From NCBI GenBank assembly GCA_020152595.1, contig JAIGNY010002242.1:703501-767500 (forward strand): 64,000 bases of DNA, in the 5' to 3' direction. Below the pieces are notes generated by a model, which was not told the DNA's origin, ran no database searches, and was given only the letters and a program-made list of their open reading frames with translations. The first letter of the stretch is position 1, and every line of letters starts with the position of its first letter. Made by a program: the position numbers and the translations under genes. Origin of the DNA: Chiridota heheva. Lineage: Eukaryota; Echinodermata; Holothuroidea; Apodida; Chiridotidae. Below are positions 1 to 64,000 of this stretch, piece after piece.

Positions 1-35
1 TGTTACAAACAAAAAAAGGAATGGAGATGAAAATA

Positions 36-870
36 TTAAATAGACACTGCCCGATGATACATAAAAAAAATATATAAAAAAATACAGGAATCTATTACAC
101 AGAAGGTAACTTCTAAATGTTTAAATGAGGATAAGTTTTTAATAGAGTTAAATGAAGTGGGTAGGGAATTCCAATTCGCAATAGCAGAATATTTAAAATA
201 ATGTTGACTACTTGCTAAAGAGAAACGGGGAATGGAAAGTAATTTAGCATGTTGGGTATTGCAATCATGAAAAGAAGTATTTAGCAGAAAAAAAGAAGAA
301 GTTACGTGGTAGATTATCATTAATTTAGTTGAGTACAAATATTAGATTGTAATACTTGACTAGTTTAAATATGGTAAATTCACGAAAGAGAGGCTTAGAA
401 TGACTATTGTAGGGATTACAATATATTGCACACAACACTTTCCTTTGTAGAATGTACTGCTTATTGATATGAGTAGGGTAAGAATAACCCCAAACAATAC
501 AACAGTAAGATTTTTTTTAAAGTTAAGATAATAATATTATTTTATAGATTTGCAATGTTTTAAAACGAACGATGTTCTTTAGGCGATGGATTATACCAAT
601 GGCTTTAGAATCTGTATTACATATATTCTGAATATGTAGAATCCAAGTAAGATTATCGTCTAGGGTAGCTCCAAGAAATTTTGTAGAGTGAGAGAGGGGA
701 ACATCTTGGGTGGTGGCGCTCGGTGTCGAGATGACACATGAATCTTAACTCAAGGAATTTGTTTACCATTTCCACCAATATTTGTTTCAAAACATTCTTT
801 TGTTGATATGTGTTTGGTTTGTCTATCATTTGTAACCTCGTAAGAATTGTGGACACGATGCAGATTTCTA
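36..870 (-). pseudogene. 3' end of a LINE reverse transcriptase, CR1/L2-like, broken
   Basis: Read on the minus strand, this is the C-terminal (post-catalytic) part of a non-LTR retrotransposon polymerase. Around 510-420 the reading gives CCIVWGYSYPTHINKQYILQ, matching the 'YCNIVWG.xY.T.L..L..LQ' block that follows the thumb in CR1/L2-type LINEs. Further on, at 338-36, a frame ends with WNSLPTSFNSIKNLSSFKH, the usual C-terminal 'WN.LP......L..FK' block. A 'TKFLGATLDDNLTW'-like stretch lies near 690-650. These blocks are in different frames with stops between them, so the copy is dead. The catalytic RT domain is not visible; the copy is 5'-truncated near 870. The true 3' end may lie at or beyond the window edge. 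Family identity is by motif only; the exact clade is uncertain. Confidence 0.72.
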
Positions 871-1251
871 GATATTTATGTATTTTAAATTTTCCACTGA
901 GAACTTTAACTGCTGTCCTAGTGTTAAGCGGAAACTTAGCCTATATGCATGTATGTATTGGATTTATTTATAAAACCCGGATGGTTAAACAGAGATTGCT
1001 GTGCTACCTAACTATCAAGAAGTGTTGTGATTAAGTTTTTACCATATTTTTTGTTTTTTTGTGCATGTTGTCTACATAATTAATTGTTTTTGCTTTCTAA
1101 ACTTTTCTTATTTGTGAAATATTTGTTGATTTCTTTTGTTATTGGTTTGTATGGCGTTACTAACAGTATTACACACATTTTATAGCTTGTCATTGCAAGC
1201 TAGGTCTTTTGTATTGTTAGGCTTTGTTATTTTTTAAATCTAGTGTAGGCG

Positions 1252-1303
1252 TTTGTGTTGAGTGTAGGCTGATTGAGTTTGTGTTGAGTGTAGGCTCGTT
1301 GAG
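1252..1303 (+). repeat. Two 26-bp direct repeats in the LINE leader
   Basis: The unit TTTGTGTTGAGTGTAGGCTS... occurs twice back to back (1252-1277 and 1278-1303) with two differences. It lies about 90 bp upstream of the ORF1 start. Its role, if any, is unknown; LINE 5' leaders often hold promoter repeats, but that is inference only. Confidence 0.7.
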
Positions 1304-1394
1304 TGTGTATTCAAGTTAAGGTATTTCTTTAGCTATTGTTGGGCCTATTGTTTCAGTTGGTAGTTTTGTATTTGTTCATTTTAAGTGTATACGG

Positions 1395-2198
1395 TTGAAG
1401 GCTTTGGAGTTGAGACTTTTTGGTTGTAGATGTATTGTTGAAAAGGTTGATGCCAGTGTGCAGACTGAGATTAGTGGTTTAGATGTGGGTAGTCAGAAAT
1501 GTGATGTTGATAGTTCCTTGGGTGAGGAAGTTGATAGGTCTTATGTTCGGGTAGATAGTCTTGGATCAATTTATGTTGACAGGCCTCATGTTAGATTATC
1601 TGTAGTTGATGATTGTACAGGTGTCATTGGTAATGAGGCGTTTGATTCATCTGGTACTTTGCCTGCTGGTTTTGTTAGGGATAAGGTATTATGGATAGTG
1701 GATTCATTTGTAAGGTATGTTGACACAGAAATTTGTAGAGTAGATCGTAGTAGCAGGATTAGGGTGTGTCTTCCAGGGGCTAAAGTTGATGACGTGAGTT
1801 CTCGTGTTGAAACTATATGTAAGGGTGAAGATACTGTGGTAGTTTCAATAGGTACAATTGATATTTCAAGTAGAAATGTTGATTCTGTTAGGCGTAGTTT
1901 CATGAATTTGTTATTCAAGTTGAAGGACACAGGTTGTAAGGTTCTAGTTGTTGATCTGTTGCCGCATAGAGGCAGTTCCTTTATGGTAGATAAGATGATG
2001 TTGATCAGTAGTTGGCTAGAGAGTATTTGTTGTCTGTTTGAATTCGGTTTTGTAAATTTCTGGCATAAGTTCGAATCTCGGGTTGTTTGGTTCATGAGAG
2101 ATGGTTTGCATTTAACTAGGAAAGGTGCCCGTGTTCTTGCTAGGGGTGTCAATAGGGAAATTAAGGATCTGAGTCCTTTAACTAGTCACGGGGGGTGA
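1395..2198 (+). CDS. CR1-type LINE ORF1 with an SGNH/GDSL esterase-like domain
   Basis: This 267-codon open frame has the blocks of an SGNH (GDSL) hydrolase, the domain known from ORF1 proteins of CR1/L2 LINEs such as zebrafish L2. Block I is at residues 100-107 (WIVDSFVR, usually IVGDSxVR), with the putative catalytic Ser at 104. A block-II-like CLPGAKVDDV is at 125-134. Block III is SIGTIDI at 151-157, where families have GTND. Block V is DGLHLTRKGA at 236-245, with the Asp and His of the triad present. The Gly of GDS is missing and the oxyanion Asn is Ile, so activity is doubtful. The first 95 residues are Asp/Val/Ser-rich and unrecognised; I see no zinc knuckle. The endonuclease begins about 30 bp downstream. 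The start is the first ATG-like in-frame opening after the leader; a start upstream is not excluded. Confidence 0.7.
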   Translation: MKALELRLFGCRCIVEKVDASVQTEISGLDVGSQKCDVDSSLGEEVDRSYVRVDSLGSIYVDRPHVRLSVVDDCTGVIGNEAFDSSGTLPAGFVRDKVLWIVDSFVRYVDTEICRVDRSSRIRVCLPGAKVDDVSSRVETICKGEDTVVVSIGTIDISSRNVDSVRRSFMNLLFKLKDTGCKVLVVDLLPHRGSSFMVDKMMLISSWLESICCLFEFGFVNFWHKFESRVVWFMRDGLHLTRKGARVLARGVNREIKDLSPLTSHGG

Positions 2199-2229
2199 GA
2201 GTTTAAACCCACCTGTCAGGCATGTTTCT

Positions 2230-3110
2230 GTGGAAAGGGATTGTTTTTCTAGTGGTAGAATTAAGATTAGAGTTTTAAAGGTTCGTAGCATTTTTAATAA
2301 ACGTGATGAATTGCTGGCTGAAGTTTTAATTATTAGACCTGATATAATTGGTATTACTGAGAGTTGGATTTATAGAGAAGTTAGTGATTCAGAGATACAT
2401 AATTCCAGGTTACTCAGTTTTCAGACAAAACAGATTAAATACTCTCAATGGTAGAGGAGGTGGTGTTCTATTGTTTGTAAATGATAGTTTTAATTGCATA
2501 GATAGGACTGCCCAGTTTTCTCTTGGTTTTTTGAATTGTCTATGGTGTGAGCTTATTGTTGATGGCGATGTTGGTAGTTCAGTGGTTGTTGGTGTCGTAT
2601 ATAGATCACCAAATTCTTGTCCTAAGAACAATCAGAAATTGCTTGACTGCTTTAAGAAAAGTTACTTCTAGGAGGGTTATTGTTTTTGAGGACTTTAATT
2701 TTCCAGACATTGATTGGAATTTTTGTACTAGTGGTCCACATGGTAAAGATTTTCTGGAAGTTGTATTTGACTGCTTCTTCACCCAGCATGTGTTGATTCC
2801 CACGCGTGGTAGTAATTGTCTTGATTTGATTTTCAGTAGTGAAGAAAGTATGGTTAGAAATGTGCTAAGTTGCGGTAAGGTAGGGTGTAGTGATCAAGAC
2901 TTCATTAGTTTTGATCTGTATTGTTTCACAAAGGTTTCTCCAGCTAATAAACTGGTTTTAGATTTGAAGGATGCTGACTTTGCCGCAATTCAGGATAATT
3001 TGTCATTTGATTGGACTTTTTTTGCTATGTGACTTAGATTCTTCTAAAGCATGGGATGTTTTTCAAACTAAAGTTTTGGAGGGTGTAAATAGGTTTGTAC
3101 CATTAAAGTA
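2230..3110 (+). pseudogene. AP-like (EEP) endonuclease domain of the CR1-type LINE, frameshifted
   Basis: This encodes the apurinic-like endonuclease that nicks target DNA in LINE retrotransposition. Blocks in order: 'LKVRSIFNKRDEL' (2275-2312, family 'NVRSL.NK..EL'), 'RPDIIGITESW' with the Glu (2335-2367), 'GRGGGVLLFVND' (2450-2486), 'VVVGVVYRSPN' (2582-2614), 'VIVFEDFNFPDIDW' (2679-2718, usually GDFN) and 'GCSDQDF' (2884-2905, usually SDH). The final catalytic His is Gln and the Gly of GDFN is Glu. At least two frameshifts divide the domain (near 2450 and 2670), so it cannot yield a working protein. It follows ORF1 directly and precedes the RT. Confidence 0.75.
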
Positions 3111-3119
3111 AGTATGTAG

Positions 3120-4965
3120 GCGTAATTGGCCAGTGTGGATGTCTCGGGAGGTTTTGCGGGCTGTTCGGAAAAGAAGAAGTGGCGTTGTTATAGAAACAGT
3201 GGGTGTCCTGCGGAGCTTGCTAGGTATAAGGATCATGAAAAGTTTACTAAGGGTTTGATAAGAGATACTAAAGTGCTTTTTGAAAAATGTTTGTCCAAAG
3301 AGGTTAAGATTAATCCTAAGTCATTAAAAACAAGGGAGGTCGTTGGTCCCCTTCAGGGTAATAATGTTACTATTCATTAGTGGTAAGGATATGGCTGAGG
3401 TTTTGAATAACTACTTTGTATCTGTTTTTACCAAGGAGTCCCTTGCTGATGATGTTGTGGAGTATCTTAGTGTGCACTCTTTAGTATCCATTAAGGATGT
3501 TGATTTTTCAGTTGATGTTGTGTCTAAGAAGTTGAAGGGTTTGATTTCAAATAAAGCACCCGATCCAGATGGTATACATCCTGCTGTTTTACGTGAGTAT
3601 TCTGATGTTTTTTCTGTTTCCCTGAGTATTATCTTTTCAAAGTGCTTTGATGTTGGTGTTGTTCCTAGTGATTGGAGAATTGCAAATGTCATTCCTATTT
3701 TCAAAAAGCAGTACCACAGTTTGCCCTGTAACTATAAGCCAGTGAGTCTTACTAGTGTTATGTGCAAGGCTATGGAGTCCATTCTTAAGGATGTTGTACT
3801 AAATCATTTACTGGTCAATGGTTTGTTGAATTTGTGCCAGCATGGGTTCTTACCTAAGAGGTCTTGTGTTTCTAATTTATTGAGTTTCTTGGTGATGTTA
3901 CTAAACTAATTGATTCTGGTCACAATGTGGATGTTATCTATTTAGATTTCCAAAAAGTATTGGATAAAGTTTCATTAGGAAGGCTCATAATGAAAACAAG
4001 ACCACTTGGTGTGGAGGGATAGTGTGCCAGTTGGATAAATTGTTGGTCAATTGACAGGTCACAAAGAGTTTTTGTTAATGGTGAAGTATCTCCATTGAAG
4101 AAGGCTAGAAGTGGTGTTCCTCAGGCTTCTGTATTGGGTCCGCTTCTTTTCTTAATCTTCATTAATGATATTGATGTTTCCATTGGCTCCAGGGTTTGTA
4201 AATTTGCTGATGACACTAAGTTGTACAGGATTGTTGATGATGCTAAGGATTCTTCACTGTTGCAAACTGATCTGGATAAGTTAGTTTATTGGTCCCAAAC
4301 GTGGCAGATGTCATTCAATGTTGATAAATGCAAAGTTGTTCATTTTGGTAAGAGTAATTTGGCTTTGATTACTGCATGAATGGTTCAAATCTTGGTTGTG
4401 TCGATCAAGAAAGGGATCTAGATGTTGTCATTACTTGTAATCTGAAGCCTTCTAAACAGTATGCTTTAGCAGTTGCAAGGGCGTATAGGATGCTTAGTTT
4501 GATTAGAAGATATATATATATTTGTATAAGCAGTTAGTCAGGTCTCACCTTGAGTGGGCTATTCAGGCTTGGAGTCCCTTTTATAAGAAGGATAAGTTCA
4601 TTTGGGAGCAGGTTCAGCGAAGAGCCACTAGACTTACTCCTGAAGTAAGAAATTTCTCTTATGAATCTAGGTTGCAAATTCTTGGTTTGACCACGCTTGA
4701 GTTGAAAAAAGTACGTGGCGATATAATTCAGGTTTTAAAATTCCGATCTGGTAGTGATGTTTTGACTTCTTGTAATATCTTGCAAATTTCAGCTAATTCT
4801 CATGTGACACGTGGTAACAGTTTGAAGTTGACAAAAGAGTTCTCACGGATAGATATTCGGCCTTTTAGTTTTTCACAAAGAGTTGTTAATCAGTGGAATG
4901 GTTTGTCTGAGTGGGTAGTTAGCTCCAATTCGAGTGGGTAGTTAGCTCCAATTCTGTTCACAATT
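3120..4965 (+). pseudogene. Reverse transcriptase of the CR1-type LINE, multiply broken
   Basis: This copies the element RNA at the nicked target. Visible blocks: 'APDPDGIHPAVLRE' (RT1, near 3558-3600), 'VVPSDWRIANVIPIFKK' (3657-3707), 'NYKPVSLTS' (RT2a, near 3730), 'CQHGFLPKRSC' (RT2, near 3837), 'YLDFQKVLDKV' (RT3/motif A, near 3938-3970), 'GVPQASVLGPLLF' (motif B, near 4110) and 'KFADDTKLY' (motif C, FADD, near 4199). The C-terminal 'RSHLEWAIQAWSPFYKKD' block is at 4543-4596. It is split over at least four frames, with stops near 3909, 4021 and 4379. The final frame ends at 4941 because of a 23-bp tandem duplication (4909-4954); beyond it the old frame continues 'VHNFKVNIDKFF'. Confidence 0.78.
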
Positions 4966-5319
4966 TCAAAGTCAACATTGATAAGTTCTTTACTAACTCT
5001 GGGCGTCTTTGGGTTTTTGTGTGTGTGTGTGGGTGGTGGTGTTAGTCTGGACTTTGGAGTGATCCACTCTTCTTACTTAGCCCGTCATCTTGTTATGTTA
5101 TGTTAGAGGTTGCAATACAAACCGTGGAAGCTACACAATCTCAGATGAATGAGGTATTATTAGAGTCACGGGTGATGAACACACCATTGTTCGTCGACAC
5201 GGGAATACAAAGGAGAGTCAAGTAAGTACACAAAGACCTGTAATTTTAGCTTCTCCACGGACTTTCATTAAATGTGAAAAAACTTTAAGAAAAAAATTAT
5301 TCATTTGGAACAAACTGTT

Positions 5320-6430
5320 GTAAATATGAGTAATTTGTGCTTCATAGCATTGCAGGAAACAAACAGTGGAAAATCAGTGGAATGATGAAACACCTCATCA
5401 TATATATAGTCATGGACGAGGCTTTACTAATTGATAATTATTATATCTTCCGCCACGATTGCCAATTTGCAGCAAATGGAGAGGGTTACTGACCTAAATT
5501 TCAAAGGAATAGGCTACTAGCCGTCCAATAGTAACATTATCCACCCCAGATATTGAATTACTTGTCGTAAGGACGTACCCCCGGCGATTCCTCCCCAGTA
5601 ATATATCGAATATTACCATTATAAATATCTATGCCCGTCCATCAGCAGACTTTTTTATCGCTGATAAAGAGCTAAAGAAAGCAATAACGGCAATCCTTTA
5701 AGACAACCCACGATCAAGCTTGGTATTATTGGGCGACTTTAACAGGAACCGTGTCGCTTTTCTCGAATCCATGGGCAAATGGGTTACCAAAACCTAGCCA
5801 ATTTTGTCACATTCCCTCTATCTAATTCTACTTTTGATGCAGTTTATGTTCTAAGATATCACTATAAAGCTATCAAACTTCATTCTATTGCTACATCTGA
5901 TCACTTCAGTGTATGTCTTATGCCAAAATATACAGAAAAACATAGATCGAAAGATAGAAAGTCAAGGCGTCTTGATAGAGATCTTAGTAATGACAACATA
6001 CAGAACTTGCGTAATATGTTGACCTCAAGAGATTTGAATCTTTTTAGTTTTGTGATTCTTTAAATGAATTGACTGAAATAGTTTCAAGCTATATTCAGTT
6101 TACAACTACTGTCTGTATTCCATCTAAATCCATACCCATTTCGAAGATGATGAGGTTGCCTGCTGATGACAACATCAGACATTTAGAGATGAATAAAAGA
6201 ATTGCAATTGAGGCTGGAAACTCAAACTTAAGGAATAATATACAAAGGACCATCAATAAACATGTTCATATGATTAGAGTGATTATTCTAAAGACATAGC
6301 CTTATCTTCGTCTTTCTGGGGCTTCTTGAAATCCATCAGGAATCCAACTGGTATATATGAGGGTGAGGGCGTATCTGCAAATTTTGGCTGCGAATTGAGT
6401 TACCACTTTAGACGCTTTAATAATGCAGTA
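5320..6430 (+). pseudogene. Endonuclease half of another LINE, degenerate
   Basis: Broken frames give the EEP endonuclease of a LINE different from the CR1-type one upstream. 'CFIALQETNS' (near 5338-5368) holds the catalytic Glu, 'INIYARPSADFF' lies near 5621-5656, 'LVLLGDFNR' near 5721-5748, and 'ATSDHFSVCLMPKY' with the intact SDH near 5892-5934. A linker 'SFWGFLKSIRN' (near 6313-6345) resembles the start of the inter-domain region before the RT. Stops and shifts occur throughout. The composition is AT-rich rather than T/G-rich. No RT follows: the reading meets the I-clade fragment at about 6440. The RT piece at 9395-9965 may be its continuation, split by later insertions; this is inference from order and strand. 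Confidence 0.65.
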
Positions 6431-6439
6431 AATAAAGAC

Positions 6440-7497
6440 ATTATTCTTCATTTACATGGTAATTTCTGCACCCTCTTTGATAGGACTAAAACCCTATCCC
6501 CTCCCTTTAGCTTACGCATTAAATCAGACCTCTTCCATCTCGGCATCAATCCCGCTACTCTCGGCACCTTCTCATGGCCCACTTTTCCTCCTTGGGCCAC
6601 CTCTTGCCTTCTATCCACCTGGGCCTCTCCACTCATGACAAAACCCAAACCCACCCTAACCTCTTCATCAATTTTCTCCGACTCAAAGGCTGTTGCTACT
6701 TCTTTACTCAATCCTAAATGGGATAACTTCACATCCCATCTCCTCCTCTGGAAACTTCTTTCGCCCACCCTCTGCAGTATTTTTTCTTCTGGATACCCAG
6801 CCATGTTGGCATCCCTGGCCAAAAACAGGGCTGATACAGCCGCTAAGCTTGCCCTCAACCTCCCCCCTACCTCTTTTCTTAAAACCCTTTCTGACATCAA
6901 ACCGCTTATCGCTTCCCTTGTTCGTGACCGCTGGCAAACCTCATGGAACTCCCAAATTGATAACAAACTCCACGTCATCCAACCTACCATTCCGATCAAA
7001 CCCACCATCAACAAGCTCTCTCGTATAGACAACGTTCATCTTACCCGTCTTAGAAGAAGTCACACCCACCTCACTCACTCCCACCTCCGTATTGGCTCCC
7101 CCACTTCTCTGAAACAATTGCCATTGCACCCTCACAGTCCATCACGTTCTACTGACTTGCCCCCTGTGCAACCTTCCCAGAGCTTCCCTTGCTTCCCACA
7201 ACTCAATAGCTGAGTTCTTCCAGAAACACCCTCCGGATAAAATTATCTCCTTCCTTCATCATGCTTCCCACTACAACTATATTTAATTCTACTCTTCCAC
7301 CCCCTCTTTCTACTTTGTTTTTTTCACCCATGCACCTCTTCTCTCGATCACAGCTTTCTGACATTTTGTTCTTGTATTTTTCTCATTCCCTCTGTTTCCT
7401 TTTCTCCTACCTCTAGAATGATATGACCTCTCAGGCACAATTTGACCCTCGTTGTCGTGGTGCCATTAATCCTCTATCAAATAAACAAACAAACTGA
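6440..7497 (+). pseudogene. 3' part of an I-clade LINE with an RNase H remnant
   Basis: A C-rich segment, mostly in one frame (6326-7213), ends in blocks typical of the RNase H and tail of I/Nimb-type LINEs. 'FPPW' lies between RT and RNase H (near 6585). 'FSDSKAVATSL' (near 6677-6710) resembles the 'DS..A...L' block. 'GYPAMLASLAKNRADTAAKL' (6791-6850) matches 'G..GNE.AD..AK', and 'LTRLRRSHTHLTHSHLRIGS' (7039-7098) is the C-terminal block, after which the usual Cys knuckle is degraded. Most of the RNase H N-terminal half is missing, so there is an internal deletion. The non-coding tail ends in AATAAACAAACAAAC (7480-7495), a plausible 3' terminus. 5'-truncated. Known for this clade: order EN-RT-RNH. 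Confidence 0.68.
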
Positions 7498-7502
7498 TAT
7501 GA

Positions 7503-9394
7503 CTATCCATCCATCCATCCATGTTCATTTGTAGTAGGCGCCTTTTCCATAGGATACAAAGCGCCCAGAATGCTGCCCCAAAGTTCAGTAAGTAATACAT
7601 GATTAAAAATGAAAAGTCTTGAGACGTGTTTTGAACTGTCCAAGTGAACTGGCATGGCGAATGTGTGAGGGCAAAGAGTTCCAAACATGGGGTGCTGCAG
7701 CTGAAAAGCCCTAGAACCAGCTTTGGTGTTAGTTCTGGGTTCAGTCAGGAAGTTTTCAGAAGAGGAGCGAAGGGATCGTGCTGGTGTATAAAGTTTCAGA
7801 CTGTTGGATATGTATTCAGGTGATTGATGTATCAGGGATTTGTAGACAATAAGACATGTTTTGTATAAAATTCGCTGTGACACAGGGAGCCAATGCAATT
7901 TGTTGAGCAAGGGTGAGGCATGATCACGACGACGTTTCCTGAAGATAAGCTTAGCAGCTTTATTTTTCTGTAGGCGATTTACATTTTTCATGGTAATACC
8001 ATTCAAAAGGGTATTACAGTAGTCCAAACGTGATAGGATGAGTGATCGAACAACATAATGACAGGTTTCAACGTCAATGTACCGACGAATCTTGCCAATG
8101 TTTCTAATGTGATAATTAATTGTTTTACTAAGTTGTGTCACATGGTTGTCCATTGACATTCTATTATCGAAAGCAACTCCCAGATTTTTAACTGAAGTGA
8201 CTGGTGAGATGCAAGTATTGCCAAATACAAACTTGAGGTTCTCAAGGGCTTTACTAGCTTTTGATAAAGAGATTATGATACACTCTGTTTTGTCCTCATT
8301 AAGTTTAAGTTTGTTTGCAATCATCCACTGTTGGATATCTTGCACACAGGAGGTCAGTTTGAATAAAGCACATTCAGCATCGAGCGGAACTTTAGGGTTA
8401 AAGGCTAAGAAAATCTGTATATCATCAGCATATATGTGATACTCGAACTTGTGCTTCCGCAATATGTCACCTATTGGGATAGTATAAAGTGTGAATGACA
8501 AAGGTCCTAAAACAGAGCCTTGTGGGGTCCCATATTCAAGATTTACAGTGTTGGAGTCAGCTCCTGGAACATGGACATGGTTAGTCCGACAATTAAAATA
8601 TGATGATAGCCAATCCAAAGCGTTGCCAGAAATGCCAAAGCTATGCTCAAAACGACGAAGCATGATTTGGTGGTCTAGCGTATCAAACGCGGCAAACAGA
8701 TACAACATAAGAAATAAAATAGCTTTCTGCTGGTCGAGCGCCAGAAGAACATAATCCTGCACATGTAGTAGGGCAGACTCAGTACTGTGTGAAGTTCGGT
8801 AGGCTGATTGTAGTGGCTCAAAAAGTTTGTGTTTGTTGATGTGTTCAGCGAGTCTACTGGTTACAACTTTTTCAATATATTTTGAAACTGTAGCAATGTT
8901 TGAGACTGGGCGGTAGTTTTTGAGTTCATTTTTGTCCAAAGATTGTTTTTTGATGATTGGAGTTACAATTGCATGTCCATAGGCTTTCGGGAAAATACCA
9001 TGTTCCAAGGAAGCATTCACAACTTCTGTAAGTTTCGGGAGGATAGTTTTCACATGTTGTTTCAACAGCCATGTTGGAATCATATCAAGAGCACATGTCT
9101 TGGAAGGTGACTTCGCGATTATATTCATAAGTTCATCTTCAGTGACAGGCTGGAAATCAGAAAGAAGTGAAGAATTGAAAGGAAACCTTCTTTCTATCAG
9201 AATGGATGGTGAGTCAACATGTAGGTCATTAATCATGTGCCTGATGTCCTTGACTTTATTCTGGAAAAAATTACTAAAGTCATTTGCAAGTGTAATTGGA
9301 CATTCACTCTGTGGAAGAATTCTTGAATTATTGTTGAGAAGTGTGTTGACAGTGGCAAACATGTCCCTTGGGATACTATTGATACGATTCCTAA
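7503..9394 (-). CDS. L2/CR1-like LINE reverse transcriptase, 5'-truncated copy with a long open frame
   Basis: This 619-codon frame (first Met at 9362, frame open to about 9394) is a LINE RT plus C-terminal region. Blocks: 'KTCALDMIPTWLLK' (88-101), 'NELKNYRPVSNIATVSKYIE' (145-164), 'LFEPLQSAYRTSHSTE' (180-195), 'LYLFAAFDTLDHQ' (220-232), 'GTPQGSVLGPL' (278-288), 'YADD' (311-314), 'RLDYCNTLLNG' (445-455), 'LHWLPVSQRI' (489-498). There are no stops or shifts, unlike other LINEs here, so it is probably the youngest. However, motif A has Tyr (residue 221) where the first catalytic Asp normally sits, so the RT is probably inactive. The 3' end carries GATG repeats (ATCC at 7507-7522 on the plus strand), the usual tail of such LINEs. 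Endonuclease and ORF1 are absent; it cannot be autonomous. Confidence 0.85.
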
Positions 9395-9970
9395 GATAGT
9401 ACAGGAGGAAGTCAGGAAGCAGTCTGGACGTGTAAAGAATGGGATTGCTTCAGGGTTTAATATTATTCCATGGTGGGTATTCAAGCACTGTTCAAATGAG
9501 TTAGCTCTTATTTTCACTGTAATATATAACAAGAGTATTGACCAAAGTACCATTCCATCAGTCTGGAAGCATGCCAAAACTTCACCTGTACCCAAAATAG
9601 GTAAATCTGCTTCAGTAAATGATTACAGACCTATTGATACTTCTAGTATCGGGTTTACTTGCATGCAGAAAATACTGCTACCATATATAATGCAGTATAT
9701 AATTACAAGGGGTGATCAAAACCAATTTGCATACAAAAAAGGCGTTTCTTGTACTGATGTTTTACTTGGTCTTGTCCATGGTATAGTTTCAGGGCTAAAT
9801 AAGAGAGATACAGCCGTTTCCATAGTCTTGTTTCTTGATTTCTCAAGCGCCTTTAATGCAGTTTTGCCAAATCGTCTAATTAGTTACTTAACCAATTTCA
9901 TTGAAATAAAGTGGCTTATCTACTGGCTGCAGACTTCCTACAAGGATGGTCCAGACAAGTAAAACGTGTT
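9395..9970 (+). pseudogene. Reverse transcriptase fragment of a LINE (fingers to motif A)
   Basis: One plus-strand frame starting right at the end of the minus-strand LINE reads 'VWKHAKTSPVPKIGKSASVN' (near 9561-9620), 'DYRPI', 'QNQFAYKKGVSCTDVLLGLV' (9718-9777) and 'SIVLFLDFSSAFNAVLPNRL' (9817-9876), which holds motif A with its Asp. It stops at 9961, and the catalytic YADD half is missing. The 'DFSSAFN' style differs from the CR1-type and L2-like copies nearby. Together with the endonuclease at 5320-6430, which has the same strand and a compatible style, it may be one older LINE split by later insertions. Truncated at both ends. Confidence 0.7.
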
Positions 9971-10301
9971 GTCCTTTGTTGTCGGGTAGCCATCACCAAT
10001 CTACTTATCCAATGAACAAAAGAGTTGCTCAGGAGTTGGGTACACAAACTTTCTAATCTATTAAGTAAACAGTGCTAATGAGAGAGAATCTTTTCGCGCC
10101 ACAGCAAAAATGAACCAGGCATGGCATGCGGCATTTGCAGGCTGGCAATAGAGTCGGGCTCGTGTATATGGTTGGTAGCACTGCATTTGTAAAGTTACCA
10201 AGCACACGATGGCAGTCCTAGAGGTAGAAACAATTGTACAAAGTTAGAATCTCGAAGAACTAGTTGATGTGCTTTTCTGGTAAGAAATAACAAATTCTAG
10301 T

Positions 10302-10472
10302 TTAACGTTAAGGTATAGCTTAATAACATCTTGACGCTTTAAGTTTGTATTAATGTACGCTAAGGTTAACGTTAGGCCTTACTGCTTAACGTATATTATC
10401 TTTGCTAGGAAATGCACGCCTACGTTAAGTGGCTAAACGTCAAGATCATATTAGGCGATAACTTAAGGTTAA
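10302..10472. repeat. Imperfect inverted repeat, about 35-bp arms
   Basis: The arms at 10302-10336 (ending CATCTTGACG) and 10438-10472 (starting CGTCAAGATCATATTA) are inverted copies with roughly three quarters identity; the last 9-10 bases are exact. The ~100-bp spacer is itself rich in TTAACGT/ACGTTAA words. It may be a decayed foldback or MITE; no flanking duplication was identified. Confidence 0.5.
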
Positions 10473-10566
10473 ACCAATTATTGTGACTCCTTACCACAAA
10501 AACATTAAGTACATATTTTAAATTCCACCTTTGTAAAATAATGATACACCCTGCCCCTCCCAGGTT

Positions 10567-10768
10567 AGTATAATTTATTTTCTTCATACATCATATCACA
10601 AAATCAATTATACGATCATGTGATACATTTTCACCAGCAGTCGAAATTTTGGAATAACATGACTGCTTGAATTTGAAAGCCCTCAAGAACATATATTTTG
10701 ACTGCTGGTGAAAATGTATCACATGATCATATTATTAATTTTGTGATATGAAGAAAATAAATTATACT
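10567..10768. repeat. Foldback sequence with ~70-bp inverted arms
   Basis: The left arm (10567-10642) and right arm (10700-10768) are near-perfect inverted copies, from AGTATAATTTATTTTCTTCA at the outer end to CACCAGCAGTC at the loop. The left arm has a 7-bp extra piece (a partial duplication of ATCATAT). The 57-bp loop is AT-rich. The size and symmetry suit a small MITE or a hairpin formed by inverted duplication; there is no coding capacity. Confidence 0.75.
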
Positions 10769-10868
10769 GAAATATTTAATATTTGTACCTAAATATAGCA
10801 AAATCAATTATGCTCAGCCATGAGCAGACCTGAGATTGCTCAATTATTTAGCAATATTATTGCCCAAG

Positions 10869-10951
10869 TGTTTAGTTCCCAACTGTGCTTAACACTGTTT
10901 AGCTCCCAACTCTGCTGAACACTGTTTAGTGCCTATTACTGTGCTTAACAC
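10869..10951. repeat. Three 27-29-bp tandem units
   Basis: The unit TGTTTAGYTCCCAACTSTGC followed by TKAACAC repeats at 10869-10895, 10896-10922 and 10923-10951. The third unit is 2 bp longer and diverged in its middle. There is no recognised function. Confidence 0.75.
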
Positions 10952-11869
10952 TTTAGGAAAAAGTGCCCATTTTTTGGCATGTGCTATTCCTCTCCAACAA
11001 TAAGCAAAATTTTGGGCAAAAAGTGGCAAACAATGCTTAGAGTGTAACGGAGTAGACGTTTCCGCCGGAGACTGTGTAAGAGGGGTAGCTGTGTTAGGCT
11101 GGTTGCTGCAGGGGTTGCTGTATGTATGGGTTGGCGTTGCAGGATGAAACAAAATTCGAAAACATTTTGATGACAGGTACGTATAATTCATACACGTACA
11201 AATACTATTAAAACATGCGTTCAATATTTTATTTACTATGTACTCTTTCCTTGAAGTAATTTGTGTTCTATCTATTATAGAAGAGACTAATATCTGTAAT
11301 GAATACATGGCGTTTTGTTGTCCCAAAAGAAATACAAGTTGTAGAATTCTTAAAAGCATACAAATAACAGAAATGGTGAGTGAAGTACCTGTTAAAAAAA
11401 AAAAAAAAAATTGAGTTTTGCATGAGGTGTCCTCCATCACAAAATTCTTCAAATTCAGAAATTAGAAAAAACATATACTTCCTAAAATCCAAAGACTGTT
11501 TACCCACGACTTTAAACTCCCTTTCCTTACAATTTATTATTGGAAATTGTGGAGAATGGGAGGGGGATATGCAAGGGGGGAGGGATGCACCTGTTTCCTC
11601 CATATATGACAACTAAAATGATGAAAAAGAATTTATGTTTGCCCACTATTTCTGAAAGTAAGAAAAGATCTTTAAAAAGTTATTCTTTGTTTTGACTAAT
11701 TCCAGGCAGCAGCATATACTGCCTCTACAGATGATCAAACAGACCCCTGTTTGTCCGTTTCGAAAACAATGTAGCTCATAAACATACTAAACATGTGCTC
11801 AATATTTTACTACTACCAATGAACTCTTTTAAGTAAGTATTTTTGTGATATTAGGTCGTGCAATTAATC
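10952..11869. other. No recognisable gene
   Basis: I see no coding or RNA feature here. There is an A17 run at 11394-11410. A ~50-bp word around 11200-11250 (AAACATGCGTTCAATATTTTA) recurs diverged around 11785-11835, suggesting an old direct repeat. Open frames in this stretch lack any recognisable motif. Confidence 0.6.
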
Positions 11870-11965
11870 TCTAGAGCGGCAATTTTTAATAGGCGGCCCG
11901 CGGGCCAAATCTCGCCCGCCAGGCAATCCAATCTGGCCCGCGAACAATAATCATTATATGATATA
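11870..11965. repeat. GC-rich transposon-like remnant (GGCCCGCGGGCC)
   Basis: In otherwise AT-rich DNA, 11892-11945 holds GGCGGCCCGCGGGCCAAATC followed by further GGCCCGC words, in a setting of CTCTAGAGCGGCAATTTTTAA. This combination resembles the ends of non-autonomous hAT-type DNA transposons seen in many animals. The assignment is from memory of such sequences, not a search. Only one end-like part is visible. Confidence 0.35.
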
Positions 11966-12049
11966 ATGCAATACGGTGCATTGCATGTAAGATCAATCCG
12001 AATGAGATTGGTAAAAATCGCAAAATCGTTTATTTGGGATTTTTTCTAG

Positions 12050-12300
12050 GCAAAAGAAGAAGAAGACGTAAAAAAGTGGAGGAAGAAGAAGAAGACAACA
12101 TAAAGAAGAAGAATACGACGTAAAAAAATACGACGTAAAGAAGAAGAAGAAGGTGACTACATAAAGAAGAAGAAGAAAAAGACGGCGTGAAGAAGAAGAA
12201 GACGGCGTAAAGAGGAAGTAAAGAAGAAGAGGAAGACAGCGTAAAGAAGAAGAGAAAGACGGCGTAAAGAAGGAGAAGGAGAAGAAGTTAAGAATATCTA
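12050..12300. repeat. Purine-rich GAA-based imperfect minisatellite
   Basis: About 250 bp consists of AAGAAGAAGA runs alternating with the insert GACGGCGTAAA or GACGTAAA, giving irregular units of roughly 20-30 bp. The plus strand is almost all purine, so it could form triplex DNA. Open frames on the minus strand here are low-complexity artefacts. Confidence 0.75.
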
Positions 12301-13456
12301 AAGAATGAACATGCATTTCTCCTGAATTTTATGATGGAGGCCAGAATGTTTGACATTCAACGACATTCAAAATTTCAAGCTTTCGTAAAATTATAAACAA
12401 ATTATGTTCATCTGTACAACGAGAGACATTCAAAATGCTTATTGAGTTTTTAAATGCATTTTGACTGTTCCTTAACAGTTTGAAGCAAAACATTACCATA
12501 ATATGAGAATAATGAAGATTAATCTATGGTAATAGATCTTCTTTTTGTGGGTGATTTTCTGTTATCTAGGACAAACTAGCAAGTGGCCTCAACCATTATA
12601 TCATTTCTATCAAAAAATGGTACACATTTCCCAGACAAGGAACAAAATGGAGAAATATCTAGGCGATTAATGACGCAATTACCGGTAATTGAACAACTTT
12701 CCTTTCCTATAGGCCCCAAATCAAACGGCTCTTGGTGGCTTTTGGTGTGAATTAGAGCCGTTTGGGACTCTCTTTTTTTCTATTGCAATAAAAATTTAAA
12801 TATTATTAATAGTGTTCGTTGCTTATATATCTGTATATAGCGTTTGCAAGTACAATGTCCATAAGACGCTTTTAAGGCAATCGTCTACACAAACCGATAC
12901 CAGACGTTCTCTGCCTTACATTTAATTTTATCTTGGTTTCTAAAGGTTAATATGACCTGATCAAGCCAGACATAGTGCCTCATTGTGACACAAAACAATG
13001 CCTGTAGGTCTATGCCAAATTAAGTTTTTTATTTGGCATGATTTGGGATTCATATCAAACCTACATTATTTTATTAGGGATCTAAATCTGTTAGAGATAT
13101 GGATTATATGTGGATTTATATCTCATTATGTAAACCCTAATTTGGGTACTTTTGTGACTTACCTTCTTTCACCAATGAAAAACTTGATACGTTTAGTCGG
13201 TGGTGTAACTAACGGCGGGTGGAGGGGAGGGGGGGGGTGGGAGTGCAAAATGCGTTAAGCCAAATGTACTGTATAACTTGGTTATACATCCAGATATCTA
13301 GCATAGGCAGTGTGTCAATCTAACTCATCAAAAGAATGTTATTAGAACACAAATCAAAAGGAACATATATAGCTTTTAAATCAGTTCCCCGTAAGACAAT
13401 CAATCTTATTAATCATATAAATTTCTACTTCTGGTAAAAATAAACACCACCTTGAT
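12301..13456. other. No recognisable gene
   Basis: Nothing I can support, apart from a short hairpin with 10-bp arms (AAACGGCTCT at 12725-12734 and AGAGCCGTTT near 12757-12766) and a G-rich patch near 13212-13240. Confidence 0.6.
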
Positions 13457-13852
13457 ATGGCGGCATTTTACGAATGTTTTAAATTTTCATGCGCAAGCAC
13501 GTATATAGATGCAAACGAAGGGATTTTGAAATGGTACTTACCGTCAAAAATTGATAAATTGGTGTGCCATTCTAAAATCAAGTATCATGAAGAGTTTCTT
13601 ATGATATATACAAATACATCACACGAAGATGTCAAATTTAAGACGTATCTGGAAGAGGTTATTTTATATTCCATGATGCAAGAGGTAATTTATTGCCTGC
13701 AAAGGTTTGATCTAAAAGTCAATTATAAAATAATCCTTGTCGTTCAAACATATTCTGGTGATAAAAGTTGTACATCAAATGAAAAATTATTTAAGACAAC
13801 CTCTCCTCAGAACATGATGAAGAATTTTTTAGTGGAATTTGCCCATGTGTGA
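13457..13852 (+). CDS. Unrecognised 131-codon open frame
   Basis: I do not recognise this. It opens at GATATGGCGG with no clear promoter and encodes a soluble-looking protein with mixed charge, several Cys and no membrane segment or known motif. Local composition is AT-rich, where a 131-codon frame by chance is uncommon but possible. No splice context was identified on either side. It could be a chance frame, a lone exon, or a remnant of a transposon gene. Confidence 0.2.
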   Translation: MAAFYECFKFSCASTYIDANEGILKWYLPSKIDKLVCHSKIKYHEEFLMIYTNTSHEDVKFKTYLEEVILYSMMQEVIYCLQRFDLKVNYKIILVVQTYSGDKSCTSNEKLFKTTSPQNMMKNFLVEFAHV

Positions 13853-14879
13853 ATATATGTTATTTAATGTAAGAAGCACAAGGACGGAATTGAAACCTGT
13901 AGTTTCTTGTGGAATTTTTTTCAAAACATTTATAAGGACAACCTGAAACCTCTTTTCCAATTTTAATAGGTCATTGATTACCAACTCGATATGAATGAAT
14001 ATTTGTTTTCTCACTAGAATTATACTCTATGGTTAATAAGCATTGCGTGTGAAGTTTGACCTAAAAGTTGACTAAAAAGTATACTCTTCGTCATTCTACA
14101 TATCTTCACATGTTTGAAGGTACAAATTGTATAACAATTGTATATTATTCCCAGGAAAAAACCCACAAATATGATTTCTGTCTTTATAATGTTATTTCAG
14201 AAGGTAATTAGCTAATGCGGTAGAAAGTTATTGTTAAATATGGTAAAGCCGTAAAAGCATAGGCTTCAAGACAATTCATCAAACAAAATGAGCTTCTCCA
14301 TTTAACTAGATTTCGTTCAGAATCTCACAATGTTACCCACTTTGTAGAAAATCGATCGGATCGAATGTTAATTCATATAAATGGGGCATGATGTATCTTC
14401 CGAAAAAACGTTGACTCAACATTGATCATGTCGAGAAAAAAATGTTGGCAAACGTTGTGACATTTACCAACCTTTTTAACAACCTTAACCGCCTAAGGAG
14501 GTTAAGGTTGGACGTGCCAAGGTCACCCTGAATAAATGGGGATTTGCATCCAACCCAGTTGAATGTGGTACAGAGTACAGAAACAATTAATGAAGCACCT
14601 CTTGAAATTTCCCCTGTTTGAGGAAACATGCACTGCTGCTGGCCTTGCAGATTACAATGTCAATGCAAATCAATGTGTTCAGCAATGGCTGAACCAAATA
14701 ACGCAACGGCGTTGTGATGTGGATTCAAATATGAAGAACAAGGAGCAAGCTGTAGGTATATGCATGTGATGCAATTTATCAAAATATCTCAGAGATTTTG
14801 ACACTCTTGCAGGACTTTTTTAAGTGTTGCAGCATGTACCGACGTAAGTGAAAAACTAATGTGACATTACAATAGAGAT
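13853..14879. other. No supported gene; one short open frame
   Basis: A 68-codon plus-strand frame at 14563-14769 (containing QCVQQWLNQITQRRCDVDSN) has protein-like composition but no family I can name. It may belong to the LINE debris that follows. Otherwise nothing is seen. Confidence 0.4.
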
Positions 14880-15055
14880 TAAACAGTTTTGACTCCCGAT
14901 GGGAAAAGAAGCAGAGGTAGACCTCTGAAGAACTCTGGAAAAACAATCTCTACGCATGACGCTACTACAGAAATTAAGACTTTTTGGACTGATAGGAAAA
15001 GAGCCAGAGGTATACGATAAAAGCAGGTATGGTTTAGAGCTGTGAAACGGAATAG
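14880..15055 (+). pseudogene. C-terminal fragment of an RTE-like LINE polymerase
   Basis: The plus-strand reading near 14898-15050 gives 'DGKRSRGRPLKNSGKTISTH', then 'FWTDRKRARGIR', a stop, and 'VWFRAVKR'. This matches the RTE C-terminal pattern 'GKR.RGRP..TW..T', then 'W.....A.DR..WR..V'. It is short and carries at least one stop. No upstream RT could be traced, so it is a small remnant. Confidence 0.45.
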
Positions 15056-15249
15056 AAAACAAAATCACCTAGTGTTTCTTGAGAGATTATGATATGATAA
15101 GAAAAGCGATCGCTCGAAGAGGAATTACTTTAGTACCTTTAAAAAACATTTTATATATATATATGCTACCGCAACTCTGTATTGGATGTTCAATTGTATT
15201 CGTTTTACTTGGACAATTATTGCTGATACGAATTATCAGTCATGGGGTT

Positions 15250-15945
15250 TAGATACCAAGAAACCACTTTGTAATATGGGTTTTAGGTACGTATGGTTTA
15301 ATAAGGGTGTAGCTGATGTTAAAGTATTTATGAATATTTTTTAACTCAGACTTCAAGATGTTGATAAACAAGATTGGTTAAGTTCTGTTCAAGATTTTGA
15401 TTACTTGCGTTGTAATAAATTATTCCAAAAGGATACATTTGTTGAGCCATATGTAATTCATCTTTGTTATCTTAATCAACGGAAATTTCTGGCTAAATTA
15501 TATTGATATAAATGTAAACAAGGGGCGTACCAGCAAAATCGATTACGCTCAAAGGGTATGTAAATATTGTAATAGTAATTGCATTGATGATGAGTTCCAT
15601 TTCCTTTTAGTTTGTCCATATCACACAGACTTACGAGCTAAGTACATTCCGCACTATTATACTTTTCATCCTAATTTGCATAAATTGTGTTCCCTTGTAA
15701 TAGCAATTCCAAAAGAGATTGCCAGTAGCTTTCTAATTTCATCAGACATGTACCGAATTCCCGTCATGTTTGAAAACGTTTGTTGTTACCATGATTATAT
15801 ATATTGTCTCTTCGTATTTGAGTCCTTGCTTTCTCAAGCCATTTTGTTGTTTTATATACTTTTTGTCATTGTATAGATTGTAATGTGAAAAGGGGCCAAT
15901 GGCCTGTAACGAAATGAATAAATGAATGATTATAACCATTTTATC
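15250..15945 (+). pseudogene. 3' end of a LINE with a C-terminal zinc-knuckle region
   Basis: The reading starts with 'GFRYVWFNKGVADVKVFMNI' (15280-15340) and continues 'QDWLSSVQDFDYLRCNKLFQ' (15379-15438), then 'GRTSKIDYAQRVCKYCNSN' and 'DDEFHFLLVCPYHTDLRAKY' (15525-15645). It ends in frame at 15876. The C-x2-C...H-x4-C arrangement after a GR..R motif is the known C-terminal zinc-binding region of many LINE polymerases. A tail follows with GGGGCCAATGGCCTGTAACG and then repeats of AATGAATAAATGAATG (15913-15928), a typical LINE 3' end. Stops and a shift near 15345 and 15505 show decay; no RT catalytic domain remains. Confidence 0.7.
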
Positions 15946-17030
15946 GAATGCGATTGATATTGAATATTTGTTCTTTTTGCCTTTTGTTTCTTCTGATTCG
16001 GCAAGCAATCGACATAAGTAGCTTCTTAAATGAAAATTTAATTATTGAGCTTGAATTTGCTTCTATTATGATAAACTAAATCTACTTAAAAAATTAATGA
16101 CAAACTCAATGTGACAGCATCATCACTTAGCATAGGAATTGAGGTAAAAAATAAAGCAACTGCTTACTCTTATTTACTATTCAGCTCGCTTCATGTACAT
16201 GTACTTTATAGATAATGTGCTTAAATGTACAACTAATGGATAATTTGCAGATGATTTGAAAATAGATTTCATAATTTGCGTTTTGAATATTCGCTTGTTC
16301 CGCTGTTAATTAGGAGGCATTAGTATTAACTTTAATTATTTAGGTTTTCTTATAATAGTATCTTTTACAAATAAATCTGTTTGACTAATACACATGTTGT
16401 CTCTTGACCTGTCATTCAACTACGTAATACAGCTAACTTTTTATACGTTGAGATATAGCTTATGTGTGTGTAGCATTTTTATCAGATAATTATGCATATG
16501 TGTCCCCCGTGTGACATCTAGTATAGTATTTTTCTCTATACAAGGAAATCTTCTTAAAGACAATCGCACTCATCACAGTACATTTGGAAATTTGAAATGT
16601 GATTGACTTAAAGAATTTAGGTAGAATTGTGCATCAGCGGTATTGTTTTTTTTTTTATCTATTTTGAATATCTCGTGAATTGTAATTCAATCCGCTAAAG
16701 TGGATGTAGAAAACAGTTACAGGATTAGTTTAGTGCATGGATAAGATGATTCATTATATATGATAGAGCAAAACAAAACGGTCAAAGAAGTTTGCATACT
16801 CCGCTGAGAAGTACTTAAATCTACAGCTCTCGACTACCTGATTCTGGTAGTTACGACTGAAAGCAGACTAGTTTTGGCATCACACCCTCACAAACCTCAT
16901 GGTTTGTACATCCTAATGCATTTTCTTGAGATTTTGTAAAGCTTTTTTGAATTACCACCTGAATAAATTATGGAAAAATAGGTTTAATTATTTAAGATGT
17001 TGAATTAATATAATAATTTTCAATAGAAAT
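15946..17030. other. No recognisable gene
   Basis: AT-rich sequence in which I see no coding, RNA or clear repeat feature other than a short palindrome CATGTACATGTAC (16193-16205). Confidence 0.6.
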
Positions 17031-17618
17031 ACATTAAAGAATTACTCCCATGGATTTTTAATTTAATGTATCTGATAATTTTAAGAAACAGTTTGGTAAA
17101 AGCCATGTTGATATTTCATTCTTGGAAGAAAATATTGAACTTTAAAGTTTTTCTTGTCCGCATAAAAATGACTTTCATACTGAGTTTAAGCCATCATTAT
17201 GATGTCATCACAGTATTTCCTATACTAATCTTTATGTATTTCTTCGAAAATTATCCCCAATTTTTCATAATTCAAATATAAGTTACAAAGAAGAGACTGG
17301 AAAACATTGTTGTAAATTTTATTCTACACTATCATTACTCATTTTTGAAGAAAAAAATGTTTCCAGATCAACTAGAAAATACAAAATTAATCTTCACAGA
17401 ACTACATAAAGAATAGTGGAGAAGTGTTGTGATGACATCATAATGATGACTTAGACTCAGACCAACAATCTCTTTTACGCAGACAAGAACAATCTTTACA
17501 ATCCAATACCTTCTTGTAGGAATAAGATATTAACTTGGCGTTTTCACCAATCGGTTTTTTTTATTGTTTTCTATCACATATATTGAAATGAAATTCCATG
17601 GGAATATTACTTTAAAAT
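17031..17618. mobile_element. Long palindromic MITE-like element, copy 1
   Basis: Left (about 17031-17260) and right (about 17390-17618) halves are diverged inverted copies. Outer ends are ATTACTCCCATGG and CCATGGGAATATTAC. Inside, TTGGTAAAAGCCATGTTGAT pairs with ATTAACTTGGCGTTTTCACC, and CATCATTATGATGTCATCAC pairs with GTGATGACATCATAATGATG. The open frame at 17066-17281 is a by-product. The same consensus words occur in the element at 19273-19885, so this is a family. With long arms, a small loop and no gene, it is probably non-autonomous; the parent transposon is unknown. Confidence 0.7.
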
Positions 17619-19272
<1,654 letters not shown>

Positions 19273-19885
19273 CAGCAGATTTTATTTACATCATTTAATA
19301 ATTAATCAAAGGAATATTCCAGTGAAATTTATCAAATATGGTATAATAGAGAGGCATGACAGAAACAAGTTGGTGTAAAAATCATCTTGATATCGTTTTT
19401 TGTTCAGGAGTTATTGCATGTCAAAGATTGCGCGAGTGTGTTGAAAAAGTGTCCTCACAATGTACAGTGTGATGTCATAAAGGCGAATTCAAGACAATGT
19501 TTGTGTATTTCTTTAAAAAAATTAATTGCTTCTCCCTTCTGGAAACATTTTGTGTGTATTTATTGAGATGGGTATAATATGTACTTTATAAGAACCTGCT
19601 TTGCTCATCTGCCCATGAGACTTACTCTCATATGTAAAAGAGAAACATTTGTTTTGTTTTATAGAAATACTTACGAATTGTCTTGGATCTACTTTTAGTA
19701 TTACATTTTACACGGTGAGGTCTCTTTTCAACACGCTCGCGCAATGCAATAACTCATAAACGAAAGAAAAAATATCAGCATGATTTTTACACAAATTTGT
19801 TTCTTTAATAGTCCTGTAGATATATACGAAAATGAAAATTCACGGGAATATTTCGTTAAAAACCACAAAGATAACAACACTGCTG
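19273..19885. mobile_element. Long palindromic MITE-like element, copy 2
   Basis: Arms at about 19273-19521 and 19655-19885 are inverted copies with indels. GGTGTAAAAATCATCTTGAT (left) pairs with the reverse of ATCAGCATGATTTTTACAC (right). GCGCGAGTGTGTTGAAAA pairs with TTTTCAACACGCTCGCGC, and GAATTCAAGACAAT pairs with the reverse of ATTGTCTTG. Outer ends are CAGCAG and CTGCTG. GGAATATTCCAGTGAAATTT at the left resembles the outer words of the element at 17031-17618, and an inner TGATGTCAT...TGTATTTCTTT order is shared too. There is no coding capacity. Confidence 0.75.
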
Positions 19886-20400
19886 AATCGGTTTAAAGTG
19901 ACCATTTCACAGCTTTTTGTAGGTGTTGACATACAAACGATTATATTAATTTATCGTACATGAATGCCCAAACCTCTATTGATTCTTTTGTGAATCCATT
20001 GTTTTAATATTCTGCCTGTAGGAGCAGAGGAGGAAGAGGTTTTGGATGCGATTCACACCACCAGCCACCTGTCAACTGTAGACGAAGTGCACTAAAGATA
20101 TTAAAATAACTAGATAAAGATTTAAAGCTTTATTTCCATTGATATCACATAACTAAATTTGATCTTGTCAAATAAAAAACAAGAAAGGTTTTGCAGCTTT
20201 ACATAGACATTGTGACAATCAATGACAAAAACTGCAACGTTGTTGTGTGTAAATTGACAAACTTCTCTAGCTTAAAGTAATTCTAAAAGTGAATATTATC
20301 AGATAGGAATTTTTGTTCAACCTTCCAACACATTTTTGCTGGTATACCTTAGTCTCTTAGAAAACGTTACTATTTTTCACGTGCATTGACGGTTAATGAT
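19886..20400. other. No recognisable gene
   Basis: Nothing supported. Confidence 0.55.
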
Positions 20401-20728
20401 CTCTTCTTTAAAGTTTAGTACATAGTAGCCATATCTAAAGCTAAAGTAGGCATGTTTTGATCATTTGAGACAACCTTTTGATTCTTACTTTACCCTTCCA
20501 ATAAAAAGAATGAACTAACCTTTCTGATCCACAGTTACAAAGCACGTCATTACTGTTCACCTCGTGCAAAGACTCTTCTTTAAAGCTGGCTTAGTATAGT
20601 TACTATATCTAAAGCTGAAGTAGTCATGTTTTGGTAATTTGAGACAAACTCTTGATGTGATTCTTAATTTACCCTTCAAATATAAAGAAAGAACTAACCT
20701 TTCTGATCCCACGGTTACAAAGTATATT
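20401..20728. repeat. Two direct repeats of about 172 bp
   Basis: Unit 1 starts at 20401 and unit 2 at 20573, both with CTCTTCTTTAAAG. Both continue through ATATCTAAAGCT, CATGTTTTG, TTTGAGACAA, TTTACCCTTC and GAACTAACCTTTCTGATCC to GGTTACAAAG. Divergence is moderate, with several small indels, so this is an old tandem duplication. There is no coding signal. Confidence 0.8.
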
Positions 20729-21458
20729 TTGATTTGTAACACTATATGCGGAAATTGAAGCACCTTAGCATATAAACAAACGTTTTGAAATTTCATTATA
20801 GAGGCCCTTTGAAAATGAGAAAATGAACTCTTATTCCGTTATGTACAAGTTTAAAGTCATTGATTACATTTGATTGAAAGGAGACTAGGATAAAAAATCT
20901 TCACGATGACTAGACTTCGTTTTTGTATTTTATAGAAATATTCATTTACAAGGGTTGTGACTTACAACCGTTAGATATGTCGTCAGACTAGTAGAAAAGA
21001 AAGGACCTTTGATAAAAACAAAAAGCAGCACAATTGGTTGTATGATATAAATCAGTTGTAAATTAATACTTAAATGTTACTCATTACATATATATTTTTG
21101 GTTGCATACTTAAAAGACATTCAAATTATGCACGTGCTTGGACGTTTAAAGCGCCGCCAATCAATCATATTCTACCATGACAGATTAAGACTAACTTTTG
21201 GCTTATTGTTGCAACGTTGTTTATAATCTACCATCATTGCAATGGCCGTTACTGGATGGTACTTCATTAAACACCAGCGATCCAAAATCACTATTTTGTT
21301 TATTTTGTTTCAGTGATTAATGATGAGTTTTCTAGTCGACAAAATTATACTGATGTCTCTATCATCATACAGTAGAACGGGAAGCTTTCTTCTTTGTTTT
21401 CTCTTATCTATTCTTCTACCTTTTTTTTCATATTAATAGTCTAGTGCCTATATCGATA
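20729..21458. other. No recognisable gene
   Basis: Nothing supported. The left end of the large TIR element follows. Confidence 0.55.
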
Positions 21459-21935
21459 ATCCAAAGTTTGTTCTACGCAATGTTTTTGGATGGTTTCTAT
21501 ACCTTTGAGACCCGCTGATTGAGAGTGATTTCACTCTTGTGACCTTGAGCGTTTTTAGATATCCAAGATAGCCGCAAAAACGACTGCCACTATATAAAAT
21601 TTGCTATATCTTTGTTCTTAGATCACCTATAAGAGTGGTTTTTTGTGTCCAAGACTAGGTTGTTAATATCATAGATTCTATCTCTGACCAAATCATACCT
21701 TTTGCCATGTCAGAATAACCAAAATGGCTGCCAAGATGGCCGTTACTATATGAGACATGTTATATCTTTGCTGTATAAAATTAAAGGGTGATTGTTGTAG
21801 CCAATACTCATACATTCCATTTCGGCCGAATGTTGAGACCTTTTGAAATGTTGGAATATCCAATATGGCTACTATATGGACCTTGAGATATCCAAGATAG
21901 CCGTTTTCACATAAAACGTGGCGTATCTCTGCTTT
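21459..21935. repeat. Left inverted repeat of the DNA transposon, with ~150-165-bp subrepeats
   Basis: The arm is built of related units marked by TATATCTTTG (21605, 21771; CGTATCTCTG at 21922), each preceded by a TATCCAAGATAGCCG-like word (21560, CCAAGATGGCCGTTAC at 21731, TATCCAAGATAGCCG at 21892). Units also share GAGTGGTTTTTTGTGTCCAA. Such subterminal arrays are typical transposase-binding regions in several DNA transposon groups; that role here is inference. Confidence 0.65.
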
Positions 21936-22273
21936 ATGTTTAGCAATCAGGGTTCTTGTTGCCTTTTGAGCACATATGGCGATGTTTTGCTTTAAAAACT
22001 AGGTTCTTTATGCCACAGATTTCATCTTGTGCTTATTTTGAATACATAATGAGAAATGTAGTGGGCAAAATTAAGGCAATATGACATAGCATTAAGTTGA
22101 CTGTCAAAAATTTCATCAGAATGTTTGAATTTTATTTGCTTATATATTTCTGGAAACTAAGAGTGAGTTTTAGTCCATCACTGCTTATGTTTCGATCTCT
22201 TCATCATCGTCTCATCATTTCTCTTCATCATTCCTAATCATCACTCATTTCCCATTTTTTGGTAAATGTCCAT

Positions 22274-24640
22274 TTAATAGCATTCACAAAAAAAAAAAAC
22301 TGTGCAAGCGAACTGAGCAGTTAAGCAACTTTCTGAAAAACATCCTTTTTCACTACATTGAATCATTTGAAAAAAATTCCGTCGTGCTGGATGCACACCA
22401 TTTGGCACTGTCACTGGTGTAAGCAGTTTGTTTGCTAAATCCTCTATCCAATTAAAGATTTTCATTCAATGCTGCTTTCCAAATACATGTTTGTAAATGA
22501 GTATGTTTCACATTTTCCTCAAAGGCTTCAGATATTGGTGGTAATGCTTTTAGTTTGTATGGTGTGAATAAACATTCTTCGCCATCTTGGATGATCACAT
22601 ATTGTACGTGGCATCAGACATGGTACCCTGGGTATTTCTCCCAAAGCAGGATGCAATAAATTAATTATCCTATTTTATAACATCATTCATATCAGCTTCG
22701 GGATCCTCAAGTGTGAAAAGCTCGTAACCCGTTTGTAGTCCATGGTTGTTTGCACCAATACCTTACAGTTGGGCTACTGCATCACAACTAAGAACACATG
22801 GACAGCCAGAAGATGCAAGGCTCACTCTTAAATGGTGCCTTCCATCACTAACTGGTATGTCAGCTTGCATTGGTTGTAATAATGAAATAACAGAAAAATG
22901 TTTGTATCATCAGCTATAACTTTGATGTGAGTTGCTCCCTGATTTGCCAAATGCACAACTTGCTGTGGTAGAATTACATCAGCTTCTTCATGGGCTGTCT
23001 TTAAGTCAGTTCTTTGTATCAAAAGACCTGTACTGAACTCTTGTCGAAATGATTTGGATACAGTAACAAGCAGTTTATGGTATATCTGTGGATGATCGCG
23101 GATCTGGATGATTCTTCACATTGCCTAATAATTGTTTACAAATTATAATGATGACCTGTACTTTGTTGCGGGAGACACTTAGAACAACTTTCAAGCAGAG
23201 ATGTGTGTGTATTTAGTATGTGAAGTCTGCTAGCATGCTCAGAGGCTGACCTGCACGTTTGATTTGGGTACCACTTTTAATGCTGTAATCTTACTAGCTT
23301 AGTTTGTTCAATATGTACTTAATAAAGTTAAAAGGTTCAATCCATTCAAGCCTATAGGGCTTATAGAGTTGATGCTTATACCCGGTTTCCATGGTTCTAA
23401 GCGGATGAGAGTACTTGACTCTCCTGGATAGGACACCAGTCCGTCACAGGGTTAAAAACTGGTACATATTTCACAGCTAAATGAGCTGGAGCAAATGTGA
23501 TAAAGCGTCGTGCTCAATTAGGACAGCACAGCGGTCTGGCTGAAAATTCGATCTCAGTACCTTTTAAGTGCGAGATTAACACTCTAACCACTGGGCTACT
23601 GCACTCCCATACGTTATAAAAACCATAGCATCCTATCCTTGGCATCTGATCTCAGACAAGCTGGCTTTTTTTTTGTGGGATGTCACTTTATTGCACGCCT
23701 TGCTGGAACTTTCATTTCTATTTAGTCCTTGATGAGATGGCTACAGGTGTAGAGACTTACATGTGGCCCAAAGTTTTGCGGCTAAAGGACGCACTTATAT
23801 GTCAATAATACCACGTCGACCATGTCTATAGCGCAAAAAAATGTTGTTTCAATGAACATGTCAGACCCTATTCAGTAACCAGCCTGCTGGCGTATCACAT
23901 GTTCACCTTTCAGGAATGATTTACACACCTCTTCTTGAAGATTCTCCATAGATCGCAGGTAGTGCAAACCGTATCTTGTGTAGTTGATCCATGTATGTCC
24001 AGCTGCAAATAGGTATAGCAGCATTGAACACAGTCTACTGGTATATTGGCCAGTCTCTCTCGCTTTCAGCTGGAATAAACCACATCATGATAAAAACCGG
24101 CTTGATCAGATTATCCACTCAGTAGCTATTCTGCTTTTTGCTGCCGTGCTTGCAAGGGCTTCCATCAGATCAATCTAATATTCTGATCTGTAGTGTTGCG
24201 TATAGTGTTGCGAATAATTTCTTCCGATATAAGTCAAAGGACTAGCGTATTTGTGGAAAATATTTTCTTGACAGCATACGATTAACTCCCCAAAAGGAAG
24301 ATTTTAGCGCAATTTCTAATCGATTTCCAGCCATCAATGTTTCTGCACTTCTAAGAAAACTCATTACCATATGCATAGCTTCAAGTCGTGGAATAGAATT
24401 GGGAAACATCTCTGGACGTGACCATCTGGTCTGCAATGAAGACTGTGTAAGTCGGTCCTGTCTATTTTGTGTGCCTTTGTGCCTCCACCATTGCAATTAT
24501 CAAGTATATACAATTTTGGTGCTGGTTTGAGACTTGCTAATTTGAAATTGTGAAAAGAGATGTTTGATTTATAAATGAAGCTCATAAATGCTGTGAATAA
24601 CATAGTCATGGACATAGAAACAAGTCTTTGACACAAAAAC
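22274..24640 (-). pseudogene. Uncharacterised metazoan multi-domain protein, transposon-borne, broken
   Basis: Minus-strand blocks in order: 'IPRLEAMHMVMSFLRSAETL' (near 24395-24335), resembling a 'LGGFHMLMSFLG.IG.LM' block; 'LFAAGHTWINYTRYGLHYLR' (near 24015-23957), then 'EEVCKSFLKGEHVIRQQAG' and 'IGSDMFIETTF' (to about 23845); after a SINE, 'KTAHEEADVILPQQVVHLA' and 'THIKVIADDTNIFLLFHYY' (23000-22890); last, 'LLTPVTVPNGVHPARRNFFQ' and a Cys-rich end (C-S-E-K-G-C...C...C...F-F-C-E-C, 22375-22280). I recognise this block order from a large, unnamed protein family expanded in cnidarians and other marine invertebrates. Stops and shifts occur between blocks, so it is dead. The function is unknown; the HEEAD/ADDT part may be nuclease-like, and the location inside inverted repeats points to a transposition protein. 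Confidence 0.6.
23340..23610 (-). mobile_element. tRNA-derived SINE, copy 1
   Basis: On the minus strand the head reads GTGCAGTAGCCCAGTGGTTA (box A TAGCCCAGTGG, near 23595-23585) and, about 35 bases later, GAGATCGAATTTTC (weakened box B, near 23556-23543). The body contains GTGACGGACTGGTGTCCTAT and the 3' part AGCCCTATAGGCTTGAATGG. The same body occurs at 27877-28065. RNA polymerase III promoter boxes and shared body define a SINE. It sits inside the larger DNA transposon, so it inserted later. Confidence 0.65.
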
Positions 24641-24659
24641 CACTCAAATTGTAGGTCTT

Positions 24660-24963
24660 CTAAAAGCAGTGTTATACATATTTTGCACGGTGGCAGATAT
24701 CTTGGCCGCCATTTTGGTTATTGCGAAATAGCGAAAGGCAATGAAAAGGTCGATAATGGAATCTATGACATGAACAACCTAATCTTGGGCACAAAACCAC
24801 TCATATAAGTGCTATAAACGCAAAGATACAACATGTTTTACATCTTGGATATCTAAAAACGCCCAAAGTCACCAGGGTAGCATCACTTGAGATTCTGAAT
24901 CAGCGGTCTCAAAGATATAGAAGCTCCAAAAAAACATTGCGTGGACCAATTATTTTGGGTTGA
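24660..24963. repeat. Right inverted repeat of the DNA transposon
   Basis: Inverted copy of the left arm: GCCGCCATTTTGGTTATT (24701-24718), AACCTAATCTTGGGCACAAA (24776-24795), CTTGGATATCTAAAAACGCC (24847-24866), CAGCGGTCTCAAAGATATAG (24901-24920) and ACATTGCGTGGACCAA (24934-24949). Two subrepeat starts are seen about 153 bp apart (CAAAGATACAAC at 24821 and GTTATACATA near 24670). Confidence 0.7.
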
Positions 24964-26555
24964 GCTTCAAATTGGGGTTTGGTAAAGGCCTGTAAATAAG
25001 ATTTTCAAGGGGGAACTTCAGGCTCAGTGATTAACTTTAATTGATGATATGAATTGATTGTTTACACTCTCTTTACACAAAGGTTCCTCTTACTATTTCT
25101 ATGATATGAGAAAAAGTATGGAAAATAACAACTTGGCTCGAAACAGCGATTTTAAAATGTTCAAATTTCTTCAAATAGCTTAGTTTTAATTTCCGAAATT
25201 GCAGGTTATAGTATCGTTGTTCACTAGACGTGGGGTCCATTATTGCCTAAAATTTTGGAATATAGTTGATTTAACAAAATGACAGCAAGATGTCTGGAAT
25301 GTTCTTAAATATTCAGCCTTTAAGTTCATTACTTTACAAAATTTATCAATGACTTTCTAATCACGTAATGCACCCCAAGCTTTACGTATAATTTATCTCA
25401 TTTTCTCCTCTTCCTAGCAGAAATCTAGACAAAAGTGCTTTAAATTCACTGTATTTACGACAAATGTACCAAAATTAGTTGCATAACAGTTTAAATATGT
25501 TGATATATTAGCTGTGATATAAATCTCACATGATTATATAGCAATCTTAATTAACATTTTAAGTTCAATAACCTGTAACACAGAAGTATGGGCATTCATG
25601 CTTGATAATACTATTGATACTGTTGAAACCTTTGACAAATCATCATCATGCAGTTGGCTATAAGTGGTTTTCGCGAAATTTAAGAAGAGGATAACGAAGG
25701 CTGATATAGGGTGCAAATGTTCTGTTCAGTCAGTTTCTGGCGCCGTTTATTTTCTGATGTTGATACAATTATTGGTTGCTTCTTTTAAAACCAAAACATC
25801 ATCAAAGCATACTTGCTGCCATATAATGAGTTTTTGGTATATAATAATAGACATTCCAGCCAATTTTGTGTTTTCTCTCAATTTTCAATTTTATTAGACT
25901 TGTGGAAAGAACATGCATCATTGCTATTAGTAATTATCAAAAATCATTATTTTATGTGTATTCTAAAATAATCTAGGTCCGTGTTAGTGTATGTATTTAT
26001 TTGAGTACAGTATTGAATTTTGAATGACGTAGTTGAGTTTATTTTGTGGGTAATGTACATGTACCAGTAGTTGTGTAATTGTATTGTAAGGTACTCCTGT
26101 AAATGCACTTTACGGCCCGGAAGTCTCATTGTACCAGTCACTCCAACAATCATGTCCGTTAGCGGAATTATTGCAGGCTCATCAGCGTTAAATTGAATAT
26201 GATAGAGCAACACATGTGTACGGGATCCGCTAAAACAGTAGCAAGAATCATATTTCTATCAAATTTTGAATGATAAGTGCAGAGGTCAAGCATGACAGAC
26301 GACTTTTAAAAGGCGGAAAGGTGAAAACAGTATTTAAAACGTTTAATATTTATTTACAGTATTTACAACTAATTACTAACAGTGAAACTAGTAAAGGTGA
26401 CATCACATTTTCAAATTTTTGAAAGACTTTGTAAAAAAGTTAATTGAATTATTATTTGAGGTTCTGTAAGTTACAGCAATTAGGTGTGTGTTAGCCGAAA
26501 AGTAGACTGAAATTTAATGATACAGTTGTAATCTGCTTTTAAAAGGTATTTTTAG
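24964..26555. other. No recognisable gene
   Basis: AT-rich sequence with only short, motif-free open frames (for example 25664-25897 plus, 25947-26213 minus). I see nothing supportable. Confidence 0.55.
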
Positions 26556-26657
26556 TTAGTGAAAACTTGTAATTAGTGAAAAAATTTGGTTAGTGAAAAG
26601 TTTCAATTAGTGAAAAGTTTCAATAAGTGAAAAATGTAAATTAGTGAAAGTGAATCT
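26556..26657. repeat. Six 17-nt tandem units (TTAGTGAAAAGTTTCAA)
   Basis: Units start at 26556, 26573, 26590, 26607, 26624 and 26641 with an exact 17-nt spacing. Units 3 and 4 are identical and the outer ones diverge. The open frame that begins at 26644 starts inside the array and has no recognised motif. Confidence 0.9.
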
Positions 26658-27276
26658 AAAGAAGGTGTGGCTTGTTTTTGAGAGTTCTGCTTGTTATCCG
26701 CTATCATTTAAAAGAGCTTGGCCACTGAACTACTACCTATGCACGCATTATCTTGTGAGTCAAGTGCAGTACAAGTCTACTACTGACACACTTCAGCAAA
26801 ATTACATAACACATGGTTGTCTCTATTATCTACAATTCTTCGCTTGTTGTAAATGTTACGCAAACAAGCTTCCAACAGAAAAGCCGATACACACTAGATA
26901 GGAACAGGATACAAAATTGATGGCAGACAAGCGATGGAAACCTTCTCTCCCCTACGATTCGGATAAGAATCAATATAAAAAAGTTCTTTATTTGAAGATT
27001 AAATTTGGCAGATCGATGCAAAATTGAAAATTGATAACAGCACGTGTGGGAACTTTCATATTTTAATTTTACATGCAAAAAGTACAGAGGATCACAGATG
27101 GTATCTACATGATGTCTATATACCTAAATAATAATAATATCACAGTCCTTGTAATGTTTACTGTAACAGTATAAATATTCATATATTGTATTTTATTGAA
27201 TCTATTAAAAGAACAACAAACTTTTATTCAATAAAGGTACAAATTTTGCCACAGTTTTTCCGGTCTTTGGTTGCAG
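26658..27276. other. No recognisable gene
   Basis: Short frames at 26644-26901 and 26830-27078 show no motif or family. Otherwise nothing is seen. Confidence 0.5.
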
Positions 27277-27650
27277 TTTGTCAGTCAAAATTTGTTGAAC
27301 ATTTAATTTTTTTTAATCCAATGCATCGATTGTGAATTTGATGCAAATTTGTGACTGGACGACTTTTGGACTGGACTATGTAAATCTTTTGTTTATCATT
27401 TCTCATTATTCGTAGAAATAAGTGGACTATATTGTGACTACAATTAGGTCTTTACCATAGCCAATTTGTCAATCAAAATTTGTTGAACATTTAAAAAAAT
27501 TTAATCCATTGCATCGATTGTGAATTTGATGCGGATTTGTGACTGGACGACTTTTGGACTGGACTATGTAAATCCTTTGTTTATAATTTTTCATTATTCG
27601 TAGAAATGAGTGGATCATATTGTGACCACAAGTGGGTCTTTACCATAGCC
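27277..27650. repeat. Tandem duplication, two units of about 187 bp
   Basis: Units 27277-27464 and 27465-27650 both run from TTTGTCARTCAAAATTTGTT through GTGACTGGACGACTTTTGGA and ATTATTCGTAGAAAT to GGTCTTTACCATAGCC. Similarity is about 90% by eye. No coding signal. Confidence 0.9.
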
Positions 27651-27876
27651 AGTCACATTCTAGCAGGATTAACGTTTCATCATTTTAATGACTGGGGATT
27701 TTATACAAGCACTTAAAGGAACTAAGTAATGATTTTGAGGTGTTTGCGCACTTATACATAAGAATTGCTAACATTTTTATTAGCCATTACTTCGCAACTG
27801 AAATAGCTATTAACCAAGATTTGTAAATCTTTAAAACATGATATTCCAAGTCTAGACGGAATGTCTTGTAGCTAAA

Positions 27877-28065
27877 TCCATCTGAGCCATTAGGCTCATA
27901 TGGTTTCCATGTAGCAAGCAGATGAGAGCAACATGACTCCTTCAGGATGGGAGGCCAGTCCATCGTAGGTTAAGTTCCCAGCAATGATCGCACTTATAGG
28001 CTATTTTTCGCCTGAGTGGAGCGGAGACAAGCGGGAAAAAGTGTTTTGCCCAATCTGCTCGGCCC
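27877..28065 (-). mobile_element. SINE copy 2, truncated and diverged
   Basis: Shares with the SINE at 23340-23610 the words TGGTTTCCATG, GCRGATGAGAG, GACTC and GGCCAGTCCATCGTAGGTTA, in the same order and orientation. The tRNA-like head is not visible, so the copy is truncated at its 5' side or has been overwritten near 28065. Confidence 0.55.
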
Positions 28066-28238
28066 GATACTTCTTGTTCCGATCACAATAAGAAAGTACT
28101 TATTCCGTATTCTAATTTCTGTAACAAATTCATTCTTCAGAATCTTTTGCACATTTTGCAAAACATAAAATAACATCTTTACTTGTATAGTTGTAACGGT
28201 GTGTTAAAAATTATATTGAGGTCCGATTACACCAAGTT

Positions 28239-28634
28239 ACCGAAGCTGATGTGGTGTTTACATCACTGATGTGGTGTCTACAACACTGATGTGGTGTCTA
28301 CATTACTGGTGTGATGTCTACATCACTGATGTGGTGTCTTCATTACTGATGTGGTGTCTACATCACTGATGTGGTGTCTACATCACTGATGTGGTGTCTA
28401 CATTATTGATATGATGTCTACATCACTGATGCGGTGTCTACATCGCTGATGTGGTGTCTTCATCACTGATGTGGTGTCTACATCACTGAGGTGGTGTCTA
28501 CATTCCTGATGGTGTGTTTACATCGCTGATAGGGTGTCTATATTACTGATGTGGTGTCTACATCACTGATGGCGTATCACTACATCAGTGATGTAGACAC
28601 CACATCAGTGATGCAGACACCACATCAGTGATGT
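28239..28634. repeat. 20-bp minisatellite that ends in inverted units
   Basis: About 16 direct units of CATCACTGATGTGGTGTCTA run from 28239 to 28571 with point changes and a few short units. Then, after an 11-nt spacer, about three units run in the opposite direction (28583-28634). Arms 28546-28571 and 28583-28608 are a perfect 26-bp inverted repeat, so a stable hairpin or cruciform is possible at the junction. Confidence 0.92.
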
Positions 28635-30401
28635 TCTCAGTCGTGTCTGATACTGTTGTGCTTGTATATGTGGAGTAGGAAGGTATGCATATCTTGCAAA
28701 TTACAATTATGAGTGCATATCGTATTCTGCATTAATCGAGGTTTAAGATATAAACGGGAAAATATTTCACTTGCAGAAAACATCACCTTTGCTTATTTTC
28801 CACTCCTTAACACTTTGCAAAAGAATAACAAGTTATTGAATAACTTTATGCTGTTTTTTCCGTCGAGAGGGTTTGGTTTAAAATAGAAAGGCATTTTTCG
28901 GATTGGACATGAAAGCAAGAGGCCAGTACTTTTTGATATTTTATTGTGTAGCATTTTGTTCTTGATGCGTGAATTCCCCTTTTCGCAAATGATTAGATAG
29001 AAATTCCTAACAAGATTTTTTTTATTATTTCAATTTACTCTCGATTGAAACAGCGATTCTTGAACTTTTCTTGTTTCATATGACTATGATGGGAGGGTTA
29101 TCATTTAATCACCTTTGGCAAAAAAATATACGTATTTACAGTTGATATATCCCGGAGAACAGATTTTTGCAATTTTGAATTTGTCATTGACCATTGGTAA
29201 ATATGAAATCATTTAAGTTATATTTGTAAAAAGTTGTTCTGCATTTCTAACAACTGACTTAAAGAGGAAATGCTACGCCACCCCTTTTCACTTTCACATA
29301 AATATGATTTTAGGAGTATCCCAAGGTTCTGAAAGCTTATGTATTTTCTTAACTTGTATTGTTCTTTGTTATGTGTGTTCGCTTATCTTGTGAATATTTC
29401 AGTATCACAAACCTATTTAATTAATCTAATACATGATAATAAACATAACAAAAAATATCTTCATTTAGTCGTTTCTATAGAAGGATGGATGGAAATAAAA
29501 TAAACAGTGTCCATGGGCTATGCAATTATACACACTTCAATACTATTCCTTCGATGAATTATGAACAAAACAAATTTGGAATTCTTAGAATCGAAGATGG
29601 ATTAAGGCTTGAAGAAAAGGAAATCTGTATTACAACCTAGGAGAAATAAGCAGGAAATGATGCTTATCCAGTTTGTAAATGGACGTTTTACTTCACTTTT
29701 ATGTAATAGAAGTTATCACAATTTGAACAATATTTTGGGTCGGAAATGTGATAAATTCCAATTTATTCGTTAATTCATTTTGAATAGCTTATAGGTGTGT
29801 TGCAATAATAGTAATAATTTTGATTTTTGGCCTCGTTGTATATGATCAATGATGGGTTTCTGGTACTAAAAAGTTGGGACAAGTAGTCTTTCAGAATAGA
29901 TACCTATATATCTGCACAATGAGCGATTGATATTATTCTCTCTTGTATGTCGTTTATCATACGCCTGTATGTTTCTAATACTTTTTTTCTTAAAAGTGGA
30001 TACGAAACGCAATAGGATCAGAATCTCAATATCAATTCATTCATCAGTCTTTGTGAGTAATTGCAAATATCAATGTGTATTTCATAACAGATGGTCCTGT
30101 ATTGTCTCTTATGTTGTGAACATTAACACAACGTATCTTCGAAAGTTACAACACTATAATAATTCTGCATCATTGCAATTTATCTAACTGTCGGGTTTTC
30201 ACTCGTTTATGTATTACACCTTACGTTTTGGTCTGTCTTTATAATTGAAAAGAGTAAACTATAATTCTGCTAAAGATAAAATTAATTCGTTTTGTAACAG
30301 TTCTTACATTTTTATTACCCGATTAAGTCATATAAGTTTATGTTTTTGCTACCTTTGCGAAAGGACGCAATTGATATCTGTGATGTTATATATACTTACA
30401 G
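28635..30401. other. No recognisable gene
   Basis: AT-rich, with only motif-free short frames (such as 29927-30187 plus). Nothing supported. Confidence 0.55.
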
Positions 30402-31437
30402 TATGACAATAACGTGATGGGGTCTTAGTTAACAATAACGTGATGGGGTCTTAGTCTTAGTTAAAAATAACGGATGGGGTCTTAGCCTTAGTTAACAATA
30501 ACGTGATGGGGTCTTAGCCTTAGATAACAATAACGTGATGGGGTCTTAACTTTAGTTAACAATAACGTGATGGAGTTTTAGCTTTAATTAACAATAACGT
30601 GATGGGGTCTTATCCTTAGTTAACAATAACGTGATGGGGTTTTAGCCTTAGGTAACAATAACGTGATTGGGTTATAGTCTTAGTTAACAATAACGTGATG
30701 ATACCTTAGTCTTAGTTAACAATAACGTGATGGGGACTTAGCCGTAGTTAACAATAATGTAATGGGGTCTTAGCCTTAGTTAACAATAACGTTATGGGGT
30801 CTTAGCCTTAGTCAACAATAACGTGATGGGTCCCCCATTAGCCTTACTTAACAAGACGTGATGGGGACTTATCCTTAGTTAACAATAACATGATGGAGTT
30901 TTAGCCTTAAGTAACAATAATGCGATGGGGTCTTATCCTTATTTAACAATACCGTGATGGGACCTTAGCCTTAGTTAACAATAACGTGATGGGGTCTTAG
31001 CCTTATTTAACAATAACGTGATAGGAGGGTCTCAGCCTTAGTTAGAAATAACGTGATGGGGACTTAGCTTTAGTTAACAATAACGTGATGGGGTCCTAAC
31101 CTTAGTTAACAATAACGTGATAGGAGGGTCTCAGCTTTAGTTAAAAATAACGTGATGGGGTCTTAGCCTAAGTTAACAATAACGTGATGGGGTCTCAGCC
31201 TTACTTAACAATAACGTAATGGGGTCTTAGCCTTAGTTAACAATAACGTGATGAGGTCTTAGCCTTAGTTAACAATAACGTGATAGGGTCTTAGCCTTGG
31301 TTAAAAATAACGTGATGGGGACTCAGCCTTAGTTAGCAATAACGTGAAGGGGTCTAAGCCTAACTTAACAATAACGTAATGGGGTCTTAGCCTTAGTTAA
31401 AAATAACGTGATGGGGTCTTAGCTTTAGTTAACAATA
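30402..31437. repeat. ~31-bp minisatellite, about 33 units over 1 kb
   Basis: The unit is AACAATAACGTGATGGGGTC followed by TTAGCCTTAGTT. Most units are 31-32 bp, with shorter and longer variants (for example the extra AGGAGGG in units near 31020 and 31115). Variant units recur in pairs, which points to unequal exchange or slippage of multi-unit blocks. The array stops at AACCTGAAACTG near 31440. Stops occur in all frames that I checked, so it is not coding. Confidence 0.93.
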
Positions 31438-32574
31438 AACCTGAAACTGTAAATAAGTTTGTGAATTTCAATAGAAACTTTTTAATAGCTATTAAATTCT
31501 TGACATTCTAAGCGAAGCACTATTTACATTTTGCTCTTATTTTCCCCATTACATTTTCCCCAGTCTGAAATGGTTAGTTGCACATTCTGAAGTATCATTT
31601 GTTTTCTAAACACAAATTAGTCATATATTGTCCCCAGTGTAATTCTAACCTTTCATCACCTTTAATGATGTAAGAGAATAGGTTAAAAGTAGTGAATATT
31701 CGGCGGATTTTGGCTTCGCTGAAATCTGGAGCAAACCTAATAAATAATAGTTGATTTTTCAAGTAGCACACACATTAACTAGCTTTAATGTTATATGATA
31801 CTCTTATTGGCGAAAACATTTTTATTCAAACGTCCACACTAACTCGAATAATTAATGTGACACAATTCCCTTTGCAGTTTTAGTTACCACGAGAGCAATA
31901 ATCCAGTAATTTGATAGAATGTCAAGCGTTACACCCAATATCACAACCGTATTCTTCAACACTCTGATGAAAAGAGTTGGCACGTTACAAAGGTAGAATT
32001 TTTCACAAGGTATTTGTTTATAGAGTTATTTAATTATTTAACGGATTAAGAAACTAATGTGTTTTCAGATTTTAGTTAACAAATGATTTACCTACGTTCT
32101 GCCCTTTTATTAGTCTCTTTATTATGAAACACACATTAATGCACTTTCAGAAATGATAATTTTTTTAAATTTCGTTCCTTTCAGTCACTTTCCGTGCTAA
32201 TGACTTCACTGTGATCCTTTTCAATGCAATGAGATTTATTGTTGATTGATATTCATCCGTTTATAAAATTCTTCTTTAATTCTTTGAAATATTAGCTTGT
32301 TTTTCAAGGACTCTCTTGAGCGCTGAGACGAGTCGATCTGTCTTTCATAGTCTTTTTGTTTTTATTAAAAAAATAATCAGAAAATGTCGAATATCCGCAA
32401 CATATTGTACGTATATTGGACGTATTGTAGGTTTACTTTCATAACCTCATGAGGTGCTTAAATTTTAAAAGGTTGTTGGATAACTTGTACAATTGCCAAG
32501 AATTATATTAACACGAACCTCAACTGAATTAGAAACATTGATTCCTGCTTTTCGGTACCATCTGCAGAAAATAT
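31438..32574. other. No recognisable gene
   Basis: Nothing supported in this AT-rich stretch. Confidence 0.55.
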
Positions 32575-33083
32575 ATTCTCTTTTTGCAACATTGCTAGGG
32601 AATTTGTTAGAATAATTGTCTTTTCTTTTATCACCGACAGACGAAACAAAACACCTGAAAAAGTGCATATTTAACATAAATGATTACAAATTGCATCGAA
32701 TGTCAAGGAAGATCTGCGATAGTAGACGCAAGGTCGTACTATGCTTTCTGAAAAATAAATACGTACAATCTACACCTAATATCGATGATGCTTAGTAACC
32801 GTAGGGCAGGATAAGAGAAAATACTACACAGAAAATGGCATTGGCTTATTGTACTCTCAACAAGTATGTTATTAACCTCAAACAAACACAAACACAAGTA
32901 TATGGAATGACATTGAAGTAAAAGTACCCATAAACTTCTTTCATGTGAAAAGAAAAATATATTTCAGGTAATAAAGAGTATAAGACAATCTATCCTACAA
33001 ATATTCTTTATAACTGTTAATGAATTAGTTTGTAAAAAGTTGTCTGTTATTAGAATTCGCTTTATTTTACCTATAAGTGATTT

Positions 33084-33126
33084 CTTGAAGCTGTTCATAG
33101 ATATAGATTCTATGAACAGCTTCAAG
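33084..33126. repeat. Perfect 18-bp hairpin
   Basis: CTTGAAGCTGTTCATAGA is followed by a 7-nt loop and its exact reverse complement. The other two repeat units in this region do not have it at the equivalent place, so it arose in this unit only. Confidence 0.9.
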
Positions 33127-33762
33127 AAGCTGTACATGCAGTGTGTCTGAAATAAAATCATTTGTTAGAATTATATACTATATTTTTAACAAACGAAAAA
33201 GAACGATGCAAAATCGATTATTGATTGCATTGAATGTTATGAACAATATAAGATGAAAGACGAAAGGTCATGAGATGCATTTTGATGAGTTTAGAAAACG
33301 AACACTTCTAATTTACACTTTATTTCGATGATAGTAAATAACCGTGGAGTGGACAAATATTTGTATAATATATCTAAAGGAAAGTTCATTGGCTTATTGT
33401 GTCATTAAATATAATCTGTTACAAAAAGTTAAATGATAAAAGTATTCTATTCTTTTTTCAGATTGACTTTTAGGTCAGTAGAATGTCGAGAATTTTTCTA
33501 TATGAACTTTCCTTTCAACTATCGTTTAAAAGAAGTATCTATTTTCAGCACTATGCTTGACCAGTTAGAAACAAGAAATGTTGACCAGTTTCGAAAAATT
33601 GTACTTCTAAATATTATCTGGAAGTTGTTGATCTGTTCGTGGATATACAGTAGATTCAATTTGTTCATGCAGTGTGTCCGAAATGAATTACAAACCATAT
33701 CATTTTGATTAGATATAAAGCGAATTTTTTTCAGGTCTGTCTTTATATTGACCAAACTGGTT

Positions 33763-34245
33763 CTAGGTAGAGGAAAGTTTGATAGTGCAACTGACTCTCT
33801 TTGCTCCCTTTACTGGTTACCAACAAAGTCCTGAATAACACATAGAATTGCAACATACGTCTACAAATGTCTTCATGATCTGGCTCCTTCATATTTTAAA
33901 AAATGTATCATTATACGTACAGGTCGAACAGGTTTACGCTCTTCTTCTAACATTCCTCTCACAAAACGCAGAACATTCAAAGACAGATCGTTTGCTGTAG
34001 CTTCCCCTGTCACATGGAATAGTTTGCCATCTTCTCTTCGTTGCATCAATAACTACGACAATTTCAAACGGGAACTAAAAGCTTTTTTGTTCACCCAGGC
34101 TTTTTTTATAATTGTTTGTGTTTATCTTTAACCTATGAACTTTATCAACTTTATAAACAGTTTTATTTATTTTCTGTACGCTGAATGTGCATTGTATAGA
34201 TATTGAGCGCTATATAAATACATAAACATAAACATAAACCAAGTT
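33763..34245 (+). pseudogene. 3' end of an L2/CR1-like LINE
   Basis: The reading gives 'YWLPTKS', 'RIATYVYKCLHDLAPSYFKK' (33846-33905), 'RTGLRSSSNIPLTKRRTFKD' (33927-33986) and 'FAVASPVTWNSLPSSLR' (33991-34041), then 'NFKRELKAFLF'. This is the C-terminal region of L2-type LINE polymerases. The non-coding tail ends GCGCTATATAAATACATAAA and ATAAAC repeats (34217-34239). It is 5'-truncated, with one stop near 33833. The flanking ACCAA on both sides (near 33754-33758 and 34238-34242) is a possible short target duplication. Confidence 0.72.
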
Positions 34246-34935
34246 GAACAATTTCATCAACTCCTCAACATTATCACCATACAAAGCCGTATTTTAAGCT
34301 ACCAAAAAGTATAAATCTTGAATTAAATAGACTTGTAAATCTCTTTTTGCAACTTTGTTAAGACATTCGTTAGAATTATGCATTTGTTTTGACAAACGAA
34401 TAACAATGACGGCAAACTGAATATTGATTACATTGAATGTCATGAACGACTTGCGATGAAAGACGAAAGATCGTGAGATTTATTTTGAAGAGGTCAAAAA
34501 ACAAACACTTCCAATTTACACTTTATTTCGATGATGGTAAATAACCGTGGGGTGGAAGATTATTTGTATAACATATTTAAAGAAAAGTTCATTCTCTTAT
34601 TGTGTCATTAAATATAGTCGGCGACAAAAAGCCAAATAATAAAAGTACTCTATTCTTCTTTCGGATGATCTTTTAGGTCAGTAAAATGTCGAGATGTTTT
34701 CCATACGAACTTTCCTTATAACCATCGTTTATAGGATGTATCTATTTTCAAGCACTATACTTTTGACCACTTAGAAATAAGTAATGTTTACCATTTTCGA
34801 AGTATTGTACTTTTAAATATTATCTGGAAGTTGTTCATCTCTTTATGGATATACAGTAGATTCAATTTGTACATGCAGTGTGTTCGAAATAACTTACAAA
34901 CTAATGATTTTCAATAAATATAAAGCGAATTATTT

Positions 34936-35594
34936 CATTATCATTTACAATATGTCCGAACATAATTACAAACCAAACGATTTTCAATGACTGTTGTGTC
35001 AGGTTTGTCTTGACCAAGGTTAACAATTTCTTCAACTCCTGAACTTCATGGGCATCACAAGCTGCAAAATTGAAGCTACCAAAAGATTAATCTTCTATTG
35101 AATAGATTGGACAGTATGTCCTAGAGGAATTACAATCAAATGATTATCGACAAATATCAGATTGAGCGCCTGTCAGTGGATTTTGATCAGTATCATCAAC
35201 TTTCTCAGCGAAATTTAATCTACCACGTACATAGACCACCCGTGAAATAGATTGACAATGGCGGGAGAGAAGCTGGGAGGCTTGATGCAACGCCGCAGAA
35301 GTCGCTCAGCAATCATCGATACGCGGCCATGGTTGAGATTAAAAGACTGAAAATTAATGTCATTAATCACTTTGGTTGACAATATGAATTAATTTGTGGA
35401 ATACTGCATTTGGAAAATATCATAAACAAATCTATAATATAGATAATACATTTTAAAGTCATTTCCATACTTAAATCAAGCTTCTTTCTAAAGATATGAT
35501 TACTTGACCTTTACGTCGCCGTACCAGATGTGTTTACAATCTCATATAGTCCCCAAAAGAGGCAAGGAACTTCCGATCGGTTACCTCGGATCTA
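34936..35594. other. No recognisable gene
   Basis: Nothing beyond continuing weak similarity to the repeat units before it (a second copy of ACAAACCAAACGATTTTCAATG near 34970-34992). Confidence 0.5.
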
Positions 35595-36345
35595 ATATGC
35601 TTTCTTTTTACAATTATTTCATTGATGAGAAATAAATTTAGTTAACGGAATTATTTTGCCATATGTTCTTCTTCATTGTGTGTACCTGTGGATATCAAAT
35701 AACCCATTTACAAGCGCTAAAATAATAACCAATCGAATTACGTAGAGATGAATCTAAAAACGATTTTATCTATATCAACGAACGTCATCGCTTTAATATC
35801 AAGTTGATTGAATTAATCAATATAATTTCACTTCAATTGGAAAAAAAAGATATGTGACAAGCGAGGAATTTATTCCTGGGAATTCCAAAACTTGCTCCAA
35901 ACGTCACTGTAGGCTATGAGTAATAATTATCATTCAACTTCTCCACGTTCAAATTCACACGAAAATGACGTTTAATTTGATGTTATTTAAAAATTGTTTA
36001 TATTCGGTTTAAAAGTTTCAAAACTATTTCCAACACCTTTTAAGGGTTAATCATTAGAGAGAGACAGAAAGTGAATTAAGTTGGAAATATGATTGGTGTA
36101 TCGATCGTTCATACTTATCGGAATTTCATACGATTATTTTTTAATTTATTTCATCGATAAGAAATCAATTGTATTTTAAATCTTTTCCCCCCTCATCTTC
36201 TTTCTCAACGAGCTGTGGATGTCAGCTAACCCATGTATACAACGTTAGAATACTAAATCATCATATCATCTAAAGAGCCTGTAAAGAGCATCAATGTTTA
36301 TATTGAAATATCAATGAACCAGTTAGTACTAAGTTGATTGAGGTT
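35595..36345. repeat. Two diverged direct repeats about 520 bp apart
   Basis: 35600-35830 and 36120-36345 share, in order, TTTATTTCATYGATRAGAAAT, a TTCTTCTTT-like stretch, CTGTGGATRTCA, TAACCCATKTA, ATCWAAA and AAGTTGATTGA. Divergence is high, so an old duplication is likely. No coding signal. Confidence 0.55.
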
Positions 36346-39300
36346 ATAGGGAACTTACGTGCACTTCCCTATATTTGCCACCCAACCAACTTTTGCGCTA
36401 GAAATAGGCCATTCATTGACAAATCCAAAAGCAAATATTAGAGACTAAATTTTCGAATCGTGAGATGCATTTCTACTCGAGATATACGGTACATGATCCA
36501 CGATTTTACAATTTTCAGAAGCACGATCCTAAATTTGGCGAAGAATGATCCCATATTTTCCCACTTTCTTAACTGCAAATATCAAAACGCGAGAAAAGAG
36601 TCATTACAAAAGTTGAAAAGGGTGACATTTCCCCTGTCCCGTAAAGCTACCCTACGTTTTTATAACAAGTTATTTTAAAAGCTTACAAGAAATTCATATA
36701 TATTGTTTTACAAAATTACTTACTACAAATGAAAAACAAATATACTCAGTTTTCCAATGCATATTTATTCTGATTGATCTTTTTCACAGTGCAGATTGGC
36801 AGATGCAAATGTTTTGGCGCGGAAAGCAGTATAATGATTTGTAAGTAGATACGTATAATGGATTGCTCTGAATTATATTTCGTAGTCTGCTTGGGCTGAT
36901 AGAACCTAACTATATCTCCTGAACACGTTTTGATCTTAGAAATAAAGGCTTGTCTATCTTGGTTACGGAAGGATTTGAAATATGTCAATGTATGCATGCA
37001 CATGAAGCAACTTTGGAATGATGCCTTCAGCTACCACACTATTCATTATAATGGTAGCGTGCTACAATGTCGCGTGATGTTAGGAAGCAGCTGGAACTAT
37101 GCAAGTTTGAGATAGGTATTGTCATATGCTACCATTCGTCTTTGATCTCGTCAACAATGATGACGACTTTCCGGGAATGACATAAGAACAACGCACATGG
37201 ACCAATCTAATCAATACTTGTCTATTAGAAATGCAAAACGGCGGCACTATGAATTGACGGAACAGCAACGTTCTGCAAGATAAAGGGGAAATTAAAAACA
37301 TGTTTTATCTTAAGAGAGGTCGAGAGCTTTTTGCATAATTAGAGTTCCAGTTGCTTATAACAAGTGGTTTTGCCTTTCCTCGCAAAAAGCCTTTAAGACA
37401 TGCTTAGTATAGTTTTTTTTTTATATACAAAACGCCGAAGATTGAAGATGCTAAAAAATGTGCGATTGACTAATTAAGTTTCAAGAGTAATACATGATAT
37501 GGATAATTAAAAAGGCCAAGTATATCAGCTGTCATCATTTATGCAATTTACAAATATGCTTTATCAAGGAAGCATTCCACCGAAAATGAGGATCTATTTT
37601 TATTGGAATTTTTAAAATAATTCAATGCTTGTCTTGTGTTGGCTATATGTACACAAACAATCATACAGGCTCTCTTGAATTGAGTCTTACTAGTGTCGTT
37701 AGGCAAGTGTAACATTAGGGTATGATTTTCAAAGGGGTTTATCATTACACTAACGTTACAGTCCAATATACTCATAGTCATACGTTACTACAGTATTATC
37801 CACAGGCTACTCGGCATAGGATACTTTATCGGATAAAAATAACAAGCTATAGGTTTAACGTAGGCCCAACTCGGCGAGTGAACAAACTTTCATTGAGATT
37901 AAATCCATGAGAAAACGGATCGCGAGATTTGATTAGATGTGGACGAAATGCCCACAAATGATTTTAAAAAGATTGAGATAAATATAGAAATTGAAATACG
38001 AATACCTGGATGATATAACATACAATATGTATCAAGCGGCCATATTTTATTTATGCAGATAAGGTATATTTCCCATTCCAAGTCTTCAATAAACTTTTTC
38101 ACTTTTGCTCTAGGGATTAAAAAAAAAATGATATTAAAATAAATCAATTTACCAATTTTATGACAATTTGTTGAGGTTTGGACCTTTATTAGGGCTAGAT
38201 TTACTAGCGTATGAAATTGAAAGAAAAGTATGAAAACCGCACGAAAGTTCTTTTCTTCAGGAGATGAATCCCACTGAATCACAAAACATCATTCTAAAAA
38301 TGAAAACTTAAGACACATTTATCTTTTCCAGGAAGATAGGCAAACATGTAAGAGATGTGAAGGAAAGAAGAAGCTTCGCCGTTAGTGACAATAAATGGAT
38401 AAATTTGCGGCGCATGATCTTCTTATGCTTCATTTCATAATGTGATCATTGCTGTAGAAAGCGTAACTGATGAGTGCCCTAAAGTTTATGTTCGTAATAA
38501 CCCTTTTCTTGGGTTCTTTTCTACTGCACTCCTACCTCTCAGCTTTCAAACGAAGATATTTCAAATATTCCAAACGAACTGGAAATACTTTAACCTAAGG
38601 ATGGGGTACGTATTAAACACGATCAAATTTACACCCCTAATTTCCAACCATGTACTGTTGTTCCATTTTCTTTTTCTTTGTACATATCCTTGCAAGGCAA
38701 CGTCCTATAGAAAGAATCTAAAATCTTAGGCTTTCCACATAATATCCATACATAATGAATTCTGAATTATTGTGTAAGCCTTAAAGATAGAATATGAATC
38801 AATATTCAACGTCACTTTGAAACTATTTCACTGTAAAAAATTGCTTAAATAAAAATGGAGATACTCATTTACGTCACTGATTTAGTAAATGCAGAATATT
38901 CCATTAAATTGAAAATTATGTTCATCTGAGAAAAAAAAATGGATCTAAAAATGTCACAAACGTGCCAAAAATACACTTTCGTTGTGTATATAAAGTCGAA
39001 ACTTTAGATGTCAAATTAAATATCCATTAGGCAGTAGACCGTGACATATATAGATTAAGTGTTACAATAATCTCTTATGCGTGCAGTGAACATGTTTAAA
39101 CAAATGAGCCTCAAGTAGCATAATTAACTTGTATTTTCACAGCCGGTTTACAACTTTACCGGATTGATATGAAATTAAAGAATAAAAACGTTATTTATGG
39201 ATGATATTAAACAGAAAATATATTTGTCCCTTATGGATTGTTCTTATCGAAAATGCTCAATAGAACACAGCGAAATCAAAATGAAGTTTATCCATGATTT

Positions 39301-40610
39301 AGATGTTTCACTTTGGATAAGAATTTGCTCAATTGGAAGTCTCAGCTTTCTTACAGCGAACACAAATATTTACACTGTTGACTTTAATTGAAATTCATAT
39401 ACTTCTAAAGGATAAGTTCAGTAGTCCTTATGGATCTTTATTTTAAAGGGATGGAAAAGGAGCTAAGTGGTAAAAAAAACATTTTAAAGATCTTATTCTG
39501 TTAAGGAGAAGATTAAGTTATATGCTTTGTTTGTTTTATGTATGAATTAGTGTTTGTGACTTAAACTACTTAATTTATCAGTAGAGTAATAGTCTAGACA
39601 AACAAATGTGATTTACCATTTTAGGGCAGAAAGTTTGGAAAAGTAATTTCTCGTTGATAGCATTGATATAAGTGCACTGGTATTGTCGTGGCACTGCTAT
39701 TTCTGTAATTTGGTTACAGATCATGGACTCAAAAATATCAAATATATATTAACAGAGCAAATGTTGTTTGTGGTGAGGGGAATGAAGTATTCCTCAACAC
39801 TGATGCTTTGAAAATCTTACAGATTACCGAGCCAACAAATTGAATACATTAAGGCACTTTAGGAAAGACAGCATTACACGTGGAGCCGAGGAAATTCAAA
39901 ATGATAAGATTTGTTCAAAAGAAGAAATCGGTTATCCGAATGATTGTTATTAGTGCTTATCAATTACCATTTCTCATTAATATAAGTATATCTTATTTCT
40001 TTCAGCTACCTAAGATGGTAACTGGATGATTTTGGAAGAAATGAAAACTACGGCATGAATTTTTATTTTCATTCTCTTCACATTTCATTTTTGACATTAC
40101 TCTTCTGGATAATGTATTTAGAATGATATAAATGTATGACTTGTAATTAATTGAAACTGGCAGTGCACTTTATCTCTTATTAGTTAATCATATCAAATTT
40201 TACAAGGCTCCGTTTTTGAATGATAAATGACAAATGATAACAGTAACTGTAATAAATGTTTTGAGTCATGTATAAAGTTTTAAATGAAACTGATTACTTA
40301 CAACATGTATTCAAGTACTACTTGTTTAAGGAATAAAAATTGTGGAACAAAGGACACCAAAAAAAGGCACTAAAATATCCTTTGACATTTTTATTTGAAA
40401 AACATTAAATCTAAGATAAAAGTTTGCAGAAAAAACCACTTGTTGTAAGAGATATTACACTTGAGGATTGAAGAACTTAAAGACAAAATGGTTTGTCAAA
40501 TTTATTCAATCAACCATAGCAAGGAATGCAGTTAGGGATTTATTCATTGCTTTGTGTTGGCGTAATATTCAAATAACGTTAGTAAAATGTAATAAATATT
40601 TATACAATTA
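36346..40610. other. About 4.3 kb with no recognisable gene
   Basis: AT-rich sequence with only short motif-free open frames (for example 36460-36678 plus, 37899-38282 minus, 38442-38729 plus). No tRNA, LINE or clear repeat block was seen. It may be plain intergenic or intronic DNA. Confidence 0.5.
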
Positions 40611-40658
40611 ACATCGATCGATCCATCGAGAGAGATCGAGAGAGAGATCGAGAGAGGG

Positions 40659-40701
<43 letters not shown>

Positions 40702-40841
40702 GAGACCGATCGATCGAGATCGAGATCGATCGATCGAGATCAAGATCGATCGATCGAGATCGAGAGCAGAGATCGAGAGAGAGAGAGACCGAGAGAGAGA
40801 GACCGAGAAAAAGAAATCGAGAGAGATCAAGAGAGAGATCA

Positions 40842-40888
<47 letters not shown>

Positions 40889-40895
40889 TCGAGAG
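40611..40895. repeat. (GA)n and GATCGA-rich simple repeat
   Basis: A mixed GAGA and ATCGATCGAGATCGAGA satellite. Long Ser/Leu- or Arg/Ser-rich frames on the minus strand come only from the repeat. Confidence 0.95.
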
Positions 40896-41485
40896 AGAAA
40901 GATGTGGACCCAAAACACATGTTGCTGCAGGCCGCGTATTAATGCCCTCATCACCAAGGAAAATAATTCAAAATAAAATACAAAATTACAAAATTTTCAA
41001 GACCCTGTCTCTTCGTCATCGTAATAAGAAATGATGTATATTGTGACTAGAAACCACCTTACAAATTCACGGATCATTGGTTTGAAAGTTGACTTACAAA
41101 GAAATAACGACCTCGTTGCCTTGTGTTTGCACACAAGGCAACGTGATTTCCTACAGGGGTATTACCTACAAGACAGGGGTTGTTTTTTTCCACGGGGCAA
41201 TTTACTGCGAACTAAAATGTTTTTTAGAGAAGGGGGCTGTCTGAGGGCTGAAACCGGGAGAACAGCGAAAGTTTCACCTAGGGGGTCAATGGTTCTAGAA
41301 ATTGACCATAAAACTTTAAAGTGTTTGAAAAGGTCGTTAGAATTTGGAAAGAAAGTGGTGACAAAGGTAATACGCTTGTTTGTTATCAGTTTTGCGAATA
41401 TTTTTGTGAATAAAATTGAGGAATAGCATCTTTGTAGAGGCCAAGTGGTACTACCCCCTCGAATTGTTCCGAAAGGCATCCATCA

Positions 41486-41512
41486 ACTCTCTCTCTCTCT
41501 CTCTCTCTCTCT
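41486..41512. repeat. (CT)n microsatellite
   Basis: A run of about 12 CT dinucleotides. Confidence 0.95.
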
Positions 41513-42650
41513 TCCTTTAACATGATCAAAACGACTGCAGAACGTCTATTATCTCAGGTATTTTACAGGTTCCTTAAAACATACTTCTCTGGGACTGTTG
41601 TGACTGAAATAAAGTCCATGAAATGAAAATGTGTCCCAAATTACATAAAAATAATTTAATTATTAAACGAAACTTCAAATGAAATTTAAGTTGCAGTTTG
41701 ATTATAATTCTACCGACGTATTTGTATATACAAGGGATTACGTATACAGAGGTGAATTTGCAGCTGATCTGTTACTATAGGCTACCTGCCGTATTACCAT
41801 TATTCTATTATATTCAGAATAATCTAATTTCAACATTGCTTTTCAAGAACGTTCTCGAAGTTAAATTTGAAATGCACATAACTGAGACATGTCAAATAAT
41901 GTTATTATGTTGGACATTCCTGCAACTTCTGCAATGTCTGGTCCAAATATCAACTCTCTGTCAAAACAAAGATGCTTCCAGACTTAAAAATAGCATAGAA
42001 TGTAAGTACAGGTGTCTTTACTCCTACTCACTTTGTTGAAAGAGATGTTTTTGAATAATTGAATTTCCATGTTTTGTTTGTGTTAAATATTCTCTTGAAT
42101 ATAAAATAAAAATGACTCTTGTGATCTACACCTAAAGTGTGTTCAGTAAGTTAAGTGTTTCGAAGATCAGTGTGCATAAATTGCAGATACAGAAGCTTTT
42201 ACCTCCTCAAAGACAAACCCGCATATGGGGTCATATATTTATGTCATTATAACATTCGTATTTAATGTATATCTATAAACCTTAGTGGTTCGTGCCCTAT
42301 AGCTTAAACACACAGCTCGTAAATTTGAACTTGATTATTGTATCACATATTTTTTATCACATAATTTGGTTATTGTTTCTCATATTTTGATACGATTTAA
42401 CCTGTCAACCATGGTAGAGCAAACCCATCGTTACGGGTATGATACCGTGTGTAGGAGTTGCTTATTCATGTTGTATAATTTACTGCGGTAATGCAGAGAA
42501 CAGAGCAGATACCGGCTGGGTTTGCTAACTTCGGCCGTGGCACGAGGGCATGCCATGGTACACAACATGATAATACATTAAAATTGTTATGAAAATTTAA
42601 GAATATTATATCAGTCTATCGATTGTATGAAAAAGTAGCCTAAATAGTTA

Positions 42651-42953
42651 TCAAACTCCTGATAAGAATTGGTCAAATAATTCGACCATGCACATGACGA
42701 CAATCATTAAACAAAGGATTGCCAAAAGGTGGAAAATGAGAAACCCCTTCACGCTCTTGTTATTTTGTCTAAACATTTTCCAATTGAAATCAAATTGGGA
42801 AAGTAAATACGAACTCCATGAAATATAGAACAAAGTCACGGCATGCAATACGCCTCTGGTTTTGACATTAATCTGTTCATTATCAACATTGCACAACCTG
42901 TTCATCACACATTCGAGGAAAATAATATTTACAATAGTCTTGCCAGAGATCAA
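42651..42953 (-). CDS. Unrecognised 100-codon open frame in the duplicated segment
   Basis: I do not recognise this family. It has a hydrophobic segment (GFLIFHLLAILCLMIVVMCM) and a 'FYISWSSYLLSQFDFNW' stretch. The equivalent DNA in copy B (about 54350-54560) still reads a similar string with one stop (SWSSYLLSQFNFNW, CMVELFDQFLSGV). Similarity at the protein level follows from DNA similarity and does not prove coding. It could be an exon of a membrane protein or a chance frame. Confidence 0.18.
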   Translation of the reverse strand: MISGKTIVNIIFLECVMNRLCNVDNEQINVKTRGVLHAVTLFYISWSSYLLSQFDFNWKMFRQNNKSVKGFLIFHLLAILCLMIVVMCMVELFDQFLSGV

Positions 42954-43753
42954 TTATAAATTAACTTTTCTTTCCAGCATAGACTCGTAGTGCGAACATG
43001 CAAATTCTCGATAATATGTTCCATTTATGAATTAAGTATCAATGGCCCGGGCTTACATGACTGTACGTAGTATTTATGCAAAATACTGTGTGCCAGAGAC
43101 TTGAAATTACTGGAAGTCTATTCTACCTAGCACCACCTTCATGTTTTTTTTTTGCAACTATTGAAGCAATTGCGTATGCAAATTTCTTTATCATTGTTAA
43201 TGAATCATAAAATATAATAATATCAACGGCCATACATCTGTACATATTTCTATCTATAGCCCATCAAAAAATAGGCAACTATTAAACCAGTCTTGTCTTT
43301 GAAACTTATTAGCCTCTTTAACCTGTTAACAATAACAGCTTGGAAATAGTTATCTAGACTTAATATCCATATCATTTTTCCCGGTTTTCAACGGATTGCC
43401 ATAGGCCCTTTGCATAACTGCGTTTGGCTTGATAAAATTTGATTGTTTTGTTAGATCAAATTTGTTTTTTTTAGTTTAATTAAATTTGTTTCACGTGAAG
43501 TTACACCGTGCAATTGCAGATCTCATCAAAATCTTTTAGATTGAAGATCATGTTGAATATTCTTTTTAGACGTTACTTTTTTTTATAATACACTGCCCCC
43601 TTCTTTTAAACTGAACACTCACAGTATAATTAACCTGCGCTTCTTATAAAATAATTTTCTCGAAATTGTCAAGAAATATTAAAGTATGAAATTCTTATCA
43701 CCTCTTCATGTTCTCTCATACATGTCATGAGTCATTTTAAAGTTATGAACTTA

Positions 43754-43986
43754 CATTCTCACTATCATTCACCCGAGTTCAAGTTGTTGTGAGTTTTTAC
43801 GGCACAATAATTTCTGATAAGCCCTTTTAGAATGAATCTAACAATCTCAGTATCATTTACCTGAGTTGAAGTTCTATAGGGATTTCTTACTCCCGAACAG
43901 GACGAAATTTATGCCACATAACACACGGGAACTTGTTTCTGATACGATTTTATTAGTATAACAATCTCAGTATCATTTACCTGAGT
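43754..43986. repeat. Tandem repeats containing splice-donor-like sites
   Basis: The 26-mer starting ACAATCTCAGTATCATTTAC and ending CTGAGT is identical at 43841-43866 and 43961-43986 (120 bp apart). A diverged version is at 43754-43779. On the minus strand each reads ACTCAG/GTAAATGATA, which resembles a splice donor. The same array occurs in copy B (about 55660-55875). Confidence 0.6.
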
Positions 43987-44211
43987 AAGCCTAGTTTCTT
44001 GGGAAGCATTTTATTTCGGAAACCACCTTGAGGTTCAATTTTATGGCAGCCTGCTTTGAACTCAATTCGCAGTTCGTCCTTGGTAAAATATATGCAAATT
44101 ATTATCGCATCTTCAATATGTTCTGAAAATGAACCATGATTTATCACTGTGAGCCTCAGATACTTATTCATGTATATGTTTACTTCGGCGCTCTCAACGG
44201 CCGACTTTAAA
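43981..44211 (-). other. Possible isolated exon (231 nt), unrecognised
   Basis: A minus-strand open stretch lies between an acceptor-like TTTTAACAG (ends 44212) and a donor-like CAG/GTAAAT (43981/43980). It is exactly 231 nt (phase 2 to phase 2), reading ...LRLTVINHGSFSEHIEDAII..., soluble and protein-like. The corresponding part of copy B has an 8-bp insertion that brings a stop, plus a 1-bp insertion. I know no family for it. It could be a real exon of an unannotated gene or a coincidence. Confidence 0.22.
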
Positions 44212-44644
44212 CTGTTAAAACGATGATGCAATGTGAGCCAATTAACAACTTAAAAAAAATTCCCTTCAGGAAAAATGTCTTTCTACAGGAAAAACCTCAA
44301 CTACGTCCCCTATGGGATCTAGGCACAGACACACCTGTGCCCCTGTTATTGATCCATGTCATTCTACAATATTGGTAACAGATTTTAAAACTTTGTGATT
44401 TTTCGCGTAAAGAAACTCTTCCATTCATCTATATGCATTCTAAATTTTGAATCATATTTTGTATTTATGCAAAATAAGATATATCATTAAGTAACAGATA
44501 AATTAGACTGTTACGTATGTATGACTTAAAAAGACGAAAATAGTTTGTTCCTTGCATAGTAAAGAATCAAATCGAGAAATGTCGGTTATGCAAGACCAGA
44601 AGTAACAATAGCTTGTTATCTTGTAAATATTGTGTTGGCGTAAC

Positions 44645-47600
44645 CAACGATGTACATCCTTACCTTACCTAGCTGCTTTGTGCCAAGTGGCACATATGGC
44701 CTCCAAACAATGTTTCCACTCAGTCCTGCAGGCTGCAGCAATCTTGGTTTTGTTCCATGTTTTCCACCCTGCCTTGTTTCTTTTCTTTTCATCGGTTCTC
44801 CTCCAAGTCGTTATGGGTCCCCTACTTTTACGTTTTTCATCAGGTGCCCATGTTAGAGCTGTCACACAGTCGTCGCTTGTTCGTGCCTTAACATGTGACC
44901 AAAGGATTTCCATTTCCTTTGTCGACATCATTACTGAGGACTTGGATATCAGCCCTTTGTAGTACTTCCTTGTTTGAAATTTTCTGTTGCCATCTAATCT
45001 TAAAGATTCTTCGTGGGCATTTGTGTTGGAAAATGTCAAACGTTTTTCGTAACCTTTATTCATTTTTAAAGTTTCGCTTCTGTACAGGAGAACAGGCTTT
45101 AGTAGGGTTTTGTAAAGCCTACTTTTTGTATTATTGCTAATACTGCTTGAGTTCCATACGTTTTTGAGTTTAACGAATGTACTTCTTGCTTTCTGTAATC
45201 TATTGTGCATATCACTTGATCCTCCTCCCTCTTTGGCCACTGTAGCACCCAAGTAGATGAAGTTTTCTACGTTGTCGACAATGTCTCCATTTACTATAAT
45301 GTTGTCGTTGCTTCTTGTATTGAATTTCATGGTCTTGCACTTCTGTGTGTTAAATTTTAATCCAGTTCTTTTAGCCTCTTCTGCTAGCCTATTGGTCTTT
45401 GTTTGCACAAGCCGTTTGGTAGAGGATAGGAGAGCAATGTCGTCTGCAAAGTCCAGGTCATCGGATTCCTGTCTTACCATTCTGTATTGCTCTTCTCATC
45501 ACCCAGTCTATGACAAGTAGGAACAGGAAACCTGACATTGGGCAGCCGTGTTTCACACCAGTGGTAACTGGGAACCAGTTAGTTGTGTCATTTTGATCAA
45601 TTACAGCACAGTTGAAACTGTCGTACATGGCTGTCACAATGCTGACCAATTTGTTGGGTATTCCGTAGTGCTTCATTATTAGCCATATGGATTTTCTATG
45701 AACTGTGTTAAATGCCTTTTTAAAGTCTATGAAGTGTACGTTTAGTGGAGATTGCTATTCGTTGACCTGTTTAATGATGTTTCTCAGTATGAAGATTTGT
45801 TTAGTAGCTCCTTAACCTTTTCTGAACCCTGCTTGTTCCTTTCTCTGTTTGTTATCTGTTCCTTCACTAATCCGGTCGATGGTGATTCTTCCTAGTATCT
45901 TACTAGCGATAGGTAATAGTGTTTTGCCTCATCAGTTTTTGCATTCCTTTAGATCACCTTTTTTGGGAGCTTGATAATTAGTCCTCTTTTCCATTTACTT
46001 GGGATTTTTCGTGTAACCATACTTTGTCTGTTTAACTTTATTAGTTTTATGGTTGTGAAATCAGTGTCTGCTTTGAGTAACTCTGCTGTGATACAATCAA
46101 TTCCTGGTGCTTTGCCATTCTTGAGTCGCTTGATGACATTTTTTATTTCTGTCAGTCTTGGTGGGTTTGTGTCCATGTCTGTAATTTCTGCTTCCTCTTG
46201 TTCCATGACAATGTTGTCTGGTTTCTTCCTGTTGAGCACCTCTTTAAAGTGCTCGCTCCATCTCTTTATGGTTTCCTTCCTTCCACTTATTACGTTTCCA
46301 TCTTTGTTTTTCACTGCATACTCCCGTTTAGGTTTTTCGTTGCTCAGAGTTTTCACTAGTGTGTACAGTGTCTTCATTTGATGCGATCTTGCTGCATCTT
46401 CTGCCTGCTTGGCTATCTTATCTATCCACCTTCTTTTATCAGGTCTCATTTCTTTTTTAACCTCTCTATCCTTCTGTTTGCAGTAATCCTTCAATTTGTC
46501 TTTCACATTTTCTGGCCTGATGCATTCTATTTTCTGTATTATATCTTTCCTTTGTTCAATCAGTGTCCATAATTATGGTCCTATCCATTGTTTGCTTTTC
46601 TTTTTCTTGTAACCTAATATTTTTACTGCTGTCTCTGTAAATGCATTTTCTATTATTTCTTCAGCCTTATCAATTCCATCATCTGTTTTTTTCACATTCA
46701 GGAGTGTATTCATTTTGCAGTGTCTGATATATGTTTCTAAACTTTATACTGAATTGGTTCTTAACTCCTACAAATTTCAGTTTGTTTTGTATCATACCTT
46801 TCCATTCTGTTCACTTCGTAAAGTGGAGCTTTCTTCAACTTCAGTTGTATTGCTGTTCTGACTAAATGGTGGTCATTTGCTGTGTCTGCAGATCTCAGGA
46901 CTCTTGTATCTCTTACTGAGCTTCTGAACCTTCTGTTGACTAATGTGTGATCGATTTAGTTTAATGTTAATCCATCGGGTAATACCCACATTAGTTTGTG
47001 TATTTTTTGTGTGGAAAAAGTGTGCCTGTGATGACGAGTTCATTTATGTCGCAGAGATCGCAGTCTTGTGCCATTGTTGTTTAAGGTTCCTGCTCCATGT
47101 TTCCCCATTGCTCTCTCGTAATTGAAGTTATCACAGCCTACTTTGCATTCATGTCCCCTGATATGATCAGCACGTCATGCTTGTGGACTGTCAATTTCAC
47201 TTTGCAAGTCATCATCTTTCAAGAGGTCCTCTGCATCTTCAGTGGGAGCATAGGCATGTATTGTGGTCAGCTTTACATACTTTGAGTAGAATCTGGCTAC
47301 TAATAGTCTCTCGTTCACTAGCGTCCAATCTATCATGGATTTTGCATCTTCACTGGTCATTATGATAGTCACCACTTGGCGATGTATGCTATCATTTCTA
47401 CCAGAGTAGTTGACAATTTCATCAGTGCAGAGTTTTATCCTCCCTGATCCTGTCCAATGACTTTCACTTATCCCCATAATGTCAATATTGGTGTTTCTCA
47501 TCTCTCTCGCTGCTTGAGCAACTTTACCTGCCTCAAACTACAGGGTCCTCACGTTCCAGTTGCCTAGACTAAGTTGGGATTATGGATCGACTAGTGGTCT

Positions 47601-47800
47601 TTGTAGCTCCTGAGCTTCCTTTCGGCGTTCACCCAAAAGCGTCATACTTCCTTTGATACAAGGTACCACAGCATCTCCAAGATTAGGTGGATTTACATTT
47701 GTGTTTCTGGTTTCTGTAATCGAGGTTTGTTTGATAAAGCTGGGTGATTGCAACCTTCAACCTGGAGGACCAAGGTTTTCTGTCAGGGTGTCTATCCCTT
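44645..47800 (-). pseudogene. RTE-clade LINE, nearly full length, multiply broken
   Basis: On the minus strand, an N-terminal part 'DAVVPCIKGSMTLLGERRKE' (near 47680-47620) leads to the endonuclease start 'LGNWNVRTL' (near 47560), then 'IDIMGISESHWTGSGRIKL' (47485-47430) and 'TIHAYAPTEDAE' (near 47260). The RT follows: 'RLKNGKAPGIDCITAELLK' (46130-46075), 'HFIDFKKAFNTVHRKSIW' (near 45735-45680, motif A), 'TTGVKHGCPMSGFLF' (45570-45525, motif B), 'DLDFADDIALLS' (45460-45425, motif C). The tail is 'ALTWAPDEKRKSRGPITTWR' (44865-44806). Stops and shifts occur near 45460, 45950 and 47170. The 3' end has TAAGG repeats (CCTTACCTTACC at 44658-44669 on plus). RTE elements lack a separate ORF1 in many lineages. 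The insertion is older than the segmental duplication, since copy B carries it at the same site. Confidence 0.8.
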
Positions 47801-48025
47801 AGCCACATGTTCCAGTTATTGGGAGGCGCTGGATCCTCGCCTTTCGCCACTCTCACTTAACTGCAGTGTTGTGCACTGCATTACCAGGGATTACTACCGG
47901 GAAGTGAGACATATGACTTGTTGGCAGAACCTTTGGACTGACGGTAGGTATTTCTCAGTATTTGAAAGATAGTTCTTAGGTGGCACCAGAACTCCCCAAT
48001 GAGACCTATTACCAACCTTAATCCC

Positions 48026-48433
48026 TGATTGTGCTTTAAAGCAGGGAATCTCAAGTTTGTCCTCGAGGCAGAGGTTGCAAAGCCCAGTGCCTTCCAGACA
48101 AAGCCTGTAACTGCAGAGTCAAAGAAGCATGACCCCTATGAGGAAACTGTCTAGCTAAGGCTATTGTTTACAAAGCCACAGTCACAACTAATAACAACTC
48201 AGCTGCCTACATAGGTTTAACAGGAGGACCCTTGAAGGACTGATACTATAACCATACAAAATTCTTCAATTTTAAGAAATACGAAAAAAAAGAAAAAATT
48301 ATCCAAAAAAATGCAACTTTCAACATTCGCTGGGAAATTCTAAAACATTACAATGTCAACAAACGCGGCACTGGGCTTTGTAACCTGTACCTCGAGGAAA
48401 AACTTGCGATTTTTCGTCTCAAAGCACAATCGA
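48026..48433. repeat. Inverted repeat, ~67-bp arms
   Basis: The left arm at 48026-48092 (GATTGTGCTTTAAAGC ... TCCTCGAGGCAGAGG ... CAAAGCCCAGTGCC) and right arm at 48366-48433 are inverted copies with about 80-85% identity. The spacer of about 270 bp has no recognised gene. It lies just upstream of the RTE LINE leader. It may be a MITE; there is no confirmed target duplication. Confidence 0.7.
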
Positions 48434-48618
48434 TCAATAAAAAGACTTGAGCTTATTTCCACATGTCGCCACAAACCACCCTACCGTGCCAAGAGAAAGC
48501 CATAATGCATCCAAGTAATAGCACATGACGTGAAGCATATATAAAATTGCTCTGAACTGTTAAAGATCATCGAGCACTCTCACCGCTTTGCTGATGATTT
48601 ATATAAATAATTAAATAA

Positions 48619-48934
<316 letters not shown>

Positions 48935-51900
48935 TGTATTAGCTGATTATAGTACAAGGAAAAGACGTTATAACAATTGAGCTGATTACAGCAGTCAGTA
49001 GGAAAATAATTTCGCTCTATGTTGGCTTTTAATGCCGCAAAAGTAATAGTGGAGACTCGCTCCTAATTTTCCTGTCAGTTTGGTGTGACGTCGATTACGG
49101 CGTTATCGTAGACTGGTGAGTATAGCCCTACATTGAGGCTACACTATTGAGTCTGAATAACTGAAGAAGTTGTACTGAATATTTATCACGCCACAATGTG
49201 AATATATACCAAAAAATTATCTAAGGTATTTAGATCGCGCAAGAACGTGTAAGCCTTAAAAAGGCTGATTCGGTATTAATATATGTGCAAAATACACAAC
49301 ATTATGCAGAAGATACGCTGAACGATAATGTCCAGTCGTCTTGCTTTCCAACAGCCCAAATGAGCAATCAGTCCTCAATACTATTTCACGGAATTCCCGA
49401 GTATTTATGCAAATGAGGAGGTAGATTACTTCCTGTTCTCTCTTATAATCCAGTATAAATGTGTTACGGCATAGCAGCTGCCTATTTGCAGTCGATTGGG
49501 TAGTATATAGATCGTAAATGTTAAGGAATGTACTGAAGTGTAATTGTCATTTGAAGCGTTAAGTCTTTATGAAAAGCATGATTTGATCGTATTTAATCAT
49601 ATTTCATTTATTTCAAAGTTTAGTCGTAAATTTAATAGAGGATTGCAAGCATATTGATGACACTGGCCTAAATGCACTGTTTCATTACATAAGTATCTTT
49701 GTTTATACGTAAATGGTATATCACGATTTGATGTATCTTTTTCCAGAATAATTAAGAAACTTGTAAGATTTTAGTTACATATTACTTAGTTTAGCTAGCT
49801 GGAACAAACAATGCATCTTACAAAGAGCGGCTGATATCCATGACAACCACTTTTTTAAATTTATTGTCAATTAGACTTTGAAAATTGATTTGAATAAAAA
49901 TCCTTCCTTCTGCGATCTGTTTTACTGGAATTCATTAACCAGTATGTAATCATGCCATCAATCATATGGTAAACATAATCGACATATGTACGTTGAATAC
50001 CTTTGCAAACTTCAAAAACTGTGTACGTATTGTCGTAGTGAATTTTTAATGAAACTGTTGAAAGTAATGTGATTTAACTTAATGATATGCCATCAATCTA
50101 GGACACGTCATTTGAATAAGATTATAACAACAAACTATGGTAAATAACCTACTACAATTACATCAACCATTAGGTTACTTGAAATTTTTAATGTGTTTCT
50201 TTCACTCTGACAGTATTTCCCAGCGTGGGATAAAGTGATCTTACAGTATCACACATAACTTAATCTTAGGTTTTGAGTTTCATCATGAAAACCAGAGTGG
50301 ATGAGAAAGCATAATACAGTCTGCTACTCACCAAGTTGTAATTTGTTTGTACTTATTAACCGATCACATTCTAGTCAAAAGGGAAACACAAATTTGAATT
50401 TGTCCATCAAAAGATTAAGTACCTGATTGTTAAGTCCGTGAACGAAAAGATTCTAATTAAGAACTTTTGGCGAAAAGGAGACCGTTAATTTGTAATTTTC
50501 CCCATGATACTTTAAAACTTTACGCAGTAATGTGTTTGAAATATATAATATGACTTCAAAAAGATATCTCTGCAAACTCAAACTCGGTGATAAATATTCA
50601 ATGTTCTAATGGCTAATCATTTTTAGTTGGCCACCGTTGCAAAATTTCAGGCATTTTGGTGTGAAACAAACCTTTTGAGTATTCGAATATGCCTTAACAT
50701 GCCTTAACATTTTGTCTGTGACATTGTAAATCACAAGTAAGGTTCATTAGTAAATCTTTCCCTGCAATCTGTTTGCAGCAAAGGAAAAAACTACTACATG
50801 ACGTCTATAATCGCAGGTATGGGTTTCTTAATATAGTCTCTCCACTCGAAATTTTTTGAGTGGCCTTCACTGACGACAACACTAATGATGTTCTCTGACA
50901 AACAAATATTCAGGAAAGATTTAGTCACACGTACAAAGTCACCAATGTAAAAACTTTCCCCCAAATATGCCTCATAAGTATTTATACGATAGCACATCAT
51001 CGGGTTTTGTTTCATTTTCCTAACAGTTACAAGCCTGTAAAAAGCTTAGCTAAATCTGTGTTTTAGTTTACATTGGTCGGAAAAAAATCACTACAACAAG
51101 TCTGAGAATAATCTTAAAAACAATATGATTTTTTATCACTCAGTAAGCGAAGCCGTAAGTAACATTCCAGTGCGGATGTCATGATTCTGAGATGAGACAG
51201 AGATGAGATTGAATACGAAAATCTCAAATAATTTCCTCCTCCGTGTCACAATTATGTATTTACTTACGTGCAAACGTTTGCAGTTTATTCGTAAGACGTT
51301 TGTATCATTTATGCTATATTGACTGCAATGAAATTTACGTTGATTGATAATGTAACGCTGTGAGTAATGTACAATATTCAGATAAAGCATTCCTCTTTGA
51401 CTGCTACTCCCGATCGGTAGAGCAGTTTTTGGTCTATCAATGAAGCAATCATTTACGGAAGTATCGTAAATCCACATTTGATTTTTGGGTTTCAAAATAT
51501 TTGTGAAAATTCCCTTTTAAGATTTGGTTCACAAATATTTGAATTATCATCAGTTGAATTGGAATCGAATATTATTTAATTTGATCATTTTGTATTCATA
51601 ATCAAAAATGCATCGAACTACAGAACCTTATAAGAGTCTATGAGGTTTCCCTACTGGCAGTATGTGGCGGACCGTCATTTACATATTTTTTGATGTCTTG
51701 AATATGAAGATGTGGTATATCAATAAATCAATATTTCAAAGACGGCTCTTGAGAGAAAACTGCTAAATTTGTGGTATTCATAAAACATATGATCATTATG
51801 TAAATTATCACATTCATGAGCAGCGTTTTCATTCCTTATATCAGCATTCTCCGATATGATTTTTGTGCCGAAAAGTTTATGTCCATTTTCTCCTCCTCAT

Positions 51901-52840
51901 AATGCCTTTATTTTTGTTGTATTTACTTCTTCAAGGTTTAAGACAGAAATTAAAAAAATTCCATAGCTTAAGGAGGTATCTTTAAAATCTAAAATAATTA
52001 TCTGCTCAGAGTTTACTTTCTTTTTTGGCCAGTACAATAAACGGTATGCTACATTTCCGTAGATATTTAAAAATGGTCACATAAATGACGACTCACTGGA
52101 CGGACTTGTTTAGGAACGTCTGGTAAAAACAGACGGTGGGCAAAACTTCTGTGTTTATGTGACAAAAATATATATTTTTCATTACAAAAATATTTCTTGT
52201 AAGGAACATCACAACTAGTGATTTCATTTTTAGAAAACACAATATCACCGCTGCTATTTTTGGGAAGGGCTGGTCTTGATCACACGAAAGTCTATTAGGG
52301 CCAGTGATTTAAGAAATAAACTGCAATTGCGAACCGATTGTTGAGTAAGAACCGGCAAGTCCAAACAATTTAAAGCAGTTATTATTAGCAATGGGCAAGC
52401 AAGAGCAGTTTATTTTTTATTTTATCACCAAATGTGATACAAATCTTGGAAAAAATGAAGAAAGTTTGATGCAATTCAGCTAAAGAAAGACGCGAAATTA
52501 CACATTTTCAGGAATGTCAAACATTTAAAAAAGATTTTGGTATAACACCTTCAATTTGACCTAAGTTAGCCTTGTCGCTCACTTCTCGTTGACTTAGTGT
52601 ATGAGGGAAAATTGCGATCAAAATATCTGATTTTCTTCACAGTTAATTTCAAGCCTTTACATTTGTAATATAAGCATCAAAAACATTGACAACATAAATT
52701 TCAACACAGTTCTCTTCAAAACTTGAAAGTATAAACAACAAAAAACAAAGTAGTCTTATCAAAGTAACAATTATGTCCAAACATTTTAAAGTAAATGAGA
52801 ATGGCATTCAATCTTACAGACAAGAAAACATATCTAACAA
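48935..52840. other. About 3.9 kb with no recognisable gene
   Basis: AT-rich, with motif-free short frames (50794-51015 and 51136-51495, both minus). One 37-bp word at 49383-49420 (CACGGAATTCCCGAGTATTT and on to ATGCAAATGAGGAGGTAG) recurs inverted at 53098-53135. Nothing else is supported. Confidence 0.5.
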
Positions 52841-53092
52841 TTAAACGAAACTTCCAATGAAATTTAAGTTGAAGTTTGATTATAATTTTACCGACTTATT
52901 TGCATATACGAGGGGAGTACGTGAGATAGTGATGAGGACTAGTTTCTCATTTTTCAATGCTTATGACTGTAATGGTCTAAGAAGATAACGGGTGGGATGG
53001 ATGGGCACGTAATCCTATTGTATATGCAAATAAGTCGATAGAATTATAATCAAACTTCAACTTAAATTTCATTTGAAGTTTCGTTTAATTGT
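52841..53092. repeat. Palindrome with ~75-bp arms
   Basis: The left arm (52841-52915: ATTAAACGAAACTTCC, then TTTAAGTTGAAGTTTGATTA, to CTTATTTGCATATACG) and right arm (53020-53090) are inverted copies, separated by about 100 bp. In copy A only the left arm is present (41657-41731). It resembles a small MITE or inverted duplication. Confidence 0.8.
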
Positions 53093-54590
53093 TAAATTCT
53101 ACTTCCTTATTTGCATAAATACCGAATTCCGTGAGCATTTAAAGCGACCAATTGCAGTCATACAATAAGAACTTAAAACGAGGTACCCAAACAAACAAAC
53201 ACGTATGTGCTATGTTTGATTTTGTTTGTATAGCATTCTACAAACACTTTCACGAAGTTAATGCGATACCTATTACATATGTTTGGCATTTCCAAACTCC
53301 TTAAGTATTCTGATATTGCCTTAGTCTTAAGCAAAAATGATGAAGTAACTGTTTCACAAACTTTGCGTGAAAACACTTAATTTCACGTGTAATATCTACT
53401 GATCTACATACTGTTAACCCAGATACAGACTACGACAGAAATAGCCTCGATTGAGAGTATTGGCCCTTTTTGTACAGGGCTGAACTCGCAGCTGATCTGT
53501 TACTCTAGGCTACCTGCCATATTACCATTATTCTATTATACTAGAATAATCTAATTTCAACAATATTTATGAAGTTAAATTTGAAATACACGTAACTGAG
53601 ACATGTTACATATTGTTATTACCTAAGACATTCCTGCTACTTTTGCAATGTCTAGTCCAATAACAAATCTCTGTCAAAACAAAGATGCTTCCAGACTTAA
53701 AAAAAGGATAAAATGTAAGTACATGTCTTTAACTCCGACTACTTTGTTGAAAGAGATGTTTTTGACTAAATGAATAACTCTCTTCAAAGAGATGGTATTT
53801 CCCTGTTTTGTTTGTGTTGAATATTCTCTTGAATATAAAAAGAAAATGACTCTTGCGATCTACACCTAAACTGTGTTCAGTAAGTTAAGTGTTTTGAACA
53901 TCAGTGTGCATAAATGGCAGATATAGAAGCTTTTAACTCCTCAAAAACAAACCCGCATATGGGGTCATATATTCATGTCAATGTAACATAACATTCGTAT
54001 CTAATGTTTATCTTTAAACCTTGGTGTTTCGTGCCATATTAGCTCAAACACACGGTTCGTAAATTTGTATTTGACACAATAATCAAAACATGTTTCACAT
54101 ACTTTGATCTAATTTAACCTGTAAACCATGGTACGGGTGTGATACCGGGTGTAGGAGTTCATTGTACATGTTGTATGATATACTGCTTTAACAGAGAAGA
54201 TACCGGCTGAGTTTGCTAACTTCGGCCGTGGCACGAGGGCATGCCCATGGTACACATAATACGTTAAAATTGTTATGTAGATTTAGGAACATTGTATGGA
54301 TTGTATGGCAAAGTAGCCTAAAGAATTATTCGAGTAGCAAACTCCTGATAAGAATTGGTCAAATAATTCGACCATACATATGACGGCAATCATTAAACAA
54401 TGGATTGCCAAAAAGGGGGATATCACAAACCGCACCACGCTCTAATTATTTTGCCCAGAAATTTCCCAATTGAAATTAAATTGGGAAAGTAAATAAGAAC
54501 TCCATGAATTATAGAACAACATCACGGCATGCAATATGCCTCTGGTTCTGACATTCATCTGTTAGGCTTGTGGTGTGAACATGCATATTC

Positions 54591-54815
54591 TTGATAATAT
54601 TATTCATTTTCGAATCAAGCATCAATGGCCCGGGCTTACATGACTGTATGAAGTATTTATGCAAAACAATGTTTGCCAGAGACTTGAAATTAGTGAAAGA
54701 CCATTCTATTCAGCACCGCCTAGGTGTATTCATGTTAATTCTTGCAACTATTGAAGCAATTGCGTATGCAAGTTTCTTTATCATTGTTCATGAAACACAT
54801 ATTATAATAATATAG
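54591..54815 (+). other. Unrecognised 74-codon open frame in copy B
   Basis: Reads with a hydrophobic stretch (VFMLILATIEAIAYASFFII). Copy A has stops and shifts at the same place (43010-43210), so the frame is not conserved. Probably not coding. Confidence 0.12.
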
Positions 54816-56547
54816 TAATATCAGCGGCCACACATCTGTACCTATTTCTGTTTATAGCTTATCGAAAAGAGGCAACTATTAAACCAGTCTTGTCTTTGAA
54901 ACTTATTGCCTTCTTTAACCTGTTGACAATAACAGCTTGGGAATAGTTATCTAGACTTATCCATGTTCATTTTGCCGGTTTTCAACGGATTGCCATAGGC
55001 TCTTTGTCCTGCAAATGTATCATATTTATGTACAAGAAATAAAACTTTCTGCAGTTTCGGGACTTGCTTGCATGTATCATAAAACTCATAAAACTTGTGA
55101 CGTGTACGCCATATGTAAACCTTCACAATCCTATTTTGCATATTATAAGGATGATTATGTGGTACCGTCTAAGATATTTTTGCATTAACTGAAAGCAAAT
55201 TTGTTTCTTGTCTTATACCATTTAGTAAGCTGGTAAGCATGGATTGGAAAAAAGCATTTTCTTTGCGAACAAGAGCTCTTGTGCCTTTTGTTGTATAGCT
55301 ACAATGGCTGTCTTGCATTTGGTTTGATCAAATTTGATTGCTTTGTTTGATCAAATTTGATTGTTTCGTGTGAAGTGACACCGTGCCATTACAGATTACG
55401 TCAAAATATTTTAGATTGAAGATCATTTTGAATGTCCTTTTTTAGACGTGACAACTTTTTTTTCTTAAATACACTGCCCCCTTCATTTAAACTAAACAAT
55501 CACAGTATGATTTACCTGCGCTTCTTATAAAATCATTTCCCCAAACTTATGTTTAAGGACAAAAACAATGTTCAGTACGAAATTCTTATCACCTCTTCAT
55601 CTTCTCTCATACATGTCATGAGCCATTTTAAAGTTATGATCTTACATTCTCACTATCATTCACCCGAGTTCAAACTCTTGTGAGTTTACGCCACAATAAT
55701 TTCTGATAGCCTTTTTTAGAAGTAACCTAACAATCTCAGTATTATCTACCTGAGTTGAAGTTCTATAGGATTTCTTACTCCCAAACAGGACGAAATTTAT
55801 GCCACATAACACACGGGAACTTGTTTCTGGTACGCTTTTATTAGTATAACAATCTCAGTATCATTTACCTGAGTAAGCTTAGTTTCTTGGAAAGCATTTT
55901 TTTTCGGAAATCACCTTGAGGTTCAATTTTATGGCAGCCTGCTTTGAACTCAATTCGCACCTTCGTCCTTGGTAAGATATATGCAAATTATTATCGCATC
56001 TTCAATATGTTCTGAAAATGAACCATGATTTATTACTGTGAGCCTCAGGTACTTATTCATCTGTTCATGTATATGTTTACTTCGGCGCTCTCAACGGCCG
56101 ACTTTAAACTGTTAAAACGATGATGCAATGTGAGCCAATTAACAACTTAAAAAAAAATTCCCTTCAGGAAAAATGTCTTTCTACAGGAAAAACCTCAACT
56201 ACGTCCTCTATGGGATCTAGGTACAGACACACCTGTATCCCTGTTATTGATCCATGTCATTCTACAATATTGGTAACAGAATTTTAAATTTTGTGATTTT
56301 TCGCGTAAAGAAACTCTTCCATTCGTCTATATGCATTCTAAATTTTGAATCATATTTTGCATTTATGCAAAATAAGATATATCATGAAGTAACAGATAAA
56401 TTAGACTGTTACGTGTGTATGACTTGAAAAGACGAAAATAGTTTGTTCCTTGCATAGCAAAGAATCAAATCGAGAAATGTCGGTTATGCAAGACCAGAAG
56501 TAACCATAGCTTTTTATCTTGTAAATATTGTGTTGGTGTAACCAACA

Positions 56548-58122
56548 ATGTACATCCTTACCTTACCTTACCTAGCTGCTTCGTGCCAAGTGGCACATAT
56601 GGCCTCCAAACAATGTTTCCACTCAGTCCTGCAGGCTGCAGCAATTTTGGTTTTGTTCTATGTTTTCCACCCTGCCTTGTTTCTTTCTTTTCCAACGGTT
56701 CCCCTCCAAGTCGTTATGGGTCTCCTTCTTTTACGTTTTTCATCAGGTGCCCATGTTAGAGCTGTCACACAGTCGTCGCTTGTTCGTGCCTTAACATGTG
56801 ACCAAAGGATTTCCATTTCCTTTGTCTGACATCATTACTGAGGACTTGGATATCAACCCTTTGTAGTACTTCCTTGTTTAAAATTTTCTGTTGCCATCTA
56901 ATCTTAAAGATTCTTCGTGGGCATTTGTGTTGGAAAATGTCAATACGTTTTTCGTAACCTTTATTCATTTTCCAGGTTTGGCTTCCGTACAGGAAAACAG
57001 GCTTTTGTAGGGTTTTGTAAAGCCTACTTTTTGTATTATTGCTAATACTGCTTGAGTTCCATACGTTTTTGAGTTTAACGAATGTACTTCTTGCTTTCTG
57101 TAATCTATTGTGCATATCACTTGATCCTCCTCCCTCTTTGGCCACTGTAGCACCCAGGTAGATGAAGTTTTCTACGTTGTCGACAATGTCTCCATTTACT
57201 GTAATGTTGTCGTTGCTTCTTGTATTGAATTTCATGATCTTGCACTTCTGTGTGTTAAATTTTAATCCAGTTCTTTTAGCCTCTTCTGCTAGCCTATTGG
57301 TCTTTGTTTACACATGCCGTTTGGTAGAGAATAGGAGAGCAATGTCGTTTGCAAAGTCCAGGTCATCGGATTCCTGTCTTACCATTCTGCATTGCTCTTC
57401 TCATCACCCAGTCTATGACAAGTAGGAACAGGAAATCTGACATTGGGCAGCCTTGTTTCACACCAGTTGTAACTGGGAACCAGTTAGTTGTGTCATTTTG
57501 ATCAATTACAGCACAGTTGAAATTGTCGTACATGGCTGTCACAATGCTGACCAATTTGTTGGGTATTCCGTAGTGCTTCATTATCAACCATATGGATTTT
57601 CTATGAGCTGTGTTAAATGCCTTTTCAAAGTCTATGAAGTGTACGTACAGTGGAGGTTGCTATTCGTTGACCTGTTCAATGATGTTTCTCAGTGTGAAGA
57701 TTTCTTCAGTAATTCCTTAACCTTTTCTGAACCCTGCTAGTTCCTTTCTCTGTTTGTTATCTGTTCCTTCACTAATGCGGTCGATGATGATTAGTCCTCT
57801 TTTCCATTTACTTGGGATTTTTCGTGTAACCATACTTTGTCTGTTTGACTCTTTCAGTTTATGGTTGTGAAATCAGTGTCTGCTTTGAGTAACTCTGCTG
57901 TGATACAATCAATACCTGGTGCTTTGCCATTCTTAAGTCGCTTGATGGCATCTTTTATTTCTGTCAGTCTTGGTGGGTTTGCGTCCATGTCTGTAATTTC
58001 TGCTTCCTCTTTTTCTATGACAATGTTGTCTGGTTTCTCCCTATTGAGCACCTCTTCAAAGTGCTCGCTCCATCTCTTGATGGTTTCCTTCCTTTCACTT
58101 ATTACGTTTCCATCTTTGTTTG
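56548..58122 (-). pseudogene. RTE-clade LINE, duplicated and truncated copy
   Basis: The counterpart of the RTE LINE at 44645-47800, from the 3' TAAGG repeats (three units, TTACC TTACC TTACC at 56558-56573 on plus, against two in copy A) to 'DGNVISERKETIKRWSEHFE' near 58090. It retains 'TGVKQGCPMSDFLF' (motif B), 'INGKAPGI'-type RT1 words, and 'VENFIYLGATVAKEGGGSSD' (57160-57105). About 92 bp present in copy A (45880-45975) is deleted at 57788. Motif C reads FANDIALL, as the first Asp of FADD is Asn (GTCGTT at 57346). The 5' part, including the endonuclease, is missing beyond 58122. Confidence 0.78.
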
Positions 58123-58138
58123 TCTGACATCTTGACAA

Positions 58139-58600
58139 TTTGTCTGTCATCAAGATTTCTCAAGAACTGATGATTGGATTTGGATCAAAGATGGTCTGTG
58201 GTTTTGTTATTGCTTTAAAAAGATGTGAATAAAGTTTAAGGCACATTGGAGTGGGGCAAGGGCAAAAAAGGAGGGGTGGGGATGTTTTAGGGTGAGTTTG
58301 TTTGTCATCATTATATCTCAAGAAGTAGTCACTGAATTTTGATTAATTTTGGTGTGTGGTTTTGTTTCTGCTTAAGAAAGAAGTGATTAAAATTTAAGCT
58401 ATATTAGAGTAGGGAAAGAGTGCAAATAGGTGGGGACATTTTGTCTGTCATCAATATATGTATATGTAGAACTGATGACTGGATTTGGATTTTTAGGAAG
58501 AAGTGATTAAAACTTGGGACGTATTAGAATAGGGGAAGGGCAAAAATGGAGGGGTGGGGATATTTTTCCGGTGGGGAATGAAGAGGGACAGATGTATGTG
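58139..58600. repeat. Three tandem units of ~150 bp
   Basis: Units start at TTTGTCTGTCATCA (58139), TTTGTTTGTCATCA (58298) and TTTGTCTGTCATCA (58440). Each contains TGATGATTGGATTTGGAT or a version of it, GAAGAAGTGATTAAAA, and a G-rich end such as GGGGCAAGGGCAAAAAAGGA then GGGGTGGGGAT. The array starts where the segmental duplication stops and ends near 58600. It may be part of a transposon end. Confidence 0.75.
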
Positions 58601-60097
58601 CTCTGCAGTGTGCTATAATTCTAGTTTTTGATGTATTGGTGCCTTCGGTATTTTCTTATGTAAATTGTTCTTTTATAAATTCTTTAACATTATTTTTTTG
58701 TAAAAGTTGCAGTAAATTTGAGTGCTTACCATACCTTCCATCAAATTCTTTGGAGGAATGGGCTTCTAATAATTTCAATGGACAGTAAAGCGGGAAATAA
58801 TCTGAAAGAATTGCACAAAGATTTTGTGATGTTGGACTGGGTGTACAGCGGACTGTTCCCATAGAGTGAACAAAAAGCTCCAAAACTTTATGCTGTTTTC
58901 AAAATTAACAAAAACTGAAGTGCTAAGATTTTACAGCTATTTTAATCAGTATACAAATTGCTATGCATACATAGACCATAAAGATCTTTTGATCTTGTAG
59001 TCTTAATATGCAAATTTGTATGTAAGGTTGTATGTACAGTATGATTAGGGAGATCCACATATAAAGTAAGTCCGTTGGTTTTTATCATCTGCCATGCATG
59101 GCTCTCTCAGACATTTGAAACAGTTTTAATCTTTATATCAGTCAAATTGTGTCATGCGTAAAAAATCAATTCAAAACATTTATTATGTGTTATTTCAGAA
59201 GTAAAAGTATTAACTTGGAAATTATAAAGACTGAACCGCTAAGATTTGTTATATTCATTTAATCACATATAAATTGTTATGTACATGTCCAGACAGTTTC
59301 CTTTTTTTAAAGGTACAAATTCACAAAACATTAAGTCTTTCTTAAAATGTGATGTCAATTGCAGAAAAACTTAATGTCTTCTTAGGAAAATACTGATTAG
59401 TTTGATACCTTATGAAAGAAGTATAGCACTTCCTCGCGTTTGGCCTGAAGAGATATGACAGTTTAACAAAAGACAATTTTATACATGAGAGTAGCCTAAC
59501 TTATAATTTGAATAATTTTGTTGTTGTGTAGACATCTCAACGAGTAGATGCAAAATTAGAAAACTTCTAAAGTCTATTAAATTTCATAAAATACCAATAT
59601 GTTGTAACTTGAGGCCAAGTGTAATTCAACCATTTATGTTTGTACCGGACTTTTTTACTGCATTTTAAAGATAGTTTCACAAGGCTTCATAAACAAATCG
59701 TAAGATAAGTTGGAATAGAAACTCTGTTCTGATGTTTGAATCATAGTTTATGGCTAGTTGGACATAGTTGATAAATATCACCAGATATTAATATAAAAGT
59801 TACTAATCATTTCCGATGCTGACAACTTGACATACTAATGTGACTTGAATTTCAAGTTCAATGGAGTACTCAGAAGATTTAAATTTGCACATCTTTTGAA
59901 GTAAATGTAATAATATTTTCATTTCTCTCTTATCTGTATTACAGAGAAAACCATTATTGTATTGTTAATGGTTACCCAGGAATCTTATGAAATTAAAGAA
60001 TTTCAAACGGAAACATTGTGTTGTTACCGGTTTTTTTGTAATTTAAATTTTCTTGTTTTTAATTTAACCAAGGATTTAGTCAACTGGAGCCATTTTT
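58601..60097. other. No recognisable gene
   Basis: Nothing supported. A 75-codon minus frame at 58656-58883 has no motif. Confidence 0.5.
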
Positions 60098-60357
60098 GTA
60101 ATCAATTTGACCACAAAATGGTCAGAAGATTTGACTAAGTTGAAGTGGTCAACAGATTGGCCAAGTGTTAATGGTGAAATTTGACCAAGTGAGGAGTGAA
60201 TTATGCACCGATCCATATGTGGTCAATTTGACCAAGTTGACTTGGTCAAAAATATTGACCACGCTAAATTGGTCAAATTTAACCACATATGGTTCGGTGC
60301 ATAAATCACTCCTCACTTGGTCAAATTTTGACCATATTGTGGTCAAATTTGACTATT
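60098..60357. mobile_element. Palindromic MITE-like element rich in TTGACCAA
   Basis: Inner arms 60177-60240 and 60262-60330 are nearly perfect inverted copies (AATTTGACCAAGTGAGGAGT, GCACCGATCCATATGTGG and their complements). Outer parts (ATCAATTTGACCACAAAATG and CATATTGTGGTCAAATTTGA) pair less well. The word TTGACCAA/TTGGTCAA recurs throughout. Open frames on both strands here mirror each other and are not genes. The parent transposon is unknown. Confidence 0.75.
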
Positions 60358-60370
60358 CTTTTTTTAGAAT

Positions 60371-63300
60371 GTAGTTTTCATTGATGGGTTGCACATAGCT
60401 ACCACTTTTAGTAAGAAGTCCACCTCTCCCCCCTCTCCCCCTTCCCGGTATCTTTCTATGGAACAGAATGATTGTTAAGCATTTTGAATGTCAAATCCAA
60501 ATGTGACTAAAGTATTTCTCTACGAGGCTGTCAATGTCCCTACAGGTTGTGCACAAATAACATTTACAGTAAATTGAACAAACTGAAGAAAAAAACAGAT
60601 GACATTACTTCGTAGTTTGTGTATATTAATAGAATTAGAATTTATTTACTTTGACAGCTACAAATTACAATTTAACAATGACCATTGAAAGCAGAATCTT
60701 ATCAGACAATGACAATCATAAGCTTCGAAATAATTATTTTAACCTTTTCCCCCTATATTAAATGCGAGTAAATTTAGATTAACCTTAATAGAAGCATATT
60801 AACCTTGGCTACAAGTTCAAAAGAGAATAAACAGATTTTGATTCAGGAACCAAATCAATTTTAAAGGGTTATGGACATCTAGAAGCAACGTGGGTTTATT
60901 TGACTTAACATATGATGTAAACCGTTAAGATAGCAAAAAATTCCATTAAAATTGGTTAAAATTGACTAATTTACTGTATTTCTAATTTTTAGCTGTTATT
61001 GCACCATAATCTGTGACATCAATGGGGGAAGGATCCTTCATTACCTTTTGCAAAACCTTTTTGTTTTTTTCTATTCCTTTGTCAATGTAGATTGAAATAT
61101 AGCATTGGACTTGGAGCAAAAGTTGTGGAACTTGGTCACATCCTTAATAATGTATCTAGAAAAAGACATTCTGAAATTAACAAGTAGCTGAATTTGAAGA
61201 ACAAAATTTAAAGAATTACATAAAGATTTTGAGATGTTTTCCTCTTACTCTATCACAAATTCCGCACAAATTAACAAATCTTGAAACTTTATTTAGTCAT
61301 AATTTGAAAATTAAATAAGCCTTTTACAATTTTTTTTTTTATATCCTTCTCAGAATTCCACGATTTTCATATATCTTAAATTTGCTACTTGTCCATAGTT
61401 GTTAAAGAAGTGGTTCATCATCATCTTTATCATAAGCTTAATTTGGTTTTGGCAATATGTGGATAAGATATTAGAAGCTCTGCAATAAAGAGAATGGGGA
61501 TGCACAACTATACAGAAGAACAGTGAGATGGAAGAAAAATGTCATGAGGGATATCGCATTATGACAAACCTGTCTTGTACATTTAGAGGATTAATTTGCT
61601 TTATTAGTTTATAAGAATCTTCATGAGCTATGTAGTCAGGAGGATCATGATCTGATCCAGAAGTGTACTTGCTGTAAAAATGATTGGTTCATATAAAATT
61701 CAAATGTTGTAAATGAGACTCTCATTTAATCAACCTTTCCATAGACTGGTAAACTGAAGTGGGTAGGTGAGAAGGAACCAGATATTGAAGGTTGTGAAAA
61801 TGATTCAATGTGCAAGATACTGGTAACTGTTTAAAATTGTCATGGAAATGATTAATCAAATGTGAAGATACCGTTTGAATTTTGTCATTATATTGTTTCT
61901 ATGTCATTTGTATTCATTTGTAAGAAAATGTGTCAATTAAATCCCATTATGTGGCACTGTCAACCTTTGTCATCTAGGTTAGACATTTTTTCACCTTCTC
62001 ACTAGTCAGCCTACATATTGTATTTGAAATTTGTATATACTTTTAGTATTATGAAGTGAGCCCACTTCTTATCTTTAGCTGATTATTATGAATTAATATG
62101 CAGTAAAACAATATAAGAAAACCATTCAAGAGGTGAATACCATAAGAATATGACACACACAAAACATGTTTTTTAGTATAACAATTTGTTTTCCTCCTAG
62201 GAGATATACCATTACCTCTGAGCAATTTTGCTCACAGTTTGATAATCCATGGATTATATGGAAACTAAACTATTTCTTTCAATAATGTATCAGTGACTTA
62301 AGGTAGGTTTTTCTTGCATGTACAAGTGTTTTACTATCACTCTAAGAGTCTAGGTTTGTTTCTGGTAAACCAGAGCAGGTAGGCCTAATATGATATGTAG
62401 TTGAAGACATTGACAGTGATCCCAAGGAATGACACACATTAACAAGAAGCAGTGCGTGTTTTGGAGAATGAAATTAATAGGTTTTACAATAATTCATTTA
62501 AAGTCCAACAAATTGGCATTCACCTTACACTTGAGAAAAGAAATCTTTTTTTTACAACTTATCAGGCTCTTTGACAAAGGTATACTGTAATTTAGCTGTA
62601 TCTTAACCACAACTTAATAAAGGCTTTCGCTAGGCCTACTCTGTATACATTAGCTCTGAATGCCGGTAATGCGCTGTTGTTTTTCTGCAGCGCGTATGCC
62701 CTCATGGAGCGGCGTGACAAACATAAAAAGACGATTTTTGAAGAATAAAATGCATGTGGCTTGTCATGCTAGGCGAAAACAGTGCTTGCTAGAAAACTGT
62801 TAGGCCTAAGCATGCACAAGTGCTGTTACTCCTTAAGCTCCCTAACATGGAAATCGGGGACCAGTGTCAGCCTATCCCACAAATAATTGAACGAATTGGC
62901 CAGCACAGTTAAAAACTATAAAATAACAATAATAACAAAACCATTGGCAAATGTCTGTTATGATAAAGTAGGCCATGCTTGAAACCGGAGAGTATAGCGA
63001 TAGTATCTTATTTCAAGAAGCTTAAAGCAAGCTGAGCGACAGTGGCTTCTCAAATTAGCCTAGGTACTGCCACTGGCCATACAAATCATAGGCGCAGGCA
63101 GGCTAGGTCACATGTGACGTGACGTTGCCACTTGCCACCTCCGACTCTCATTAAAGACCTCTGTAAGGCAGGATTATATTACTAACATCTATATTTATCT
63201 GTACACGGGATACTTATGATTGATATCATAAATTTACTCGACCAAGCGTTAAAATCATCGACACACTCTTCCGTAGAGGTATACGTAGTACACATGTAAT

Positions 63301-64000
63301 AATGCACCACAGCACCCAGGAAATCAGCTGATCAGTCAGCTGTTTAGGTAGACAAGTGCTGTAAATATTTCACTTGGAAATATTATTTGGTAATAAAAAC
63401 ATAATCAAGATACAATAATCATTTTTTGTCAAGCAATTACTGCATTTTTAATCAAAAGTGAATCCTAAGTTAGGGAAAAGTAAGTCTTCCCGAACTTGCG
63501 ACTGAGTAGACTTCTATATATGAATATCCAATGCAGATTCTTGCATATGCGCACGGTGTACGCACGCTCTAATGGGAACCCACCTTGCTTCAATCTGGCG
63601 TCAAAGTTTGGTATCTACCTTATCATATATATGTGACTCCAATGCGGGGTGAATGCGCGCGATTGCTATGCGGTCGGATGACCTCAGATCATATTTCCGA
63701 CCAAGTAAATAGCGAAGTAGCTAGCTACTTGTCTGCTTGTACTTGTGTACACATAAAGGCGTACGCGCGTTTCACTTTCAGGTACGTGCGCAGAAACCCA
63801 TATTTTCGCTTACAGTGTGAGTGTATAGAACCTGATTCACCTGTTTTTCATGATAATTAGGCCCCCGCCTTCAAAACATTTCAAATATGATCCCTAAGAT
63901 ACATACATTTTCAAAATGAATCCCATCGTTTATAGAAAATTACAATAAATTGAATGTTTAGTTTCCTATACATTGATAGTTTACAGGAAATACTTAAAAG
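60371..64000. other. About 3.6 kb with no recognisable gene
   Basis: AT-rich until about 62.6 kb, then less so (CTGCAGCGCGTATGCCCTCA near 62686). Several TAGGCCTA-like words occur (62384, 62630, 62802). A 91-codon frame at 63585-63860 is Cys-rich and unrecognised; it may be chance. No exon, RNA or repeat could be supported. Confidence 0.5.

Follow-up and report, generated by a model that had tools for sequence, protein, structure and literature searches.

In the sea cucumber Chiridota heheva, a window of DNA (the whole stretch analysed here, 64,000 nucleotides of contig JAIGNY010002242.1) contains inverted repeats around the remnants of a protein-coding gene. This raises the question of whether repeats and gene belong together and, if so, which kind of element they form. 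The encoded protein belongs to a family that we take to be that of uncharacterised proteins widespread in cnidarian and other marine invertebrate genomes.

The decayed element of the window and its copies

The window contains a dead, decayed copy of a DNA transposon flanked by terminal inverted repeats (TIRs), which lies on the minus strand and measures about 3.55 kb. A preliminary description of the window had reported inverted repeats enclosing minus-strand gene blocks. Indeed, imperfect TIRs of about 280 bp (21458-21737 versus 24961-24699) align with a score of 179, compared with a maximum of 28 in 100 shuffles, and the blocks follow in the order described, namely MHMVMSFLRSAETL, AAGHTWINYTRYGLHYLR, GSDMFIETTF, HEEADVILPQQ, ADDTNIFLLFHYY and a Cys-rich end. 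The element is thus real, but the ends first given for it, 21459 and 24963, lie slightly inside the true termini when other genomic copies are considered. These copies place the 3' terminus at the T at 21437. The last recognisable base of the 5' TIR is 24982, and from the other copies we infer a 5' terminus near 24994. Decay has affected the last ~12 bp at the 5' tip, so that the target duplication of the window copy is unreadable. The features are as follows.

21437..24994, minus strand: whole decayed element; 3' end recognisable (TAGTCTAGTGCC), 5' end inferred from other copies
21437..21737, plus strand: 3' TIR (arm on the gene's 3' side), begins TAGTCTAGTGCC
24699..24982, minus strand: 5' TIR; outermost ~12 bp (TAGTCTAGTGC in other copies) decayed
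24242..24496, minus strand: coding remnant of the DUF6589 region, PRLEAMHMVMSFLRSAETLMAGNRLE (frame with MHMVMSFLRSAETL); majority of copies PRLGGMHMLMSFV.CVGTLMAGSGLE
23872..24084, minus strand: coding remnant AAGHTWINYTRYGLHYLRSME (frame with AAGHTWINYTRYGLHYLR); the same stretch matches Pfam DUF6589 in other copies
23839..23868, minus strand: coding remnant GSDMFIETTF; position of the proposed catalytic Glu
23327..23632 (edges approximate), no strand assigned: SINE-like inserted repeat, an independent high-copy repeat
23246..23326, minus strand: remnant of nuclease block 2, FIKYILNKLS..DYSIKSGTQIKRAGQ; majority FIKYTLNKLNQCDVHLVFDRYYDYSIKSGTRTERAGQ
22828..23115, minus strand: nuclease blocks HEEAD (HEEADVILPQQ) and ADDTN, with ADDTNIFLLFHYY in the same frame
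22658..22834, minus strand: remnant of the GCD...GIG block and the region after it, in another frame
22277..22456, minus strand: Cys-rich C-terminal remnant

The gene of the window copy is broken by stops, is spread over several frames and lacks about 180 codons compared with the majority of the other copies. Their place is occupied by the SINE-like insert (~23327-23632), which is a repeat in its own right: a first look through the genome gave 2,531 candidates, 40 of which were scored. The same insert is present in one other fossil copy, on contig C1405, and therefore a derivative carrying it may have multiplied. With 20.3% divergence from the majority, the window copy is the most diverged of 21 aligned copies, itself included; the others differ by 6.3-15.7%.

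The repeats might conceivably be a separate element, with the gene an unrelated passenger or a host gene, and the window alone cannot part the two. We therefore turn to the decayed copies of the window element in the 1.10-Gb host genome, here called the fossil family. With the gene region as query, 104 matches were obtained (40 scored of 2,645 candidates). Twenty gene copies were fetched, some of them in stretches that end inside the element. Both TIRs flank the gene in nine of these 20 copies and at least one TIR does so in 17; counted by arm, the 5' TIR is found in 12 and the 3' TIR in 14. Three copies show neither TIR in the stretch fetched, so that 11 of the 20 have one TIR or none there, as separate repeats would allow. 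Against this stand the nine copies that unite the gene with both ends, the like termini, and the same union in 32 of 41 listed pairs of a younger lineage described below. We consequently regard separate repeats as extremely improbable. The earlier proposal that gene and inverted repeats are one mobile element is borne out, as is the existence of copies sharing both ends and gene, on which that proposal had been made to depend.

Genome-wide, allowing up to three mismatches, we found 25 3' ends and 35 5' ends of the fossil family, while reversed-pattern controls gave 0. Two short copies keep both ends, L039 (~0.85 kb) and L052 (~0.46 kb), and look like non-autonomous derivatives. The mismatches of the copies against the majority are evenly spread over the codon positions (1356/1258/1320 among 38,312 letters), which indicates that a once-coding parent decayed in the absence of selection.

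Young and intact relatives and the target-site duplication

The same genome harbours a young relative of about 6.8 kb with the architecture of the fossil family. Across more than 5 kb, four of its copies (L094, L095, L097 and L099) share 98.4-99.2% identity, and the L097 protein matches 71 places (53 scored of 2,201 candidates). The young terminus is TAGTCTGG and the fossil one TAGTCTAG; when the starts of the ends are compared (TAGTCTGGTTGCAAAT versus TAGTCTAGTGCCCAAA), both lineages have the terminus TAGTCT[AG]G in common. Allowing up to one mismatch, the young end pattern has 133 hits in the genome, 63 on one strand and 70 on the other, with 0 for the control. The first 100 of these 133 hits contain at least 41 pairs that face each other at distances of 5.2-7.0 kb (34 pairs at 6.7-6.9 kb), and a match to the L097 protein lies within 32 of these 41.

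For the target-site duplication of the young relative we compared the flanks at either end of 14 copies, of which ten came from the pairs listed and four are the fetched ones. An exact 3-bp duplication is present in 13 of them. The one exception is copy C3701, where the left end is changed and the outer bases (ATT versus TTA) are unlike; it was omitted from the permutation test because of this changed end. The remaining 13 copies agree at all 39 positions compared, whereas the permutation mean was 18.4 and none of 4,000 permutations scored as high, and no other duplication length from 2 to 10 stands out. The fossil sample again comprised 14 copies with both ends, five of which assume that ends 4-8 kb apart on one contig belong to one copy. 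Here the 3 bp outside the terminal T/A are identical at 25 of 42 positions (permutation mean 13.3; 0 of 4,000); the duplication is exact in four of the 14 pairs (mean 0.64, p 0.001), and three pairs have no matching position. This result was obtained among 36 combinations of offset and length: 3 bp at offset 1 was reached in 0 of 4,000 permutations, the 5-bp stretch around the same positions gave p 0.0003 and 2 bp at offset 0 gave p 0.019, with p >0.06 for the remainder. Aligning the other genomic copies, as had been proposed, gave both the 3' terminus at 21437 and the 3-bp register of the fossil family.

Two other readings of the flanks were rejected. Most flanks read T|AGTC...GACT|A, which had suggested a duplication of the dinucleotide TA; this T/A, however, forms the last base of the TIR itself, and the matching bases lie outside it. 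A complete lack of duplication was rejected on the same grounds. Additionally, one fossil insertion lies within a repeat with empty paralogs, and in every one of the 40 paralogs scored, out of 896 candidates, the two flanks are contiguous. The empty-site majority (20 aligned) reads GACATCATAATG; at the filled site the insertion is bordered by GACAT on one side and by GATCAAAATG on the other. This fits a duplication of CAT with later changes, although variation of the repeat and a nearby indel leave some doubt.

A genome-wide search with the Pfam family DUF6589 gave 27 matches, several of them within long open frames, and 0 in 14 control genomes. Three intact relatives exceed the cut-off of 27 bits, namely L091 (40.7), L093 (35.1) and L097 (28.6). 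L091 reads as a single ORF (1,767 residues) and L093 as an open frame with 1,831 residues; each contains the DUF6589 region, the nuclease blocks and the Cys-rich tail. L093 has a 98% identical counterpart, L096, on another contig and is thus repeated too. L091, which was the source of our fold model, has no proven TIR or duplication. A TIR search of L091 and L093 with TAGTCT gave one candidate pair, in L091, without a matching duplication.

Could ordinary duplication of a host gene, such as one for a repair nuclease, have produced the family and its pseudogenes? The long intact frames of L091 and L093, whose own TIRs are not proven, are what one would expect in that case. TIRs, 3-bp duplications, dispersed copies with 98-99% identity and even decay at the codon positions all speak against it, and so does the repetition of L093. 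A host gene family is disfavoured for the two multi-copy lineages and may yet apply to L091; taken as an explanation of the element as a whole, we judge it very improbable. The reading as a DNA transposon, by contrast, has an observed basis: TIRs with a common terminus, 3-bp duplications, a gene inside the TIRs in two lineages, intact ORFs in relatives, even decay and short copies that keep the ends. The preliminary description had derived the protein family from a DNA transposon, and the TIRs, the duplications and the enclosed gene support this.

The encoded protein

The column majority of 21 fossil copies is one stop-free open frame of 790 codons, which a second alignment of nine copies extends upstream to a joined, stop-free translation of 951 residues. 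In this frame the DUF6589 segment is followed by the FEN/XPG-like blocks. The Cys-rich tail comes after the nuclease blocks in another frame of the majority; a single continuous frame that runs through the tail is found in the intact relatives only.

The majority translation matches DUF6589 (PF20231) in its N-terminal half, at profile positions 275-337 with 26.6 bits (E 3e-6), just under the cut-off of 27. Seven verbatim copy fragments were tried, of which L027 (24.8 bits), L014 (23.6) and L020 (13.2) match; the other four, one of them taken from the nuclease part, do not, nor do the window's own fragments. While L091 covers profile positions 12-373 of 410 and L093 positions 8-367, the fossil family matches only positions ~272-337, just below the curated cut-off. 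The family had been called unnamed, a description that is only half correct because one part of its protein bears a Pfam name. DUF6589 is probably the transposase part. The term DUF6589 was not found in the papers searched, and a connection between this Pfam family and these elements may not have been described before. We found no relatives in viral contig scans or in a phage collection. Single-sequence PDB searches gave nothing relevant, and a profile of the DUF6589 part gave one match in the PDB, which is irrelevant.

Alignment A3, whose 15 rows include several fragments, brings GD/FD, a His and an E into register within the DUF6589 part and V[DE][AG], VFD, HEE[AG]D, DxD and G[CS]D within the nuclease part. 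Departures are E for D in the first nuclease block (L091, L092), the loss of several blocks (L098), a frame shift at the last block (L094) and a second fragment of L027 that is unaligned to any block.

The preliminary description had guessed at a PIN/XPG-type fold for the nuclease part. Pfam XPG and PIN models match neither the majority nor the copy fragments nor the intact relatives in this part; motif order and fold search nonetheless support the guess. By eye, and against the motif order of FEN1, the acidic blocks (first D, VFD, EE.D, D.D, G[CS]D) are collinear with the FEN metal site. An 11-row profile searched against the PDB matched four sequences, all human Exonuclease 1, with E 0.15-1.1, and in the two of these four matches with alignments shown, two blocks are in the right order. 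A fold model of a decayed copy reached a pLDDT of 39.7, and a model of 901 residues of L091 a mean of 51.8, with mostly 60-91 in the nuclease core (residues 561-800) and a dip at 631-650. A Foldseek search of the PDB with the L091 model returned Rat1, Xrn1 and T5 FEN as the first eight of 282 matches (probability 0.84-1.00, E 0.007-0.1); none of the 282 has E <0.001 and whole-model TM-scores are low, the best being 0.48 by target length for T5 FEN. In BFVD, XRN exonucleases together with a FEN-1 make up the first six matches (E 6.2e-4 to 0.013), and two of 182 fall below 0.001. From motifs and models, the case that the nuclease part belongs to the FEN/XPG/Xrn superfamily appears good but not conclusive. 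It resembles the 5'-nucleases FEN1/EXO1/XPG and Rat1/Xrn1/T5 FEN in the order of its acidic blocks and in its best structural matches; unlike them, it shares one protein with a DUF6589 region and a Cys-rich tail, and the sequence similarity is below significance. Of the D, D, E residues on an RNase H-like fold that mark DDE transposases, the DUF6589 part of the intact relatives offers aligned D (GD/FD), H and E positions. A reliable DDE fold was not seen in the L091 model, which at its mean pLDDT of 51.8 is too poor in the DUF6589 part.

Classification, working and meaning

The nuclease of AcademX elements is of the XPG type. AcademX is described with duplications of 3 or 4 bp and AcademH with 9 or 10 bp, a difference tied to the encoded nuclease versus helicase (PMC10045372). 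Further accounts give the Academ duplication as 3 bp (PMC5199201), count Academ among the DDE transposons (PMC10294476, PMC9587614, PMC9004415) and tie AcademH to helicases (PMC10799480). Our element shows three traits of Academ/AcademX: its TIRs flank the gene, its duplication is 3 bp, and a helicase is absent among the Pfam matches up to E 5 in the frames of L091, L093, L097, L096 and L095. It shares TIRs, 3-bp duplication and the lack of a detected helicase, and probably the nuclease, with the AcademX lineage named in PMC10045372, a likeness of architecture. AcademH belongs to the same superfamily by name, but the helicase and the 9-10 bp duplications reported for it (PMC10045372) are not seen here.

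By architecture and 3-bp duplication, Academ would be the best-fitting home. An Academ-type home had already been suggested as one possibility for the element, and architecture, TIRs and duplication agree with AcademX. We consider it likely that the window element is a DNA transposon of the Academ (AcademX) kind whose protein combines a DUF6589 region, a FEN/XPG-like nuclease and a Cys-rich tail; our confidence is slightly lowered because the tail lies outside the majority frame and one young copy lacks a duplication. Alternatively, the same DNA transposon could represent a superfamily apart from Academ that acquired its XPG-like nuclease independently. That the likeness to Academ is one of architecture and duplication, and that the term DUF6589 was not found in the literature searched, would leave room for this. 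The combination of a nuclease with a 3- or 4-bp duplication is, however, the published one of AcademX (PMC10045372), and 3 bp is the length given for Academ (PMC5199201), so that we think a separate superfamily rather unlikely.

How might such elements work? Autonomous copies would code for one large protein with a DUF6589 region, the proposed DDE transposase core, a FEN/XPG-like 5'-nuclease domain and a Cys-rich tail, and cut-and-paste would be the most likely way of working. The DUF6589 part would bind the ends, cleave them and join them to target DNA across a stagger of 3 bp. The nuclease part would assist during excision or integration by cutting or trimming ends or flaps, and the Cys-rich tail may help to bind DNA. 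One may speculate, although we are doubtful, that with DUF6589 as transposase core the fused FEN/XPG-type nuclease acts as a second catalytic centre that cuts the strand or flap left by the DDE reaction and thereby sets the 3-bp stagger. With its long open frames, duplications in 13 of 14 copies and 133 end hits, the young relative lends itself to a direct test of what the XPG-like domain does.

The finding gives a Pfam family of unknown function, DUF6589, a concrete identity as the product of a DNA transposon and explains at least part of an unnamed animal protein family as transposon products. A large set of uncharacterised invertebrate proteins presumably shares this identity, and genome annotations in which such proteins figure as host genes would have to be corrected.

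Candidate ends of two long-frame relatives

In two relatives from the same genome, the long open frame is bracketed by a single TAGTCT/AGACTA pair (L091, 922-7808; L093, 1-6945), and these pairs could be TIR ends or could have arisen by chance. The flank comparison covered L091, where the 3-mers adjoining the two candidate ends do not agree (AAC vs TCC).

Tandem arrays and a neighboring frame

One fossil copy, in L028, contains an array of about 12 tandem copies of a 77-bp unit (4563-5556), the unit being the coding piece that surrounds the GCD motif of the nuclease part. Short-unit tandem arrays are also located upstream of the gene in L019 and L017. Immediately outside the fossil copy of L022 we found an open frame of 399 residues (about 153-1350, minus strand), which is perhaps another related element; it includes the stretch ADNVDHNIVTLDGKGTFHSMG, which also occurs in similar uncharacterised invertebrate proteins.

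Window repeats and shared flanks

Among the repeats of the window are:
17034-17620: high-copy repeat (896 genome candidates for a 120-bp stretch of it)
18263-18441: (TA)n microsatellite-like run of ~180 bp, almost perfect
27274-27649: 188-bp unit, twice in tandem, 90% identity

On contig C3447 of the same genome, a fossil transposon sits inside another copy of the 17034-17620 repeat, and the window copy is therefore an empty-site paralog. Diverged flanking sequence (about 84%) is held in common by the 5' flanks of L026 and L028, and likewise by the 3' flanks of L011 and L047. Because these pairs have their flanks in common, we conclude that some fossil copies spread within larger duplications or other repeats.
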